DNA of 64,000 nt. Origin: Voacanga thouarsii. Lineage: Eukaryota > Streptophyta > Magnoliopsida > Gentianales > Apocynaceae. The first letter of the stretch is position 1, and the number at the start of each line of letters is the position of its first letter. The stretch is from NCBI GenBank assembly GCA_026120185.1, contig JANUWF010002008.1, forward strand, positions 783,501 to 847,500, in the 5' to 3' direction. The translations under genes and the position numbers were made by a program. This document shows positions 1 through 64,000 of the stretch, in pieces. The notes under the pieces were generated by a model, which was not told the origin of the DNA, searched no databases, and saw nothing but the letters and a program-made list of their open reading frames with translations.

Positions 1-1053
1 CACTAGGGTTGTCTAGTGTAATTATTTGTCAACACCACTCAGGATTGTGCATAGGTAAAAATAGATCTTAAAGGGATATTTCTTCATTACAACAGTAATA
101 TTTACATTGAAGATCAAATCAAGATGAGTTACCTGTCCTACATATTCAAAGGCACAAAAAAACTCAAGCAAAATACCATCCGCACTCATTTAATAAAATG
201 GCTAGCTCAATTTGGTGACTTTCAAAGCTTAAAGTTGTGGTTGGTTTTTCCAATCGCGAAATATTTCAACTTCTTTCCCTTCCTTTTGTTTTTACATCAA
301 TAGTCCAAGATTCAAATAGTATTGCAACAGAAGAATATCAGATCTTCCCTTAAATTTTCTCCTCTCAAATGCAGATTGAGAGATGTAAGAACCACTTCCG
401 CTAGGGCTTTCATAATATCAGAACCATCTCCTAAGTTTTTGGATACTCTAATACCACTAGAATCAGAGCCTCCTTTGCCACTACCTCCACCTTATCCTTT
501 GCCACCACCTTCACCACCCTTGATGCTGCCTCTAGAATTACCACCCTTGTCGTCCATATGAAATTATCAATCATCTCAATCACAAAAAATACAAACATAA
601 GTAGATTTCCCATAGATGGGAATCCAAATAGTAAGGGAACACAACCATAGACATAAATGTGGATTGAAAATTGCATAACCAATATTTAAATAAGCCATTT
701 GAATTAAACATACAGTGAAAACAAGGTGCTCTCATCACCATTGCAACAATATCCTATTAAATTGGTTAGCCTTTATGCCTCAATTTCCCAACACCCCAAG
801 CCTCATCCTTAAACAAAAGAAACCACAAAAACACACATGAATTTAAATGGGAAAATGAAACCCAAAGAAACAAAATTAAATACGTGAAACGTGGAAAAGA
901 AAAGGTAATTCAAGAGTTGAGAGGAAAATACCGCAAATTGTTTGGGATCAGGCCAAGCCATTTTATTAAATTTCTAGCGGCAATTAAAGAAGGTTTGGTG
1001 CAAGCTAGGCAGCTGCTATGGGATAGGATCTAATTTAGATAAAGAGTGATGCT
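1..1053. other. Intergenic DNA left of the first copia element
   Basis: This stretch is AT-rich and holds no intact gene. The only coding-like signal is a short glycine-rich reading frame on the minus strand near 312-557, listed separately. The remainder up to the AAAGA target site at 1054-1058 shows no recognisable domain, RNA gene or repeat. Confidence 0.5.
312..557 (-). pseudogene. Possible glycine-rich gene fragment
   Basis: Read on the minus strand from the ATG at 557, the frame is rich in GGG, GGK and GGS clusters. It has one in-frame TAA after about 20 codons, then continues through a mixed tail to a TGA at 312-314, about 82 codons in all. The glycine-rich run with acidic and lysine residues resembles part of a glycine-rich protein, but the simple composition could also arise by chance. 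No neighbouring exon was found. Function is unknown. Confidence 0.2.
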
Positions 1054-1058
1054 AAAGA

Positions 1059-2927
1059 TGTTGGAATATATGCCCTCTAGACTAGATTATTTGATGTAAT
1101 TATCGAATTTATTAATAAAAGAATTTATTCTCAAAATTTATTTGTGAATTTACATTTTATTTGTACACGATTTTTGTTTGGAAAGGACCCATTATGTTTA
1201 AGTAAGTGATCTATGTGAATGGTGGTCTTTCACAGTAAAGTATAGATTACGGGTTGCTTAACACATAAATATTTGTTCTTAGCCGATTCATGAGAATGAG
1301 AATCTCATCATGTATAAGTTATTGTGTTATGAATTCTAAATGGGGAATGACTTACCTTTAACCAGTGAGTAGTCCACTCACTTTATAGCATAAGCATATT
1401 TCGAATACATAGAATAGGACCTGTAATAATAATTTCTAAAAGTACTATTTAAAAGAAACCCAGACTAATACTGCTACAGCGTGGACTAATACTCTACCGC
1501 TTGAGTATAAGTTAGTAGTCTGACGAAATTAGAAGCATATACTTTGATATACTGTAGTTGAGGTTCTTTCGTAGAACTAATATACTTGTATATTGGGTAT
1601 ATGTGACTAGTTAGTTAAGACAGACTTGTATAAGATAGCTTATACGCTATATCGCCCCTTATGATTGTTCAAATGATCTAATTATCCAAGGCCCTGAGGA
1701 ACATGATTTGGATGTTTACTTTAGGGTAGCTCTCTTGAAACGTGAAAACATTCCAGGAGTCGTGAATCATTGAACTAGAGGTTTAAGAATGGTAGATGTC
1801 TATTAGAGAGGTGTTAGTACACTCTTCCTCTCTAATTGAACGGCGATGTGTAGAGAGATATTTTAGTCATTACACCTGTAAGTCGAAAATTTTGCTAACG
1901 CAACATTGTCCTTGGGGTCAATATTTTCTTATGGTGATATTAGGATATATTTAAAATGCAAAATATAGTTATTTATATAGTAGGGGTATTTTGATCATTT
2001 TAGTAACCAAGGCGATGTGTCTTTTGGTCCCCAAAATAGCCTTTAAGTCATGAAAGATTTGGATTAAGAAATTGGTCTTGATAATTATGAATTTTTATTT
2101 TATTAGTCTAATTAATTATTCGACTAGAATAAAATAAAATGTCTGAGAGAGAGTATTTATTTTATCTATTTTAATTGGTTAATTAATTATTCAGGGCCCA
2201 ATGCCCAAATTGAATAATTAAAAAATTAATTTGGAACTAGATAAAATGTATAAAATTTTATTTAGTCTATTTGGGCTTGTTAATTATTTATTGGGCTGTT
2301 TAATAAAGTTCAGAAAATAAATAATTGAGATTTATTATTTATGGATGTTCAAGCCCAAGAATAAATAATTTATCTAGTCCAATGAATAAGACCAAAGGTA
2401 AAATAAAATTTTTAAAAATGATATTATTAATTAATTATTAATTTAAATAAATAAATAAACAGAATGGGATGGCGTGAAGATAACAGAAAGCATGAGCTTT
2501 CTATGTTCATACGATTATGCTCTCTCTCGGTGAAGGATTAAAAAGGTAGAAGAAATAATGCAAAATGTTGTTGGTTTGAGCTTTGTGTGAGCTTTCAATT
2601 CATAGAAGCAAAGCAAAGAAAATAGAAGCTCTGCGTATTTCATTTGGTATTCACAGAAAGCCAAATCCATTTTCAACAAAGACCAAAGTTGATCAAAACC
2701 CAATATTCAAGCTCTCACCGGTTGTGCTGTGAGCACCATTTTGAAAGAACGAAAGCTTCGTGTGGATGAGATGCAGTAGACATTTGCAAGGACGTGAGTC
2801 ACTTGTCTCAAATATTCTTATACAGACATCTACAACAGTGCAAAGAGGAACATTTAATTACAGATGTAAAATTTTTGTTTTCCTAACATGCTTTCGTTTT
2901 GATGATTTTTGCCATTTTAAGCCTTCA
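1059..2927 (+). repeat. 5' LTR of copia element 1
   Basis: This 1869-bp terminal repeat starts TG and ends CA. It is colinear with 8422-10309 and with the split copy at 33357-33949 plus 43908 onward. Related diverged copies lie at 61365-62580 (same strand) and 45949-47628 (opposite strand). It has no coding content. Confidence 0.93.
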
Positions 2928-2929
2928 AT

Positions 2930-2941
2930 TGGTATCAGAAC
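2930..2941 (+). other. Primer binding site, methionine tRNA type
   Basis: The sequence TGGTATCAGAAC starts two bases after the LTR end. It matches the usual plant PBS TGGTATCAGAGC, complementary to the 3' end of methionine tRNA, at 11 of 12 positions. This is where minus-strand cDNA synthesis would start. Confidence 0.9.
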
Positions 2942-4518
2942 TATGGTTTGGCAAATGTAGGAAGCATGTTAGGCTTAACTAAAACAAGAAAATATTTGTT
3001 TTGATTAAAATTTGTGATCCTTCGTATTTACTAATATGTGTAGTTTCACTGTAAGCTTCGCGAGTGGAAGTATAGGAATAATGTATTTTGATTACTTTCA
3101 TAGATATCGTATAAACTCAGTATTTTTTAAGGGCATAGACGGTTGTTTGGATGATTTTTTTTTCTAACTTTATTTTACCCTTGGTCTTATTCATTGGGCT
3201 AGATAAATTTACACGATAAAGCAAATTCAATTTGCTTTGCAAATTGATCAGCTGTGGTCAGCAATTTTGACCGTGACTAGGGCGGGCACAGGCCGGATCC
3301 ACCTGCCCGGATCCAGCCCATGGGCAGTGATCCAGTGTGGCAGGTGCATGGACCCGACCGAATAAAAAAATAAATAAAATTTTGGATTTTTGGTCCCATA
3401 CCAGGTGAAATTTTTTTTATTGCAATAGTTAATATTGTTTAAATATTTTGCATGAAAAATAATAGTAAAGGAAATTTAGGATTAAATAAGACTATTAAGT
3501 AATTAATGTGTTTCATTCTATTATTTGCACACTTAGGTTAAAAGAATAGAAAAGCATGAAAACGTTTATAGTTTCTAGTATATTTATTTCTTTTTGTACC
3601 CTATGTGTGCGATTTCTCAAAGACCAAAGTTTTTAGAAATTTTAACAAAGAAAAATATTTTTTTAAAATCAAATGGTTAATTTTAATTCGAATAAAAATT
3701 AATTCTTAGATATTTTCTCAAAGGATTTTATCTTTGACATAGAAAATATATTGAATTTAAATATTTTTGTGAATTAAAATAGAAAACCATTTTGATTGAA
3801 TTTTAACAAGAGAAATTGTTTTTGTCAAAACTTGAGATCAAAATCTCTCAAAAGTTTTATTGGAATTTTTTTGAAATTATTAAGTTTATTAATTTAAATA
3901 AAATTAATCCATGAAAAAATTTCTCAAAAGGTATAAACCTTGACATATAAATTTTTATGGGTTTAGATATTTTATTTTGAGTTAAAAGAAAATTTAATTG
4001 AAATTTTCAAAATATATTTTCTAAGAAAAACCCTTATTTTAAAATACTAAGTGGGAGAGAGGTTCCAACGGCCCCACGACTTCTATCACGATCCTCATTA
4101 GAGATCGTGGGTCCCCTCGCATCACCCTAGGAGTGAACCCATATAGGATGAGGATACCACAAGGATCTAGAACTAATGGATGGATGTAATTAATAACTCG
4201 AGACACGTGTTATGATCGGCTAGCCCACATTGGAGGTTATAGTACGAGGAATGTTAATGGAAAATGAGAAGGAACGGTCATCCCACGATGGAGTTATCTT
4301 CTAGATCATTACCTAGAAGGAAAATTAATTTGTGGTGGATAATACACTTAGCTTAGAAAACTGTTAATCTTCCCAAAAAGATATGTCAGTTTTTCTAAGA
4401 GCCAAATTAATCATATTAAAGATAATAGTGATAGGGTTAACTATTATCGAAATTAATATGAGAATAAAGTCACAAATTATTTTGTTTTTTCACAAACTGA
4501 ATTTTTGATATTTCAGAA
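2942..4518 (+). other. Untranslated leader of copia element 1
   Basis: About 1.6 kb between the primer binding site and the gag start is AT-rich and non-coding. A GC-richer patch near 3275-3360 starts like a hAT-type terminal repeat (GGGCGGGCACAGGCCGG) and may be a small transposon scrap, but I see no matching second end. Confidence 0.5.
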
Positions 4519-5335
4519 ATGGTTAGTGGAGGTTCTTTTAGTCATTTAACCGTTATTCTCCATGAGAATAAGCTAACGGGTCCAAATTATATAGACTGAA
4601 AAAGGAATTTGGACATAATACTCACTGTTGAGGAGTACAAGTATGTCCTTTTTGAAACCTACCCTATTATTGGGGAGGATTCCACCACGGAGGAGGTGAG
4701 GCTGAAAAAGCATGGAAGAAGGCCAACGAAATGGCTCGATACTACATATTGGCCCTCATGTCTAATGTGTTCCAGTCAAAACACGAGTATATAACCACTG
4801 CATATGATATTAGCCAATCATTAGCCACGATGTTCGCCGATAAAAGCCGGCCCGCAAGTCAGAAAACTCTTAGGCCGATTATAAATACTAAGATGGCTAA
4901 GAGAGTATCAGTCAGGGAGCATATGCTCAAAATGATTGCTGCTTTCAAGGAAGCGGAAGTCTTAGGGGCTGTTATTGACCTCGAGAGCCAAGTAGACATG
5001 ATTCTTGGATCTCTGTCGGGCTCTTTTACCTAGTTCAAGTTGAACTACAACATGAATAAATTGAACATGACTTTAATTGAGTTGATGAAAGAGCTCCAGG
5101 TGACGGAGAATGTCATGAGCCACAATTCAAAGCTATCATTGCCAGGATTTTTTCTTCGAGAATTGGGTCCAAGCCCAGGAAGTTCAAAAAGAAGAAAGGA
5201 AATGCACAAACCCAACCCAAAAACCAGCCCAATAAGCCCAAAGGCAAATACTTCATATGCTGACAGAAGGGACACTGAAAAAAGGAGTGTCCAGAACTTC
5301 AGGACAAGAAAACCCCTACAGGTATTATTCTCTAT
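4519..5335 (+). pseudogene. copia gag (UBN2-type) pseudogene
   Basis: Translation from the ATG at 4519 gives the typical copia gag opening, with HENKLTGPNY near residue 16. A TGA then replaces the tryptophan of the usual YxxW motif. A frameshift near 4690 moves the frame; from there the central gag domain is readable (for example NTKMAKRVSVREH, then LNYNMNK). The zinc knuckle near 5240-5300 reads FIC-stop-QKGH then KKEC, so a knuckle position is now a stop codon. Gag would form the virus-like particle shell. Several stops make it non-functional. Confidence 0.85.
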
Positions 5336-5339
5336 CTAG

Positions 5340-5790
5340 AGTCTATTTCAATAGTTAGATCAACTTCCACTTAGATTGTTGATTCTGATGCCACTGATCA
5401 TATCTGTAACTCCTTACAGGGGTTTAAAAAGATAAGAAGACTCTAGAAGGGCGAGCATGAACTACGAGTAGGAAATGGAGCACGAGTATGGGCCCTTGCA
5501 GTCAGAGAGCTAGATCTTGTTTTTTATTATAATAAAATAGTTGTATTAAAGGATATTTTATATGTACCCAATTTTAGACAGAATTTGATTTCAGTTGCAA
5601 AACTAATAAATTATGGATATTCTGTTTCTTTCCATTCTGGTATTACTATTAGTAGAAATGGAAAAGTTTATTGTACATGGCACATGTATGGAAATTTATT
5701 CTTTTTAAATCCTACAAACAATCAAATAAATAACGCTCAATCTAAACCTTTAAGTAAGAAGAGAAAGACCAATGTCAATGACTCATATCT
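5340..5790 (+). pseudogene. copia aspartic protease pseudogene
   Basis: The active-site stretch near 5373-5405 reads IVDSDATDHIC, where copia proteases have a D-S/T-G triad followed by A-T-D/N-H. The glycine of the triad is aspartate here, and the tryptophan before IVD is a TAG stop. Downstream frames retain the conserved LYVPNFRQNLISVAKL (near 5555-5605) that links protease to the integrase zinc domain. This protease would cut the Gag-Pol polyprotein; the copy is dead both by stops and by the triad substitution. Confidence 0.8.
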
Positions 5791-6800
5791 TTAGCATCTA
5801 AGGTTGGGTCATATTAACTCAACCAGGATTCAGAAGTTAATCCATGATGGGCCCTTAGGCTTATTAAGATTAGAAAGTTGGCCTCAGTGTGAATATTACC
5901 TTATGAGAAAAATGACCAAAAGGTCGTTCACCCAAAAGGCTGATAGAGTCAAGGAGATATTGGGTCTTATTCATACTGATGTATGTGGTTCTTTGTCTAC
6001 TCAAGCTAGAGGGGGCTTTGATTACTTCATCACTTTCACGGATGATTGTTCAAGGTTTGGTTATGTCTATCTGATGAGGCACAAGTCTGACTTTTTTGAC
6101 AAGTTTAAAGAGTTTAAGGTTGAAGTGGAGCGTCGGACAAGTAATCTGATCAAAACCTTACGATCGGATCATGGTGGAGAATACCTCCTCGGAGAGTTTA
6201 ATGATTATATGGTACATCATGAAATAATATCCCAACTATCTGCGCCGGGTACACCCCAACAGAATGGAGTAGCTGAGAGAAGGAACAGGACATTAATGGA
6301 AATGGTCCGAAACATAATGTTTTATGCTACTCTTCCGGTCTCTTTTTAGAGATATGCCTTAGAAACTGCGACATATATTCTGAACTTAGTGGCTTTCAAG
6401 TCAGTACCTAGGACACCCTATAAGATGAGGACTGGAGTAAGTCAAATCTAAATCATCTCAGGATATGGGGTTGTCCAACTTATGCACTGATCAAGGGAGA
6501 CAAGTTAGAACCAAGATTAAAGTTATGCTACTTTGTTGGGTATCCAAAGGGGACAAAATGAGGTTACTTTTATCATCCCAATGAGCAAAAAGTACTGGTA
6601 AGTTCTAATGCTAGATACTTGGAGGATGATCAAAGTACTTCCACCAAAGGTTCAACAAGGTTGGAACTTGAGGAGAAGTTATTTTTGGAATCAACTTCTT
6701 CAGACCTGATTATGGAACAAGAAGAGGCACAGCCTCAAGAACTTGTACAAACGAAGCTTCGTCATAGTGGGAGGATATCTAGAGTTTCAGAAAGATGGAC
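5790..6800 (+). pseudogene. copia integrase pseudogene
   Basis: The longest open piece (5804-6349) covers the integrase N-terminus and catalytic core. The zinc-binding part has both histidines (RLGHI, KLIHDG) but only one of the paired cysteines: the usual CxxC is CEYY. The core keeps all three acidic catalytic residues, in HTDVCG, RSDHGGEY and GVAERRNRTL. A TAG at 6347-6349 ends the frame. The C-terminal part continues in broken frames with CYFVGYPKGTK near 6526-6560. Integrase inserts the cDNA into the genome; this copy is inactive. Confidence 0.88.
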
Positions 6801-6840
6801 ATGAGAGGCTTTTGAGTTGGTCTCTGACCATTAGGAACAA

Positions 6841-7800
6841 GATCCCACTAGATACAATGAAGCTATTGCTGATGCCAATGCAAATCTATGGCATGAAGCA
6901 ATGAAAGTTGAGATTGAGTCTATATACTTCATTCAGGTTTGGGATCTTGTAACTTCACCTAAAATGATAAAATTCATTGGGTGTAAGTGGCTATACAAGA
7001 GGAAAAGGGAAACGGATAGGAAGGTGAAAACCTTCAAAGTTAGGCTTGTAGCGAAAGGGTATACTCAAAAAGAGGGAATCGATTATGATGAAACTTTTTT
7101 TCCAATAGCCATGTTTAAGTCCATCCGTATCCTCCCTGCCATTGCATGTCATTACGACTATGAGATATGGTAGATGGATGTCAAGATGGCATTTCTTAAT
7201 GGTCATCTTAACGAAGACATCTATATGTCCCAACCTGAAGGTTTTATTGCTAAAGGTCAGGAACATATGATCTACAAGCTTAAGAAGTCCATTTATGGAC
7301 TTAAGAAGGTATCTAGAATATGAAACATTCATTTTGATAAGACTGTAAAGTCTTACGGTTTCATTCAAAACGATGATGAACCATGCGTGTACAGGAAATT
7401 GGAAGGTATAAATATGGTTTTCTTGTCCTATATGTGGATGACATTCTACTTATTGGGAATGATATATGGATGTTGTCATCTACTAAGGTTTGTTTGTCTA
7501 GTCAATTTAGTATGAAGGACTTAGGAGAAGTCAGTTATATTCTCGAAATTAAGCTTCTTAGAAATAGGAAGTAGAGAATGTTAGGATTATCCCAAGCGGC
7601 ATACATTAACAAGATGTTGGCCAAGTTTAGCATGAACTCATGCAAAGGAGCTATAATCGCTTGCAGACATGGGTTGTCTTTTTATTCTAAGGACTGTTCT
7701 AAGTCTCAAGAAGAAAAAGACAGAATGAGTAAGATTCCCTATACTTCGGCTGTAGAAAGTCTCATGTACGCCATGCTATACACTAGGTTAGATATCTGAT
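6841..7800 (+). pseudogene. copia reverse transcriptase pseudogene
   Basis: The reverse transcriptase starts around the W-H-E-A stretch near 6890 and keeps classic copia blocks: CKWLYKRK, VRLVAKGYTQKEGIDYDETF, MDVKMAFLNG and the catalytic LYVDDILLIGND near 7422-7456. In-frame stops occur at about 7171 and 7321, and others follow near 7572 and 7798. The YVDD aspartates are intact, so the loss of function comes from the stops. It continues into the RNase H region. Confidence 0.9.
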
Positions 7801-8399
7801 TTGTTGTAGGCTTAGTTAGCAGATATTAGTCAAACTCTGGGAAGGTTCATTGGCAAGCTGTAAATCATATTCTTAAATACCTCAATGGTACAAAAGATTA
7901 TATGTTAGTTTACAAGGTTGACGACTTGGTTCCTACTGGATACACAAACTTAGATTTCTAGGCGGATAAAGATGAGAGAAAATCCACTAGTGGATATGTC
8001 TTCACCTTGTTTGGAGGAGTTATTTCATAGAGGAATATCAAGCAATCTTGTATTGCTAACTCAACCATGGAAGCTAAGTATGTAGCAGCTTCGGAAGTGT
8101 CCAAGGAAGCAGTTTGGCTCCGAAAGTTCCTTTTAGAACTTGGAGTTGTGCCATACATGGATAGATCGATTATGGTGTATTGCGACAACTCTAAAGCAGT
8201 CTCACAATCCAAAGAATTCAAGAACCACAAGAAAGGGAAGTACCACCTAATTTGGGATTTCATTCAGAGACGAGAAATCGTGGTGGAACAGATAGCCTTG
8301 GAGAACAACCTAACAGATCCCTTCACCAAGCCATTAGTTGAGAGAGTCTTCAAGAGACACTTAGACGCCATATGGGTGGGCACTTACGGACTTTCTTAA
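7801..8399 (+). pseudogene. copia RNase H pseudogene and 3' end of pol
   Basis: The last 110 codons (8067-8399) are open and contain the RNase H signatures STMEAKYVAASEVSKEAVWL, YCDNSKAV and LTDPFTKPL, ending in a natural-looking stop about 22 bp before the right LTR. The upstream half (7801-8066) has stop codons. RNase H removes the RNA strand from the RNA-DNA hybrid during reverse transcription. Confidence 0.88.
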
Positions 8400-8405
8400 T
8401 CTTAG

Positions 8406-8421
8406 AGTGCAAGTAGGAGAT
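8406..8421 (+). other. Polypurine tract of copia element 1
   Basis: The purine-rich stretch GTGCAAGTAGGAGAT lies directly before the right LTR, where plus-strand DNA synthesis is primed. The opposite-strand copia remnant has the same motif next to its LTR (near 47629-47645). Confidence 0.75.
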
Positions 8422-10309
8422 TGTTAGAATATATGTCCTCTAGACTAGATTATCTGATGCAATTATCGAATTTATTAATAAAGAATTTATTCTCAAAATT
8501 TATTTACGAATTTACATTTTATTTGTGCACGATTTTTGTTTGGAAAGGACCCATTGTGTTTAAGTAAGTGATCCATGTGAATGGTGGTCTTTCACAGTAA
8601 GGTATAGATCACGAGATATTTAATACATAGATGTTTATTCTTAACTGATTGATGAGAATGAGAATCTCATCATGTATAGATTATTGTGTTATGAATTTCA
8701 AATGGGGAATGTCTTACCTTTAGCCAGTGAGTAGTCCACTCACTTCATAGCATGAGCGTATTTCGAATACGTAGAACAGGACCTGTAATAATGATTTCTA
8801 AAAGTACTATTTAAAAGAAACTCAGACTATTACTGCTACAACGTGGATTAATACTCTACCGCTTGAGTATGAGTTGGTAATCTGACGAAACTAGAAGCAT
8901 ATACTTTGATATACTATAGTTGGGATTCTTTCGTAAAATCAATATACTTGTATGTTGGATATATGTAACTAGTTAGTTAAGATAAACTTATACAAGATAG
9001 CTTCTATATTATATTGCCCTTTATGACTGTTCAAATGATTTAATTATCCAGGGCCCTAAGGAACATGGCTTGGATGCTTACTTTAAGGTAACTCCCTTGA
9101 AAAGTGAAAACATTCCAAAAGTCGTGGATCATTGGACTAGAGGTCTAAGGATGATAGATGTTTATTAGAGAGGTGTTAGTACACTCTTCCTCTCTAATTG
9201 TACGGTGATGCATAGAGGGGTATTTTAGTTATTACACCTGTTGGTCAAAGACTTTGCTAACGCAGCATTGTCCTTGGGGTCAATATTTTCTTATGGTGAT
9301 ATTAAGACATATTTAAAATGCAATATATTGCTATTTATATAGTAGGGGTATTTTGATCATTTTAGTAGCCAAGGCGATGTGTCTTTTGGTCCCCGAAATG
9401 GCCCTTAAGCCATGAAAGATTTTGGTTAAGAAATTGATCTTGATAATTATGAATTTTTATTTTATTAGTCTAATTTATTATTGGATTAGAATAAAATAAA
9501 AGGTCCGAGAGAGAGTATTTATTTTATCTAGTTGAATTGGTTAATTAATTATTCAGGGCCCAAGACCTAAATTGAATAATTAAAAAATTAATCTGGAACT
9601 AGATAAAAGGTATGAAATTTTATTTAGTGTATTTGGGCTTGTTAATTATTTATTGGGTTGTTTAATAAAGTTCAAAAAATAAATAATTGAGAATTATTAT
9701 TTATGAGTATTCAAGCCCAAGATTAAATAATTTATTTGGCCCAATAAATAAGACTAAAGGTAAAATAATAATAAAATAATAATAATATTTATTAATTAAT
9801 TATTAATTTAAATAAATAAATAAATAAATAAACAAATAACACGGGATGGAAAAGGCAAAGGAAATAATAGAAAGCGTGGACTTAATGTTTTTATGCAATT
9901 GTACTCTCTTGGTGAAGGATTGAAAAAGTAGAGGAAATAGTGCAAAATGCTATTAGTTTGAGTTTTGTGTGAGCTTTCAATTCATAGAAGCAAAGCAAAG
10001 AAAACAAAAGCTATGCATATTTCATTTGGGATTCACAGAAAGTCAAACCCATTTTCAACAAAGACCAAAGTTGATTAAAACCCAATATTCAAGCTCTCAC
10101 CCGCTGTGCTATGGGCACTATTTTGGAAGATCGAAAGCTTTGCATGGATGAGACGCAATAAATGTTTGTAAGGATGTGAGCCACTTGCCTCAAATATCCT
10201 TATACTGACATCTACACCAGTGTGAAGAGGGTCATTTAATCACAGAGATAAAATTTTCGTTTTCCTAATATGCTTTCGTTTTGATTATTTTTTCCATTTT
10301 AAGCCTTCA
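8422..10309 (+). repeat. 3' LTR of copia element 1
   Basis: This 1888-bp repeat starts TGTTAGAATA and ends GCCTTCA, followed by the target duplication AAAGA. It aligns along its length with 1059-2927, with scattered, mostly transition differences and small indels. Confidence 0.93.
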
Positions 10310-10314
10310 AAAGA

Positions 10315-12050
10315 GATTCTTCAAAACATCTAAGGTCTCTATTCTCCATCATGGGATGTAGCCATAATTGTCCAAGACCTCCAATCCCTTCACTTGAAGA
10401 CTGATCGACCATCACCTATCGCCTGGGATAGTAAGTAGTAGTCTGTTTTGGGGTGGGACATTATGTAAGTGTTCAGCTCATAGGAAGGAGAGAGCCCTAA
10501 AGAGGCTTTATATTAAGAACGAAGCCCGATCAGAGGAAGCAGTCATTTGAATGTCTTATCGGGAATCGTCGTTCCAGGTCTGTAACCCAACAGCGTAGCC
10601 ACCTTTTCACTCTCTTTCAGCCGATTCAGGTACCGAATTGTATCTCTTGGAGAGAGGTGCAGAAGTTGTCCCTTTGACTTAGGGGGGCCTTCCACCACTT
10701 TAACTGATGCGGACGAGGTTCTCTCGTCTTGAAAGAAGTAATAAAAGGGAAGCTCGGGGTTAAATTGCGTTCATCATTGCCTGTATAGCTTTCTAGAGCA
10801 GAGATCTGGCAATGCATTCTAGGCACAGATCATTGGTATTAGATGTATCGTTAGGTTGTGCCGAGTCAAATCTGCTCCATTTTTTTTTTCGTTGCAGAAA
10901 AAAGATCCCTTCCCCCCACGTTAAAATATGATGAATATGAAGTCCGGGAGACTACAAGTACTATAGATCCTCTGACTCCCAATCGGGTTGCTTTCCTAAG
11001 TCTCGCCAATGTTGGCTGTAGGTCGTGATGTGCCTTGAGATGGCTGTGTCTTGTCTTCCTGCCTGTTGGGAATTTGCTCTCGGGTGTCGCTCTACTGCGT
11101 CTGGCCCGTCCTCTAGGCACCTTTGGTGGTTGCTTTGAGCTCAGACAACAAGAACTTCGAGAAGGCATGAACCTCTCCATCCCCAGCACCATCGGCGATC
11201 CCGTTAGAGGAGCGAGGGTTATGATCCTACCTATACCAGTCCTAATCCTCGTCAGACTAAGAATCTCCTTCTGGCGAAGATTGACAACAACCCATACAAT
11301 CAGATGCTTCTCAGAATGGTGCTATATAGGTATTGCTAACAACAATTAAATACTAAACAATCTTTTTGAAATTCTCAAAAAAATGGTAAGTGGGAACTAA
11401 AGAGACTTTAGAGTAAAAATCAAGAGGTTTAAGAAAACTCTTGATTCGTATGTACGTATGTATGTGAATTCATTCTTTTACATTCAGTGCTTCCAAATGT
11501 CAATAGGGGATAGGCTCGAAGACATGCAAGGTGTCATCACAATAATTCATATTGCCAAGTGTTAATAGTTAACGGTGCTATGTGTTGCTGTTGGGTGCTT
11601 CCGCAACTATATATATATATATATCTATATGGTTTTATAAATAAAATTTATTAATTTTTTATGTCAAGCAAAAATAGATGATCCCTCAAAATATAATAAC
11701 AACAAATAAATCAACTTACAAAAAATATAAATTATAAAGAAGCTTTATAAAACCTTACAAACCAAAAAAAAAATGAAAAAAATGAAAGCCCTAATCTAGA
11801 GAGGGAAATCCAACAAACATAGTCCTTCCAACAGGGGCAAAGATGACAAGATTAGACCTCCTTACTCTTTCATTTTCCCCCTATTTTTTAAAATTATTTT
11901 TAATAAATATTATCCACATACCTATGCAGGTGTCATTACCTTAGAATACATATATATTAATGTACAGCACAATTTATACTAACATATACATATAGTATTT
12001 TTTATTTTTTAAAGCAAAATCCAATCGAGCAAATCAATCAATCTGAAATA
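10315..12050. other. Gene-poor DNA; 10330-11330 possibly organelle-derived
   Basis: From about 10330 to 11330 the base composition is visibly more GC-balanced than the flanks and short open frames occur on both strands, none with a recognisable domain. The texture resembles plant mitochondrial non-coding DNA inserted into the nucleus, but I cannot confirm this from the sequence alone. From 11340 to 12050 it is AT-rich, with a short TA repeat near 11608-11625, and includes the probable promoter of the UBA gene. Confidence 0.35.
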
Positions 12051-12219
12051 GAAAAACCCTAATTCCATCGATTCAGTTTCATTTCAGCCTTGCAATACCT
12101 ATCCCACCCCTCAACCCCAGCACGATACCCCTACGCCTATACCAGTTCGTGCCCCAGCCCGACTCTCTCTCTTTCTCTCTCTATATCCATTCTTTTCCTG
12201 CATCTCCTCTCTTATATTG

Positions 12220-12267
<48 letters not shown>

Positions 12268-12381
12268 AAGCATCCGCCATATCTCCTTTTACCCCCAAAC
12301 GTTCACATTCATCCTTAGCGACTCAACTCCTCGATCGATCCGTCCTTTCATTTCATTCTCTCTTTTTCATTTCCGTTACAG
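12050..12381 (+). other. Inferred 5' UTR exon of the UBA-protein gene
   Basis: A pyrimidine-rich leader-like segment ends in CCGTTACAG followed by GTAATTTCC, a good splice donor with the exon ending at 12381. The matching acceptor is the TGTGCAG at 15123-15129, 25 bases before the start codon. The transcription start is not visible; about 12050 is an estimate. The leader contains the TC microsatellite at 12229-12264. Confidence 0.6.
12229..12264 (+). repeat. (TC)18 microsatellite in the 5' leader
   Basis: Eighteen consecutive TC units sit in the inferred 5' UTR of the UBA-protein gene. CT runs in 5' leaders are common in plant genes and are often length-variable between individuals. Confidence 0.95.
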
Positions 12382-15129
12382 GTAATTTCCTCTGCCTCTG
12401 TCTGTCGCTTTCTTTCCGTCTCTTTCTGTTTGATCGCTCTGTTATCTATGAGTTAATGGTTTCGTTTGATATATTTGTTTATGTGAAACTGGAATTTATT
12501 CTTTTTGTTGCATGTTGTGTTTGTGGATTTCCGTTATGATGGGCGGCCTTAGGGTTTCGAGGTTAAAGCTGTATGCTTTTGATTTCGTTTTGCTTTTGTG
12601 GAATTGCTCGGTTGAATCGATCTTGGATGGTGGGCAGAATTGGGGATTGTTGATCCGTGTAGAATTCTTCATTTGTTGATGTTGGTAAATGTGAATTTTT
12701 GTTGTAGATGGAGATTGTCATGCATGGCTTATTAATTGACCATTCATTCTATTAATTAATTAGCCTTATGATACATGATTTTTACATGCATTTCTCATTT
12801 TAATCATGTGTGTGGGCATTAATGCTTATATACATGTATGCATATGGATGGCTTTTTATTTCTTGAATTCATTGTTTTCTCCATTCAATATATATTTCTA
12901 AATGTTCTTCAGGCATTTCTTGAGGTTTTAGTTCCTTTTTATGCGCGGGAAAAAATAAAAAAGGAAAAATGGAATGCTTGAGAAGATGTAACTGGAATTT
13001 AATTTATGGATGCCGTTTTTTTTGTTTCTTTTGATCTTTCCTGTAAAGGTGAATGTTCACTTTCATTTATTACTTATTATCATCTCGGAAATTTTTGCTG
13101 CATCTGATGAGATCAAGGTAAATGTTTCGGAGTAATTCCAGAACCTTTTATACGTTTGACATTGAGACTTTATATGTATATTGCACTGATAGCTTTTTTT
13201 TTTTTTTTCCTATAAATGGAGTAAAGGAGTGCACACTACTTTTAAGATTTCCCTAAAAGAGTTTCGTTGACGAAATTCTTACTTACTTGAATGCGCTGTG
13301 CAGTACATAACTGTCTGCAAATATTAAATTTTACCTTAAACTAATTTATCCTCAGGATAAGTAGTTAGTTTAAGGGAAAAAACTTAATGCTGCTGACAGA
13401 TTTGTACGGCATAGCGCTTTTAACCTCTGGACGAGGAAAACTTAACTCAGTGTAGACAACTTTTTCCACACATAGTAAATAAAAAGCTATCATGAATGGT
13501 ATCAAGTGCAAGAAACTTGAAAAGGCTTGGCTACAGACACGTATAAAAAGATTCCAGGATTATTCTAAGCAATCATCTTAATCATATCCTTTGCAGCTAA
13601 AATTTCCAAAATGATCATAAGTAAACCTCTATTGGGAATTTCAGGCAGAAAGGTGGGGCCAAATTCTGTGAATTCTGAGATGCAACTATATACAAAGGGA
13701 ATTGCTTTTGCTGATGAAGTTGTGTCAATGTTCATTTCTTGGATTTAGGATGAATTTGATCATGTTAGAGGTATTTGGCGGAATTGGGTTCGTAAGTTAG
13801 ATACCTAACCTTCTGTCGCTTGTCAAAAGGAATCTGCACTGAGTAAGCATTCGTAAAATTCACAAGTATCGAAGTATGATGAAGGCATATAGACAGCCTA
13901 TGTTAGTTATAGAGGAGGAGAAATTTGTGGATATCTCAGATCAACTGATCTAGAGAAGAAACTTCCAGAATTTTGATTAAGCGGCATGATTTAGGAGGAA
14001 GTTCTCAAGTAGAAGGAAAGGGTTAGCGTGAGAAGGAACGTGTCAAGCAGGACATTATGGAATCAATAGGTGAACCAAATTCGATTCTCTGTTGGCTTTC
14101 AGTCTCAACCTCTGTGGTTCATTTTGATGGTTGAATTGAAGTAAATCATTTGCTTTACATTACAAAGATATTTTTAAGAACCAAATTCTCCCCAAACAAA
14201 CACCCCCCCAAAAATATTTAAGGACCTAGTTGTCACCAAACAGCCCCTCTGTCCTTGGATCTCTTGATTTTTTGAGAGATATCTGCTGCCTACCTACCCT
14301 TTAGGGAGATATTGTTGACTTTACGCATTTTGGTGGTTCTTGCATGCTTGTCATGACCAGTCATATTCTTGTGTATCGTGGGTTTTCCTTGCATGTCAAT
14401 ATTGGGGTATTCAAGTGAGGCAATTCATGTAAATCTTGTCTCCAGTTGTTTTCTCCTGCCTGCTTCTTTCCCTTCTTCCTTCTGTTCTTGTTGTTGGAAT
14501 TGTTTTGCTGTGTGTTTTCACAATGAGCAACTTTCATGTCTTTTGCTTTCTTTTACTTTAAGGAAGATGTATATGTCTGGATGTACAAGATTTATAGTAT
14601 GTAATCTTGCGGTAATCCATGATGCCTCTTTTGCAAAAGATAGTAGGACCAGCTGTATTTCTCATATATTACTTCTAATTCGCATCACAGTATTGAATTG
14701 TCACAACCTGGGATAATTATTGGCTTGACTTTCCCTTTTCTTTAACTTTAGTTCAGGTTTACTATTTTATTATTGTCCTTCCCACAGCTAGTGCTCACCC
14801 TTTGCCGCTTAATCTTCGTAGTGACCTAGATATATTAGCAAGTTGCTAGCCAAAGAATATTTCCGTGTGAATATTTGCATAGCAACTCCACTTTTATTTT
14901 CAAGGGGTTTGCGGATATGTGGTTTTCACATTCTAGTACCCAGGTTTTCTTCTTTTTTATTCTATTGGTAGGAGCACGTGTCAGACATACAACCTTTGTG
15001 TACTCTTGAATTGCTCAAATAGGATTTTTTGGTGAATTTAAGTTGAATTCTTTGCTGAAATCACACTTATCTTGATTATGCTCTTGCCTGTATTCTGCAT
15101 TAAGTTATATTTTCTTCTACCATGTGCAG
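12382..15129 (+). other. Inferred 5' UTR intron of the UBA-protein gene
   Basis: A T-rich stretch of about 2.75 kb runs from the GT donor at 12382 to the AG acceptor at 15128-15129. It has no long reading frame resembling a known protein; an open frame at 14369-14716 has no domain and is probably chance. Long leader introns next to an uninterrupted coding exon are common in plant housekeeping genes and may raise expression. Confidence 0.6.
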
Positions 15130-15153
15130 GAATTATAATTTGAGGCCTGAGAG

Positions 15154-17109
15154 ATGTCTCCGGCATCCAAATCTAAGTCCAAGGACAAGAAGGCAGGGAA
15201 GGAGTCGTCTAAGGCTTCTTCAAAGTCTTCAAGTCATGTCAACACAGTCAGTGGGATTTCTTCTAGTGGATATAACCCACTTTTGGGAACATTCCATACA
15301 ATTGAGACAGCACCATTGTCATCCGCTGCTCCGCTTCATGTAAATGGTCGGTTCCGAAATATTGATGACACTGAGGATCATAGTGGGAACTCTTTCGGTA
15401 CTGGCCTCGAGTATGATTCTATTTCCAACAATGGAAGTTGGTCCGGTGAGTCAGAAGATCATAAAGAGAAAGCATCCCAACCACCTGTACGTCAGGAGAT
15501 GGTACCTGGTGCTGACAATGACAAGCGAGAAAAAATTCGTCAAAAGAATGAGAGGAAGCATCAGCGTCAGAAGGAGAGGCGGGCTCAAGAATTGCATGAG
15601 CGGTGCAGTGGCTATCTTATGTCAAGAAAGCTGGAAGCACTGGCTCAGCAGCTTGTGGGAATGGGATTTTCTCATGAACGAGCTACAATGGCTCTCATTC
15701 TAAATGAAGGCAGGGTAGAAGAATCTGTAGCTTGGCTCTTTGAAGGAGGTGAAGAAGCAGATAAGCATAGAGAACATAACCTTGATGGTGGGAGTAACTT
15801 GAAAATTGATATATCTGAGGAGCTTGCACGGATTGCAGATATGGAACTTAGATACAAGTGCTCCAAGCAGGAAGTTGAAAGAATAATTGTTTCTTGTGAG
15901 GGTGATCTTGAGAAGGCGGAAGAAACTCTGAGGGTACAGAAGCAGGACCCTCCTTCCATTTCACCTAAGCCTGAAGAAACCGGTGATCCTCCTATTGTTG
16001 GCAACAGCAAGATTCCGATCACTGTTAGTCAGAACTCGATCAGGGCACAATCAAAGCTTGTTCCAGCAACTACCATGCAGCAGAAAAGGGATGAAAAAGA
16101 TTTCAATTACACAAAAGTTGCAGTTACAGTAGGCTCTTTGATGGAGACTGCAAACAAAAATCTCCAGTCACTGAAGAGGATTCAACCAAAGGAGTGGGGT
16201 AATAAACCACAGCAAATTGGCATGCCAGCAGAGAAAAGGTGGCCGGTTGTGGGATCGAATCCAGCTGTTTCCTATTCTTTGGCCTCATCATTGCAGGCAT
16301 CACCTCCACCATCCAAGACAGAATCACGTTATGTGGCTGTTGGGAATGAACTTAAGAACTTGCAGCTTGGATCTGTCAGAGAACCAGTAATAGTGATGCA
16401 GCGGCCCCAATCAATTAATGGAAAGCCTGTCCCCAGCACAAGTGTAAATTCATCATCTACTGGCACAACCACAGGTTGGTATCCTAATAATAGTGTGGAG
16501 ACACTGAAACCCAATGGGTTCATGCCTCCAGTTTCTGGTACAAGAAGTCTAAGTCCGAGCACTGTGAGTGCAAGCCAGTTGTACAGTCAATTTTCATACC
16601 AACCTCCACCACCATTTGTGTCAAGTAATGGCTCTGTGGACTCTCCTGGAACAAGCCGGGGGAACGGTTTGTGGAGCCGAACAAGTGCATCTCCAACGAT
16701 TGCTGCAGCATCCTCTCTGGGACTTTTCTCTGGGTTAGGTGCTAATGGCTCATCAGGCTCTTCATCTCCTGTAGATTGGAATATTGGTAGCTCAATGCCG
16801 CAGTTTGATTACACCAACATTGACTGGACTTTGGATCGGGGGAATACTATATCAACTCCAGGTGGTTTGTGGTCTGGATTAGTCCCAAGAGAGACTCGGC
16901 AATATGATTCATTTACTTCAGGAATGAGTGTTAAGTCTGCCATGAGACCTGTTCTGTCCAATGGGAATGGCGTTCCAATTGCAGGGTTGCAGGATGGAGT
17001 AGGTACTGCCGAAACTTCTACCAGTGGTTCTCGCGAGTGGACTTCTCCCTTTGAAGAGAAAGATCTTTTCAGTTTACCCAGACAGTTTGTTTCCTCTCCC
17101 TCTCTGTAG
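15154..17109 (+). CDS. UBA domain-containing protein, 651 residues
   Basis: The protein is encoded by one exon, starting at the ATG 25 bases after the splice acceptor and ending at TAG 17107-17109. The N-terminus (1-30) is lysine and serine rich. Residues 123-150 are a strongly basic, charged stretch likely to be helical. Residues about 158-198 form a ubiquitin-associated domain containing the MGF loop motif (LVGMGFSHERATMAL) and the WLFEGG end. Residues about 220-262 form a second UBA-like three-helix segment. The C-terminal 390 residues are serine, proline and glycine rich and probably disordered. This arrangement matches the plant family annotated as UBA/TS-N domain proteins, which are predicted to bind ubiquitin; no enzymatic motif is present. 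Its transcript converges on the CMK gene downstream. The precise biological role is not known to me. Confidence 0.93.
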   Translation: MSPASKSKSKDKKAGKESSKASSKSSSHVNTVSGISSSGYNPLLGTFHTIETAPLSSAAPLHVNGRFRNIDDTEDHSGNSFGTGLEYDSISNNGSWSGESEDHKEKASQPPVRQEMVPGADNDKREKIRQKNERKHQRQKERRAQELHERCSGYLMSRKLEALAQQLVGMGFSHERATMALILNEGRVEESVAWLFEGGEEADKHREHNLDGGSNLKIDISEELARIADMELRYKCSKQEVERIIVSCEGDLEKAEETLRVQKQDPPSISPKPEETGDPPIVGNSKIPITVSQNSIRAQSKLVPATTMQQKRDEKDFNYTKVAVTVGSLMETANKNLQSLKRIQPKEWGNKPQQIGMPAEKRWPVVGSNPAVSYSLASSLQASPPPSKTESRYVAVGNELKNLQLGSVREPVIVMQRPQSINGKPVPSTSVNSSSTGTTTGWYPNNSVETLKPNGFMPPVSGTRSLSPSTVSASQLYSQFSYQPPPPFVSSNGSVDSPGTSRGNGLWSRTSASPTIAAASSLGLFSGLGANGSSGSSSPVDWNIGSSMPQFDYTNIDWTLDRGNTISTPGGLWSGLVPRETRQYDSFTSGMSVKSAMRPVLSNGNGVPIAGLQDGVGTAETSTSGSREWTSPFEEKDLFSLPRQFVSSPSL

Positions 17110-17216
17110 AATGGTTGGGATAGGACCTGAAAAATAAACAAGATGAAAAGAAAAAAAGAAACCAGTAATTGTGCTTGAATTTGATGTTGGTGTTGGTTCT
17201 TATGATGCTTTGCCCA

Positions 17217-17642
17217 TGTGATTGTTCTCTGTCAACCTTTAGTGGAAAAAGCATCTAAAATATTGGTTTATTTTTTCTCCGTCTGTGTGTGGGGTGTGGG
17301 TGGTTGGGAGCCGTGGGGAGGGGGGATTGCTATAAGCGCCAAAGAATTCTTGCTTGTGCTCAAGCTACGGTGTTGAGTTTTAGGTACGTAGAATTGAAGG
17401 CAAAGATGAGAGTGGTATTGGGACGGACAAGAGTGGTGAAGGGGAAATTTGGGGTTTTTTTGCGGCGGGGGGATTGTTTCTAATTGTTTTGGAAAGTTGG
17501 GGGGCGTATGGGTCTGGGCAGAAATTGGATTTCTGACAAACCAAACCTTCCACTGTTGACATGTGTCAGAGTTTTATGTGGTTGTTCTTGGTCAACCTCC
17601 TTGGAAAATGTATCTCAAGTCTTGGTTTATTTTTCCCTCCTC
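17217..17642 (+). repeat. Diverged tandem duplication in the 3' flank of the UBA gene
   Basis: The segment around 17217-17282 (TGATTGTTCT, then GTCAACCTTTAGTGGAAAA and TTGGTTTATTTTTTCTCC) recurs in altered form at 17578-17642 (TGGTTGTTCT, GTCAACCTCC, TTGGTTTATTTTTCCCTCC). The copies are about 360 bp apart and clearly diverged. The unit lies in or just after the 3' UTR. The open frames here (17289-17483, 17484-17720) have no domain and look like by-products. Confidence 0.6.
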
Positions 17643-17719
17643 GCATCGCCCCCTTCTCTCTATGCATCATTTTCGGGAAATTGCTTGATTGTTCAGCTGA
17701 AGCAATTGTATAGATTGTA

Positions 17720-19486
17720 GCGGAAGCCTGTTTGAGTATACAGCAGCAAATTTGGTACCTAAAACTGGCAGAAAGGCCAGGTTTGTCCCATGGATTGATA
17801 CCCAGCTAGGCCGTGTCATTAGTGCTAGTTGTGATGCGAGTTCTGATTATTTGGAAACCTGAGTGTCCCATGTGGAATTTGGCTTTTGACAACTGACACC
17901 TCTATGGTAACTTGGTATTATACCATGTCATGGAGACGGCTTGAGAAAAGAGGGTGGGGATTAATTTCTGCAAGTGTAGGCTTGCTATTCATTTTAGGCA
18001 TCGGTAGCATACAGACTCCCATTTGTATGTCTTCTGGCCAAAGGGCAACAAAGGGCTGAGATTTGCGAGTTTTGCTAGTTAAGCAGTTGGTTATCTCCCT
18101 GGTCACCTTATAAACCATTCTTGGCTCTTCCTTTCATAGTATTTCTTAAACCTAGTTGTGAGACAAACTAAAGTCGCCTCTCGGCAATATTCATCAGAAA
18201 GAAAATTAAATTAAAGATAAATACATCCTTCGCATAATACACAAACAATATGCGACTTTCCTAATTTTGTCTGCCAATTATAGGGATGATAGGAGTCGGA
18301 GATGTAGGATCATATCTAACGAAGATTTCTGCTAAAAAGGCGATGTGTTACATCTCCGTTTGGCGAATTTAGAAACTCCCAGGTGATAGTGGCATCTACA
18401 TCTCTAAGCTGAAAATACTCACCGAGGACCAAAATTTGAACTAGGTGGTTCCTAAGCCTTTTCCTAATTGTACTTTTTATAGTTGGGGTGTTTAGGAAAA
18501 GTTCCAAAACCGTCCAAATTTGTCTAATCCAAACTGATTTAACAATGTCTCCTTTGGATTCAAAATTCAAAAAACTGAAATTTTGTTTCAATTTGAAAAT
18601 TTTAGTTAAATTGCCCTAAATTGAACCGATTTTTAATAGGTATGTTATACCATCCTACATGTTATTAATTTTTTATGAAAGATTGAGCATTGGCTATTGG
18701 CCCATTACACTAAGATTCTCGCTTCTCATCTTTTTCTTTTTCTAGCTTCACCCAGCACAAAAAAAAAGAGATTGGCTTTGAGTAACAATAATTAAAAACC
18801 ACGTGAGATGTATTATATTTAGTTCTCAATAATAGTCTAACTTATGTAGATATATATTCTGCATTTTGTATATATTTTGGTACGGATCAGAATTGATACT
18901 TTATCTTGATTAAAATCGATCTATCTCGATACAAATTAAACTCTATGATTTGAAGTTTTAAATTATTTAATTTGATTTAAAATTCTAAAATCAAAGTTGA
19001 TAATTTGGAATGAGAAACGAGGAAAACAGCTAAAACCACCCATGAAAATCCTAGTACATAAGAGTACTTATTACTTCGTGGAGTCCATGTAGTCTTTTGA
19101 TTGGCATTGGAAGTGTTGAATTTGACTTTGTTCTCATCATCCCTTTTTCTTAACACTTTGGTAACGCTCTAGAATAACAGAGTTTTAAAAAATGAACGTT
19201 TTGGAACTCTTGTGCCAACGCTGCCTCCTACAGAGGTCCACATCTTGCCAATGAGTTTTGCTAAGAGAATACAGCTTGGAATCTCTGCTTGTGCAGAAAA
19301 CAAGTCTCCAATAGAACAGTCCCTTTTAAACAAGATGACCCTTTATATCTAATCTCAGAATTGGCCAACGGTTGAGATGGAAAACAAGACGAGCTTTTCC
19401 TTCCTCCGTCAATAGCCCTTCTGTTTTTGTACTCTTTTATGGAGAAATTATGTGTATTCTTCTCTATCATGAAATAACAAATGAAG
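17720..19486. other. Intergenic region between two convergent genes
   Basis: The region contains the end of the UBA gene's 3' flank, about 1.2 kb of AT-rich DNA without a recognisable feature, and, from roughly 19260 to 19486, the probable 3' UTR of the minus-strand CMK gene. No RNA gene or transposon end was identified. Confidence 0.5.
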
Positions 19487-22400
19487 CTATTTAGCAGACC
19501 GGGAGACCTCTGCATCGGAACTGCAAGGAGTTGATAAAGCAGATTCTGAATACCACAGATTAGCAGGACGAGTAATGAAACGGGCTTCTGCAAATCACAT
19601 TTTGAGAATGTCAGATATACAATACACAAGCAAAAGTTTGCTAAATCTTTAATGAATTAAAGAACAAGCTTCATGACTGAATGAATCAGAAAAAACATAG
19701 TGGATAGTGAGAAGAGAGGCTTTAGGGCAACATAAAGAAAGAAATTTCAAACATGTTTTTGCTTTGCATCTGGCTGTCATGCACAGCATCATAACAAATA
19801 AGAAAATGCTATGTTCTACCTTTTCTAAATCAAGTTTTTCTTTTTTGTCATTGACTGTGATTGGTTGATTCTTTATAATTCTTTTTTTTTTTTTTTTTTT
19901 GGTTGGGGGAGGGGGGAGTTGTGAAACAAACTCATCCAGGAGTTGCAATCTGAATGAAGCATAAAAATGATATGATGTAAAAGAGATGGTAAACATTGCT
20001 ACTCTAGAACATATGTTCACAAATTTTAAGAACTCTACTCAGATTTGGCTTTTTAGCCATATCTGGCCACCATCCACGAAACAATCCCTCACCCTCTTTT
20101 TGAAATTTGTTTAAAAAATCAGGTCTGCTTATGTTTTGGTTTTATCTCAACATAGGATGCAGAGTCTATTTGTTAAGCTGCATAGTGGTGGTGTGGGAAG
20201 TGCATGAACTAAGAGTAGTGACCATATTTTTCCCCCTCTACCTGATCTGCATCTCCTTTACTACTCTCTTTGCTTAAGGATGATGTAGTTCCACCTTTAA
20301 GCAACTATTCTTATCTGCCCTAGCTTTTTGAAAGCTGTTGAAAAGATGTCAAAGTTAAAAAGCCATTCGATAAAGTGATATTTTCTTTCCAAACGTAAAT
20401 AAAATCTGTTTCCAAAAAAGTTAAATCCCTAGGATCAGTCGTTTTTGTAAACCTAAAATCACAAGGAAAAAAAGAAAAAAAACATGAACATAAGCACAAC
20501 TTTTGGGCAAGACCAGCTAAGGTTAGTTTATTTTAAAACAAAAGAGCCAAAGAACTCTTAAAATTGATCAATTAAATTAAAAGCTTAAATGGTGAAGAAA
20601 TAGTTGGGCATATGATTCATGCAGAGACTGGATTTAATTTCCTAAAAGTGAAGTGCACTATTCTCATGAGCACCATTCCGACTCACCTGACAAGAACACA
20701 TCCTTGTATTCATCATCATCATATATAAATTGTGGAGGATCAGGAGACCCAACTCCAACTATAGTGCTTCCACTGCGCAATTGGTGAAATAATCATGCTT
20801 CTAACAAGTGGGACAAAGTGAAACAGTAACAAGAAAAGACAACTTGAAGACAATAAATAGAAATTAGATGTAGTTGAAACCAGACTTCAACCGTTAGCGT
20901 AGATCCTTCAAAAATATAGGTTTTTTTTTTTTTTAATTAATAAACAGGAACTTAGAAGTCCAGCAAATGTAGCTTCCTCTTCTTAACTCGTTAATCTATA
21001 AAATGCAGCACTCAGACATACATAAAAGCCATATGCATGGCAAATAGAAAAACACTTCTTTTCATGAGAAAGAAAGAAATGAATACTCTGAATCTCCAGT
21101 AGCTTGTTTGAGAGACTGGGACAATAAGTAGAGCAGCAGAAGCAGAACTCCCGCAGCAAATGAGAGAAAGCAATAGTGGCAAAGGCTTGTTTTATCATGC
21201 GTTTGAGATCTCAAACAAACCCAATTTCTACATGACCATCTTCTAAGTGATTAACAGTTCTACATGTCTTTAGGGAATTGATCACATTCCCTAAAACTCT
21301 TCCATGAAGTCCATCAAGTTAAGTCACTTTACATTACCATAGCATGCAGGCTGGAATGCATGTCAAGATCAGAATTTATCAACATATATTTTCATTCTTG
21401 TGGGTAATTAGGTATGTCTATCAAATGTGGGAACGAGATAATTTAGTTCATCAAGGCAATTACCTAATAAAATTGGAGGTATTACTCCCTCTACTCCAGA
21501 TTGAATATCCTAGTTTCACCACACATGGATATTGTGGAAGACCTTAAAATGCTTAATAATCTAAGAAAAGGTGGAAAATAAGTAAGGTCATTTTATCAGT
21601 TAAATTTAAAAGGAATGTGGAGAGCATGCAGGTTCACATCCTTTTCTTATGTATAAATTTTTAGAGAAGAAATATTTAAATTTGAAAGAACAGAATTGAA
21701 ACAGAAACTAAAACTTGGCAATATCAGAAAAACCTATTGAATTGTGTATGGTAAAGAACCAATAATTCCTGAGTTTAAGGAAAATGATGAGCAACACTAT
21801 ACCTTCCTGACATAAAAACAGCCTCATACTGCCCTCGCCCTGCAGCAAGCACACGCTGTTTCAGTCTTTTGAGTGATGGAAGAACGTCAAAAGCAGGAAG
21901 TTCTGCAAAAGAAACACTGTCAAATGTTATTGAAAAGATGGGTGTTTCAAACCGGAATATTTGGATATTCACCACTGTTTTGCAGCACCGCTGAAATGCC
22001 AAAATCTTACCAATAAAATAACAACGTTAACCAGACCTGTGGTGTCACATTTCAGAATCAAATCCTAGATACTGGTAGGAAATTACTTATGGTGGAATTT
22101 GTCCAAAAATCTCCATCATAGATGCACTCAGGGAATAGAACTAAGAGTAGTTTCTGAGATAACAGAACTATTTTGCCAGACAATTCTACAGTAATGTTTG
22201 CAAAATGTCTTCCAAACTGAGTCTGTCTAAATTGATGCAACCAAATGCAGAAGTTTCAGATCACAACTCCAGATCTTCAGTGATTCTTCCAGTATGGATG
22301 GCTCAAGTACATATGATTTCAAATCTATAGTCAAATCCACGTGGAACATAGTATTCATCTTAACAGATCTAAAATTCATCCCAGTTCAAATGGTCTAAAT

Positions 22401-25400
22401 CTATCCTATCTAAGTGGTGTTTGAAACAACGGATATTGATTCTTGTTTATCCCAGAGATCAAAATATTAGACCTAGGGCTTTTATATTTATTTATTTCAC
22501 AGTCATATGATTTTAAATGCTCTAAAGCAAACTCCGATTTTGGGTAGTTTGGCTAACAACTGCTTACTTTCAGGCTTGGTACAACATAAAGTTTATAAAT
22601 GTATTAAATTAATAAGGATAAACTAAGATGTCAATCATGCGGAGCCAAATAAAAGGCATTAGATAGTCATCTTCATACTGAAGAAGCAATGAACCAAGTA
22701 GCACATGAATAGATTTAAATGAGTGCAATCAAGTTCTGGGGAGTCTACTAAAGATTTGGATCACCCTCTCTCCACAATATTTCTTTGAGTGGGCCAATAT
22801 TGTTGTTACGATATGTTACACTTATTGCTAACTTATAAGGTTGGGCATACTATGATAACATCTGGGTTCTAGAAACAGCATTAACAGATGTACAAAGAGA
22901 CCAAAGGGCTACATTGATGTAGTTGTTAATTTACTTTCTTGAGGATGTCTCATTTTCTTTCTTGTGTTTCTTCTTTTATGTAAAATGTCCTGTGTTATGA
23001 CTACTTTCAGTCATTAGACAAAAGCAGTAACAATTATTTTCATAAAGGTGTGGGAGAATGAGCTCCAGTTAACAAAACAAGCAAATGAACTCTGTCCTGC
23101 AGGAAATACTGGTCAAGCAAAGAATTCAGCCAAACTAGTGTACAAGCAAAGAATTAACAACTGTCGCAATCAAACTCATGATAGCATACCTATGATTACA
23201 TTTGCAGGTACTTGGTTGTAATAAAACTGGTTGGTTTTTACCATGAAAAAGAACTCTAGCGTATTCATGTTAAAAGATATCCACTTGATGAAGAACTTTT
23301 CAAATTTCAAAGGCAAAATGTAGTTCTAAAAACATCCACAGCCAACATTCAAATACTGCTCTTTGCAAACACATTATCTTCTCCCAAGTGAGTGAAAAAG
23401 AGAGAGCTCACAGGGAAATTTATTGCATATATCAATATGTAGTTGATCCTTATCAACCAACCAAAGACATATAACATGCCCAATTAAGCAAAAGCCAACC
23501 AAGAATTATCTATTGGACACATTCCAAAACAAAAATACAAAACACATAAAAAAGCAGATAGTTTTGTATTAGGAAGGAAAGATAACTGACATATTCGCAT
23601 CATGATATAGATAGGAAATTGGAAAAGAGTTGAGGTGGAGAGACGGGGATTAGCTTTTGAGGATTCATACCTAGATCATTGACACAAACATCTTGAGATA
23701 TTCCACTCTTTGAGATCTTTTCCAGCAGAGCTGATGGATCAATCTTACTTGTGTCATCCAAACGAAGGCGCTGAGAGATTAAATTTTTCTTAGAAATCCA
23801 TTCAACCAATTTCCAGATTAAGATTCAACAATAAACTATTACGTATTACCTTGTAGACTTCAGCCGTGGAGCAAGCTTGTGGAGGTTTTATGAGAATCAT
23901 TGGAATGTCATCAGGAATTGGTGAAGGAATATCTTGAACAACCTGAACAACAAAAATCATTAACTTTTTCTAAGCTGATATGCCATCTGGCATATAGTTG
24001 ATACCATGACAAGGGAGCAAATATTGCAACTAATGAAGGTATACTTTTTTTGGTTGTAAAAGAAAACAAACTTGAGAAGCATCTTATAGAATGCTGAAAG
24101 AAAGACACCTTCAAATTCTTGATAAATGGATTTAATTTATTCCATGCACTGAAGAAAGACATTTTCAGATTCTTGATGAATGGATTTATATATTCCATGC
24201 ATTATGGAAGCAGAAAAGGCTGATAATTTGGATGAACTGGAAACATCTGAAAGCCAATTCTATTTACCACCCAGTTCATATCTTTGTTTCATGTGCTTGA
24301 GGGAGGAATTATATCTCTTCAATCTCGGAATACCACCTAACTGTGGCCAGAGAGTAAAATAGGTTGGAAAGAAAGGGTCTTAAGGTCTGATTGGATGACA
24401 TAAATCATGGTTGATCCTGCCACCAGTAGAAATTGGTGCATTTAATTAAACTTTCTTCTAAGAAAGGATATTCTTATATAAATTAAATTTTAAGCTGCAA
24501 GACTACAACAGCGGGAAAAAAAAAAATGAAAGCCCTTCTTTTATTTAAGGTCCTCATAATGTCCATCTCATTTGCATTGTTGAAATTTGCCTACATTTTG
24601 GTATGTGCATAGGCACTTGAATGCATGCATCCAACAATATTTACTTTGCTTTGTAAAAACCGTGACACAATTTGTTCACTATCCAAACTAACATGAAAAC
24701 AAACCCACTGCCACCCAGTATTAATCAAGCACTTGGTCGATCTTCAGATGCAGTAGTGCAGTTTCTCTTTTATTTGCATGTGGTTATTATTCTACTTGAA
24801 GACACAACCTTGAGGCTGAGTAATTTATCGTAAAACACTCAATTGCACACCATATGAGTATTTACCATTGGATAAATTAATTGAATTATTGAAGACTTCT
24901 TTATTTTTGTTTCAGGCATATTTGGCCAAGATGGTAAGCTAAACCATTTTAAGGAAGAAAAAATCTTTGGACAACATGAAACTTTTAGGCAGTTGTAAAC
25001 CTTGGAAGGCTAGATAGATAAATGAAATGCTATAATTCTTTGTAGGGATGTGGAGAACATGGGAAATCATGATAAGAAGAACCATTGCTCTGCTGGGCTA
25101 AGGAAAAGACACATACATCACCTCTACCTGTACAATAAGCTGCTCCACGGGAGAAAAAAAATGGAACATCTGAACCAATCTCACCAGACCATTCTTGGAG
25201 ATCCTTTTCACTCACAATGCCACCAGAGAATTCATTTGCTGCCCATAAAGCAGTTGCAGCATTGCTGCTACCGCCACCTAACCCAGCCCCAGCAGGCACT
25301 TTTTTATCAAGATGAACCTTTCCACAAAACCAAATAGAGATTAGCGCAAACTCCGGTTGAGGAGTATGTCCAAATGATATTGTCAAATATACAAGTTAGT

Positions 25401-26525
25401 TAACTTGTTGAATGACTTCATAAATGTACCCAAAAGAAATTATCGGTGCCAGTCTTCTTCCTATAAAGATTTAGGGCCTTTATTATCTGCAGAAAGGAGT
25501 GGCAAGATCATGAAGTTACAAGATTAAGTCAAAAGAAAAGAAATAGCAATAAAAGCAACAACCTTGATTTACCAAGTTTTTATCATCAAGCGGAATGCCT
25601 GGAACATTGGTTGATAAACGATCCTTTGATTTTGATGGTGCTAGAGAGAACTTTATTTCATCTCCCAGACTAATTACCTGAAGGAACAAAAGGACTAATC
25701 AAATTAAAATTAAAAATATGCATGTGAGTAGTATTGTTAAAGAACATTTATTTTAACGCGGTATTCAGCTGTTTGTGCTGAACTTACATATCCAGATGGA
25801 GTAGTAAGCCATAGAATAAATTTGAAACAGATTTATATGGCGTCAATCTCAATGAGGGTTAGAAAGAGATTAATCCAGATTGCAAATTGAAGCAACAAAG
25901 CAGCAAACTTACATGAAAGAGGGATGCCAAATCATGAAATCCATCTTCCCTTTTGCCAGTTATTCTCAGAAAAACATTTATCTACATTCGAAAGATAATA
26001 TTTTAATAGCGAAAAAGAAAGAAAAAGATGAAACAAACTAGAAAAAGCTATCTAATTTCAGTGCTGAAAGCAATGAATTGATTACCTTACCTTGCAAGGT
26101 GAAAATAGAGTTAACCTTGAAAGCCCAGCATTCTTGTCCACTTCATCAGCAAGCTTATTCAGTTTTTCCTCAGGATCATACACTATCTAGCAACCCAACG
26201 AAAACCAATAAAACTACCCAATTCCTAATAAAAATGCCGAAACTTTAACACTGAAGTATAAGCACAATCAAATTGACTACGTTGAAATGCAAAACTCAAT
26301 TCAGAACTGTACCTCCACTTGTTTTCTGCCACGTCCAGATTCAGCAGCGGTGGCTCTTACATAAAGGGCTCTCTGAAATTGAGGTTTCTGGCCAAATGGC
26401 AGAAACCCATGTGGCATAGAGGTAGAAGATAACGAAACACAGCCATTCTTGAAAGAATTTGGCCGGGTTTTGCCACTAGAAGAAGTGTAAAGTTGGTAAC
26501 CACATAGAAACTGAGAGGAAGCCAT
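19487..26525 (-). CDS. ispE: 4-diphosphocytidyl-2-C-methyl-D-erythritol kinase, plastid, 11 exons
   Basis: Exons in order on the minus strand: 26525-26313, 26186-26091, 25981-25913, 25677-25573, 25486-25430, 25317-25117, 23942-23850, 23770-23671, 21902-21803, 20772-20687, 19587-19487. All introns are GT-AG, and the exons sum to 1221 bp, exactly 406 codons plus a stop. The enzyme phosphorylates 4-diphosphocytidyl-2-C-methyl-D-erythritol with ATP in the plastid MEP pathway to isoprenoids. Residues 1 to about 70 are serine and arginine rich, like a transit peptide. The GHMP-kinase motifs are complete: SPCKINVFL with the conserved lysine at 103, the glycine-rich ATP loop PAGAGLGGGSSNAA at 188-201, the catalytic-type aspartate 230 in GSDVPFF, and SGSGST at 343-348. 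The length fits plant CMK proteins. Introns 6, 8 and 10 exceed 1 kb. Confidence 0.97.
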
Positions 26526-26966
26526 AGCTGTAACGTGACTGCCACAATTCTATTGTAGATCACTGAAACACGAGAAGGGAATAATAAATTTGTCAAGCGT
26601 GCGTCTCGTGTGCTTTATTTTATTGATGGTATACTAGCAGTTGTTGAAAATCAAAGAGAAATCCATTTCATAGACACTTTTCCGCTGTTTCCTGTCGTCA
26701 TTTATTTCACGGGCAAATTTGGAGTCGACAATTGATAAAATTGCTTTTCTTTCACATGTGATGTCGCATTTCATTTGGCGAAATTGCACTTTGGTTTGTT
26801 ATTTATCATTAAATGAATAGGGAAGGAATGAACAGCTAGAGCTGCAAAAGAATTCAAGTTCGGGATCAAAGCTTGCTAAAGGTTGACTATGACTCGTTGA
26901 ATTAATAATAAATTTAAATTTAACGGTATTATATTTAATTTATTTGTATTTTATTGTAATTTTATA

Positions 26967-27003
<37 letters not shown>

Positions 27004-27042
27004 TTATTAACTCCTCTAAATATACTCTGAATATTTAATTCT
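26526..27042. other. Upstream region of CMK up to the copia insertion
   Basis: Only 517 bp separate the CMK start codon from the left LTR of copia element 2. This interval must hold the core promoter and 5' UTR of CMK. No clear TATA box was picked out. The distal end carries an ATT/TAT microsatellite (26967-27004). Confidence 0.5.
26967..27004 (+). repeat. (TAT)n microsatellite
   Basis: About twelve consecutive TAT units lie about 440 bp upstream of the CMK start codon and about 40 bp before copia element 2. Confidence 0.92.
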
Positions 27043-27398
27043 TGTTATGAATTATTGGAATCTCCATTAATTAGTGGAGGCTCCACTAATTATGGATTTA
27101 TGTGAATAATTAGAGAAGATTTTTATGGATGTCCACCATTTAGTGGAGACACCACTAATTAAGATTAGTGAAGGATGATGTATGCCATGATGTAATCCAC
27201 TAATTAGAGCTCTATAAATAGAGCTATTCTCTAAGCTTGTAATACACCATTATTTTGTGAAAGAAAGATTAGTGAAAGAAAGATTAGAGAAAATTGTGAG
27301 AGAAAAGAAAGAGAAAAATTCTTGTGCAAAGAATAGTTAGAATTTTCTTAGTGTGTAATGTGTAGATTTTATTCTAACACTACCTTAATTTTATAACA
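27043..27398 (+). repeat. 5' LTR of copia element 2
   Basis: This 356-bp repeat starts TGTT and ends AACA. It contains repeated short inverted motifs built on TTAGTGG and CCACTAAT, and a TATA box at 27213-27220. It is 350 of 356 identical to 31932-32287 by direct comparison. Confidence 0.96.
27213..27220 (+). promoter_or_regulatory. TATA box of the LTR promoter
   Basis: TATAAATA lies mid-LTR between two copies of AGAGCT. The same box is present at 32102-32109 in the right LTR, where it could drive transcription out of the element into the right flank. Confidence 0.75.
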
Positions 27399-27400
27399 CG

Positions 27401-27413
27401 TTATCAGCACGAG
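27401..27413 (+). other. Primer binding site of copia element 2
   Basis: TTATCAGCACGAG follows the LTR end by two bases. It shares the TATCAG core with methionine-tRNA-type sites but is otherwise different, as in other short-LTR copia elements. Confidence 0.6.
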
Positions 27414-27429
27414 TCTCTGCCATTATTAA

Positions 27430-28030
27430 AGCCAGAAGACAGGTACGCATTTATTGATCTCGCTAAATTCGAATTTGTAGCCCTTGATATTTCGAAAAAA
27501 AAATTTATATGTCATACGTAAATGCATCTAAATGCTAAAAAAAAGAGATCCATATGTCATGTGGATAAAAAGAAAGATTTGACCATCCGAAGATGGTCGT
27601 ACTACCCACTCGCACGGTATGAATGGTTGCACCCGAAGTTGCAAGATTGTAAAACCGTGAACTCCGTGATGTATAAAATTACATCTTAGTTAAAAATTTT
27701 ACGGAGAAAAAGTTATCGATGAAGTTATATTGGAGAAGACATTCTCCACTTTTCATGTCCTACAATAACAATATCGAGAAAAAGGGTATCCAAAATTGAC
27801 AGACTTTAACATGAGTTATTATTGAGAAATCATGAAGCCGGATGAATCGGCTCAACAAAGACTCCCAGTGAATGTTATTGGCTCCAGCGAAGCCATCGTT
27901 ATAGTCGTAGTTGTGGCGAGTGGTCGTGGTTATGGTCATGGACACACTCGATATTTTCCTTATCACAGAGAAATACTGGCCACATGAAGTGGAACAGAAA
28001 AGATAATAAGGGAAAAAGATATTTCCATTA
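27430..28030 (+). pseudogene. gag remnant of copia element 2
   Basis: Broken frames retain copia gag blocks: near 27455 a stretch reading LAKFEFVALDISKKNY, near 27580-27680 the HPK region, and near 27740-27790 a segment with SYNNNIEKKGYP. Around 27890-27940 is the arginine and glycine rich stretch that precedes the zinc knuckle. The middle is deleted and frames shift repeatedly. The knuckle and everything up to the RT linker are missing, replaced by the RWP-RK insert. Confidence 0.7.
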
Positions 28031-28189
28031 ATAATAAGCATCACATCTTTTATTCATATCACTAGTGTTCATATGAACTTGAGGATACATGCTTATAGTT
28101 GCTCTTTTGTAATTGAGTCGACAAATGTAAGATGAAGGTTTGTAATTGTTCTTTTTCAATATTTACATTAGAGGAAGACAAACAATTAG

Positions 28190-29409
28190 TAATTATGGAC
28201 TTCGAGCTCCTCTTTTTCGACATCCTCCTCCTTTTCTTTCCCCTTTGAGCCAACGATCGAGACTAGCAGCAGAATTAGCTGTAAAATTACTGCGAAATGA
28301 GTCTTGAGATTTTATGATCTCCTTAAGTTTATTATAATTAAATTTCTTATTATATTTGGCCTTGAAGCATGCTTGTCTCAATTTCTGTGTTTGATCCTCT
28401 AACTGCGTATTAGGACTTTCTTCCACCAACTCGTTTTTCACATTCCAGATATCGCAATGGCTTCTTTCAACTTCTTCTCACCCATATGTCCTCCTTCTTC
28501 TTTATTTTGCATCTCCTGTAAATCGAAGTGATATCATCGGTTATTTACTTATAAATCTTTCATAGTTTCATACTTGCAAATTATAAGTATGTATGAGAGA
28601 GAACCTGAACATTCTTGATTATGGTCTCCAAGCTCACCAATTTCCTGTGAGGCCATCGACGAATTCCTAACTCCCTACATCTTTTCTTGAGACGGGTTAT
28701 GCCAATATTCAGCTTCTTTGGTCGCACTCTTGATTGGTAGGTAAAAGTACTGCGAAATTGTTTCTCTTGATAGTGTCTGGGAGTTATTGCCCTTCTTCTC
28801 TCTCTGCCTCTTAATCATCTTCTTCTCCCCAGGAATTTTGTCTGCAATAATATCTTGAACTTCGATATTATGCATTTCATGAGTACTTACTCCGACTTCG
28901 TTGCCAAGACCACTCATTATTTCTCCTAGAAAAAGAAAATAATATCAGTAAAGGTAATACCATTCAAAATCCATGTTTAAATGTATAATAACCTGGAAAC
29001 ATATTCTGTCTTTGTTCAAAATCCATTAGAGAGTAGAAAGGATCATGCACAAGCATATCCTCATTCAAAGGAATAGCATCAAGAGGAACAGTATCAAAAG
29101 CAGTCTCTTGTAGGGGCAGATCAACTTGGTCCAAAACAGTATGTTCAAAACTTCCACTGATTTACATCAAAAACAAACCAAAAGAGAGTTTAATTTCATT
29201 ATCAAGCATACTAAAAACAAATGGAAGCCCTCAAAGGTATCTCACCTGAAATTAGGAGGAAGCAGTTGGTTTGGAAAGGAAAACATATCAAAATCTTCTG
29301 GCGTTCGAATTAGCCGAAGCGGTTAGTTTGGAAAGGAAAATACATCAACATCTCGCTGTGAAACCGAGTCAAAATTTGACCATGTCTCAAATGAATTACG
29401 AGTCTCCAT
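28190..29409 (-). pseudogene. RWP-RK (RKD-type) transcription factor gene copy inside copia element 2
   Basis: On the minus strand four exons can be traced: 29409-29246, 29156-28993, 28925-28605 and 28515 to about 28195, separated by GT-AG introns. The first three join in one frame except for a TAA at about codon 29 of exon 1. Exon 3 enters the RWP-RK DNA-binding domain (ETISQYFYLPIKSATKE). A one-base insertion near 28713 then shifts the frame, in which the domain continues (LKKRCRELGIRRWPHRKL). Exon 4 has further frameshifts, then the RKD-like tail QLEDQTQKLRQACFKAKY. RKD proteins are plant transcription factors of egg cell and early embryo programmes. The copy retains introns and lies antisense to the retroelement, so it came from DNA or an antisense transcript, not spliced mRNA. 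It is a pseudogene. Confidence 0.88.
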
Positions 29410-29472
29410 ATCTCGCTTTGTGATTTTTGTTTTTGATGTTTACTAATGACTCGATAACCGAGATATATATCG

Positions 29473-29476
<4 letters not shown>

Positions 29477-29508
<32 letters not shown>
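29477..29508 (+). repeat. (AT)16 microsatellite in the gene cargo
   Basis: Sixteen AT units lie about 70 bp upstream of the RWP-RK copy's start codon (minus strand), in what would be its leader or promoter. A purine-rich stretch follows at 29511-29590. Confidence 0.95.
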
Positions 29509-29510
<2 letters not shown>

Positions 29511-29679
29511 GTATGAGGAAGAAGAAGAGGTAGATGGTAGGTAGAGGGTCGGAGGAGAAGAAAAGACAAGAGAGGAAGATGAAAAGTCGGTATCGGGAAG
29601 AGTGAAAAAAAAAGAGATATTTTTCTTGGCATTTCCTGCTTGTCATCATTTTCTTATATTTCTTTTCTTATTCTTTTGT

Positions 29680-31118
29680 GAAATCATTATTCCCTAAATT
29701 AGGGGGAGAACAGAAACAGTACAAGAAAGATCGTGATTGGACAACATCATTAAATTATCTTGATCCGCATACAAGCGCGTGAGAACTTGAAGTTCAAAAG
29801 ATAATTCATTTGTAAAGCATTGCAAATCAAATGCCAGACGCTTTTGTTGACTCTAGAAGAGTAACAAAATATCATATGCCAGCTATAAATGCTCCTATTC
29901 TAATTGAAGTTCCAACAGAACAAAAGATACATATAGCTGCTGAGCCAAAAGCATGCCAAAAGCATGGCCGACCTCTTAGTTCTAAAGATAAAAATCCTCG
30001 AAAGAAGAGAGGATTAATGGTCCAGATGATCATATTAAAGCAAAGAATGATAAAAACCAAGAGAAAACTTATGACAAAGAACCAGACATAAATGAAAGTA
30101 ACACTGAAATTTCTATCCATTATACCACTTCCGGTAGAAGTTGGAATCGGATAGAAACAATTATTGATCATATGTTTGCATATAATATCTCTTGATGTTA
30201 TACAAGATAGTGATGATCCTAAACCAATATCAGTTGATGAATGTCGGCATAGAAAAGATTGGCTGCAATGGAAAGATGCGATTCAATCGGAGTTAAATGC
30301 ACTGACAAAATGTGAAGTCTTCGGACCTGCAGTCCGAACACCAGAAGGTGTAAAACTTGTTGGCTACAAATGGATATTTGTGCGAAAGTGCAATGAAAAT
30401 AGTGAAATCGTTCGATATAAAGTGCGATTAGTAGCCCAAGGTTTTTCACAAAGACCAGGTATTGATTATGATGAAACTTATTCTCCTGTTGTTGATGCTA
30501 TTACACTCCGATATCTTATCAGTTTGGCAGTACATGAAAAGATAGATATGCGCCTATTAGATGTTGCCACTACTTACTTGTATGGAAATTTAGAAAATGA
30601 TGTTTACATGAAAATCCCCGAAAGATTTCATATGCCTGAAACATATAAATATTATCCTCGTGAAAATTACTCCATCAAGTTGCAGAAATCATTACATGGC
30701 CTGAAGCCATCTGGGCGCATGTGGTTCAATTATCTTAGTGAATATTGATTGAAAGCGAGATTTAAAATGACCAGGTATGTCCATGCATTTTTATTAAGAA
30801 ATCTGGTTCTAAATTTGTGATATTAACTATATATGTTGATGATTTTAATCTTATTAGAACTCTTGAAGAGCTCCAAGAAACAATTGATTATTCGACATTA
30901 AGGATGGTCGTAAAAGTATATTTTGCCTTGGTTTACAAATTGAATATTTGGCAAGTAGAACATTTATTCAACATATACAGCAAAAGTTCTAAAAAGATTT
31001 GACATGGACAAAGCACATCCATTGAGTATTACAATGATCGTCCTGTCCTTTTCGACCTCAAGAAGATATTGAAGAACTTTTTGGTCCTGAAGTATCATAT
31101 CTCAGTGCAATTGGTGCA
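29680..31118 (+). pseudogene. Reverse transcriptase region of copia element 2
   Basis: Coding similarity resumes near 29683 with FPKLGGE, then QMPDAFVDSRRVTKYHMPAINA at about 29828-29895 and the GRP...KDKNPRKKRG linker (29965-30010). Reverse transcriptase proper follows (open 30164-30748) with YKWIFVRK, VRLVAQGFSQRPGIDYDETYSPVV and LHGLKPSGRMW. A stop and frameshift occur near 30746. The catalytic motif is retained as LTIYVDDFNLI near 30823. The frame is broken again to 31118. The domain is recognisable but cannot be translated as one protein. Confidence 0.88.
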
Positions 31119-31877
31119 TTGATATATCTTTCTAATAATACACGACCTGATATTGCTTTTACTGTCAATTTATTAGCAAGATTTAGTTCTTCACTAACAC
31201 GACGACATTGGAATGGAATTAAACAAGTCCTTCGATATCTCCAAGGTACAATTGATCTCGGATTATTTTATTCAAATAAAACCAGTCCAACATTGATAGG
31301 TTATGCAGATACTGGTTATTTATCTGATCCACATAAAGCACGTTCTCAAACGGGCTATCTATTTACATGTGAAAATACTGCTATATCATGGCATTCTACG
31401 AAACAATTTATAGCAGCTACTTCTTCAAATCATGATGACATTATAGCCATTCATGAAGCAAGTCGAGAATGTGTATGGCTAAGATCCATGATTCATTATA
31501 TCCGAGAAAGTTGTGGATTATCATCAATCAAAGATATTCCAACTCCTCTTTATGAAGACAATGCAGCTTGCATAGCTCAATTACGAGGAGGATATATTAA
31601 AGGAGATCGGACAAAACATATTTCACCAAAATTCTTCTTTACTCATGAACTCCAGAAGAAATGTGAAATTGATGTGCTACAAATTCGGTCATGTGACAAC
31701 CTCGCAGATATTTTCACGAAGACTTTACCGACTGCAACATTTGAAAAGTTGAGATATAAAATCGGTATGCGTCGGTTTAAAAGGAATCATCTTATCAGGG
31801 GGAGTAATAAACAGACCTATAGAATAGTGTACTCTTTTTTCTTCACTAGATTTTTTTCCCACTGGGTTTTTATCTAG
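31119..31877 (+). pseudogene. RNase H region of copia element 2
   Basis: A 252-codon open stretch covers the RT thumb (YLSNNTRPDIAF, RHWNGIKQVLRYLQGT) and RNase H (GYADTGYL, AISWHSTKQ, YEDNAACIAQL, NLADIFTKTLP). The usual acidic residue in S-S-N-H-A-E-I-I is aspartate here (SSNHDDIIAIHEA), a conservative swap at a catalytic position. The reading frame runs past the normal pol end towards the right LTR. Without a functional RT in frame it is not expected to act. Confidence 0.85.
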
Positions 31878-31931
31878 TAAGGTTTTAACAAGGCATATTC
31901 TTTATGTAATGGATGGACATTCAATGGGGAG

Positions 31932-32287
31932 TGTTATGAATTATTGGAATCTTCATTAATTAGTGGAGGCTCCACTAATTATGGATTTATGTGAATAATT
32001 AGAGAAGATTTTTATGGATGTCCACCATTTAGTGGAGACACCACTAATTAAGATTAGTGGAAGATGATGTATGCCATGATGTAATCCACTAATTAGAGCT
32101 CTATAAATAGAGCTATTCTCTAAGCTTGTAATACACCATTATTTTGTGAAAGAAAGATTAGTGAAAGAAAGATTAGAGAAAATTGTGAGAGAAAAGAAAG
32201 AGAAAAATTCTTGTGCAAAGAATAGTTAGAATTTTCTTAGTGTGTAGTGTATAGATTTTATTCTAACACTACCCTAATTTTATAACA
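31932..32287 (+). repeat. 3' LTR of copia element 2
   Basis: This is the 356-bp partner of 27043-27398, preceded by the purine-rich AATGGGGAG at 31923-31931 that serves as polypurine tract. It is followed by the target duplication ATTCT. Confidence 0.96.
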
Positions 32288-33356
32288 ATTCTCTCTATAT
32301 TTTAAATAATCAATAGAAAAAAAGATATTGAGTAAAAAGAAAGGCTCAAGCTGCAGCTAGAGCAGCAGAGTCGACTTGGCTCGTCCTAACCCAAATATGA
32401 AAAACCTATGGGCTATTGAACTAAGGCTAGATTGAACTCTAATCCAAGGCAGCTTGGCAATATTGTGAAAGCACCTTTCTTCGTCTCAAAGCATTTTCTT
32501 TTGAGTGATCAGTCAGGGAATGTTTAGTAACTCAAATAAGTATTTAAAATTAATTAATTACTTATTTTATTAAATTTTTTTATAACAGATAATATTAAAT
32601 ATTTAATTAATTAAATATATTTGATAATACATTTTTATTATTATTTAATTAATTAAAACATATTAAAATTATATTATAACTTCGAAGGTGGAAGGTAGTC
32701 TTGGACAACAAACGACACAAGATTGTTTCTTATGCAAATGATGCCCCTATCTCATGCACGAGATGCAATTCATTGGTCTTGGAGAAAAAAATTGTTCTCC
32801 TTTCTCTATATTAGTGCTGCACTTCTATTACCATAAATCTATTTCTCTCCTCATCTAAATGCCACTGACACATCAAAGAAGAAACAAATGAAAGGCAAAA
32901 TGAATTTATGAGATTTGTCTTCATATCATGACAAAATCTCAAACCAATTCATCGGTCAAATCCATTGTTGTCTAGATTCTATTTAAACTTTGTCAATATT
33001 TCTTGTAATTAGAATGTTGGTGAAATATATTGGAGAGAAACCAAAATAAAAAGCTAGAAAGGGGAGAAAGAGGAGAAGGAGAATGGAGAGAGGGGAGATG
33101 GGTTGTGGCCTAATGGGTTTTTTGGGCGGGGTAGTGGAGGGGGGAAGGGGAGGAGAGAGGATGATGATCAAAAGACTAAAAAGAGATAGAAGACTTTGGA
33201 GGAGGGAACAATTTTGATGAAGGGGAGGAAAGAGATTGAAGAGACAATAGAAATTTGGTAGAAATGTAGGATCCACTACAAGAGAAAACATTTGATGCAC
33301 ACAAATTTATTGACTAAAAAGGATAAACATGTCATTTAAGTAAATATTGCTATAGG
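32288..33356. other. Spacer between copia element 2 and the nested block
   Basis: AT-rich DNA with no recognisable gene. A purine-rich segment at 33045-33250 yields a leucine, proline and serine rich frame on the other strand that is compositional only. No transposon ends were recognised. Confidence 0.5.
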
Positions 33357-35071
33357 TGTTGGAATATATGCCCTCTAAACTAGGTTTCTGATATAATTAT
33401 CGAATTTATTAATAAAAAGTTTATTCTCAAAATTTGTTTGTAAATTTACATTTTATTTGTGCACGATTTACGTTTGGAAAAAATCCATTGGGTTTAAGTA
33501 AGTGATCCATGTGAATGGTGGTCTTTCACAGTAAGGTATGGATCACGGGTTATTTAACACATAAACGTTTGTTCTTAACCGATTGATGAGAATGAGAATC
33601 TCATCATATTTAGGTTATTGTGTTATGAATTCTAAATGGAGAATGGCTTACCTTTAGTCAGTGGGTAGTCCACTCACTTCATAACATGAGCGTATTTCGA
33701 ATACGTAGAACAATACCTGTAATAGTGGTTTCTAAAAATACTATTTAGAATAAACTCAAACTATTACTGCTACAGCATGGACTAATACTCTACCGCTTAA
33801 ATATGAGTTGGTGGTTTGACGAAGCTGGAAGCATGTACTTTAATATGTTGTAGTTGAGGTTCTATCGTATAATCGATATACTTGTATGTTGGGTATATGT
33901 GACTAGTTAGTTAAGACAGACTTGTACAAAATAACTTCTGCGCTATATCTGTTAGTGTTGTGCCCTAGAGGCAATCACTTCTACATTGTATATGACACAT
34001 TTTCTTTTAATAAAAGGCATTATTTATCTTACAGTTCTTTTATTTACTTTAAGTAATATACATGTTCGATAAAGTCCCTAGTACAATACTAAGTTAAGGA
34101 AATCATGATAGAGATCATGATATGAGATTCCTACTACACTGGATGGTGTTAGTACTTAAATAGTCCCTAGTCACAGTATTAGTGAGACAGGACATCATTA
34201 ATGCGTTAAGACTAGCATGTGTTAGACTTCCTGATTTGATCAGGCTGTGGTTCTCATAACCGTGAGTATTGAGATATTCAAAGTTAACACATGGATACTT
34301 GTTAATGGAACAAGTTTATTAGATGACCTAGCTTTGAGATAATCACATGGATAACTATTTAGTGCCAGTGATATAATCTCAATATAGCAAACGTGTAAGT
34401 ATCCTTAGACTTGAGATCTCCAAGGTACTTTGTTTGCGGAGCCTTGTACTTTGATTCCAATCTCCGGAGCTCGATCGAGGGCCACCTATGGGATGGATAT
34501 TGGGTACATTGTGAGGTAAACGAAAGTAGTTAAGAGGGTCAATAAATGATTCACCACTCCTAATAGTAGGGGCGAATATCTCACGGCCACTTGTAGGAAT
34601 TACTACTTGGAAAGTCCTTGACTAAGGTAAATTGTGTATTGAAAATAGTTCCAATTGATACACATCTAGAGTAATGGGTTCCTGGTACAAGTACTATTAT
34701 ATTCGGGCCAGAATTATTTATGGAGGGAGTTGACACTAATTACGTCAAGCTTGTCAGAACCGGACCAGACCGGTCGATCCGACCGCAAATCGATCACTGA
34801 ACCGGTCCGGTTCGATGATACAGATCGAAAATTCCAAAAATCGCATTAGAATGGTTAAGCCGGATTGGACCGGCCGGTTGGACAGATTGAACCGTGAACC
34901 GGCCGGTCCTGATTTAAACCGTACGGTCTGTTTTTTTTTTTAAAAAAGGGTTGAGATTTTGCAATTAAATCAAATTTGGGGCAAGATTAGGCAATTCAAT
35001 AAATTTTTGAGGCTTTTAAGTTAAAAAAAAATGGAATTGTTCCCAAATCGGCCAATTTCAGATTGTTTCTT

Positions 35072-35338
35072 CTTGTTCTCTTGTCTTCTTTTTCTTTCGG
35101 TTTCCATTTTTGCTCCACAATCCCAAATCGGCCGATTGTTTGTTCTTGTTCTCTTGATACAGCTCCATCCGACATCCACTGCCTCTGAAGCGCCTCTGCA
35201 CCGACGTCCCAAATCGGGAGACAAGAGGTATGTTTTGACTTCTCTTATTCTCTTGTTCTCTTGTCTTCTTCTTCTTTCGGTTTCCATTTTTGCTCCACAG
35301 TCCCAAATCGGCCGACTGTTTCTTCTTGTTCTCTTGAC
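35072..35338 (+). repeat. Direct duplication in the 5' part of the hAT element
   Basis: Segments 35072-35158 and 35252-35338 are near-identical direct repeats offset by 180 bp. They share TTTCGGTTTCCATTTTTGCT and CCCAAATCGGCCGA. They lie upstream of the transposase gene. The open frames they create on both strands are repeat by-products. Confidence 0.8.
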
Positions 35339-35507
35339 TTCTGTTCTGTTACTGCGTGCATTATTCTAACTTCTAAGAATATTCGATCTAACTATTCTAA
35401 CTTCTGTTACTGTGCCTGCGTGCACTGTTTCTCTTTTATTCTGTTTCTTCTGTTTCTTTTGTGTTTGGTAACTGGAGATTGGAATCTTGGTGAGTAAAGA
35501 CAGGAGC

Positions 35508-38500
35508 TGTAACACCCCACGACTACGTACCCTAAAAGGGCGGGGATGTCGCCCTGTCCCGTAGGACAAGGGGTCTTTAGAACGAGGTATAAAATATAAA
35601 GGCAATCTCCAAAGGAATCAACTTAGATAAATAAAGAAATACTCTTATTACATCAGGCTCAACTTGGAGCAAAACGGAATAAAATAAAATATTGTTTAGA
35701 AGCATAAGCAACAAATGTCTCCTAGAACGGATAGAGAAAATAACAAAAGCTTCAACTATTACATGCCCCGCTGACTCAACACAGTCTATCTCTTGAAAAC
35801 ATGATGTAAAACGGCGTGAGAATAAATCTCAGTAAGTCCTATGTGTGCACATGGTGTTTTGAATAGTACGTGTATGCAAAGTGTAAAACATTTGTAGAAA
35901 TAATTTGGCAAGTCATAAACAATCTCTTTTCGCAAGGAGTGGGTTTTTCTCATTGTCACACTTTGTACAAAATAAATCCTCCACTCAGATAAAAGTAATG
36001 TCACCACACGTTGGGCTCCATGAGAACAAATTGGCCAAGGCACCACACTTTGTGCACCTTGTCCGGACCAGATTACCATACGTTGGGCGTTCTGATCAAG
36101 GTGAGTGTACAGCTCACCGGGTGAGATACTCCTCCATCTCTACACCCAACAAAACCATCCGGGTGTCCATGCCGGGAATATAAATAATACCTTTCAGGTA
36201 TAATGCTAGCTCGGACTGGCCTGACCAACTAACACTGTCGCCTTTTCAAGCAGAGTTCATCTTCTGGAGGTGGCCTCCTGCCAGAAGACTTACTCTAGCC
36301 CTCTAAGACTAGTATTGTTAGCCTACCCTTATTGAGTACTCAACGAACATATCCGTCAATTCCTGATTCAAAATATTTCCAAACATTGGCTTTGTAAAAC
36401 GTGGTTTTCTTTGAAAGAGATTTCTAAAAATTTAAGGAAAAGAATAGTTTTCTTGCTAAAATCATTAGTTTGACAAAACCGTTTAAAGAATAAATATCCA
36501 CGTTTACAACCCAAGCACACATAGTTTAAAAATAGCTTTACAAAGCTTCACAACATGGACTTGTCATCACAACATTTAACAAAACAGTTTATAAAAGGAC
36601 TTACTATCACAACGTTTAATAAAAGAGTTTATGCAAGGACTTACTTGATATGCCTCGGATAAATGCGATAAATTCACAGCTGGCTTTCCTCAATTATCCT
36701 CCTGATCTAAACCATATAATATTATGATCAGGGTCTCAATTAATTCAAACATGCTCTAATCCCATTTATTTTCACAACAATTCGCAATCTCCTATTTAAT
36801 TCCAAGTAAACTATTCAATCCCCAAAGATCATATACTACGGCCACATGTTCATCTCGCTAATAAACACCATTAAACTTTACTTTCGGCATCAAGGGAGGG
36901 TATTCCCTTACCTTGCAACTACCGGGTAATAAGGTCTCGATGCTCCTATGGTGATCGTCCCGAGTTCGCTTGAGAAGAAGAGAGAAGCTACTTCCTTTGC
37001 TTCACTTGACCGAAAATTAAAGAAGAAGATGAAATCAGCCTCTATAGGGCGTGATTTAAGGGTAGAAGAAAGAGAAAAGAATCATTAGAGAAAACGGCAT
37101 CAAGAGGTTGAAAGGATTTGTGCTTACCTTAAGGTGTGTTCGATTTTTGCTTGGAGTAACTCTTGTGTTTTCGAAAATTTGCAGAGAGATGTTGCTGAAA
37201 TTTTCGTGTAGAATGGAGAGGGTAGACGGTTGCTATGATTTAAAATTGGAGAAGATTGGTTTAGGGTTAGATGGTGATGTTTAGATAGACTCCTAATGGC
37301 TTTAGGTTTCTTGGACAGCAAAGGCGAAATTTCAGCTTATTGCGTGTCTCCTTGCTGCCGATTTTAGGGGAGTTTAATGGAGGAAAGTTTTCTGAAATTT
37401 TGCTCCTTTATGCTGGCCGAAATACTGCTCAAAGGAAGGGCTGAATGTGTTCAGAATTTTGGACCAAACAAGGAAGAGTTTGAGTGAGTTTTGATGACTG
37501 AAAAATCCTGTGCAAGTGCTGTGAAAATTCTGTGCAAGTGTAGCAAGGTTTGGACTGTTTTGGCTGCTGCAATTCTACCGGAATTTTCCAGAGGAAAATT
37601 GAGTGTTTTGGGGGCTGAAAATAGCTTGATCAGTTGGGGTTTTTCAGTGGGTTATGTGTGCAGAATTTCGGTTGGAGTAGGAGTTCAAAGCTGGCCGAAA
37701 ATCCTGCACAAAGCTGACCTAATTTTCTGTACATAAGCTGGACGAATTTTAGTGTTTTTGTGTGAATAAAATTCTGGTTTTGTGCAGCTAAGGTACCCTG
37801 AATTGATGAGGAATATTTAGGTGTTTTGAGCTAGGATTCACAGAGTTGGATTGTAGCTAAGAAGTTGGAATTTTCAGACAGCTTATGTTGATACAAAGCT
37901 GCCGAAATTCAGCTAGGAAAAGGAAGAAAATCCTAGTTGAATTTGGATTGAAATAAAATATGATTTTATCAAGGATTTGGATAGGATTTCCTCTAATCCT
38001 AGAAGAGTTTGGATTGAGCTACAAGTCCTCCAAGAAATGGCGGCACTTGCTGGATTTTTTTTTCCAAATTTTTAGCTAGCATTCTAGGATTGAAATCAAC
38101 AAGATTTCCTACTAGGAAAAGGACTCATTAATTCCACCTATCCATGGCAACATCTATCTAGCTAAAACCAAGCTAATATTTTAATTACTAGCTAGGGTTT
38201 TTCGAAAATTCTAAGGAACACAAGCTGAAAATTAGGGGTGAACTTTATTCACATCAAAGTCCTTGAATTTAGGAAATAAATATAGAGACTTATTTCCTTG
38301 GAGTAAAAATACTAAAATTTCTCTAGGATAGTTAGATTCTTTTTCGGCCAAGACAAGAAATGGTTGAAGGAAAAAAATTTCAAGAAAAGAAACTAACTTC
38401 ACAAAAGGTAGGATTCGAACTCGGGTCACCAAAGGAAATCACCAACCTCCCCGCTATTCCAAAACAACTCCAATACTAATTTTTCTACAAGAAGTTCTTA

Positions 38501-38723
38501 CCACCCCAATAGTCATCCTTCCAAATCTTCGACCAAACCTCCCTTATCCAAATCTTTAACAACACAACTATTTCACATCAATTAATTCAAATGCAAGAGC
38601 AACGGAAAAATCCACATGCATCCATGCAAATAAAATTATTCTAGCTACCACATAAAATGCAAGATGCTATACAATGCATGACTTTTTCCCATAGTCAAAG
38701 GTGGTTTTGGGCGGGGTATTATA
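35508..38723 (+). mobile_element. Gypsy-type solo LTR inside the hAT element
   Basis: The 3216-bp segment begins TGTAACACCCC and ends GGGGTATTATA, ends typical of long plant Ty3/gypsy (Tekay/Del-like) LTRs. It is bounded by a perfect 5-bp duplication GGAGC (35503-35507 and 38724-38728). It contains no protein-coding domain, primer site or second LTR, so it is a solo LTR. Near its 3' end, on the minus strand, sits a tRNA-like pair of boxes (see 38411-38456). The family assignment rests on the ends and length only. Confidence 0.85.
38411..38456 (-). promoter_or_regulatory. tRNA-like A and B box pair in the gypsy solo LTR
   Basis: On the minus strand TAGCGGGGAGGTTGG (38456-38442) resembles a pol III A box, and GAGTTCGAATCC (38422-38411) closely resembles a B box, about 20 bp apart. 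Equivalent, weaker pairs occur in the two related reverse-oriented LTR copies at 48466-48520 and 62835-62890. Confidence 0.45.
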
Positions 38724-39723
38724 GGAGCAATGAAGTTTCTTGCACTGTCCAAATGACAGTTAGTCAAAAGAGGAGAGGAAGCTTCTTTGGTTCTGTTTGC
38801 TGTGACTGTATGCCGTATGACACTCAATTCATTTTGATCAACTCAAATTGTATGGCACTCAAATTGTATAAGAAATCACTGTGTATTGCTGCCTGTTTGC
38901 TGTGACTGTATGGCATTCAATTATGTGTTTGTGTGGTGCTACTATGACTGGCATTTCTTGTTTGGACGAGAAGGAGTGTTATTTGGCATTTCCTGTTTGC
39001 TGTGACTGTATTGCTGCCTGTTACTCTCCAAAAGAGAGCTATCAAATCACTGATTGTATTGTTGTTTTATAACTTACTCTTGAAATGTTGGGAAGTCAGT
39101 AGTGTGAAAGCCTAGTTTTCTTTTGTGTACATCTCTATAGCTGTATTTGATGTGAAATGTTGAGCTTGTGTTATGGTTGATTGGTTACTGGTTTTGTGCT
39201 ATAAAAGTTAAGCAAACGAGTTGAAGTTTACTGGTTAATTTGTATTGGTCAATTGCTGTATTTGAGTTGGTTGTGACTTGTAAGGTGATTGTGTTGACTG
39301 TTTAGACTTGAGAGTTGTTGCAAACTTGCAAAACAGATTTTGCAGAGGAAATTGAATTGCAAGGGTCTAAAATGGAGGAGTCAAGATGGCTATTTAATGT
39401 CATTCTGATTCCACGCCTTTGGAATGGTGTGAAGGAGAATTGTCAAGGGGATTGTTTATTGTTACCCTTTTTCTTTCCCATCTACTCACCTTTCATTTTT
39501 CTCTATACCCTTTTCGCCCTATTTGTTTTCTTCCCTTTCTTTCTTTTTACTATCATTCCATTCTATCTTTCTTATCTTTTTTTTTAATTTTTTTTTTTGT
39601 TCACCTACATGATTCTATGTGGCTCTAAAACACATTGCTACTAAGTTACTTTCCAATAGGAAGATGGTAGATGGTTCTTCTTCATCCTAATTGTAATATT
39701 CCTATTCCACATGAACTATTATT

Positions 39724-39955
39724 CAAAATAGTGAATAGGGCATTTCTTGTTTGCTGTGACTGTTTTCATTGAATAGCTGAAGTTCTTGAAATATGCATAA
39801 TAGTGATATTCAAAACCAAGTGCATCAAATAGATAATGTAGGTGAACAAAATAGTGAATAGGGCATTTCTTGTTTGCTGTGATTGTTTTCATTGAATAGC
39901 TGAAGTTTTTGAAATATGCATAACAGTGATATTGAAAACCAAGTGCATCAAATAG
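39724..39955 (+). repeat. Tandem 109-bp duplication upstream of the hAT transposase
   Basis: Segments 39724-39832 and 39847-39955 are almost identical (both begin CAAAATAGTGAATAGGGCAT and end CATCAAATAG), offset by 123 bp. The short phrase TGTTTGCTGTGACTGT inside them also occurs near 38797, 38894 and 38995. They lie just before the transposase start codon, in its leader or promoter. Confidence 0.85.
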
Positions 39956-39992
39956 CTGAGTTTTGTTTCTTTTGCAGGATTGAATTAATGAA

Positions 39993-42644
39993 ATGGATTC
40001 TTCAAAAAGTAGTTCAACTCCTCAATCAGCTACTCCATTAGATAACAGTTCATGTGGGAGGCGTAAGTCTGACATTACTTGGAATCATGTAACTCAAAAG
40101 GTCATTGAGGGAAAGAATGTTTTGACTTGTTTGTATTGTGGTTTTATTGGGAAAGGTGGTGGAATATATAGAATGAAACAACATTTAGCTGGAAAAAAAG
40201 GACAAGTTAGGCCTTGCCCACTTGTTCCACATGATGTGAAATTTCAAATGGAAAATTCTCTTGATGACATTGTTAGAAAAAAAAGAGAGACTCAAGAAAA
40301 CTTTGATTCTGAAAATCCTTATGGACCTAGTGTAGTAAACTTTGAAGGTGATGAAGATGTTCAAGAAATACCTCATCCGAATGATACTAGACCTCGTGAC
40401 CACTTGAAACTTAATGCATCTCAAAAAGGAAAAAGAAGGAATATAGGACAGATAAATGATTATTTTGCACCAAGAACAACTCCTGGCTCTCAACCAACTT
40501 TAAAAAGTGTGCTTGCAAATAAATAGGCGGTACATAGATCACATATGGAAGTTGCAAAATTTTTTTATGATGCTTGTTTGCCCATTAATGCTGTGAATTC
40601 TATCTACTTCCAACGGATGTTTGATGCTGCATGTGCTATAGGGCCAGGGTTTAAAGTTCCTTCTTATCATCAATTGCGAGTTTCTTTGTTGAATGATGCA
40701 AAAAAAGAAGTGCAGTTATTTGTTGATTCTATGAAAAATGAGTGGAAAAAACTTGGTTGCACTATAATGGGTGATGGTTGGACTGATAATAGACAAAGGA
40801 CATTGATTAACTTTCTTGTTTATTGTCCTCGTGGAATTATTTTCTTAAAATCTGTTGATGTCTCTAATGTTGTGAAAAATGCACAAACTTTGTTTGAGTT
40901 ATTTAAAGAAGTTATTGAATGGGTTGGTCCAGCTAATGTTGTTCATATGGTGACTGACAATGGGGCAAATTATGTGGCTGCTGGAAAATTAGTTAATAAT
41001 GCTTATCCATCAATCAATTGGTCTCCATGTGCAGCTCATTGCTTGAATCTAGTGTTGCGGGATGTTAGTAAATTGAGTCATGTACAAATTCTTGCTGAGA
41101 AGGGTTCTACAATTATTAAATTTGTGTATAATCATGGTTTTTGGTTGAGTTGGTTGAGAAAAAGAAAAGATTGGACTGAAATCATTCGTCCAGGTGCTAC
41201 TAGGTTTGCTACCACTTTTATTGCTCTTAATAATGTCTATCAGCATATGCATGACTTGAGGGCTTTGGTGACTTGTAAGGAGTTTTGTGATTCTAAGCTT
41301 TATAGAGAAAATAAGACAAAGGAAGTGGTTGCAATCATTTTGGATAACAAGTTTTGGAATGATTGCCATGTTATTGTGAAAGTAGTAGAGCATTTGATGC
41401 GTTTGTTGCGTATTGTGGATGGTGATAAAAAGCCATCTTTAGGTTATGTATTTGATGGCATGCATAGGGCACGTAAGGCAATTAAAATGCTATTCAATCA
41501 AAGGAAAAGGTATTACAAGGTGTATACTGATATCATTAAAAGAAGATGGGATATGCATTTGAAGAAAAGTATACATGCTACTACATATTGGTTGAACCCT
41601 GCCTTTCAATATGACCGAGAAAGCTTTTGTGATAAACCTTATGTCATGGATGGTCTTATTGAGGTTGTTACTAAAAAGACCAAAGAGGGGAGTAAAATAC
41701 TACAAGAGAGTATTCCATTCAAAGACCAATTAAATAGTTTTGGTTCTGATGCTTCAAAAGAGACATACAAAACTTTTCCACCTGGTAATATTATTTCTTT
41801 CACTTTTATTTTTTATGTTAGTTATTAAATTGTTATTATATCATTTTGTTTCATTATTGTTAATTTAATTATTAATTTTATTTCTTTTTAATAGATGAGT
41901 GGTGGAAAATGTTTGGTTATGGAGCACCAAATTTAAGGAAGTTGGCAATTCGTATTTTAGGGCAAACAAGTAGTTCATCTGGATGTGAAAGAAATTGGAG
42001 TGTGTTTGAAAGGATACACACTAAAAAGAGAAATAGATTGGAACATCAAAGACTTAGTGGCCTTGTCTTTGTGCATTACAACTTGAAGTTGAAAAATAGG
42101 TAAATTTCTTGTTGAATTATTCTTTTGAATGTTTGTTTGATACAAGTATAATATATAACTTATGATATGATAATAGGTTGTTGTCTAAAGAGAAGAGTTT
42201 TGATCCAATTGATTATGAAAGTATAGATACTACCGACTATTGGATTCTTGAGGATATGGAGGATGAGCCTTCAAGTAACATTGTTGAAGAAGTAGAGCAA
42301 ATTTTGTATGAACAGCTTGAGGAACCAAGGTTACAAAGGCTACGTCGACGTGAAAGAGAAGGTTAGTCTTTCTTCTTTTTTTTTTTTCTACTATTGATCA
42401 AAATTACTTATAATATACTAGTATTATATTTTTTACTCTTATATATCTACTTAAATTGTTTGTAGATGACAATGATGGTGATGATTTTGTGGTGGAAGAT
42501 ATTGGTGATGACATTGATCTTTCAAGAATGGATCAATTTGCATTTGAGTCACAACTATTTGATATTGATGTTGGAGTTGCAAGCACAAGTGGGCCATCCA
42601 ACAACGAGGATTTTGATCATGAAAGTTGGCCTAGAGGAATTTGA
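39993..42644 (+). pseudogene. hAT transposase, four exons, one nonsense codon
   Basis: Exons 39993-41784, 41895-42099, 42177-42361 and 42466-42644 join through GT-AG introns to 787 in-frame codons including the terminal stop. The only defect is TAG at codon 178 (40524-40526). Order: BED-type zinc finger about residues 25-75 (TCLYCGF, MKQHLAG), a DUF659-like block with GDGWTDNRQRT, the second acidic region VTDNGANY, the AHCLNLVL motif, and the C-terminal hAT dimerisation domain with SGCERNWSVFERIHTKKRNRL. The tail is acidic. Transposases of this class cut and paste their own element via an RNase H-like fold. The surviving frame around one stop suggests recent activity or a readthrough allele; a start at 40545 would leave 603 codons lacking the zinc finger. 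Confidence 0.9.
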
Positions 42645-44976
42645 AGATTTGTACCTTTTAAGTAATAACTTAATATGGATTTGAAATTGTGTTTGTAATT
42701 AATTAAGAATGGCTACTACTTTTAATTTTATTATATGTTAGATTGTTAGTTATAAACTAAGAATGACTATTTTTAATCATGTATTTGAATGTTTATGTCT
42801 TTATGCATTTAAATTACACTATATTATTAATTAATTTTATTTTTAAAATAAATATATTTTTAATTTTTAAATTATAATATTACCGGTTCAATTACGGTTG
42901 GACCATTAAACCGTGAACCAGTAAATTTTTTGGTTCGACAACCGACCCGATTCTGAAAACATTGAATTACGTACTCCAAATCGAATGAGATATTGTATGG
43001 TGAAATGAATTAATTATACTGAAGTTTGCTATTGAAAGGTTCATGTCAAACCACTTGACTTCCTAGACTCTTGGGTGGTCATGATGTGTTGCTAGATATC
43101 ACTCATAATCTGGGAATATGGGTTTATTAATTGATGAATTAATAAACCAATCCTGATTAGAATTAATAGGATTAATTCTAATTAATTATGAATTATTAAT
43201 CTCAAAGACGTTTAGATTAATTCATATTCTCTACCAATTGACTGGGAAACCTAATAGGTCACAAACAATAGAGGATTATATACTCAAGATGTTATTTGAT
43301 AACATAGTGGGGTTAATTGAGAGAAAGAGAAGTTGTTGTGGATAAATTATAATTAGTTATAATTTGTGGCTCAAGTTGTAATTGTGAGAACTTGATGTTT
43401 CCAATTACAATTAGGGAATTCTAATAGGATTAGAATTCCCAGTTTTGGGAAGGGAATTTCGTGTGATATATAGTAGATATAACACACGAAAACCCTAGCT
43501 GATGAGATACACGAAATCCCCAGCCAAGTCACACGGGTTTCCCTTCTTCGCTCTCCCTCTCGTTTTGCTGAAAATAAGAGAACTCTAGCCGCCATTATTG
43601 TTTCTGCTAGCACAGGAAATTTTGGTGCTTGAGTGTATCATCTGTGTGGATTACTGTTAGAGATAATCACACACTGTGATTATAGTGGTTGGACGTTCAA
43701 CTCAGGTGAAGGTTGATCACAAGGATTGTTGGATCGCACCTCGACTGGAAGAAGAAAATTTTTGTTCTTCGAACGATCACCCAAAGGTAAAAGCTATTAC
43801 ATTTACTCACTTTATGTCTTGTTTTTTACACATAGACGGGTCCTGGGAGGGTATCTCGTTTTATTTTTTGCTGCACCGTATACGATACAAGCCTGAGATA
43901 CCCAACAATATCGCCCCTTATGATCTAAACATCTAGGGCTTTGGGGAATATGATTTGGATGTTTGTTTTAGGGTAGCTCTCTTGGAAAGCAAAAATATTT
44001 CAGGAATCATGAATTATTGGACTAGAAGTCTAAGGATGGTAGATGTCTTTTAGAGAGTTGTTAGTATACTATTCCTCTCTAAATATACGGCGATGCGTAG
44101 AGGGGTATTTTAGTCATTACACCTGTAGGTCGGAGACTTTACTAACGTAGCATTGTCCTTAGGGTCAATATTTCATTATGGTGATATTAGAAAATATTTA
44201 AAATACAAAATACAACTGTTTCTATAGCAAATGTATTTTGGTCATTTTAATAGCCAAGGCGATGTGTCTTTTAGTCCTCGGAATAGACCATAAGTCCTGA
44301 TGGGTTTGGGTTGAGGGATTGGTCTTGTATAAAATAGATTTTATTTTATTCAAGTAACCTGGTTTATTTATTAGGTTAGAATAAAGTAAAAGATCTAAAG
44401 AGAGAGAATTATATATTGGCCCATTTGAGTTATTTAATTAATTTAATTATTGGACTTGTATTAGTCCAGGAATAATTAAATTAAATTAAAGGCTTAACCC
44501 AATGAACTGGGCCAAGGCTTGAGGTTTATATCGGTCCATTAGGTTATTTAATTAATTTAATTATTAGGCTTGTATCAGTCCAGGAATAATTAAATTAAAT
44601 TAAAGGCCTAACCCAATGAACTGCGACATAGGTCTAATGGCCTATTTAATGGCTTAACATGACGTGGGCTTTAGGGCTTCTGTTTGATTTTTGGATGCCC
44701 GGATAATAATCTATGATTAAGGTTGTTGGGATTCAGAGGGCAAAAGAAAAGGTTTAATATAGCACGTTCTGTTTTCTCCTTAAGCCTCACGGTTTTTCTT
44801 CTCTCTCCCTCGTGTGTTCTCTGTGCTTTGAAAAAAAGTAAGAACAAAGACGCAAAACTCTCCTAATTAATGCTCAATAGAATTTAGTCGGAGAATGTAA
44901 GATCATACTCTTCATCCATAGTCTTCACCAGGCTTTTAGGCGAGGTTATATTCCAAAAGACAAAGGAGTTGCGTTG

Positions 44977-45192
44977 ATGCCCAGAAGAAGCCGTCGGCTT
45001 GCGAGACAACAGTCTGAAGGATCGATCTTAGAACCAGAAGTGGTTCAGACCGAAGTGTCGGCACCCCCTAGACCAGTAAGAGCGCGCAGAGGTATAAAAA
45101 ATTTTCTTCCGCTGCTCTTTTGCGTGTGCTCTGTTTCATTAGCATGCTACTGTGCATTTTTATTTTGCCGTGTTTTGCCTTCAATAGCATGA
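44977..45192 (+). other. Short basic open frame at the 3' end of the split copia LTR
   Basis: A frame starting MPRRSRRLARQQSEG, then proline rich with PRPVRARRG, then a hydrophobic stretch, runs through the LTR end and stops 9 bp beyond it. The arginine-rich start followed by an apparent splice-donor-like GAGGTATAAA looks coding, but no family is recognised. It lies in the part of the LTR that does not match element 1. Confidence 0.3.
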
Positions 45193-45243
45193 GAAAGGTG
45201 TTCTAGAATATCGCCAACTTTTTTAGATGAATCTAAATTTTAC

Positions 45244-45320
<77 letters not shown>

Positions 45321-45948
45321 CAATCTCACAAACACAAAACCTAAGAGGCTATTTAACTTACATCTTGGGACTTGGCTTTTGTGTTTTGAGATAGTGAATA
45401 CTATGATGGCTTGATGTTTGGATAACACGTCCTTATTCCTATACCCCAAGTATTGTGAATTTTGGGACACAAATACTCAATCACACACAAGGAGTGTTCT
45501 TTGATGCATGCCTTGCTCCCATTATTGTTACAATAAGCTACTTCTAAAAATGATTTGGACATCATAAATTAAGATCTAGAAAATCGAAGAAAATTTTCTC
45601 TCTTCAAAGATAAGAAGGATGGTTGATATTTCTCTTTTTCATCTCTATATGCATTGACCTTTCGTTTGCATGCCCTTGAATAAACTAATTAAATCTTCTT
45701 CCTTCTCTTTACCTCTAAATCTATCTCTCTTCTTCATTCTTTCTTACTATTTCTTGTCTACTCTTCTCACTATTAATAGATGTCTAGAAAATATCACATT
45801 TTCCTTTGAAAGTGAAAGTATAACATATTGTGGTATAGAAAAACATGACTCTAGAAATATGTCTAAGAAAGTCTCTTAAAGTGTGCTAGAGATCAAAATT
45901 AGAGGCATAATCTAGACACAATTTAGTAAGAAAGTCTTTTATTCATAA
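45184..45948. other. Spacer with a long AG microsatellite
   Basis: Between the nested block and the reverse copia remnant there is AT-rich DNA containing the AG run at 45249-45315. Frames here, such as a serine-leucine repeat on the minus strand, come from the microsatellite. Nothing else was recognised. Confidence 0.5.
45249..45315 (+). repeat. (AG)33 microsatellite
   Basis: An uninterrupted AG dinucleotide run of about 67 bp, the longest simple repeat in the window, lies 66 bp after the LTR end at 45183. Confidence 0.97.
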
Positions 45949-47628
45949 TGCTATTGTAAGAACAAATATCATACAAGCGCAACGAAAAATAAAAATTAAA
46001 TCAGAGTTTAAGATGGCATACTTACTTTTTCTTCTTAACTCAAAAGAAACCGTGACAATAATTAGATTCAAGTGATTGGTAGGCTGTTCAGAACTTATTT
46101 GAACCGTGATTTCTAGAATAGTACTAACTGGAAGACCTACCAAAAGTCTACTCTTATACATAAAACGCGTACAATGATGATAGATGGTGGCAAGGGCTTC
46201 TTGTCTTTTTTCTTGGCTGGCTTCCTAGAGGGTCTGATATAAACCTTCATAGCTGGCTAACCATGATCTAAGATGGGTTAGGGTAATGTCCACCGATTGG
46301 ATCTTTTATTATTTGTCTTGGATCATTTATTAAAATTCAAAATAATAAAAACCTAACCCACTTTATTTATTATTTTATCTAAGCCCTTTAATAAATACAC
46401 GACCTAATACAATTATTAGCTATTCCTTATTTATTTTATTCAAACTTATATATTAAATTAAACTTCTTAGATTAATTAATTTTCTAACCCATGAATAAAT
46501 CTTGGACTTAATTAATTATTCTAACCTAATGGACTTTTTAGAATAAAATAAATTCTTTTATTCCTCAAACAATTCAAATAATTTGTGCAATAACGAAAAT
46601 AGTCATTTAGGTTTCCAGAGCTACCTTGGGGATTAAAAGATATATTATTCTTGGTTGCTAAAAAAAATAAAATGCCTCTACTAAATAAATAGTTGTATTT
46701 TACATTTTGAATATTTTCATTCATCATCATATGAAGATATTAACCCCAAGAATAATATTACATATATGTTGTCATTGACATACATATATAATTACAAAAA
46801 TACCCTACTATGAAACACCCATAATTAAGATAGGATTGATTAGTACTGTTATCTTTCTCAATAACATCTACCATCCATTGACCTCTAGTTCATAATCTAT
46901 GACCTCCAAAAGTATAGCCGCTTATCTAAAGGGAGCGACCTTTAAAGCAATACTCCTTGTCGTTTTTCAAGGCCCCAAATTTTCATAGATTATCTTAGAC
47001 CAACAAAAATGTGTGATCAATCTTTCATTAAAAAAAAAAAAGGCATAGAAACTCTATTGCACAAGTCTATCTTGATCAAATTAAAGATATATACCCAGTA
47101 TACAAGGATATTGATCTCATAGTGAAAATCTCACGTTAAGTATGTCAATGCATATACGTCCAGCCTCATTAGACCACCAACAACTCAAACCATAAAATTT
47201 TCGTCCACATAGTAGCAACAATAGTCTAGTAGTATAGTTTTTATTATTATAGTACTTTTATAAAGACTAATTATTGCATGATCTAATTCTACATATTTCA
47301 AATACACTTATACTATTGGTGTGAGAGAACTACTCATTACTTAAAAGTAAACCATTCTTCACCCGATATTATAATGTAATGATCTAAACCTTGACAAAAT
47401 GTCCAACTTTATCAATCGTTCAAAAACTTTTTTTTTTTTTTGTATATTAAGTAACTATGATTTGCATTTTACTGCAAAGCACGACTTAACACATAGATCA
47501 CTTACTAACATACATAAACCTTCATATATGAAAAAAGTGAACACAAACTTAATAAAAGAAATACTTTATTATTGCAAAATAAATGTTTTTACAGAATTTC
47601 TTTTATCTTTAAGGGCATATTTCTAACA
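45949..47628 (-). repeat. LTR of the reverse copia remnant
   Basis: Read in reverse complement it carries the same landmarks in the same order as 1059-2927: the first TGTTAGAA block, the blocks around the paired ACTACT/ACCTGTAATA region, the central GCCCCTT-like block, and the U3 to R transition. It is about 190 bp shorter overall. The right boundary at 47628 is sharp because the purine tract follows. Confidence 0.7.
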
Positions 47629-48219
47629 ATATCTCACTTGCACTGCAAATATTAATATAGCCCATATGTGCCTACATCTATGGCATCTAAGTGTTGTCGA
47701 AAAATATTTTCTACTAAAGGCTTGGTAAATAAATCCGCCAAATTGTTCTATGTCTTGTGGTTTCTAGATTCTTTACATCATGATACCACTCCAAAATTAT
47801 CACAATACATAATCAGTGGTCTGTCCACATGAGACATGACTCTAAGTTTTGTTAGACACTTTTAGAGCCAAACCACCTCTTTGGAAACTTTCGAAGCTAC
47901 CATGTACTCAACTTCTATGGTAGAATTATCAATACAAGATTACTTAATACACCTCTATGAAATTGCTCTTTCAGACAAAGTGCATGCATAACTACAAGTA
48001 GATTTTTATTTATCTTTATTCACCTAAAAATGTAAGTATATATATCCAACTAGAGCCAAGTAATCAGCTATATAAACAAGTACATAATCTCTCATTCACT
48101 TTAATAAATAATCTGCTCTACCAATGTTCCTTCCTAATGTTTAACTGGTATCTGCTAACCATACCTATAGCAAAGTAGATATTTGGCCTTGTGCAAAGTA
48201 TAGCATACATGAGACTTCC
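47629..48219 (-). pseudogene. copia RNase H remnant
   Basis: Reverse-complement translation in shifting frames gives STIEVEYMVASKVSKEVVWL, then MYCDNFGVVS, then ADLFTKPLVE and HLDAIDVGTYGL, matching the end of copia pol as in element 1. Multiple stops and frameshifts show strong decay. It is followed in the element's direction by the purine tract GTGCAAGTGAGAT and the LTR. Confidence 0.75.
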
Positions 48220-49092
48220 TATAAAATCCCACCCATGACCATCTTAGAATAGGGGAAGTGCATGCATTGCATATCATGAGCATAGGAAGTATTTGATGCA
48301 TTTAAATATGTTTCATTTGTGTTCTTGTGGCTTTGCTTGAGTAATTGAGTTATTTAGGGATTATAATACGTAGTTTTATTTTATGATGGTAGTGGACGAA
48401 TAGATGAGTAAGATGGGTGAGGTGAAGTGAGTTGATGAGAATAATAATGAATAAAAAAGTTGATATGGTTTAGTGGTTAGAGTGTAAAGTTTGGTTTTCT
48501 AACAACTTGAGTTCAATCTCATTATTAAAAAAATTATTTTTGTTTTCTACATTCCTTGGCTAGTTGGAACTCTAACAACCACCATTTGAAAATCTTTTTA
48601 CACTTCTTAAATTTTAGTAGTAATGTCTTTTGGAGGTTTGAATTTAAATTTCCTATTGTTACTATTCATATCCTAAGAAGTTTTGAATTAAAAATTGAAT
48701 TTCCTACTTTTATAATTCATGTCTTAACCCTTTTAAATTTAAACTTCCTTTTAGTTTGAATACTTTTACTTTTATGAGTTATGTCTTAAACTCCTTAAGC
48801 TAACTACTAGTTTTCAAAACTTCAGCCATATCTAGTTCATGGTGGCCAAAAGCTAGGAGGAAAGGGAGAGGAAAAAACCTTCATGAACTTAAATGGAAAA
48901 GGTTGAATAAATCTTGCCATTTGAATTTAAATCACCTTAATTTACTCCTAAAAATCCTTGCTAACAATTCCTTTAGTAATCAGCTGCCTCTTTTCTTGTG
49001 ATACACTTTTCTACTTACAACCCTTTGTCCGAAACTCCCTATAACCAAGCTGGAAATATTCCAATTTGGTAACTACCATTTGAATTTGAAAT
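48220..49092 (-). repeat. Gypsy-like LTR remnant, left part
   Basis: The segment begins TATAAAATCCCACCC, which mirrors the reverse complement of the terminus of the solo LTR at 38723. It then runs parallel to 62586 onward (shared landmarks near TTAGTGGTTAGAG and GAGTTCAA). I read it as the 3' end of a reverse-oriented gypsy LTR, with the CACTA element inserted into it at 49093. It has no coding content. Confidence 0.5.
48466..48520 (+). promoter_or_regulatory. tRNA-like A and B box pair, second copy
   Basis: TGGTTTAGTGGTTAGAG (A-box-like) at 48466-48482 and GAGTTCAATCTC (B-box-like, degraded) at 48509-48520. They hold the same position in the LTR as the pairs at 38411-38456 (opposite strand) and 62835-62890. 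Confidence 0.35.
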
Positions 49093-49440
49093 CTCTATAC
49101 AAAAAAAGGGGGCAAATATGACGGAAGCAAAAACGACGGTCTAAAAACCATCGTAATAGGTTAATTTATACGAGGGTTAACAAATTGTCGTATTAGTGGG
49201 GGTTTATACGACAATTAAACTATAACCATCATATTTTGTAACCAAATATGACGGTTTATCGAAACCGTTGTAATAGAGTAGGCCAAATACGATGGATTAT
49301 TGTAACCGTCATAATAGAGTAGACCAAATACGATGGTTTATTGTAACCGTTGTATCGTAATAAAGTAGGCCAAATACGACGGTTTATTGTAACCATTGCA
49401 ATAGAGTAGACTAAATACGACAGTTTATTATAACCGTCAT
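49093..49440 (+). repeat. Left terminal and subterminal repeats of the CACTA element
   Basis: After the degraded terminus there are many copies, in both orientations, of short units resembling AAATACGACGG and CCGTCGTATT-like variants, with CpG-to-TpG changes. In this superfamily such units bind the TNPA protein. The left end is more degraded than the right. Confidence 0.8.
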
Positions 49441-49770
49441 TTTTAATATAATTATAACAAAGCCCCTCAAAATTATTTTAAAATTTGATTATTTTCAAAT
49501 TTAGTCATAATACTATTGGTAATGAATACAATAAATTTAACGGCTGGATCGTTAATTTGATATCTTTATATTTGTAAATACTAAGATATCTTTATATTTT
49601 ATAGATATTACTGCACAAATGTGATAAAATAAAGTAAACTTGTTTTAACTTTATAAATATATGTATAATATATCCTTATTAGTTAGTGAGTATTAGATTA
49701 ATTTATTATATAATATAAATATTTTTTTAATTACAAACGTACATATGTGTGTGTACATATATATCTACAT

Positions 49771-50081
49771 ACCCAGGTAGAATATACTATCTCTTAATTA
49801 TTACATTCACTACAACAAAAATCTATTCTAGCTACACTTTTTTGATGTCATTAATTAAAAGTATCCCTATAATAAAGAGATTCTCGATGCTTAGAATGAA
49901 ATGTTGACAAATAAAACATATCCCGTCATTTTTTAATTAAAGCGTCGGCATATTATATATTCTTCTGACATTAATAAAAATATTTCCGACACTCTTAATT
50001 GCTTCCTCCTCCTGATTATTTGGGTGATTATCTTGTTTAATTTTACCTAGGTAGAGTATACTATCTCTTGACTATTACATT
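49771..50081 (+). repeat. 237-bp segment starting CACTACAAC between two 37-bp direct repeats
   Basis: The 37 bp at 49771-49807 recurs at 50045-50081 with about five mismatches (both contain AGGTAGA/GTATACTATCTCTT). The DNA between begins exactly with CACTACAACAAAAAT, a plausible small CACTA-type end, but no inverted copy was found at the other side. It may be a fragment of a second element nested in the first. Confidence 0.45.
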
Positions 50082-50160
50082 TAATTACATATATAGACAT
50101 TTTATCTATAATTTTTATTGTAAAAGTAAACTTTATATAATTTTATTTGTCACATTAGTA

Positions 50161-50200
<40 letters not shown>

Positions 50201-50675
50201 ATATGTATATATAAATAAAAAAATAAAAATCATTTTTTAAAAAAAATTAAGATTGTAACTTATTAAGATGGCCAATCATTAGCCATCGTATTAAATGCAT
50301 TTAATACGACGGTTAATATTATATGTGTATATAACATATATAATCACCTTATAAATGTTTTAAGTATGCATTTATTTACCATTTTTCAAAAAGAGTATTA
50401 TTTTAAGTTTTTTAACGAAAAATTGATATAATGTTATTTATAAAGTACATATAATTTATTATTCACTCTAATTAAATTACGTCGTTTAAAAAATTATACT
50501 TAAAAATGCGCTTGGATCTATTATCAAATGAGAAAATCAACTCACATTGGCAGAATCTATTAATTTAGCAGAGAGAAATCCATGCAAAAGGTTGGATTTT
50601 TCCTCTTTCTTACCTTAGAGTTAATTTTATCTCTCTTGTGCACACCTATAACTAGCTAGAAGCTTACAAATCAAT

Positions 50676-52060
50676 AAAGCCAAGATTATGATTACATAAA
50701 CAAATTTTTTCTCTCAGGTGAGAATTGCTACTGTCTTTTTCCACCCACTTTGATGATAAAGCAAAAGGCAAGAGAAAAGCAAAGAAAGAAAAGAAAAAAA
50801 AATAAAGAAAGAAAGGAAAAGAAAAGAGAAAGCTACTCTAATAAAGAAAGGAAAGAAAGAGAGACAAAGGTTCTCAAATAAATCTTATGCACATTGTCTC
50901 TAGTGAATATGTTACCGGGAGTACTCCAATTAGAAAAAAAAAAAAAATCCTCACTTTCCCTAGCCATTTTAATTTTAAGTTAAGAATTTGAGTTTGCGTT
51001 TTTCTTTAAAAGGAAAAGGATTGATTGAAATAGAAATTTAAGACAAAAACAGATGAAATTAAAAAACAATATTTACCAAACAAGATATATTTGTATATTT
51101 TACACGCAAACATGAAAAATAGAGGAGCTATTTGGTTCACATCAAAGAATGAGAAAGGTAATAGAAATGATAGAACTTACTATAACAAGAACTTTGAACA
51201 AATCCTTTATTCATATTTGCTTTATCAATTTAATGGAAATGAAAATCAATAAAATTTAAGATTTATCTTTTTGTGCTGATATAGAATTAGAAATTTAGAA
51301 TTGAGGGATAATCTATAAGAAAGGATATTTTAGAGGACAATATAATAAAATTTAATTTAGTAAAGTAAAAAGTAGAATTGTAAAAGATATTTCTTAAAAA
51401 ATATAAATTTTCTATAAGGAAAATTTTCTTATTTGGTCTAAGGACGAACACCATCTTCCATCCCTCTAGTTCTTTATCTACTTCCATGATTGTTTAATTA
51501 ATATATTATAAGTTTGGAATAAAATAAATAAAATTTCTTTTAATTTTTTAGCATAAAATATCCACAATGATATTTATAATGTCATGGATGTGAATTTTAT
51601 ATTTTTGATTGAGTAATTGAAAAAAAAGGTAAATGCAAATTTATTTTATTTTTAAAGTTTAAAAAAGAATATCAATACAAAATTGGCTAAGAGAGTTATG
51701 AATTAAAAATTTAAAAAACTTATAAAACAAATCATAAAAAACCAAAAAAATTTCTTTGAATATCATTTTTACGATGTCTTCCCCACCCCATTCCCCCCCC
51801 CCTAAAAAAATCCCCTCGGAAACTAATTATGATTACATAATCATAATCTTAGCTGATGAAAGCCAAGATTATGATTACATAAACAAATTTTATCTCTCGA
51901 GTGAGAATTGCTATTGCCTTTTTCCACCCACTTTGATGATAAAGCCAAAGGCAAGAGAAAAGAAAAGAAAGGAAAGAAAAACAATAAAGAAAGAAAGGAA
52001 AAGAAAAGAGAAAGCTACTCTAATAAAGAAAAGAGAGAAAGACAGACAAAGGTTCTTAAA
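50676..52060 (+). repeat. Pair of roughly 200-bp direct repeats inside the CACTA element
   Basis: 50676-50878 and 51858-52060 match closely: both begin AAGCCAAGATTATGATTAC, contain TTTTTCCACCCACTTTGATG, and end in a purine-rich AAAGAAAGGAAAAGAAAAG and GACAAAGGTTCT tract. They lie about 1.2 kb apart with AT-rich DNA between. They do not start TG and end CA, so they are not LTRs. The lysine-rich open frames they generate are by-products. Confidence 0.75.
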
Positions 52061-54050
52061 ACCCCATGATTCAAAATTCCTCTCTCCAACCACCACCATC
52101 TTCTTCTTCATGAACTGATAACTAGGAGCAGCTTCCCAAGTCATGGATTTGTAGGCAATGAATTATTATCTGTGAATTTGTGTTCTAGCTCAATAAATGT
52201 AAATTGTTTAACTTGTGTTGTTATTTCCTTGTGAAGGCATGTTTCTTTGTTGTTAGATCAGAGATTCAAAACTCATGATCGCTGCTTCTTCATATGTCAA
52301 TCTGTGAGTACGCTAATTCACTTTTATTTGCTAAATGTAATGATGGGATTTGTGTATATGTCATGTGCCATATGATGTGCAAACCCCATTATATTCATAA
52401 TTGTAACCTTCTCATGATTTTAAATTTTCATATAACCAGTCTTCTACTGAAGATCCATTAGATGGTATTGCAATTTATTATTAACCCGTTTGCACCACTC
52501 TTCTCAAACAACGGTGAACCTCTAGCATAAGTTCTGTGATAAACTTGTGGAGTTACTTTCTTAAGATATTTTTCTCTTCAAATGGGACTGAAGACAAAGT
52601 TCTTGAGTACTATGAATTATTGCAATAGGAATGTCGTCAGTATCCTATGAGATGATGAAGTTGAACACTTTGTAAGGATAATTTTAGCCCTTGAGGAGGA
52701 ACTATCTCGATGCCAATTTCAATCCTTTTGGCCTAAAAAACGAGAATGAGATTCCACTTCTAGTTTTCCCACTGTGATAATTCCTTTTTTCTCAACTAAA
52801 TGGCATTTACACTTCTTTTGCAAAAATGCCCTTTTTTGGACTTATTAAGAAACCATTTGGAGTTCAAGGGATAATTTTTTTGTAAACTATACACGAAAAA
52901 AGAAAAAGAACTCCAATACTTAAATGCTGAATGATAAAATCTCAATTTTTGAGGGATGGAGGGATTATTATGTTTTGTTGGGAAATATGAAGTCACATAT
53001 ATTTTTCGTAATAAGCTGGTTAAATAATACATCTCAAACGCATGGTCATAGTTTGATTGTGCATGAATGTTGAGGAGTTGAAGATATAATGTTTTAAATA
53101 GAAAGTATGAAATATGTATTAATTAATTTAAACTTAACAGCCAAAAATGGTAGACATTTGTCTTTATGGATCCTACAATGGGCCCTCTATATATGGAGTA
53201 AGATGCTAAAACATTCTCCAATTGTTGTATCCTTTTAAAGAATATATTTAATATTATCTCGTTTCACACGGAGGAAGAGGAAGTGGGAGATGATAGGTGG
53301 AGGGAGGGAAGAGGGGAGGGAGGACTGAGAAGAGAAAAAGACAAGAAGGAAGAGGAAAAGATGATATGCCTTTATTCTTTGTTTCTTTTTGGTTTTATTC
53401 TTAGTTTAACATGTCCCTTTAATAATTAAGTAGCATTTGATATGTGTCACAGGTTAAAGATACATTTGTTTGTTTAACCATCCAGAAGAGCATTAGTAAG
53501 GTAAGAAAATCATTTTTATATTTAATTACGGGATCTCTGTGAGTGATGGGTGATCACTTCTCTTGAGTAATAGGTGATTACCCTTAAACTAGATTTATAC
53601 TATATATTGTTGGTTGAATTGCATAATTGTGTATTTTGAGATGGCCTAGTGCCCGAAAAATTGTCAATTTATAGAGGAAGCTCTATCAAAATTTTTGACA
53701 CTTTCAACTTTATATGCCATGTTAGGTTAAATGAAAGATGTGAATGTTCATAAAGGGAATTGTCCATAATTTGTGACTAATTTTCCTAGAGCCTTTCAAT
53801 AACAAGGTTTATAAATCTTTGTGTGTTTTTTTTTTTTTTTTGTTGAGAATATGGTCTCTCTGAATTAGAAATTATTGAGGACTTTAGGAAATAACATTTT
53901 CTCCAATAAATTGACACACATCCATTATTTATTTTCTCTTGGAAAATATTGTCAATTTATAGGGAAAACTTTGTCAAAATTTTTACTAATAATTCTTACA
54001 CATCCTGTTATCTAATTACATTTCCAATTATTGTTATAGAAATAAAGGAA
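52061..54050 (+). other. Non-coding CACTA interior upstream of TNPD
   Basis: AT-rich DNA with a purine-rich tract at 53268-53365. A stretch around 52570-52720 shows codon-like texture interrupted by stops but no domain I can name. It may be leader or a captured scrap. Nothing else was recognised. Confidence 0.4.
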
Positions 54051-54052
54051 TA

Positions 54053-57000
54053 GACCGATCATGGATTAACATAAAGGACCATTTAGGTGACGAATATAAT
54101 AAGGGTTTGCATACCTTTATAGAATTTACATTGAGAGACAAACATAATAGAGCTAAAATCTAATGTCCATGTATGAAGTGTTAGAATAGGTACTTTTATA
54201 ATGCAATAGAAATCAAACAACATTGTCAAATGTGGGGTTTCATGCGTTGGTACAAAAAATGGAGCGCTCATGGAGAAACATACGTACCTTCTAGCAGTAC
54301 AAATATTAATATTTCTTCACTAGACAATGTACAAAAGGATGATATAGTTGGGCTGGTTCAAGATGCTGTTGGGATAAATGAGAACTTGAATGCAAATGAA
54401 GAACCTGAAGATTTGAGAGAGATAATTAAACTATTAGAAGAGGTGAATGTGGAGTTGTATCTAAGTTGTACCAAAATTTCTTCTTTGTCATTTATCATGA
54501 GATTGTTACACTTGAAAGTACTCAATGGGTGGTCGAATAAGTCCGTTGACACGCAACTTGAGCTTTTAACAAATGCTTTCAATGAGATGGACCTGAAGAT
54601 TGCTAAAAATTACTATAAGGCTAGTAAGATTACGAATGTGCTAGGAATGGAATGTAAAGTATGGGATACTTGTCCAAATAATTGTATGATATATAGGGGA
54701 AAATGAGGTAATTATTCATTGTAGGGTGTATAACGCTCCAAGGTATAAAAAAGGGTAGTACCGTTGCATGTACGTGTGCTAGGTATTTTCCGTTATCTCT
54801 AAGGTTGAAGTGATTATTCATGTCTCGCAAAACTACTTCTCTTATGAGGTGGCATGAAGAAGGTTGTGTGAAAATGGAGTCTATAGGCACCCAACTGATT
54901 CAAGGGCCTAGAGAAAGTTTGGTGAATTGCATCTAGAATTTGTAGGGGATTATCGGAATATAAGGCTTGATCTGGCCTTAGGTGGATTTTGTCCATTTTC
55001 AAATATTCACATACCATATAGTACTGGGCCTGTTGTCTTAATACCGTACAATTTGCCACCTTGGCTATGAATGAAGTAACCATATTTTATATTGTCAACT
55101 ATTATTGATGGGCCTAAGAGTCCGAGGAACAAGATTGATGCTTTTATGCAACCATTGATCGAAGAGTTGAAAGAATTATGACGTGACAGTGTGATGACAT
55201 ATGATGCAGAAGCAAAAGAGATGTTTCATTTGTGTAAAGCTGTTATGTGGACTATAAGTGGTTTTTCTGCTTATGGAAATCTGTCTAGTTATAGTGCTCA
55301 CACTGAGAGAGTTTTTCCGATTTGCAGTGTCAATTGCTTAGCTTACCGCTTTCCTAATGAAGGTAAATATTACTTCTTACACCATCATAGATTTCTTGAC
55401 TAGTCACCTAAGCTCCATAGGGATAAATTGTCTTTCTATGGTGGAATGGAAACATGACAAGCACCAACAAGGTGCACGAGGGCTAAAATATTGACACAAC
55501 TTGGGGGTTGTTTAACAGAATATAAAGTAGATGATGTGAAAATCAGAATCCAGCCTGATTATGAATGAAAGTTTGGCATAAATTCGTTCAATTGGAAGAA
55601 GAAAAGTATATTTTGGGAGTTGCCATATTAGGAAAGCAATTTGATGAGGCACAATCTTGGTCCGATGCATATAGAGAAATTTTTTTCGAACAATCTATTG
55701 TATACAATATTAGATGATAGTAGTTCTTTGAAAGATAACTTGAAAGCTCGTAAGGACTTGCAAATTATGAATATTAGAAAGTCTTTACACCCCATTTTAA
55801 AGCCTTCCAGAACTGGATATAGTTTGCCACTAGCTCCTTATACAATGAGTAAGTCTGAAGTTAAAATTTTCTTGATAGTTTTGAAAGAATTGAGAGTTCT
55901 TGATGGCTACTGTTCTAATATTTCTCGATGGGTAAACATGAGAAGAAAGACTTTGGGAGATTTGAAAAGTCATGATTCTTACATCTTACTCCAACAATTA
56001 ATCTCATTAGCTGCTCGCACAACTTTGCCAAGGAATGTTGTACAATTATTGATTGAGATTGCTTCATGTTTTAGACAGTTGTGTTCGAAGGTTAACAAGG
56101 AGAGACATCTTGAGCAGCTTCAAGACCAATTTGCAATTACAATATGTCTTATTGAGAAGACTTTCATCATAAGTTTCTTTGACATAATGGAACATTTACC
56201 GATACATTTGGCAAAAGATGCATTGTTAGCTGGCTCAGTACAATGTCAATGGATGTTTCAAGTTGAAAGGTACTTAAAAACACTAAAGTGTTACGTACGT
56301 AATCGTGCTCGACCGGAAGGTTCGATTGCCAGTGGGTATTTAATGGAGGTATGTATGACATTTGTGTCAAGATATCTAGATGATGTTGAGAGTAAAGAGG
56401 ATAGGCCACCGAGATACGTTGATGATGACTATGAGATGGGTAAATCAATTGGAAAGGGAACTAATGTAATATTTGATCATACTACCTTGATGCAAGCACA
56501 CCGGTGGATTCTAGCCAACTCCGACATTCTTAAACCATATAGAGAGTTAGTTTTCTTTTCAATTGCTTATATATAATTTTATGCATTTATGTGTATATAT
56601 GATCATATTAAACTCTCACATGTGACATATACAGCTTTCATATGTCCGTTATAAATAGAGAGTATCTGAGAGCTCGGTTACATGACAAACAACGTATTCA
56701 CTCTCAAACGTTTCACACTTGGCTCAAGTGTTATATAAGTTATGCTTCCATGTGAAAAATGCTAAACAATTATTTCAAACATATTAAGTTGGTGGAACTT
56801 ATATTATTATTGCCCGTGTGCTTCATCCATCTCTCTATATTATTGAAGTTAGAAAGCTTGCTAGTGGTCCTTTCAATCAAGGAAAGCGCTATAATGCATG
56901 CAACGTGAATAGGTTTCGATTTTGTACAATAACCTACGAGGCTAATATGTCTACTCAGAATTCTAGAGTTATATGTAGAGCTAACACTATGAGTTACGCT

Positions 57001-57459
57001 AGCCTACGAGATAGGAATCCCGTAGCAGGTGGTGTCAACTACTATGGGGTGCTTACTTATATCATCATGATCCGATATTGTAATCAGTTGAAATTTTGAT
57101 TATTTAAATATGATTGGGTCGATGTGTATCGGGGTGTCAAAGTTGACGACCTCAAATTCATTTTGGTGAATCTTGAGTGTTTGTTGTACTGGAAAAATAG
57201 AGAGATGGATGAGCTGTTCATACTAGCAAATCAAGCAGAGCAAGTTTGGTATTCTCATTATCCTAGAGAGAGAAACTGGTGTGTGGTAATGTTAATGATG
57301 AGAAGAGATAACTTCGACGTGTACTTAAGAGACCATGACATAGAAATGTTTCCAGCACAACAATTAGATTCTCGTCTTGTTTCACGTGAAGTAGATGCCG
57401 TATGGGTTAGGGGTGATATTTCTGGGGAGGAAATGGATTTAGCCGGTAAAAGGACATAA
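54053..57459 (+). pseudogene. CACTA TNPD-like transposase remnant
   Basis: Pieces follow the standard plant En/Spm order. First comes the transposase-associated N-terminal domain (54053-54260) with SWINIKDHLGDEY and CPCMKC, followed by GFMRWYKKWSAHGE. Then the tnp2 transposase region (about 54830-55610), with ALGGFCPFSN, MTYDAEAKEMF and AVMWTISGFSAYGNL. Then a long open DUF4218-like part (55641-56576) containing LPRNVVQLLIEI and ARPEGSIASGYL. Last comes a DUF4216-like part (57080-57459) with LVNLECL and FILANQAEQVWY. Stops and frameshifts are frequent in the tnp2 core, so no functional transposase can be made. TNPD would cut the element at its ends. Confidence 0.85.
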
Positions 57460-57639
57460 GCAGTGACATAAATGTATTTTATATATTTTTCAAGTGATTT
57501 GTACATATTTATTTGATTAAATTTATGTTTCTACATTTTTTTTATAATTTGAATAAATCCATGAACTTATCTATAATTATTAATGTCATGTTTATTTTTT
57601 ACGCTTTGCAGATGGTGAACAAATGACTTTGGCGTGCAT

Positions 57640-59452
57640 CGATGCAAGATGCTATAGCAGTGTCAGGGGCTAGTTCTTCACAGGTGGCAGAGAGATCTAC
57701 TAGCATAGTAGCTACAGTTACTTCTAGTGATAGTCCTAATACAATAGTTCGTGCAGCTACTTCTAGTGCAGGTCCTAGTAGCACCCCATCTGCAGTTACT
57801 TTTAGTGTAGCTCCGTCTACAACAGTACCTACTTCTTCAGGACCTAGCGCCTCAGGTTTGTGTTAATTTATTATTTTTTTAGTTCTATACATATAATGCT
57901 ATTGATTAATTTTTACATATCAGTATTTGGTAACTATTTAAATTGTTATTTCTAGGTTCTTCATCCAGAGCTGGTCGAGAGGGGAGTGGAAAGTTACCTC
58001 CCGGGTAGGTTGAACCAAGCTTTAGGAAGTATGAGGTTAGAATTAACTAGCACGGAGGACTTATAGGGGTGGATGCTTCTTGCTTCAGTTCCGTAGTGGG
58101 TTGTTTTGCACGAATGAGCAATAAAATTTCTTTGAATTATAGGGATTGATTGATATTCTGTACCTCAAAGAATGAAGAATTCTGTGTGGGAAGAAATACA
58201 GGTAAATAAATTTCTTACTAACTCTGAGAAAAGCCTCCCCAATTAAAAGTTCAGTTTGTTAACAATTTATATTTTATATAATCACTTATGTGTTTAACAC
58301 ATGTAAGGACAACACAACTATGCCACCTGAGGGACGTACTGTCACAATGAAGATGCTTTGTGTAGACTAGAAAGACTACAAATTCAAGCTCAAGCATAGA
58401 TACTATATTCCTTTCCAGCATACCACGAAGCTTATTACTTGTGGAGATAGAAGGGTCGACGAAGATCAGTGGAGGATGTTGGCTAATTATTGGCGTTTAG
58501 AGGATGAGCAGGTCATATAATTAACTCTATTAGACTTTTTATATTGTGAAGTTGTTTACGTATATAAGATGGTTATGGTGTGTTTTTGTTACATATTAGC
58601 TACGTTGTTAATTCACAGTCAGAGGCTGTGCAGAGTAGCCAAAATCAATCACATATTACATATCCACTAACCACAGGAAGGATTTCACATTCTGTAATAC
58701 TTGATCAGGTATTAAGATTATCGTGTATGCCATTTTCTTGTTTTAATTAGTAGATTGTAAAAAAATTCTTATTTTTATAAATATTATCTAATAATTAACT
58801 GTTGTTCATGTTTGCAGAGGGCCTCACAAGGTTAGTCGATGTCATAGTATGATATGTTTCTTGCGACACGAAGGTGGCGTGGTCAGCAAGTTGCTGGTTT
58901 GACTGCTGATACGATTGTAAGGCATATTTAATGCTTTACTTTACTGAATTGTTAAAATATGACAAAATGAATATGTTAACTTTAATATTAACTTAATATA
59001 TATGTTATTTCTTAATTTTGTAGGAGCGATTAGAGGTGGAGTGGCAAGCACTTCCTGACTTTGAGCGCACTGAGGAGGCGAAGGATCAAATTTTTTAGCG
59101 CATGTTCGGTCCTAACATGAGGGGTCGTGTTAGATGTTAGGGAAAAATACCAACACCAACCGTAGTTAGACATTCATCTAGCTATTCTATTAAGGTTGAG
59201 GAGGCTATCAGAGTGTAGATTGAGACACGTATCTAGGCTATGCAAGTCAAGATGGAGGCACGTGTAGAGGCTATGCAAGCCGAGATGGAGGTACGTTTGG
59301 AATTAGCTCTATCCTGTAGAGCTGAAATAGGTGCATTTGTCACAGCTCCTAGACCTCCATCTAGTGCCTCTACGGCCTCTCGCGGTGTTAGTTCTACATC
59401 TCGTCCCTATGGACAACCTCAAGCTCCTGATGATAATGCTGTTGGTGATTAG
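57640..59452 (+). pseudogene. CACTA TNPA-like (Transposase_24 type) remnant
   Basis: A serine, threonine and alanine rich N-terminal stretch (57642-57866) is followed, in exon-like pieces separated by AT-rich introns, by GREGSGKLPPG near 57975 and YRDW near 58140. YKFKLKHRYYIPFQ and QWRMLANYW (58378-58500) correspond to the conserved Transposase_24 region. A later piece has SQYDMFLATRRW, then an acidic and methionine-rich heptad stretch (59239-59310) likely to form a coiled coil, ending with a proline-serine tail. Stops occur in several pieces. In the family this protein binds the subterminal repeats and assists excision. Confidence 0.75.
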
Positions 59453-59729
59453 CATGATTGAGTCTTTTTTTTTCGCTATTGTTGTGTATGAGTAGTATTT
59501 AAGATTGATATATTTTATTTCCTACTTTTTCTATATGTACTATTACTTTGACTTGTACATATTTTAGTTTCATTTCGGTTTGTTTGTAGTTTGATTAATG
59601 TTGGCTTTGCTAATGAGTTTTTTCTTCGATTTTAGTTGTAATTGTGTTGAACTTTTGGCTTGGTTAGGTTTAATTTACAGGTGGTAGATGCTCAAATAAA
59701 CAAATTATGAAAAGGGGGAGAGGAATCTA

Positions 59730-60283
59730 AAAACGACGGACTTATGGTCGCAATTGCTAAGTATTTGTGATGGTTATGACCGTCGTAGTTAACTGTCGCA
59801 AATAGTAATTAATTGCGACGGTAGTAATTATGACAGTTGTCAACCGTCGCAATTGCTAAGCATTTGTGACAGTTACAACCGTTGTAATTACTATCGTCGC
59901 AAGATTTATTGCCACGGTTGTAATTACGATAGCTGGATACCATCGCAAATACTCAGTAATTGTGACGGTTAGGTCCATCGCAATTAATAAGCATTTGCGA
60001 CGGTTTAAAACCGTCGTATTTACGAAATAATTGCGACGGTTTTTTCACAAAATACGATGGTTCACAGAATCTCAGCCCGGGTGAGTAATTGCGACACTTT
60101 TCCCTGACCGTCGTATTTACACTGTCGCATTAGATAAATACGATGATTTTTTGGTCTTTTTAAATCAAAACGACGGCATTATATACGACGGACGATTTGA
60201 CTGTCTTTTATAGCAAAAACGACAGTATTTTCTCAAATACGACAATTTTCTGGCCGTCATATTTGCCTGAATTTTTAGTAGTG
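59730..60283 (+). repeat. Right subterminal and terminal repeats of the CACTA element
   Basis: A dense array of GCGACGG, AATTGCGACGGT and AAATACGACGG units in both orientations ends at GTAGTG (60278-60283), the reverse of CACTAC. It is better preserved than the left array. Confidence 0.88.
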
Positions 60284-61364
60284 AGAAGTATTCCTGAATT
60301 AGCTCTTAGAATATATCACTTGATCAAGCTCATATTTCATCTAGGGAACCAGAATTTTTTCTAGTCCCTTTCATTCTCTTTCTTGGCCACTTCTTCTTGT
60401 AGCCAAAAGGATCGCAAACTCTTCTCTATTATGTTTATCAATTGGTCTCTACTAATTTATGTAAAGCTAGAACATATTTCTTTCTCTTGTCTCTTGCATG
60501 AGTTTAACCACATCTAAACCAAGACGTATATGCAAAGTATATACATTCTTCATCTTGTTGTACCGTTTCCTCATTGAACAACCCTTCCTATTTTTGGTTA
60601 TCCTCTCAAGTACCCAAAGACATTGTTAAATTTTCTTCATCTTCACCATAAAAACTAAGCAGCACATATTGGTTCACTCCACTCTCCATAGAAACTAATT
60701 AACAACTTCACCATTCCACATTTCATTCCTAAGTTTCAGCTATACTTACTCTTCAAAACACTTTGAATTTGAAATGCAAAGACTAACTATTTCCTATAAT
60801 TCCTCACTCATTTAACCTTCAAAAAACCAGATTTCCAGGCCTTGAACTCTTTTATATCTTTTCTTCACTTATGCTCACAGTTTCCATGTCTTTTTCCACC
60901 AAAAAAACTAAGTAAACCACCATTGAAGCACCTACATTTCCTCCTAAACTTTAGCTAGTTTCCCTCAACTCAAATTGCTTTGAATTTGAAATTCAACAAC
61001 CTAGAAACTCCCTAAAAAATCTATTCAGTTCTTTCTTATCCTCTTATAACCGAAGCAAACTCCAAGGAAATGAACCCTCTATTATTTCTTCCATAAAATT
61101 GAAGCAACACTTTTCCTTTCTTTTGATTGTTACCAACAGCACACACTTTATCTTCCTTCTCTATGGCAACCATAATTCCCTCAATTTTCTTTTGAAATTT
61201 GAAATTCAAGAAACCATGGAAAGCTCCTAAGTACTCTCCTAAATCTACTCCAACCAAAACACTAAACATTTACCAAAATCCCTCAACCCTTCTCGGATTC
61301 CCCATTTCCTAAACTTGTAATCATAACCAGCACATCACTGTATTCTCTTATCTTCATTTTCAAC
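60284..61364 (-). repeat. Gypsy-like LTR remnant, right part
   Basis: DNA beyond the CACTA element has the same texture as 48220-49092 and 63000-64000: many CAAATTCAAAG-like and TTTGAATTTGAAAT phrases, no coding domain. I interpret it as the continuation of the reverse gypsy LTR split by the CACTA element. Its far end (a reversed TGTAACACC) is missing, so it is truncated at the junction with the copia LTR fragment. Confidence 0.4.
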
Positions 61365-62580
61365 TATTCAACTATACGTAGAATTGGACTGTGTAATAAT
61401 AATCTTTATAAAAGTACTATAATAAAGAAAGATCAGTTTATCGTTGCTACTACGTGGACAAGTACCTTAAGACTTGAGTATGAGTTAGTAGTCTGGTGAA
61501 GCTAGACTTGTACACTTTGATGTATAATGAGTGAGGTCTTACTACAAGGCCAATTACTATATACGTTGGGTGTATGACTATAAGTAATTTCGACAAACTT
61601 ATACAATAGAGTTTCTATACTTCATTTTATGAAGATATCATCCCCTTTATGATTGTCCGGGATAATCTAAATAAACCAAGGTCCTGACTCTTGAGAAATG
61701 TGACTAAGTATGTATACTTTTGGATTGCTCCCTGATATAAGTGAGTATGTACTAAAAGTCATAGATTATCAAACTAGTTATCAAATGATAGCAGATATCA
61801 TTGAGAAAAGTGTTAGTACAATTGTCCTGTCTCAATGATAGGTATTACGTAGAGGGATATTTTAGTCATTATACCTATAGGTCAAAGACACTACATTTGC
61901 AATATTATTCTTGAAGTCAATATTTTCATATGATAATAAATGAAATATTTAAAATGATAAAATACAACTATTTGTTAGTAAGGGTATTTTGATCATTTTA
62001 GTAGTAAAAAATAATATATTTTTTAGTCTCCAAAGTAGTTCAAGTAACCTTAGTAAATTTATTTTACTATATGGACTTATTAGGTGAATTTATTATTAAA
62101 AAAATTATTCTAAAAGTCTATCTAATTATATATTTGGACTAGCATAAAAAATTAGACCAATTTAATTGAATTATTTTATTGATTAATTATCTTAGGTAAT
62201 TGTATATTAGGCCCAAGTAGATCAATTAATTAATATGAAAGGTATTTAATTAATTTTGGAGTAATTAAGAAAACCCTGGCCTATTAGGATGATTAAGGCA
62301 GCAAAGGGTTTAATGAGAAACTAGATTGCCGCCTCAATAGATATAAAGGAAAAAGAATAAGGAAACAACTGGGGTGTGCCTGTGCGTTGGGTGAGCAAAA
62401 AGAAAAGTGGTGGTTGACTTTCCACGTTTTATTAGTTGTTCACTTGGACAAGGGGAAAAATGGTTTTAGTTTTTCTTCTGACTTGTCGCCGTTTTTCTTG
62501 TTTCTTTTTCCTTCAATTAGCTCTTCCGATCTTCTTCTCAATTAAATTCATCATATTCTACTTTCAGTGGTAGTAGTACA
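61365..62580 (+). repeat. Truncated LTR of copia family 1
   Basis: Starting near 61375 the sequence follows the element-1 LTR from about its position 330 on: GTAATAATAATC, then AGTACTATAATAAAG, the GCTACTACGTGGAC block, the ATCCCCTTTATGATTGT block and GGGTATTTTGATCATTTTAG at 61980-62000. The first 300 bp of the LTR are absent. Divergence from element 1 is high, so it is an old copy. Confidence 0.75.
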
Positions 62581-62585
62581 TAGTG

Positions 62586-64000
62586 CGAAACCCCACTTAA
62601 AGCCAACCTTAGAGTAAGGGGGATGGGATGCATATTATGTCATTATGCATAAAAATATACTTTTTGAATGATTTTATGTGTCTTAGAATTGTAGTTTATA
62701 GGTTAAATGGCTTATTTATGCTTGTTGGGTAGAAAGGGTAAAAAGGTAATATTGCTTGAGGTTAAAATAGGAAGATGGCTTGAGGTTTAGATAAGAAGAA
62801 TATTTAGGTGAGAAAATTAGAACAAGAGTTAGTTTGGTTAAGTGGTTAGAGCTTTGTGAATTAATCTCTAAGGTCTTGAGTTCAAATTCCATCACTTAAA
62901 TTTTATTCATAATTATTTTAACTATATTTGAATTTTCAATTTTCTTACAGTCCTTAAAGATAGGAATGTTGTCTTAAGGAAGACATGATGGTAATGTCTT
63001 GACCATGAGGTCTTGTCCCAAAAAGAATTCTGGAGGAATTCTTGTTCCTTGTAATTTTGGTAGCCTTGTCCTAATATCTTTATAATTTAAACTAATCATA
63101 ATTCATTAATCCATTTTTAATCCCAAAAATTCTATGATAAATTCCTAGCATTAAAATTTGAAAATCAGCTCCCGTGGAATAAGGATGGATGAAAATAGGG
63201 AGGAGAATTAGGAAGGGATTCCAAGGGGAAAAAACACCATAGTTATACCTTCAAATTCCATCTTTATCTTGTCCGTGTTTTGACAAAGGAAAATCTGGAA
63301 AATTTTCCAGAATTCTTTCAAGGTTTTTTTTGAAAGTTTTAGCCAACTTTCTTACCCAATTACTGCCAGAAAAATGGACATTTCATGTAAGGTTGAAGGC
63401 TGGAAATTCAGTGAATTTTTGGACTGCACAACCCTTCCAAAACCATAATTTTGTTCCAGCAATTTCGCTACATTAAACTTGGAATTTGAAGCCTCCATTA
63501 GATCATAAGAACAGCTGGAACTTCCTCTATTTTTCTTCAAGATGAAGGCTGGAAAACCACCATTAAAAAACCTTCAAACACCCATAAGAACCAGCTACAA
63601 CATCGTGCCAACGAGAGCAGAAAATTCTGCTCCAAAAACATCTCTATTTCAAGCATTCTTGAAGCATTAAATTCTAGAAAATTTCCTACTTGTTTTCTCA
63701 AGGCAAAGGCTGAAATTCTTCACTCAAACCTCTGCAATTCGGACCTTGTTCAGCCATGGACTGAACATCTTGGCCTCTACACTAACATTGAATGTTTGGA
63801 CTCCATGATCACACCTCAAAAAGCTCCTAAGATTACTCTATCCAAAATTTATTCTAACTTCAAACTAAATTACAGATTTTTGCTTCGTTAAAACACTCCT
63901 ATAGCAAGTGATCAAACCAGAAAATCCTCTGCCATTATAATCCATTTTTAGCCAGCCTTATGTACTGAACAACCCTTCACTCTTTAATTAAAACCTAGCT
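62586..64000 (-). repeat. Second reverse-oriented gypsy-like LTR, cut by the window end
   Basis: The segment opens with GCGAAACCCCACTTAAAGCC and follows the reversed 3' end of the gypsy LTR family, parallel to 48220 onward, including the tRNA-like boxes at 62835-62890. From 63200 the phrases on GGCTGAAATT and TCCAGAATT resemble the reverse of 37100-37900 in the solo LTR. It continues past the window. Confidence 0.5.

Follow-up and report, generated by a model that had tools for sequence, protein, structure and literature searches.

In the window, by which we mean the whole 64,000-nucleotide stretch of Voacanga thouarsii DNA analyzed here, an RKD-type transcription factor gene lies antisense, with its introns, inside a Ty1/copia LTR retrotransposon. 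The element family has spread this gene, introns included and backward, to many places in the genome. Our preferred reading, to which we give a probability of roughly 0.78, is that the window holds a decayed copy of a non-autonomous copia family that was spread in trans and goes back to one antisense RKD capture, with the RKD gene riding along as a tolerated hitch-hiker.

The copia element and its antisense RKD gene

The window element has 356-bp LTRs with TG...CA ends and is flanked on both sides by the 5-bp target duplication ATTCT (27038..27042 on the left and the matching right copy at 32288..32292, after the 3' LTR, both read on the plus strand). The 5' LTR (27043..27398, +, TGTTATGAAT...TTATAACA) and the 3' LTR (31932..32287, +) form a pair with 6 mismatches and no gaps. 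Downstream of the 5' LTR we find a primer-binding region, leader and decayed gag fragment (27399..28016, +), delimited by comparison with a full-complement relative described below, then the captured RKD genomic segment on the minus strand (outer limits 28017..29673). Copia homology resumes at 29674 with the C-terminal end of integrase and continues through reverse transcriptase to RNase H (29674..31931, +), the last of these named by position without a profile match, and a purine-rich tract precedes the 3' LTR. The pol frames are broken in the window copy. The Pfam profile RVT_2 (copia-type reverse transcriptase) scores 111.4 bits within 30155-30748 of the window and 148.3 bits in the family copy L021.

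The sequence-only reading of this DNA had proposed an RKD-type gene, antisense and intron-containing, inside a copia element, with four exons and GT-AG introns that keep phase at the first two junctions. Profiles, exon alignment and the breakpoints confirm this, and the third junction proved to be in phase too. On the minus strand the Pfam RWP-RK profile was matched within 28814-28584 at 51.6 bits against a cut-off of 29.3, covering profile positions 19-49 of 49; the initial part of the domain lies in another frame because the window copy is frameshifted near 28725, and positions 2-49 are covered in other copies in the genome. All features of the gene were placed on the minus strand by exon alignment. 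Exon 1 (29409-29246), which varies in length among copies and has an in-frame stop at codon 29 in the window copy, is separated by intron 1 (29157..29245, GT-AG) from exon 2 (29156-28993). Intron 2 (28926..28992, GT-AG) is followed by exon 3 with the RWP-RK domain (28925-28605), which measures 321 nt in the window copy, one base more than the 320 nt found in 54 of 57 family rows. Beyond intron 3 (28516..28604, GT-AG), exon 4, with the motif RQACFKAKY, runs from 28515 to an approximate end at ~28060 and is frameshifted in the window copy. The stop at codon 29, the extra base in exon 3 and the frameshifts in exon 4 make the window copy a pseudogene. The gene had been placed at 28190-29409; the 5' end of that span stands, but its 3' end was too short, as exon 4 reaches ~28060 and the captured segment ~28017. 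Upstream of the RKD ATG the segment includes ~240 bp of TA-rich 5' flank (29410..29650, -) that aligns partly to the region upstream of the RKD copy L018 and is possibly a promoter.

Across the family, exon 1 lengths of 107, 164, 200 and 215 nt each occur in at least 3 copies, a pattern that looks like an in-frame tandem repeat inside the coding sequence.

Several other features are present in the window. A host ORF at 15160-17106 matches Catharanthus at 88% identity and named Rubiaceae at 75-80%, which probably places the plant in Apocynaceae. A GHMP kinase exon at 25030-25395 (-, 44.8 bits), which we take to be probably from the plastid isoprenoid gene IspE, marks a resident host gene near the element. 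A DUF659 frame at 39984-41828 (184 bits) is presumably the remnant of a hAT-type DNA transposon, and a DUF4218 frame, a domain that often accompanies CACTA-type transposons, is found at 55632-56576 (136 bits).

RKD sequence in the place of protease and integrase

Beside the RKD element at locus L023 lies a relative whose LTRs are 91-92% identical to those of the RKD element and in which RKD is absent. It has a 388-codon gag ORF (Retrotran_gag_2, PF14223, 30.1 bits against a cut-off of 27), a 454-codon ORF before the reverse transcriptase that we read as protease plus integrase by motif rather than by profile, and reverse transcriptase regions that in this copy no longer have intact frames. Set against this relative, the window loses copia homology at 28016, close to the nucleocapsid end of gag, and regains it at 29674, so that ~1.7 kb comprising the gag end, protease and integrase has been swapped for ~1.65 kb of RKD. 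The proposal that the gene replaces protease and integrase is thus borne out, and a search with the protease/integrase ORF gave no match inside the window element or inside 19 further RKD elements; the only matches near RKD elements belonged to neighboring elements in L020 and L023. Elsewhere in the window, a separate copia element has left part of an integrase at 5795-6349 (rve, 33.2 bits), for which the RKD element gave no DNA match.

Matches to gag within the RKD elements are fragmentary, least so in L019. The last gag match falls at residue 290 of the relative's 388-residue gag, beside the junction, in 10 of 20 elements including the window, at residue 298 in L026, 285 in L019 and 268 in seven elements, and L011 has none. 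With gag fragmentary and protease and integrase missing, the RKD element looks non-autonomous and presumably moved in trans, although the one full-complement relative read has a broken reverse transcriptase region of its own.

An amplified family with common junctions

A Pfam RWP-RK search of the source genome (1,345,666,469 bases in 1,848 contigs) returned 3,618 first-look candidates, of which 150 were scored; all 150 exceeded the cut-off and had no stop within the match. Among eight RWP-RK loci examined first, six match the element and two differ. One of the two, the RWP-RK gene L001, has no match to the RKD element, and the other, the RKD-like gene L002, matches it only in short and simple-repeat stretches, sharing with its coding sequence, besides simple repeats, 148 nt at 68% and 48 nt at 79%. 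We then took 20 RWP-RK places, each with 10 kb of sequence; six of these coincide with the six initial element loci. The same copia-RKD element was present at 19, the exception being L018.

Across these 19 flanked copies the RKD segment is ~80-97% identical, exons and introns alike. Continuous alignment crosses the RKD-to-pol junction in every one of them and the gag-to-RKD junction in 18, L011 being without that part; just inside the left junction, L010, L013, L025 and L027 have ~100 extra bases. Both LTRs were found in 16 copies, with K between the LTRs from 0.008 to 0.151. A perfect 5-bp target duplication flanks 11 of these 16, in a scan that tried several end positions, and is absent from the other 5. 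A further 40 gene-only pieces showed 80-97% identity except for L047 (G000:C1160:1250133-1251573), a divergent RKD copy with stops at 74-78%. Since copies differ by up to ~20% from the window copy, the capture was not recent, and the common gag and pol junctions point to a single capture; this rests on the 19 flanked loci and the window, the 40 gene-only pieces and 6 others having been taken without flanks.

Searching the genome at the DNA level with the RKD segment yielded 2,650 first-look candidates; every one of the 40 scored, the window among them, is an RKD copy, with 95-100% identity along the main match. The capture seen by the sequence-only reading therefore stands, but what it took for a single curious insertion is one copy of an amplified family (19 of 20 flanked loci, 40 of 40 scored DNA matches). 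We put the copia-RKD family at no fewer than 58 rows plus the further places from this DNA search. One 24-mer of the RWP-RK core, which all 58 aligned copies contain with no more than 2 mismatches, has 2,636 matches in the genome (1,322 forward and 1,314 reverse, against 0 and 0 for the reversed-pattern control), a count that takes in a second RKD-derived repeat and host genes besides the copia family. A search with the LTR returned 2,500 first-look candidates, 40 of which were scored at 97-100% identity, a measure by which RKD elements and their relatives are indistinguishable.

Genomic origin of the RKD segment and survival of its introns

The flanked locus that departs from the rest, L018 (G000:C2:1962900-1972899), is an RKD copy around which no LTR, gag or pol was found in 10 kb. 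It is ~75% identical to the element RKD, has stops and decayed splice sites, and its homology to the captured segment extends from 28045 to ~29650 of the window. Alignment of the introns, which had been suggested as a check of genomic origin, showed that L018 matches all three, together with part of the 5' flank. Inclusion of 5' flank means that a genomic segment was taken up rather than a cDNA, and capture of a spliced cDNA is ruled out by the presence of three introns. Regarding the parent gene, which was to be sought in the same genome, a related copy outside LTR elements was found in L018, but a functional parent was not, the nearest copy outside LTR elements with flanks read being L018 itself, decayed and only ~75% identical. 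L018 may be a relic of the parent or, because many RKD-derived sequences exist in this genome, may itself be a repeat copy.

Translated in full, L022 has its best matches among dicot RKD/RWP-RK proteins, led by Fraxinus (43% over 90% of the query) and Cornus (41% over 90%), and the best protein match to exon 3 alone is 72%. In a 42-row tree, which contained RKD proteins and no NLP proteins, the element RKD (L022) pairs with L018 (100/99) and then with the Catharanthus roseus RKD (100/98). In these comparisons the element protein falls with RKD proteins across most of its length.

The RKD exons run antisense to the element strand in every one of the 19 flanked copies. Over 60 aligned rows, L018 and L047 included, GT-AG is retained at intron 1 in 55, at intron 2 in 53 and at intron 3 in 46. 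The orientation suggests how the introns would survive: with RKD antisense to the element, splice signals fall on the wrong strand of the genomic RNA. Antisense intron-tagged reporters rely on the same logic of introns passing through retrotransposition.

A second RKD-derived repeat

A protein search with the Catharanthus RKD (6,356 first-look candidates, 123 scored, 176 matches) also uncovered RKD sequence of another kind. Among the matches listed, many are unbroken across the exon 3/4 boundary, and most of these have stops. One such copy, L076 (G000:C1837:965300-966700), matches introns 1 and 2 and lacks intron 3 exactly; its RKD homology ends at the same place in exon 4 as that of L077 (G000:C57:2818950-2819900), with unrelated flanks beyond. 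When L076 was used as a DNA query, 1,960 first-look candidates were returned and all 40 scored matched at 85-100%, the query included, so that the listed members of this repeat are L076, L077 and 38 further places. At least two routes have thus amplified RKD sequence in this genome. The second repeat was considered as a source of the copia RKD and rejected, since L076 is without intron 3 and its homology ends inside exon 4. The span G000:C198:1601242-1604347 probably holds a tandem array of RKD-derived sequence, with six exact matches to the RWP-RK core on one strand at a spacing of 616-617 bases.

Coding state, selection and alternative explanations

We counted a copy as open when it had an ATG, GT-AG at all introns and no stop before codon 336. 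Six of the 58 family rows are open by this measure (L021, L022, L028, L042, L043 and L056), L043 with a late stop and L021 broken in a first alignment and open in a second with exon 1 placed differently. The 58 rows had been picked by the RWP-RK domain profile; when six copies were chosen for their DNA similarity to the window, two of them (L074 and L075) proved to be open over 365 codons and all four exons. From the analyses that follow, L018 and L047 were dropped as non-element or unplaced rows. L009, split by an insertion, was left out of later gene alignments, and L027, in which exon 2 is missing, was left out of the omega and exon-length analyses.

These copies bear on the foremost alternative to a tolerated hitch-hiker, namely that RKD is an accessory gene whose protein helps the element, for example by activating the LTR or by an egg-cell or embryo state that makes insertions heritable, and has been kept for that. 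We regard this as unlikely, though several observations speak for it. The gene was complete at capture and came with part of its 5' flank, and open copies occur in more than one subfamily (L021, L022, L028, L042 and L056) as well as in two of the six drawn by DNA likeness. Against it, 52 of the 58 rows fail the openness measure.

To characterize selection, we counted substitutions along a tree of 57 element rows and set them beside a context-matched expectation. For the whole coding sequence omega is 0.78 on inner branches (z -2.35), which would favor an accessory role, but the tips (0.83, z -3.21) are as low, which points to the domain-based sampling. Exon 3, the part by which the rows were chosen, gave 0.49 on tips and 0.54 on inner branches (z -2.75). 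Constraint of that size on the inner branches is unexpected for a pure hitch-hiker, in a sample that was itself chosen by this domain. Outside exon 3 the tips are at 1.00 (854 nonsynonymous and 283 synonymous substitutions), indicating that copies decay neutrally, and the inner branches, at 0.86 (z -1.23), cannot be distinguished from 1, which counts against the accessory gene. An apparent case for strong purifying selection from pairwise ratios (0.44-0.59 in the true frame) was rejected, as introns treated as codons gave 0.46-0.99 and the test is thus uninformative.

Stop codons and length changes gave a similarly divided picture. On deep inner branches 1 stop was gained against 6.3 expected, and outside exon 3 the figures were 1 and 4.2, as an accessory gene would predict; the counts for shifted frames were 10 against 10.6 and 7 against 11.1. 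However, introns read as codons over three frames were also short of stops on deep branches (3 against ~8.6), so that the expectation may run high and part of the deficit may be calibration error. Length changes were taken from the tree, a gap-coding indel count being confounded by rare insertions. Multiples of three made up 6 of 7 deep-branch changes in exons and 0 of 4 in introns, 9 of 15 and 1 of 6 on branches with two or three tips, and 19 of 54 and 4 of 25 on tips. Both deep changes in exon 2 are in frame (+3 and +9) and favor the accessory gene, whereas five of the seven deep exon changes lie in exon 1 and resemble gains or losses of tandem-repeat units, one of them out of frame. Collectively these data are a weak and not decisive indication that source copies remained coding. 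A more specific form of the accessory reading, in which an element-encoded RKD expressed from the captured 5' flank in the egg cell or early embryo would promote element transcription or heritable insertion, seems to us still more doubtful. If it were true, an accessory RKD would have let an element without protease and integrase carry a transcription factor gene to very many places.

Rather less probable again is a silencing role, by which LTR-driven transcription would produce both RKD-antisense RNA and small RNAs, and host RKD genes would be dampened. The uniform antisense orientation of the flanked copies and their large number would suit such a role, but the nearest non-LTR RKD copy with flanks read, at only 75% identity, would be a poor target for silencing in trans, and L002 shares with the element just the two short coding stretches given above. 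We attach practically no weight to the idea that there was no capture, and that a resident RKD gene was flanked or invaded by LTR sequences or an open frame arose by chance: the existence of L018 outside LTRs is all that speaks for it, the recurrence of this segment at 19 further places, bounded by the same gag and pol junctions, and the target duplications contradict a resident gene, and the RWP-RK profile and gene structure exclude a chance match.

Taken together, we favor the following course for the family. A genomic RKD locus, with part of its 5' flank, four exons and three introns, would have taken the place of ~1.7 kb of a copia element, a stretch that began at the nucleocapsid end of gag and included protease and integrase, in a single capture that, to judge from the common junctions, founded the family. 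Its antisense introns would go unrecognized in the genomic RNA and so pass through reverse transcription. The resulting element, with LTRs, primer site and reverse transcriptase and without protease or integrase, would owe its spread in trans to full-complement relatives whose LTRs match its own. Once inserted, copies would decay neutrally, as the tips outside exon 3 show, while source copies may have kept the reading frame open under weak constraint; four-exon copies that are still open persist. The RKD gene would most likely be a tolerated hitch-hiker with, at most, occasional expression from the captured 5' flank.

Relation to known gene-carrying elements

The copia-RKD element is a gene-carrying LTR retrotransposon, with a cellular gene inside it that has been copied with the element to new sites. 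Among other LTR elements, maize Bs1 is gene-transducing, and Grande, RIRE2 and Retand are Gypsy elements. Additional ORFs in antisense orientation are known from plant LTR retrotransposons including Grande (gene23), RIRE2, Retand and PvRetro13 (PMC7264820), and as in these the extra gene here is antisense to gag-pol and present in most family copies. Their ORFs are located after pol and before the 3' LTR, and no host-gene origin is seen for them in the part of that review compared here (PMC7264820). Unlike the Grande-type ORFs, the gene described here is a recognizable host transcription factor gene with introns and replaces protease and integrase.

Genes caught by LTR elements have been reported from rice, sorghum and maize, and in maize at least 189 captures account for the gene fragments carried by 425 intact LTR elements, that is, few copies each (PMC3726574, PMC2774510). 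The RKD element resembles these in that cellular sequence has entered an LTR element; the portions of those reports compared describe no complete intron-containing gene at high copy number (PMC3726574, PMC2774510). Orchid Gypsy elements carry an AlkB-type demethylase, and like them the RKD element has a host-like domain fixed in an LTR-element lineage (PMC9289625). The same study screened 121 angiosperm genomes and retained 15 extra domains, all in Gypsy and none in Copia elements; it also found a B3 transcription factor domain in elements of Aegilops tauschii (PMC9289625). The RKD carrier, in contrast, is a Copia element, and RWP-RK is not named among the domains in the available part of that account (PMC9289625).

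For the gene family, a parallel comes from pearl millet, where RWP-RK genes overlap intact LTR elements or lie near LTR elements, the family reportedly expanded along with an early LTR expansion, and ten of its genes are heat-responsive (PMC10011142). RWP-RK genes are tied to LTR elements in both plants, but a single high-copy copia family with an antisense, intron-containing RKD gene, as found here, is not described for that grass in the account compared, which does not give the orientation, introns or RKD subfamily of the millet genes (PMC10011142). In the open literature, searched by title and the start of the abstract, we found no description of a copia element carrying an RKD gene. Gene-carrying LTR retrotransposons and LTR-associated RWP-RK expansion are therefore already known, and what sets the present family apart is the copia carrier, the position in the place of protease and integrase, the complete intron-containing transcription factor gene and the high number of copies.

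The RKD group is tied to egg-cell identity and somatic embryogenesis (PMC10114336, PMC6090715). In the family described here, a regulatory gene with introns and some promoter-side sequence has survived repeated retrotransposition, most simply through its antisense placement, so that retrotransposons can disperse transcription factor genes without a spliced intermediate. For annotation this carries a warning, as what is counted as RWP-RK genes in such genomes can be transposons. Its many copies, some of which are open, make the plant a natural test of whether an element-borne regulator is expressed, silenced or co-opted.
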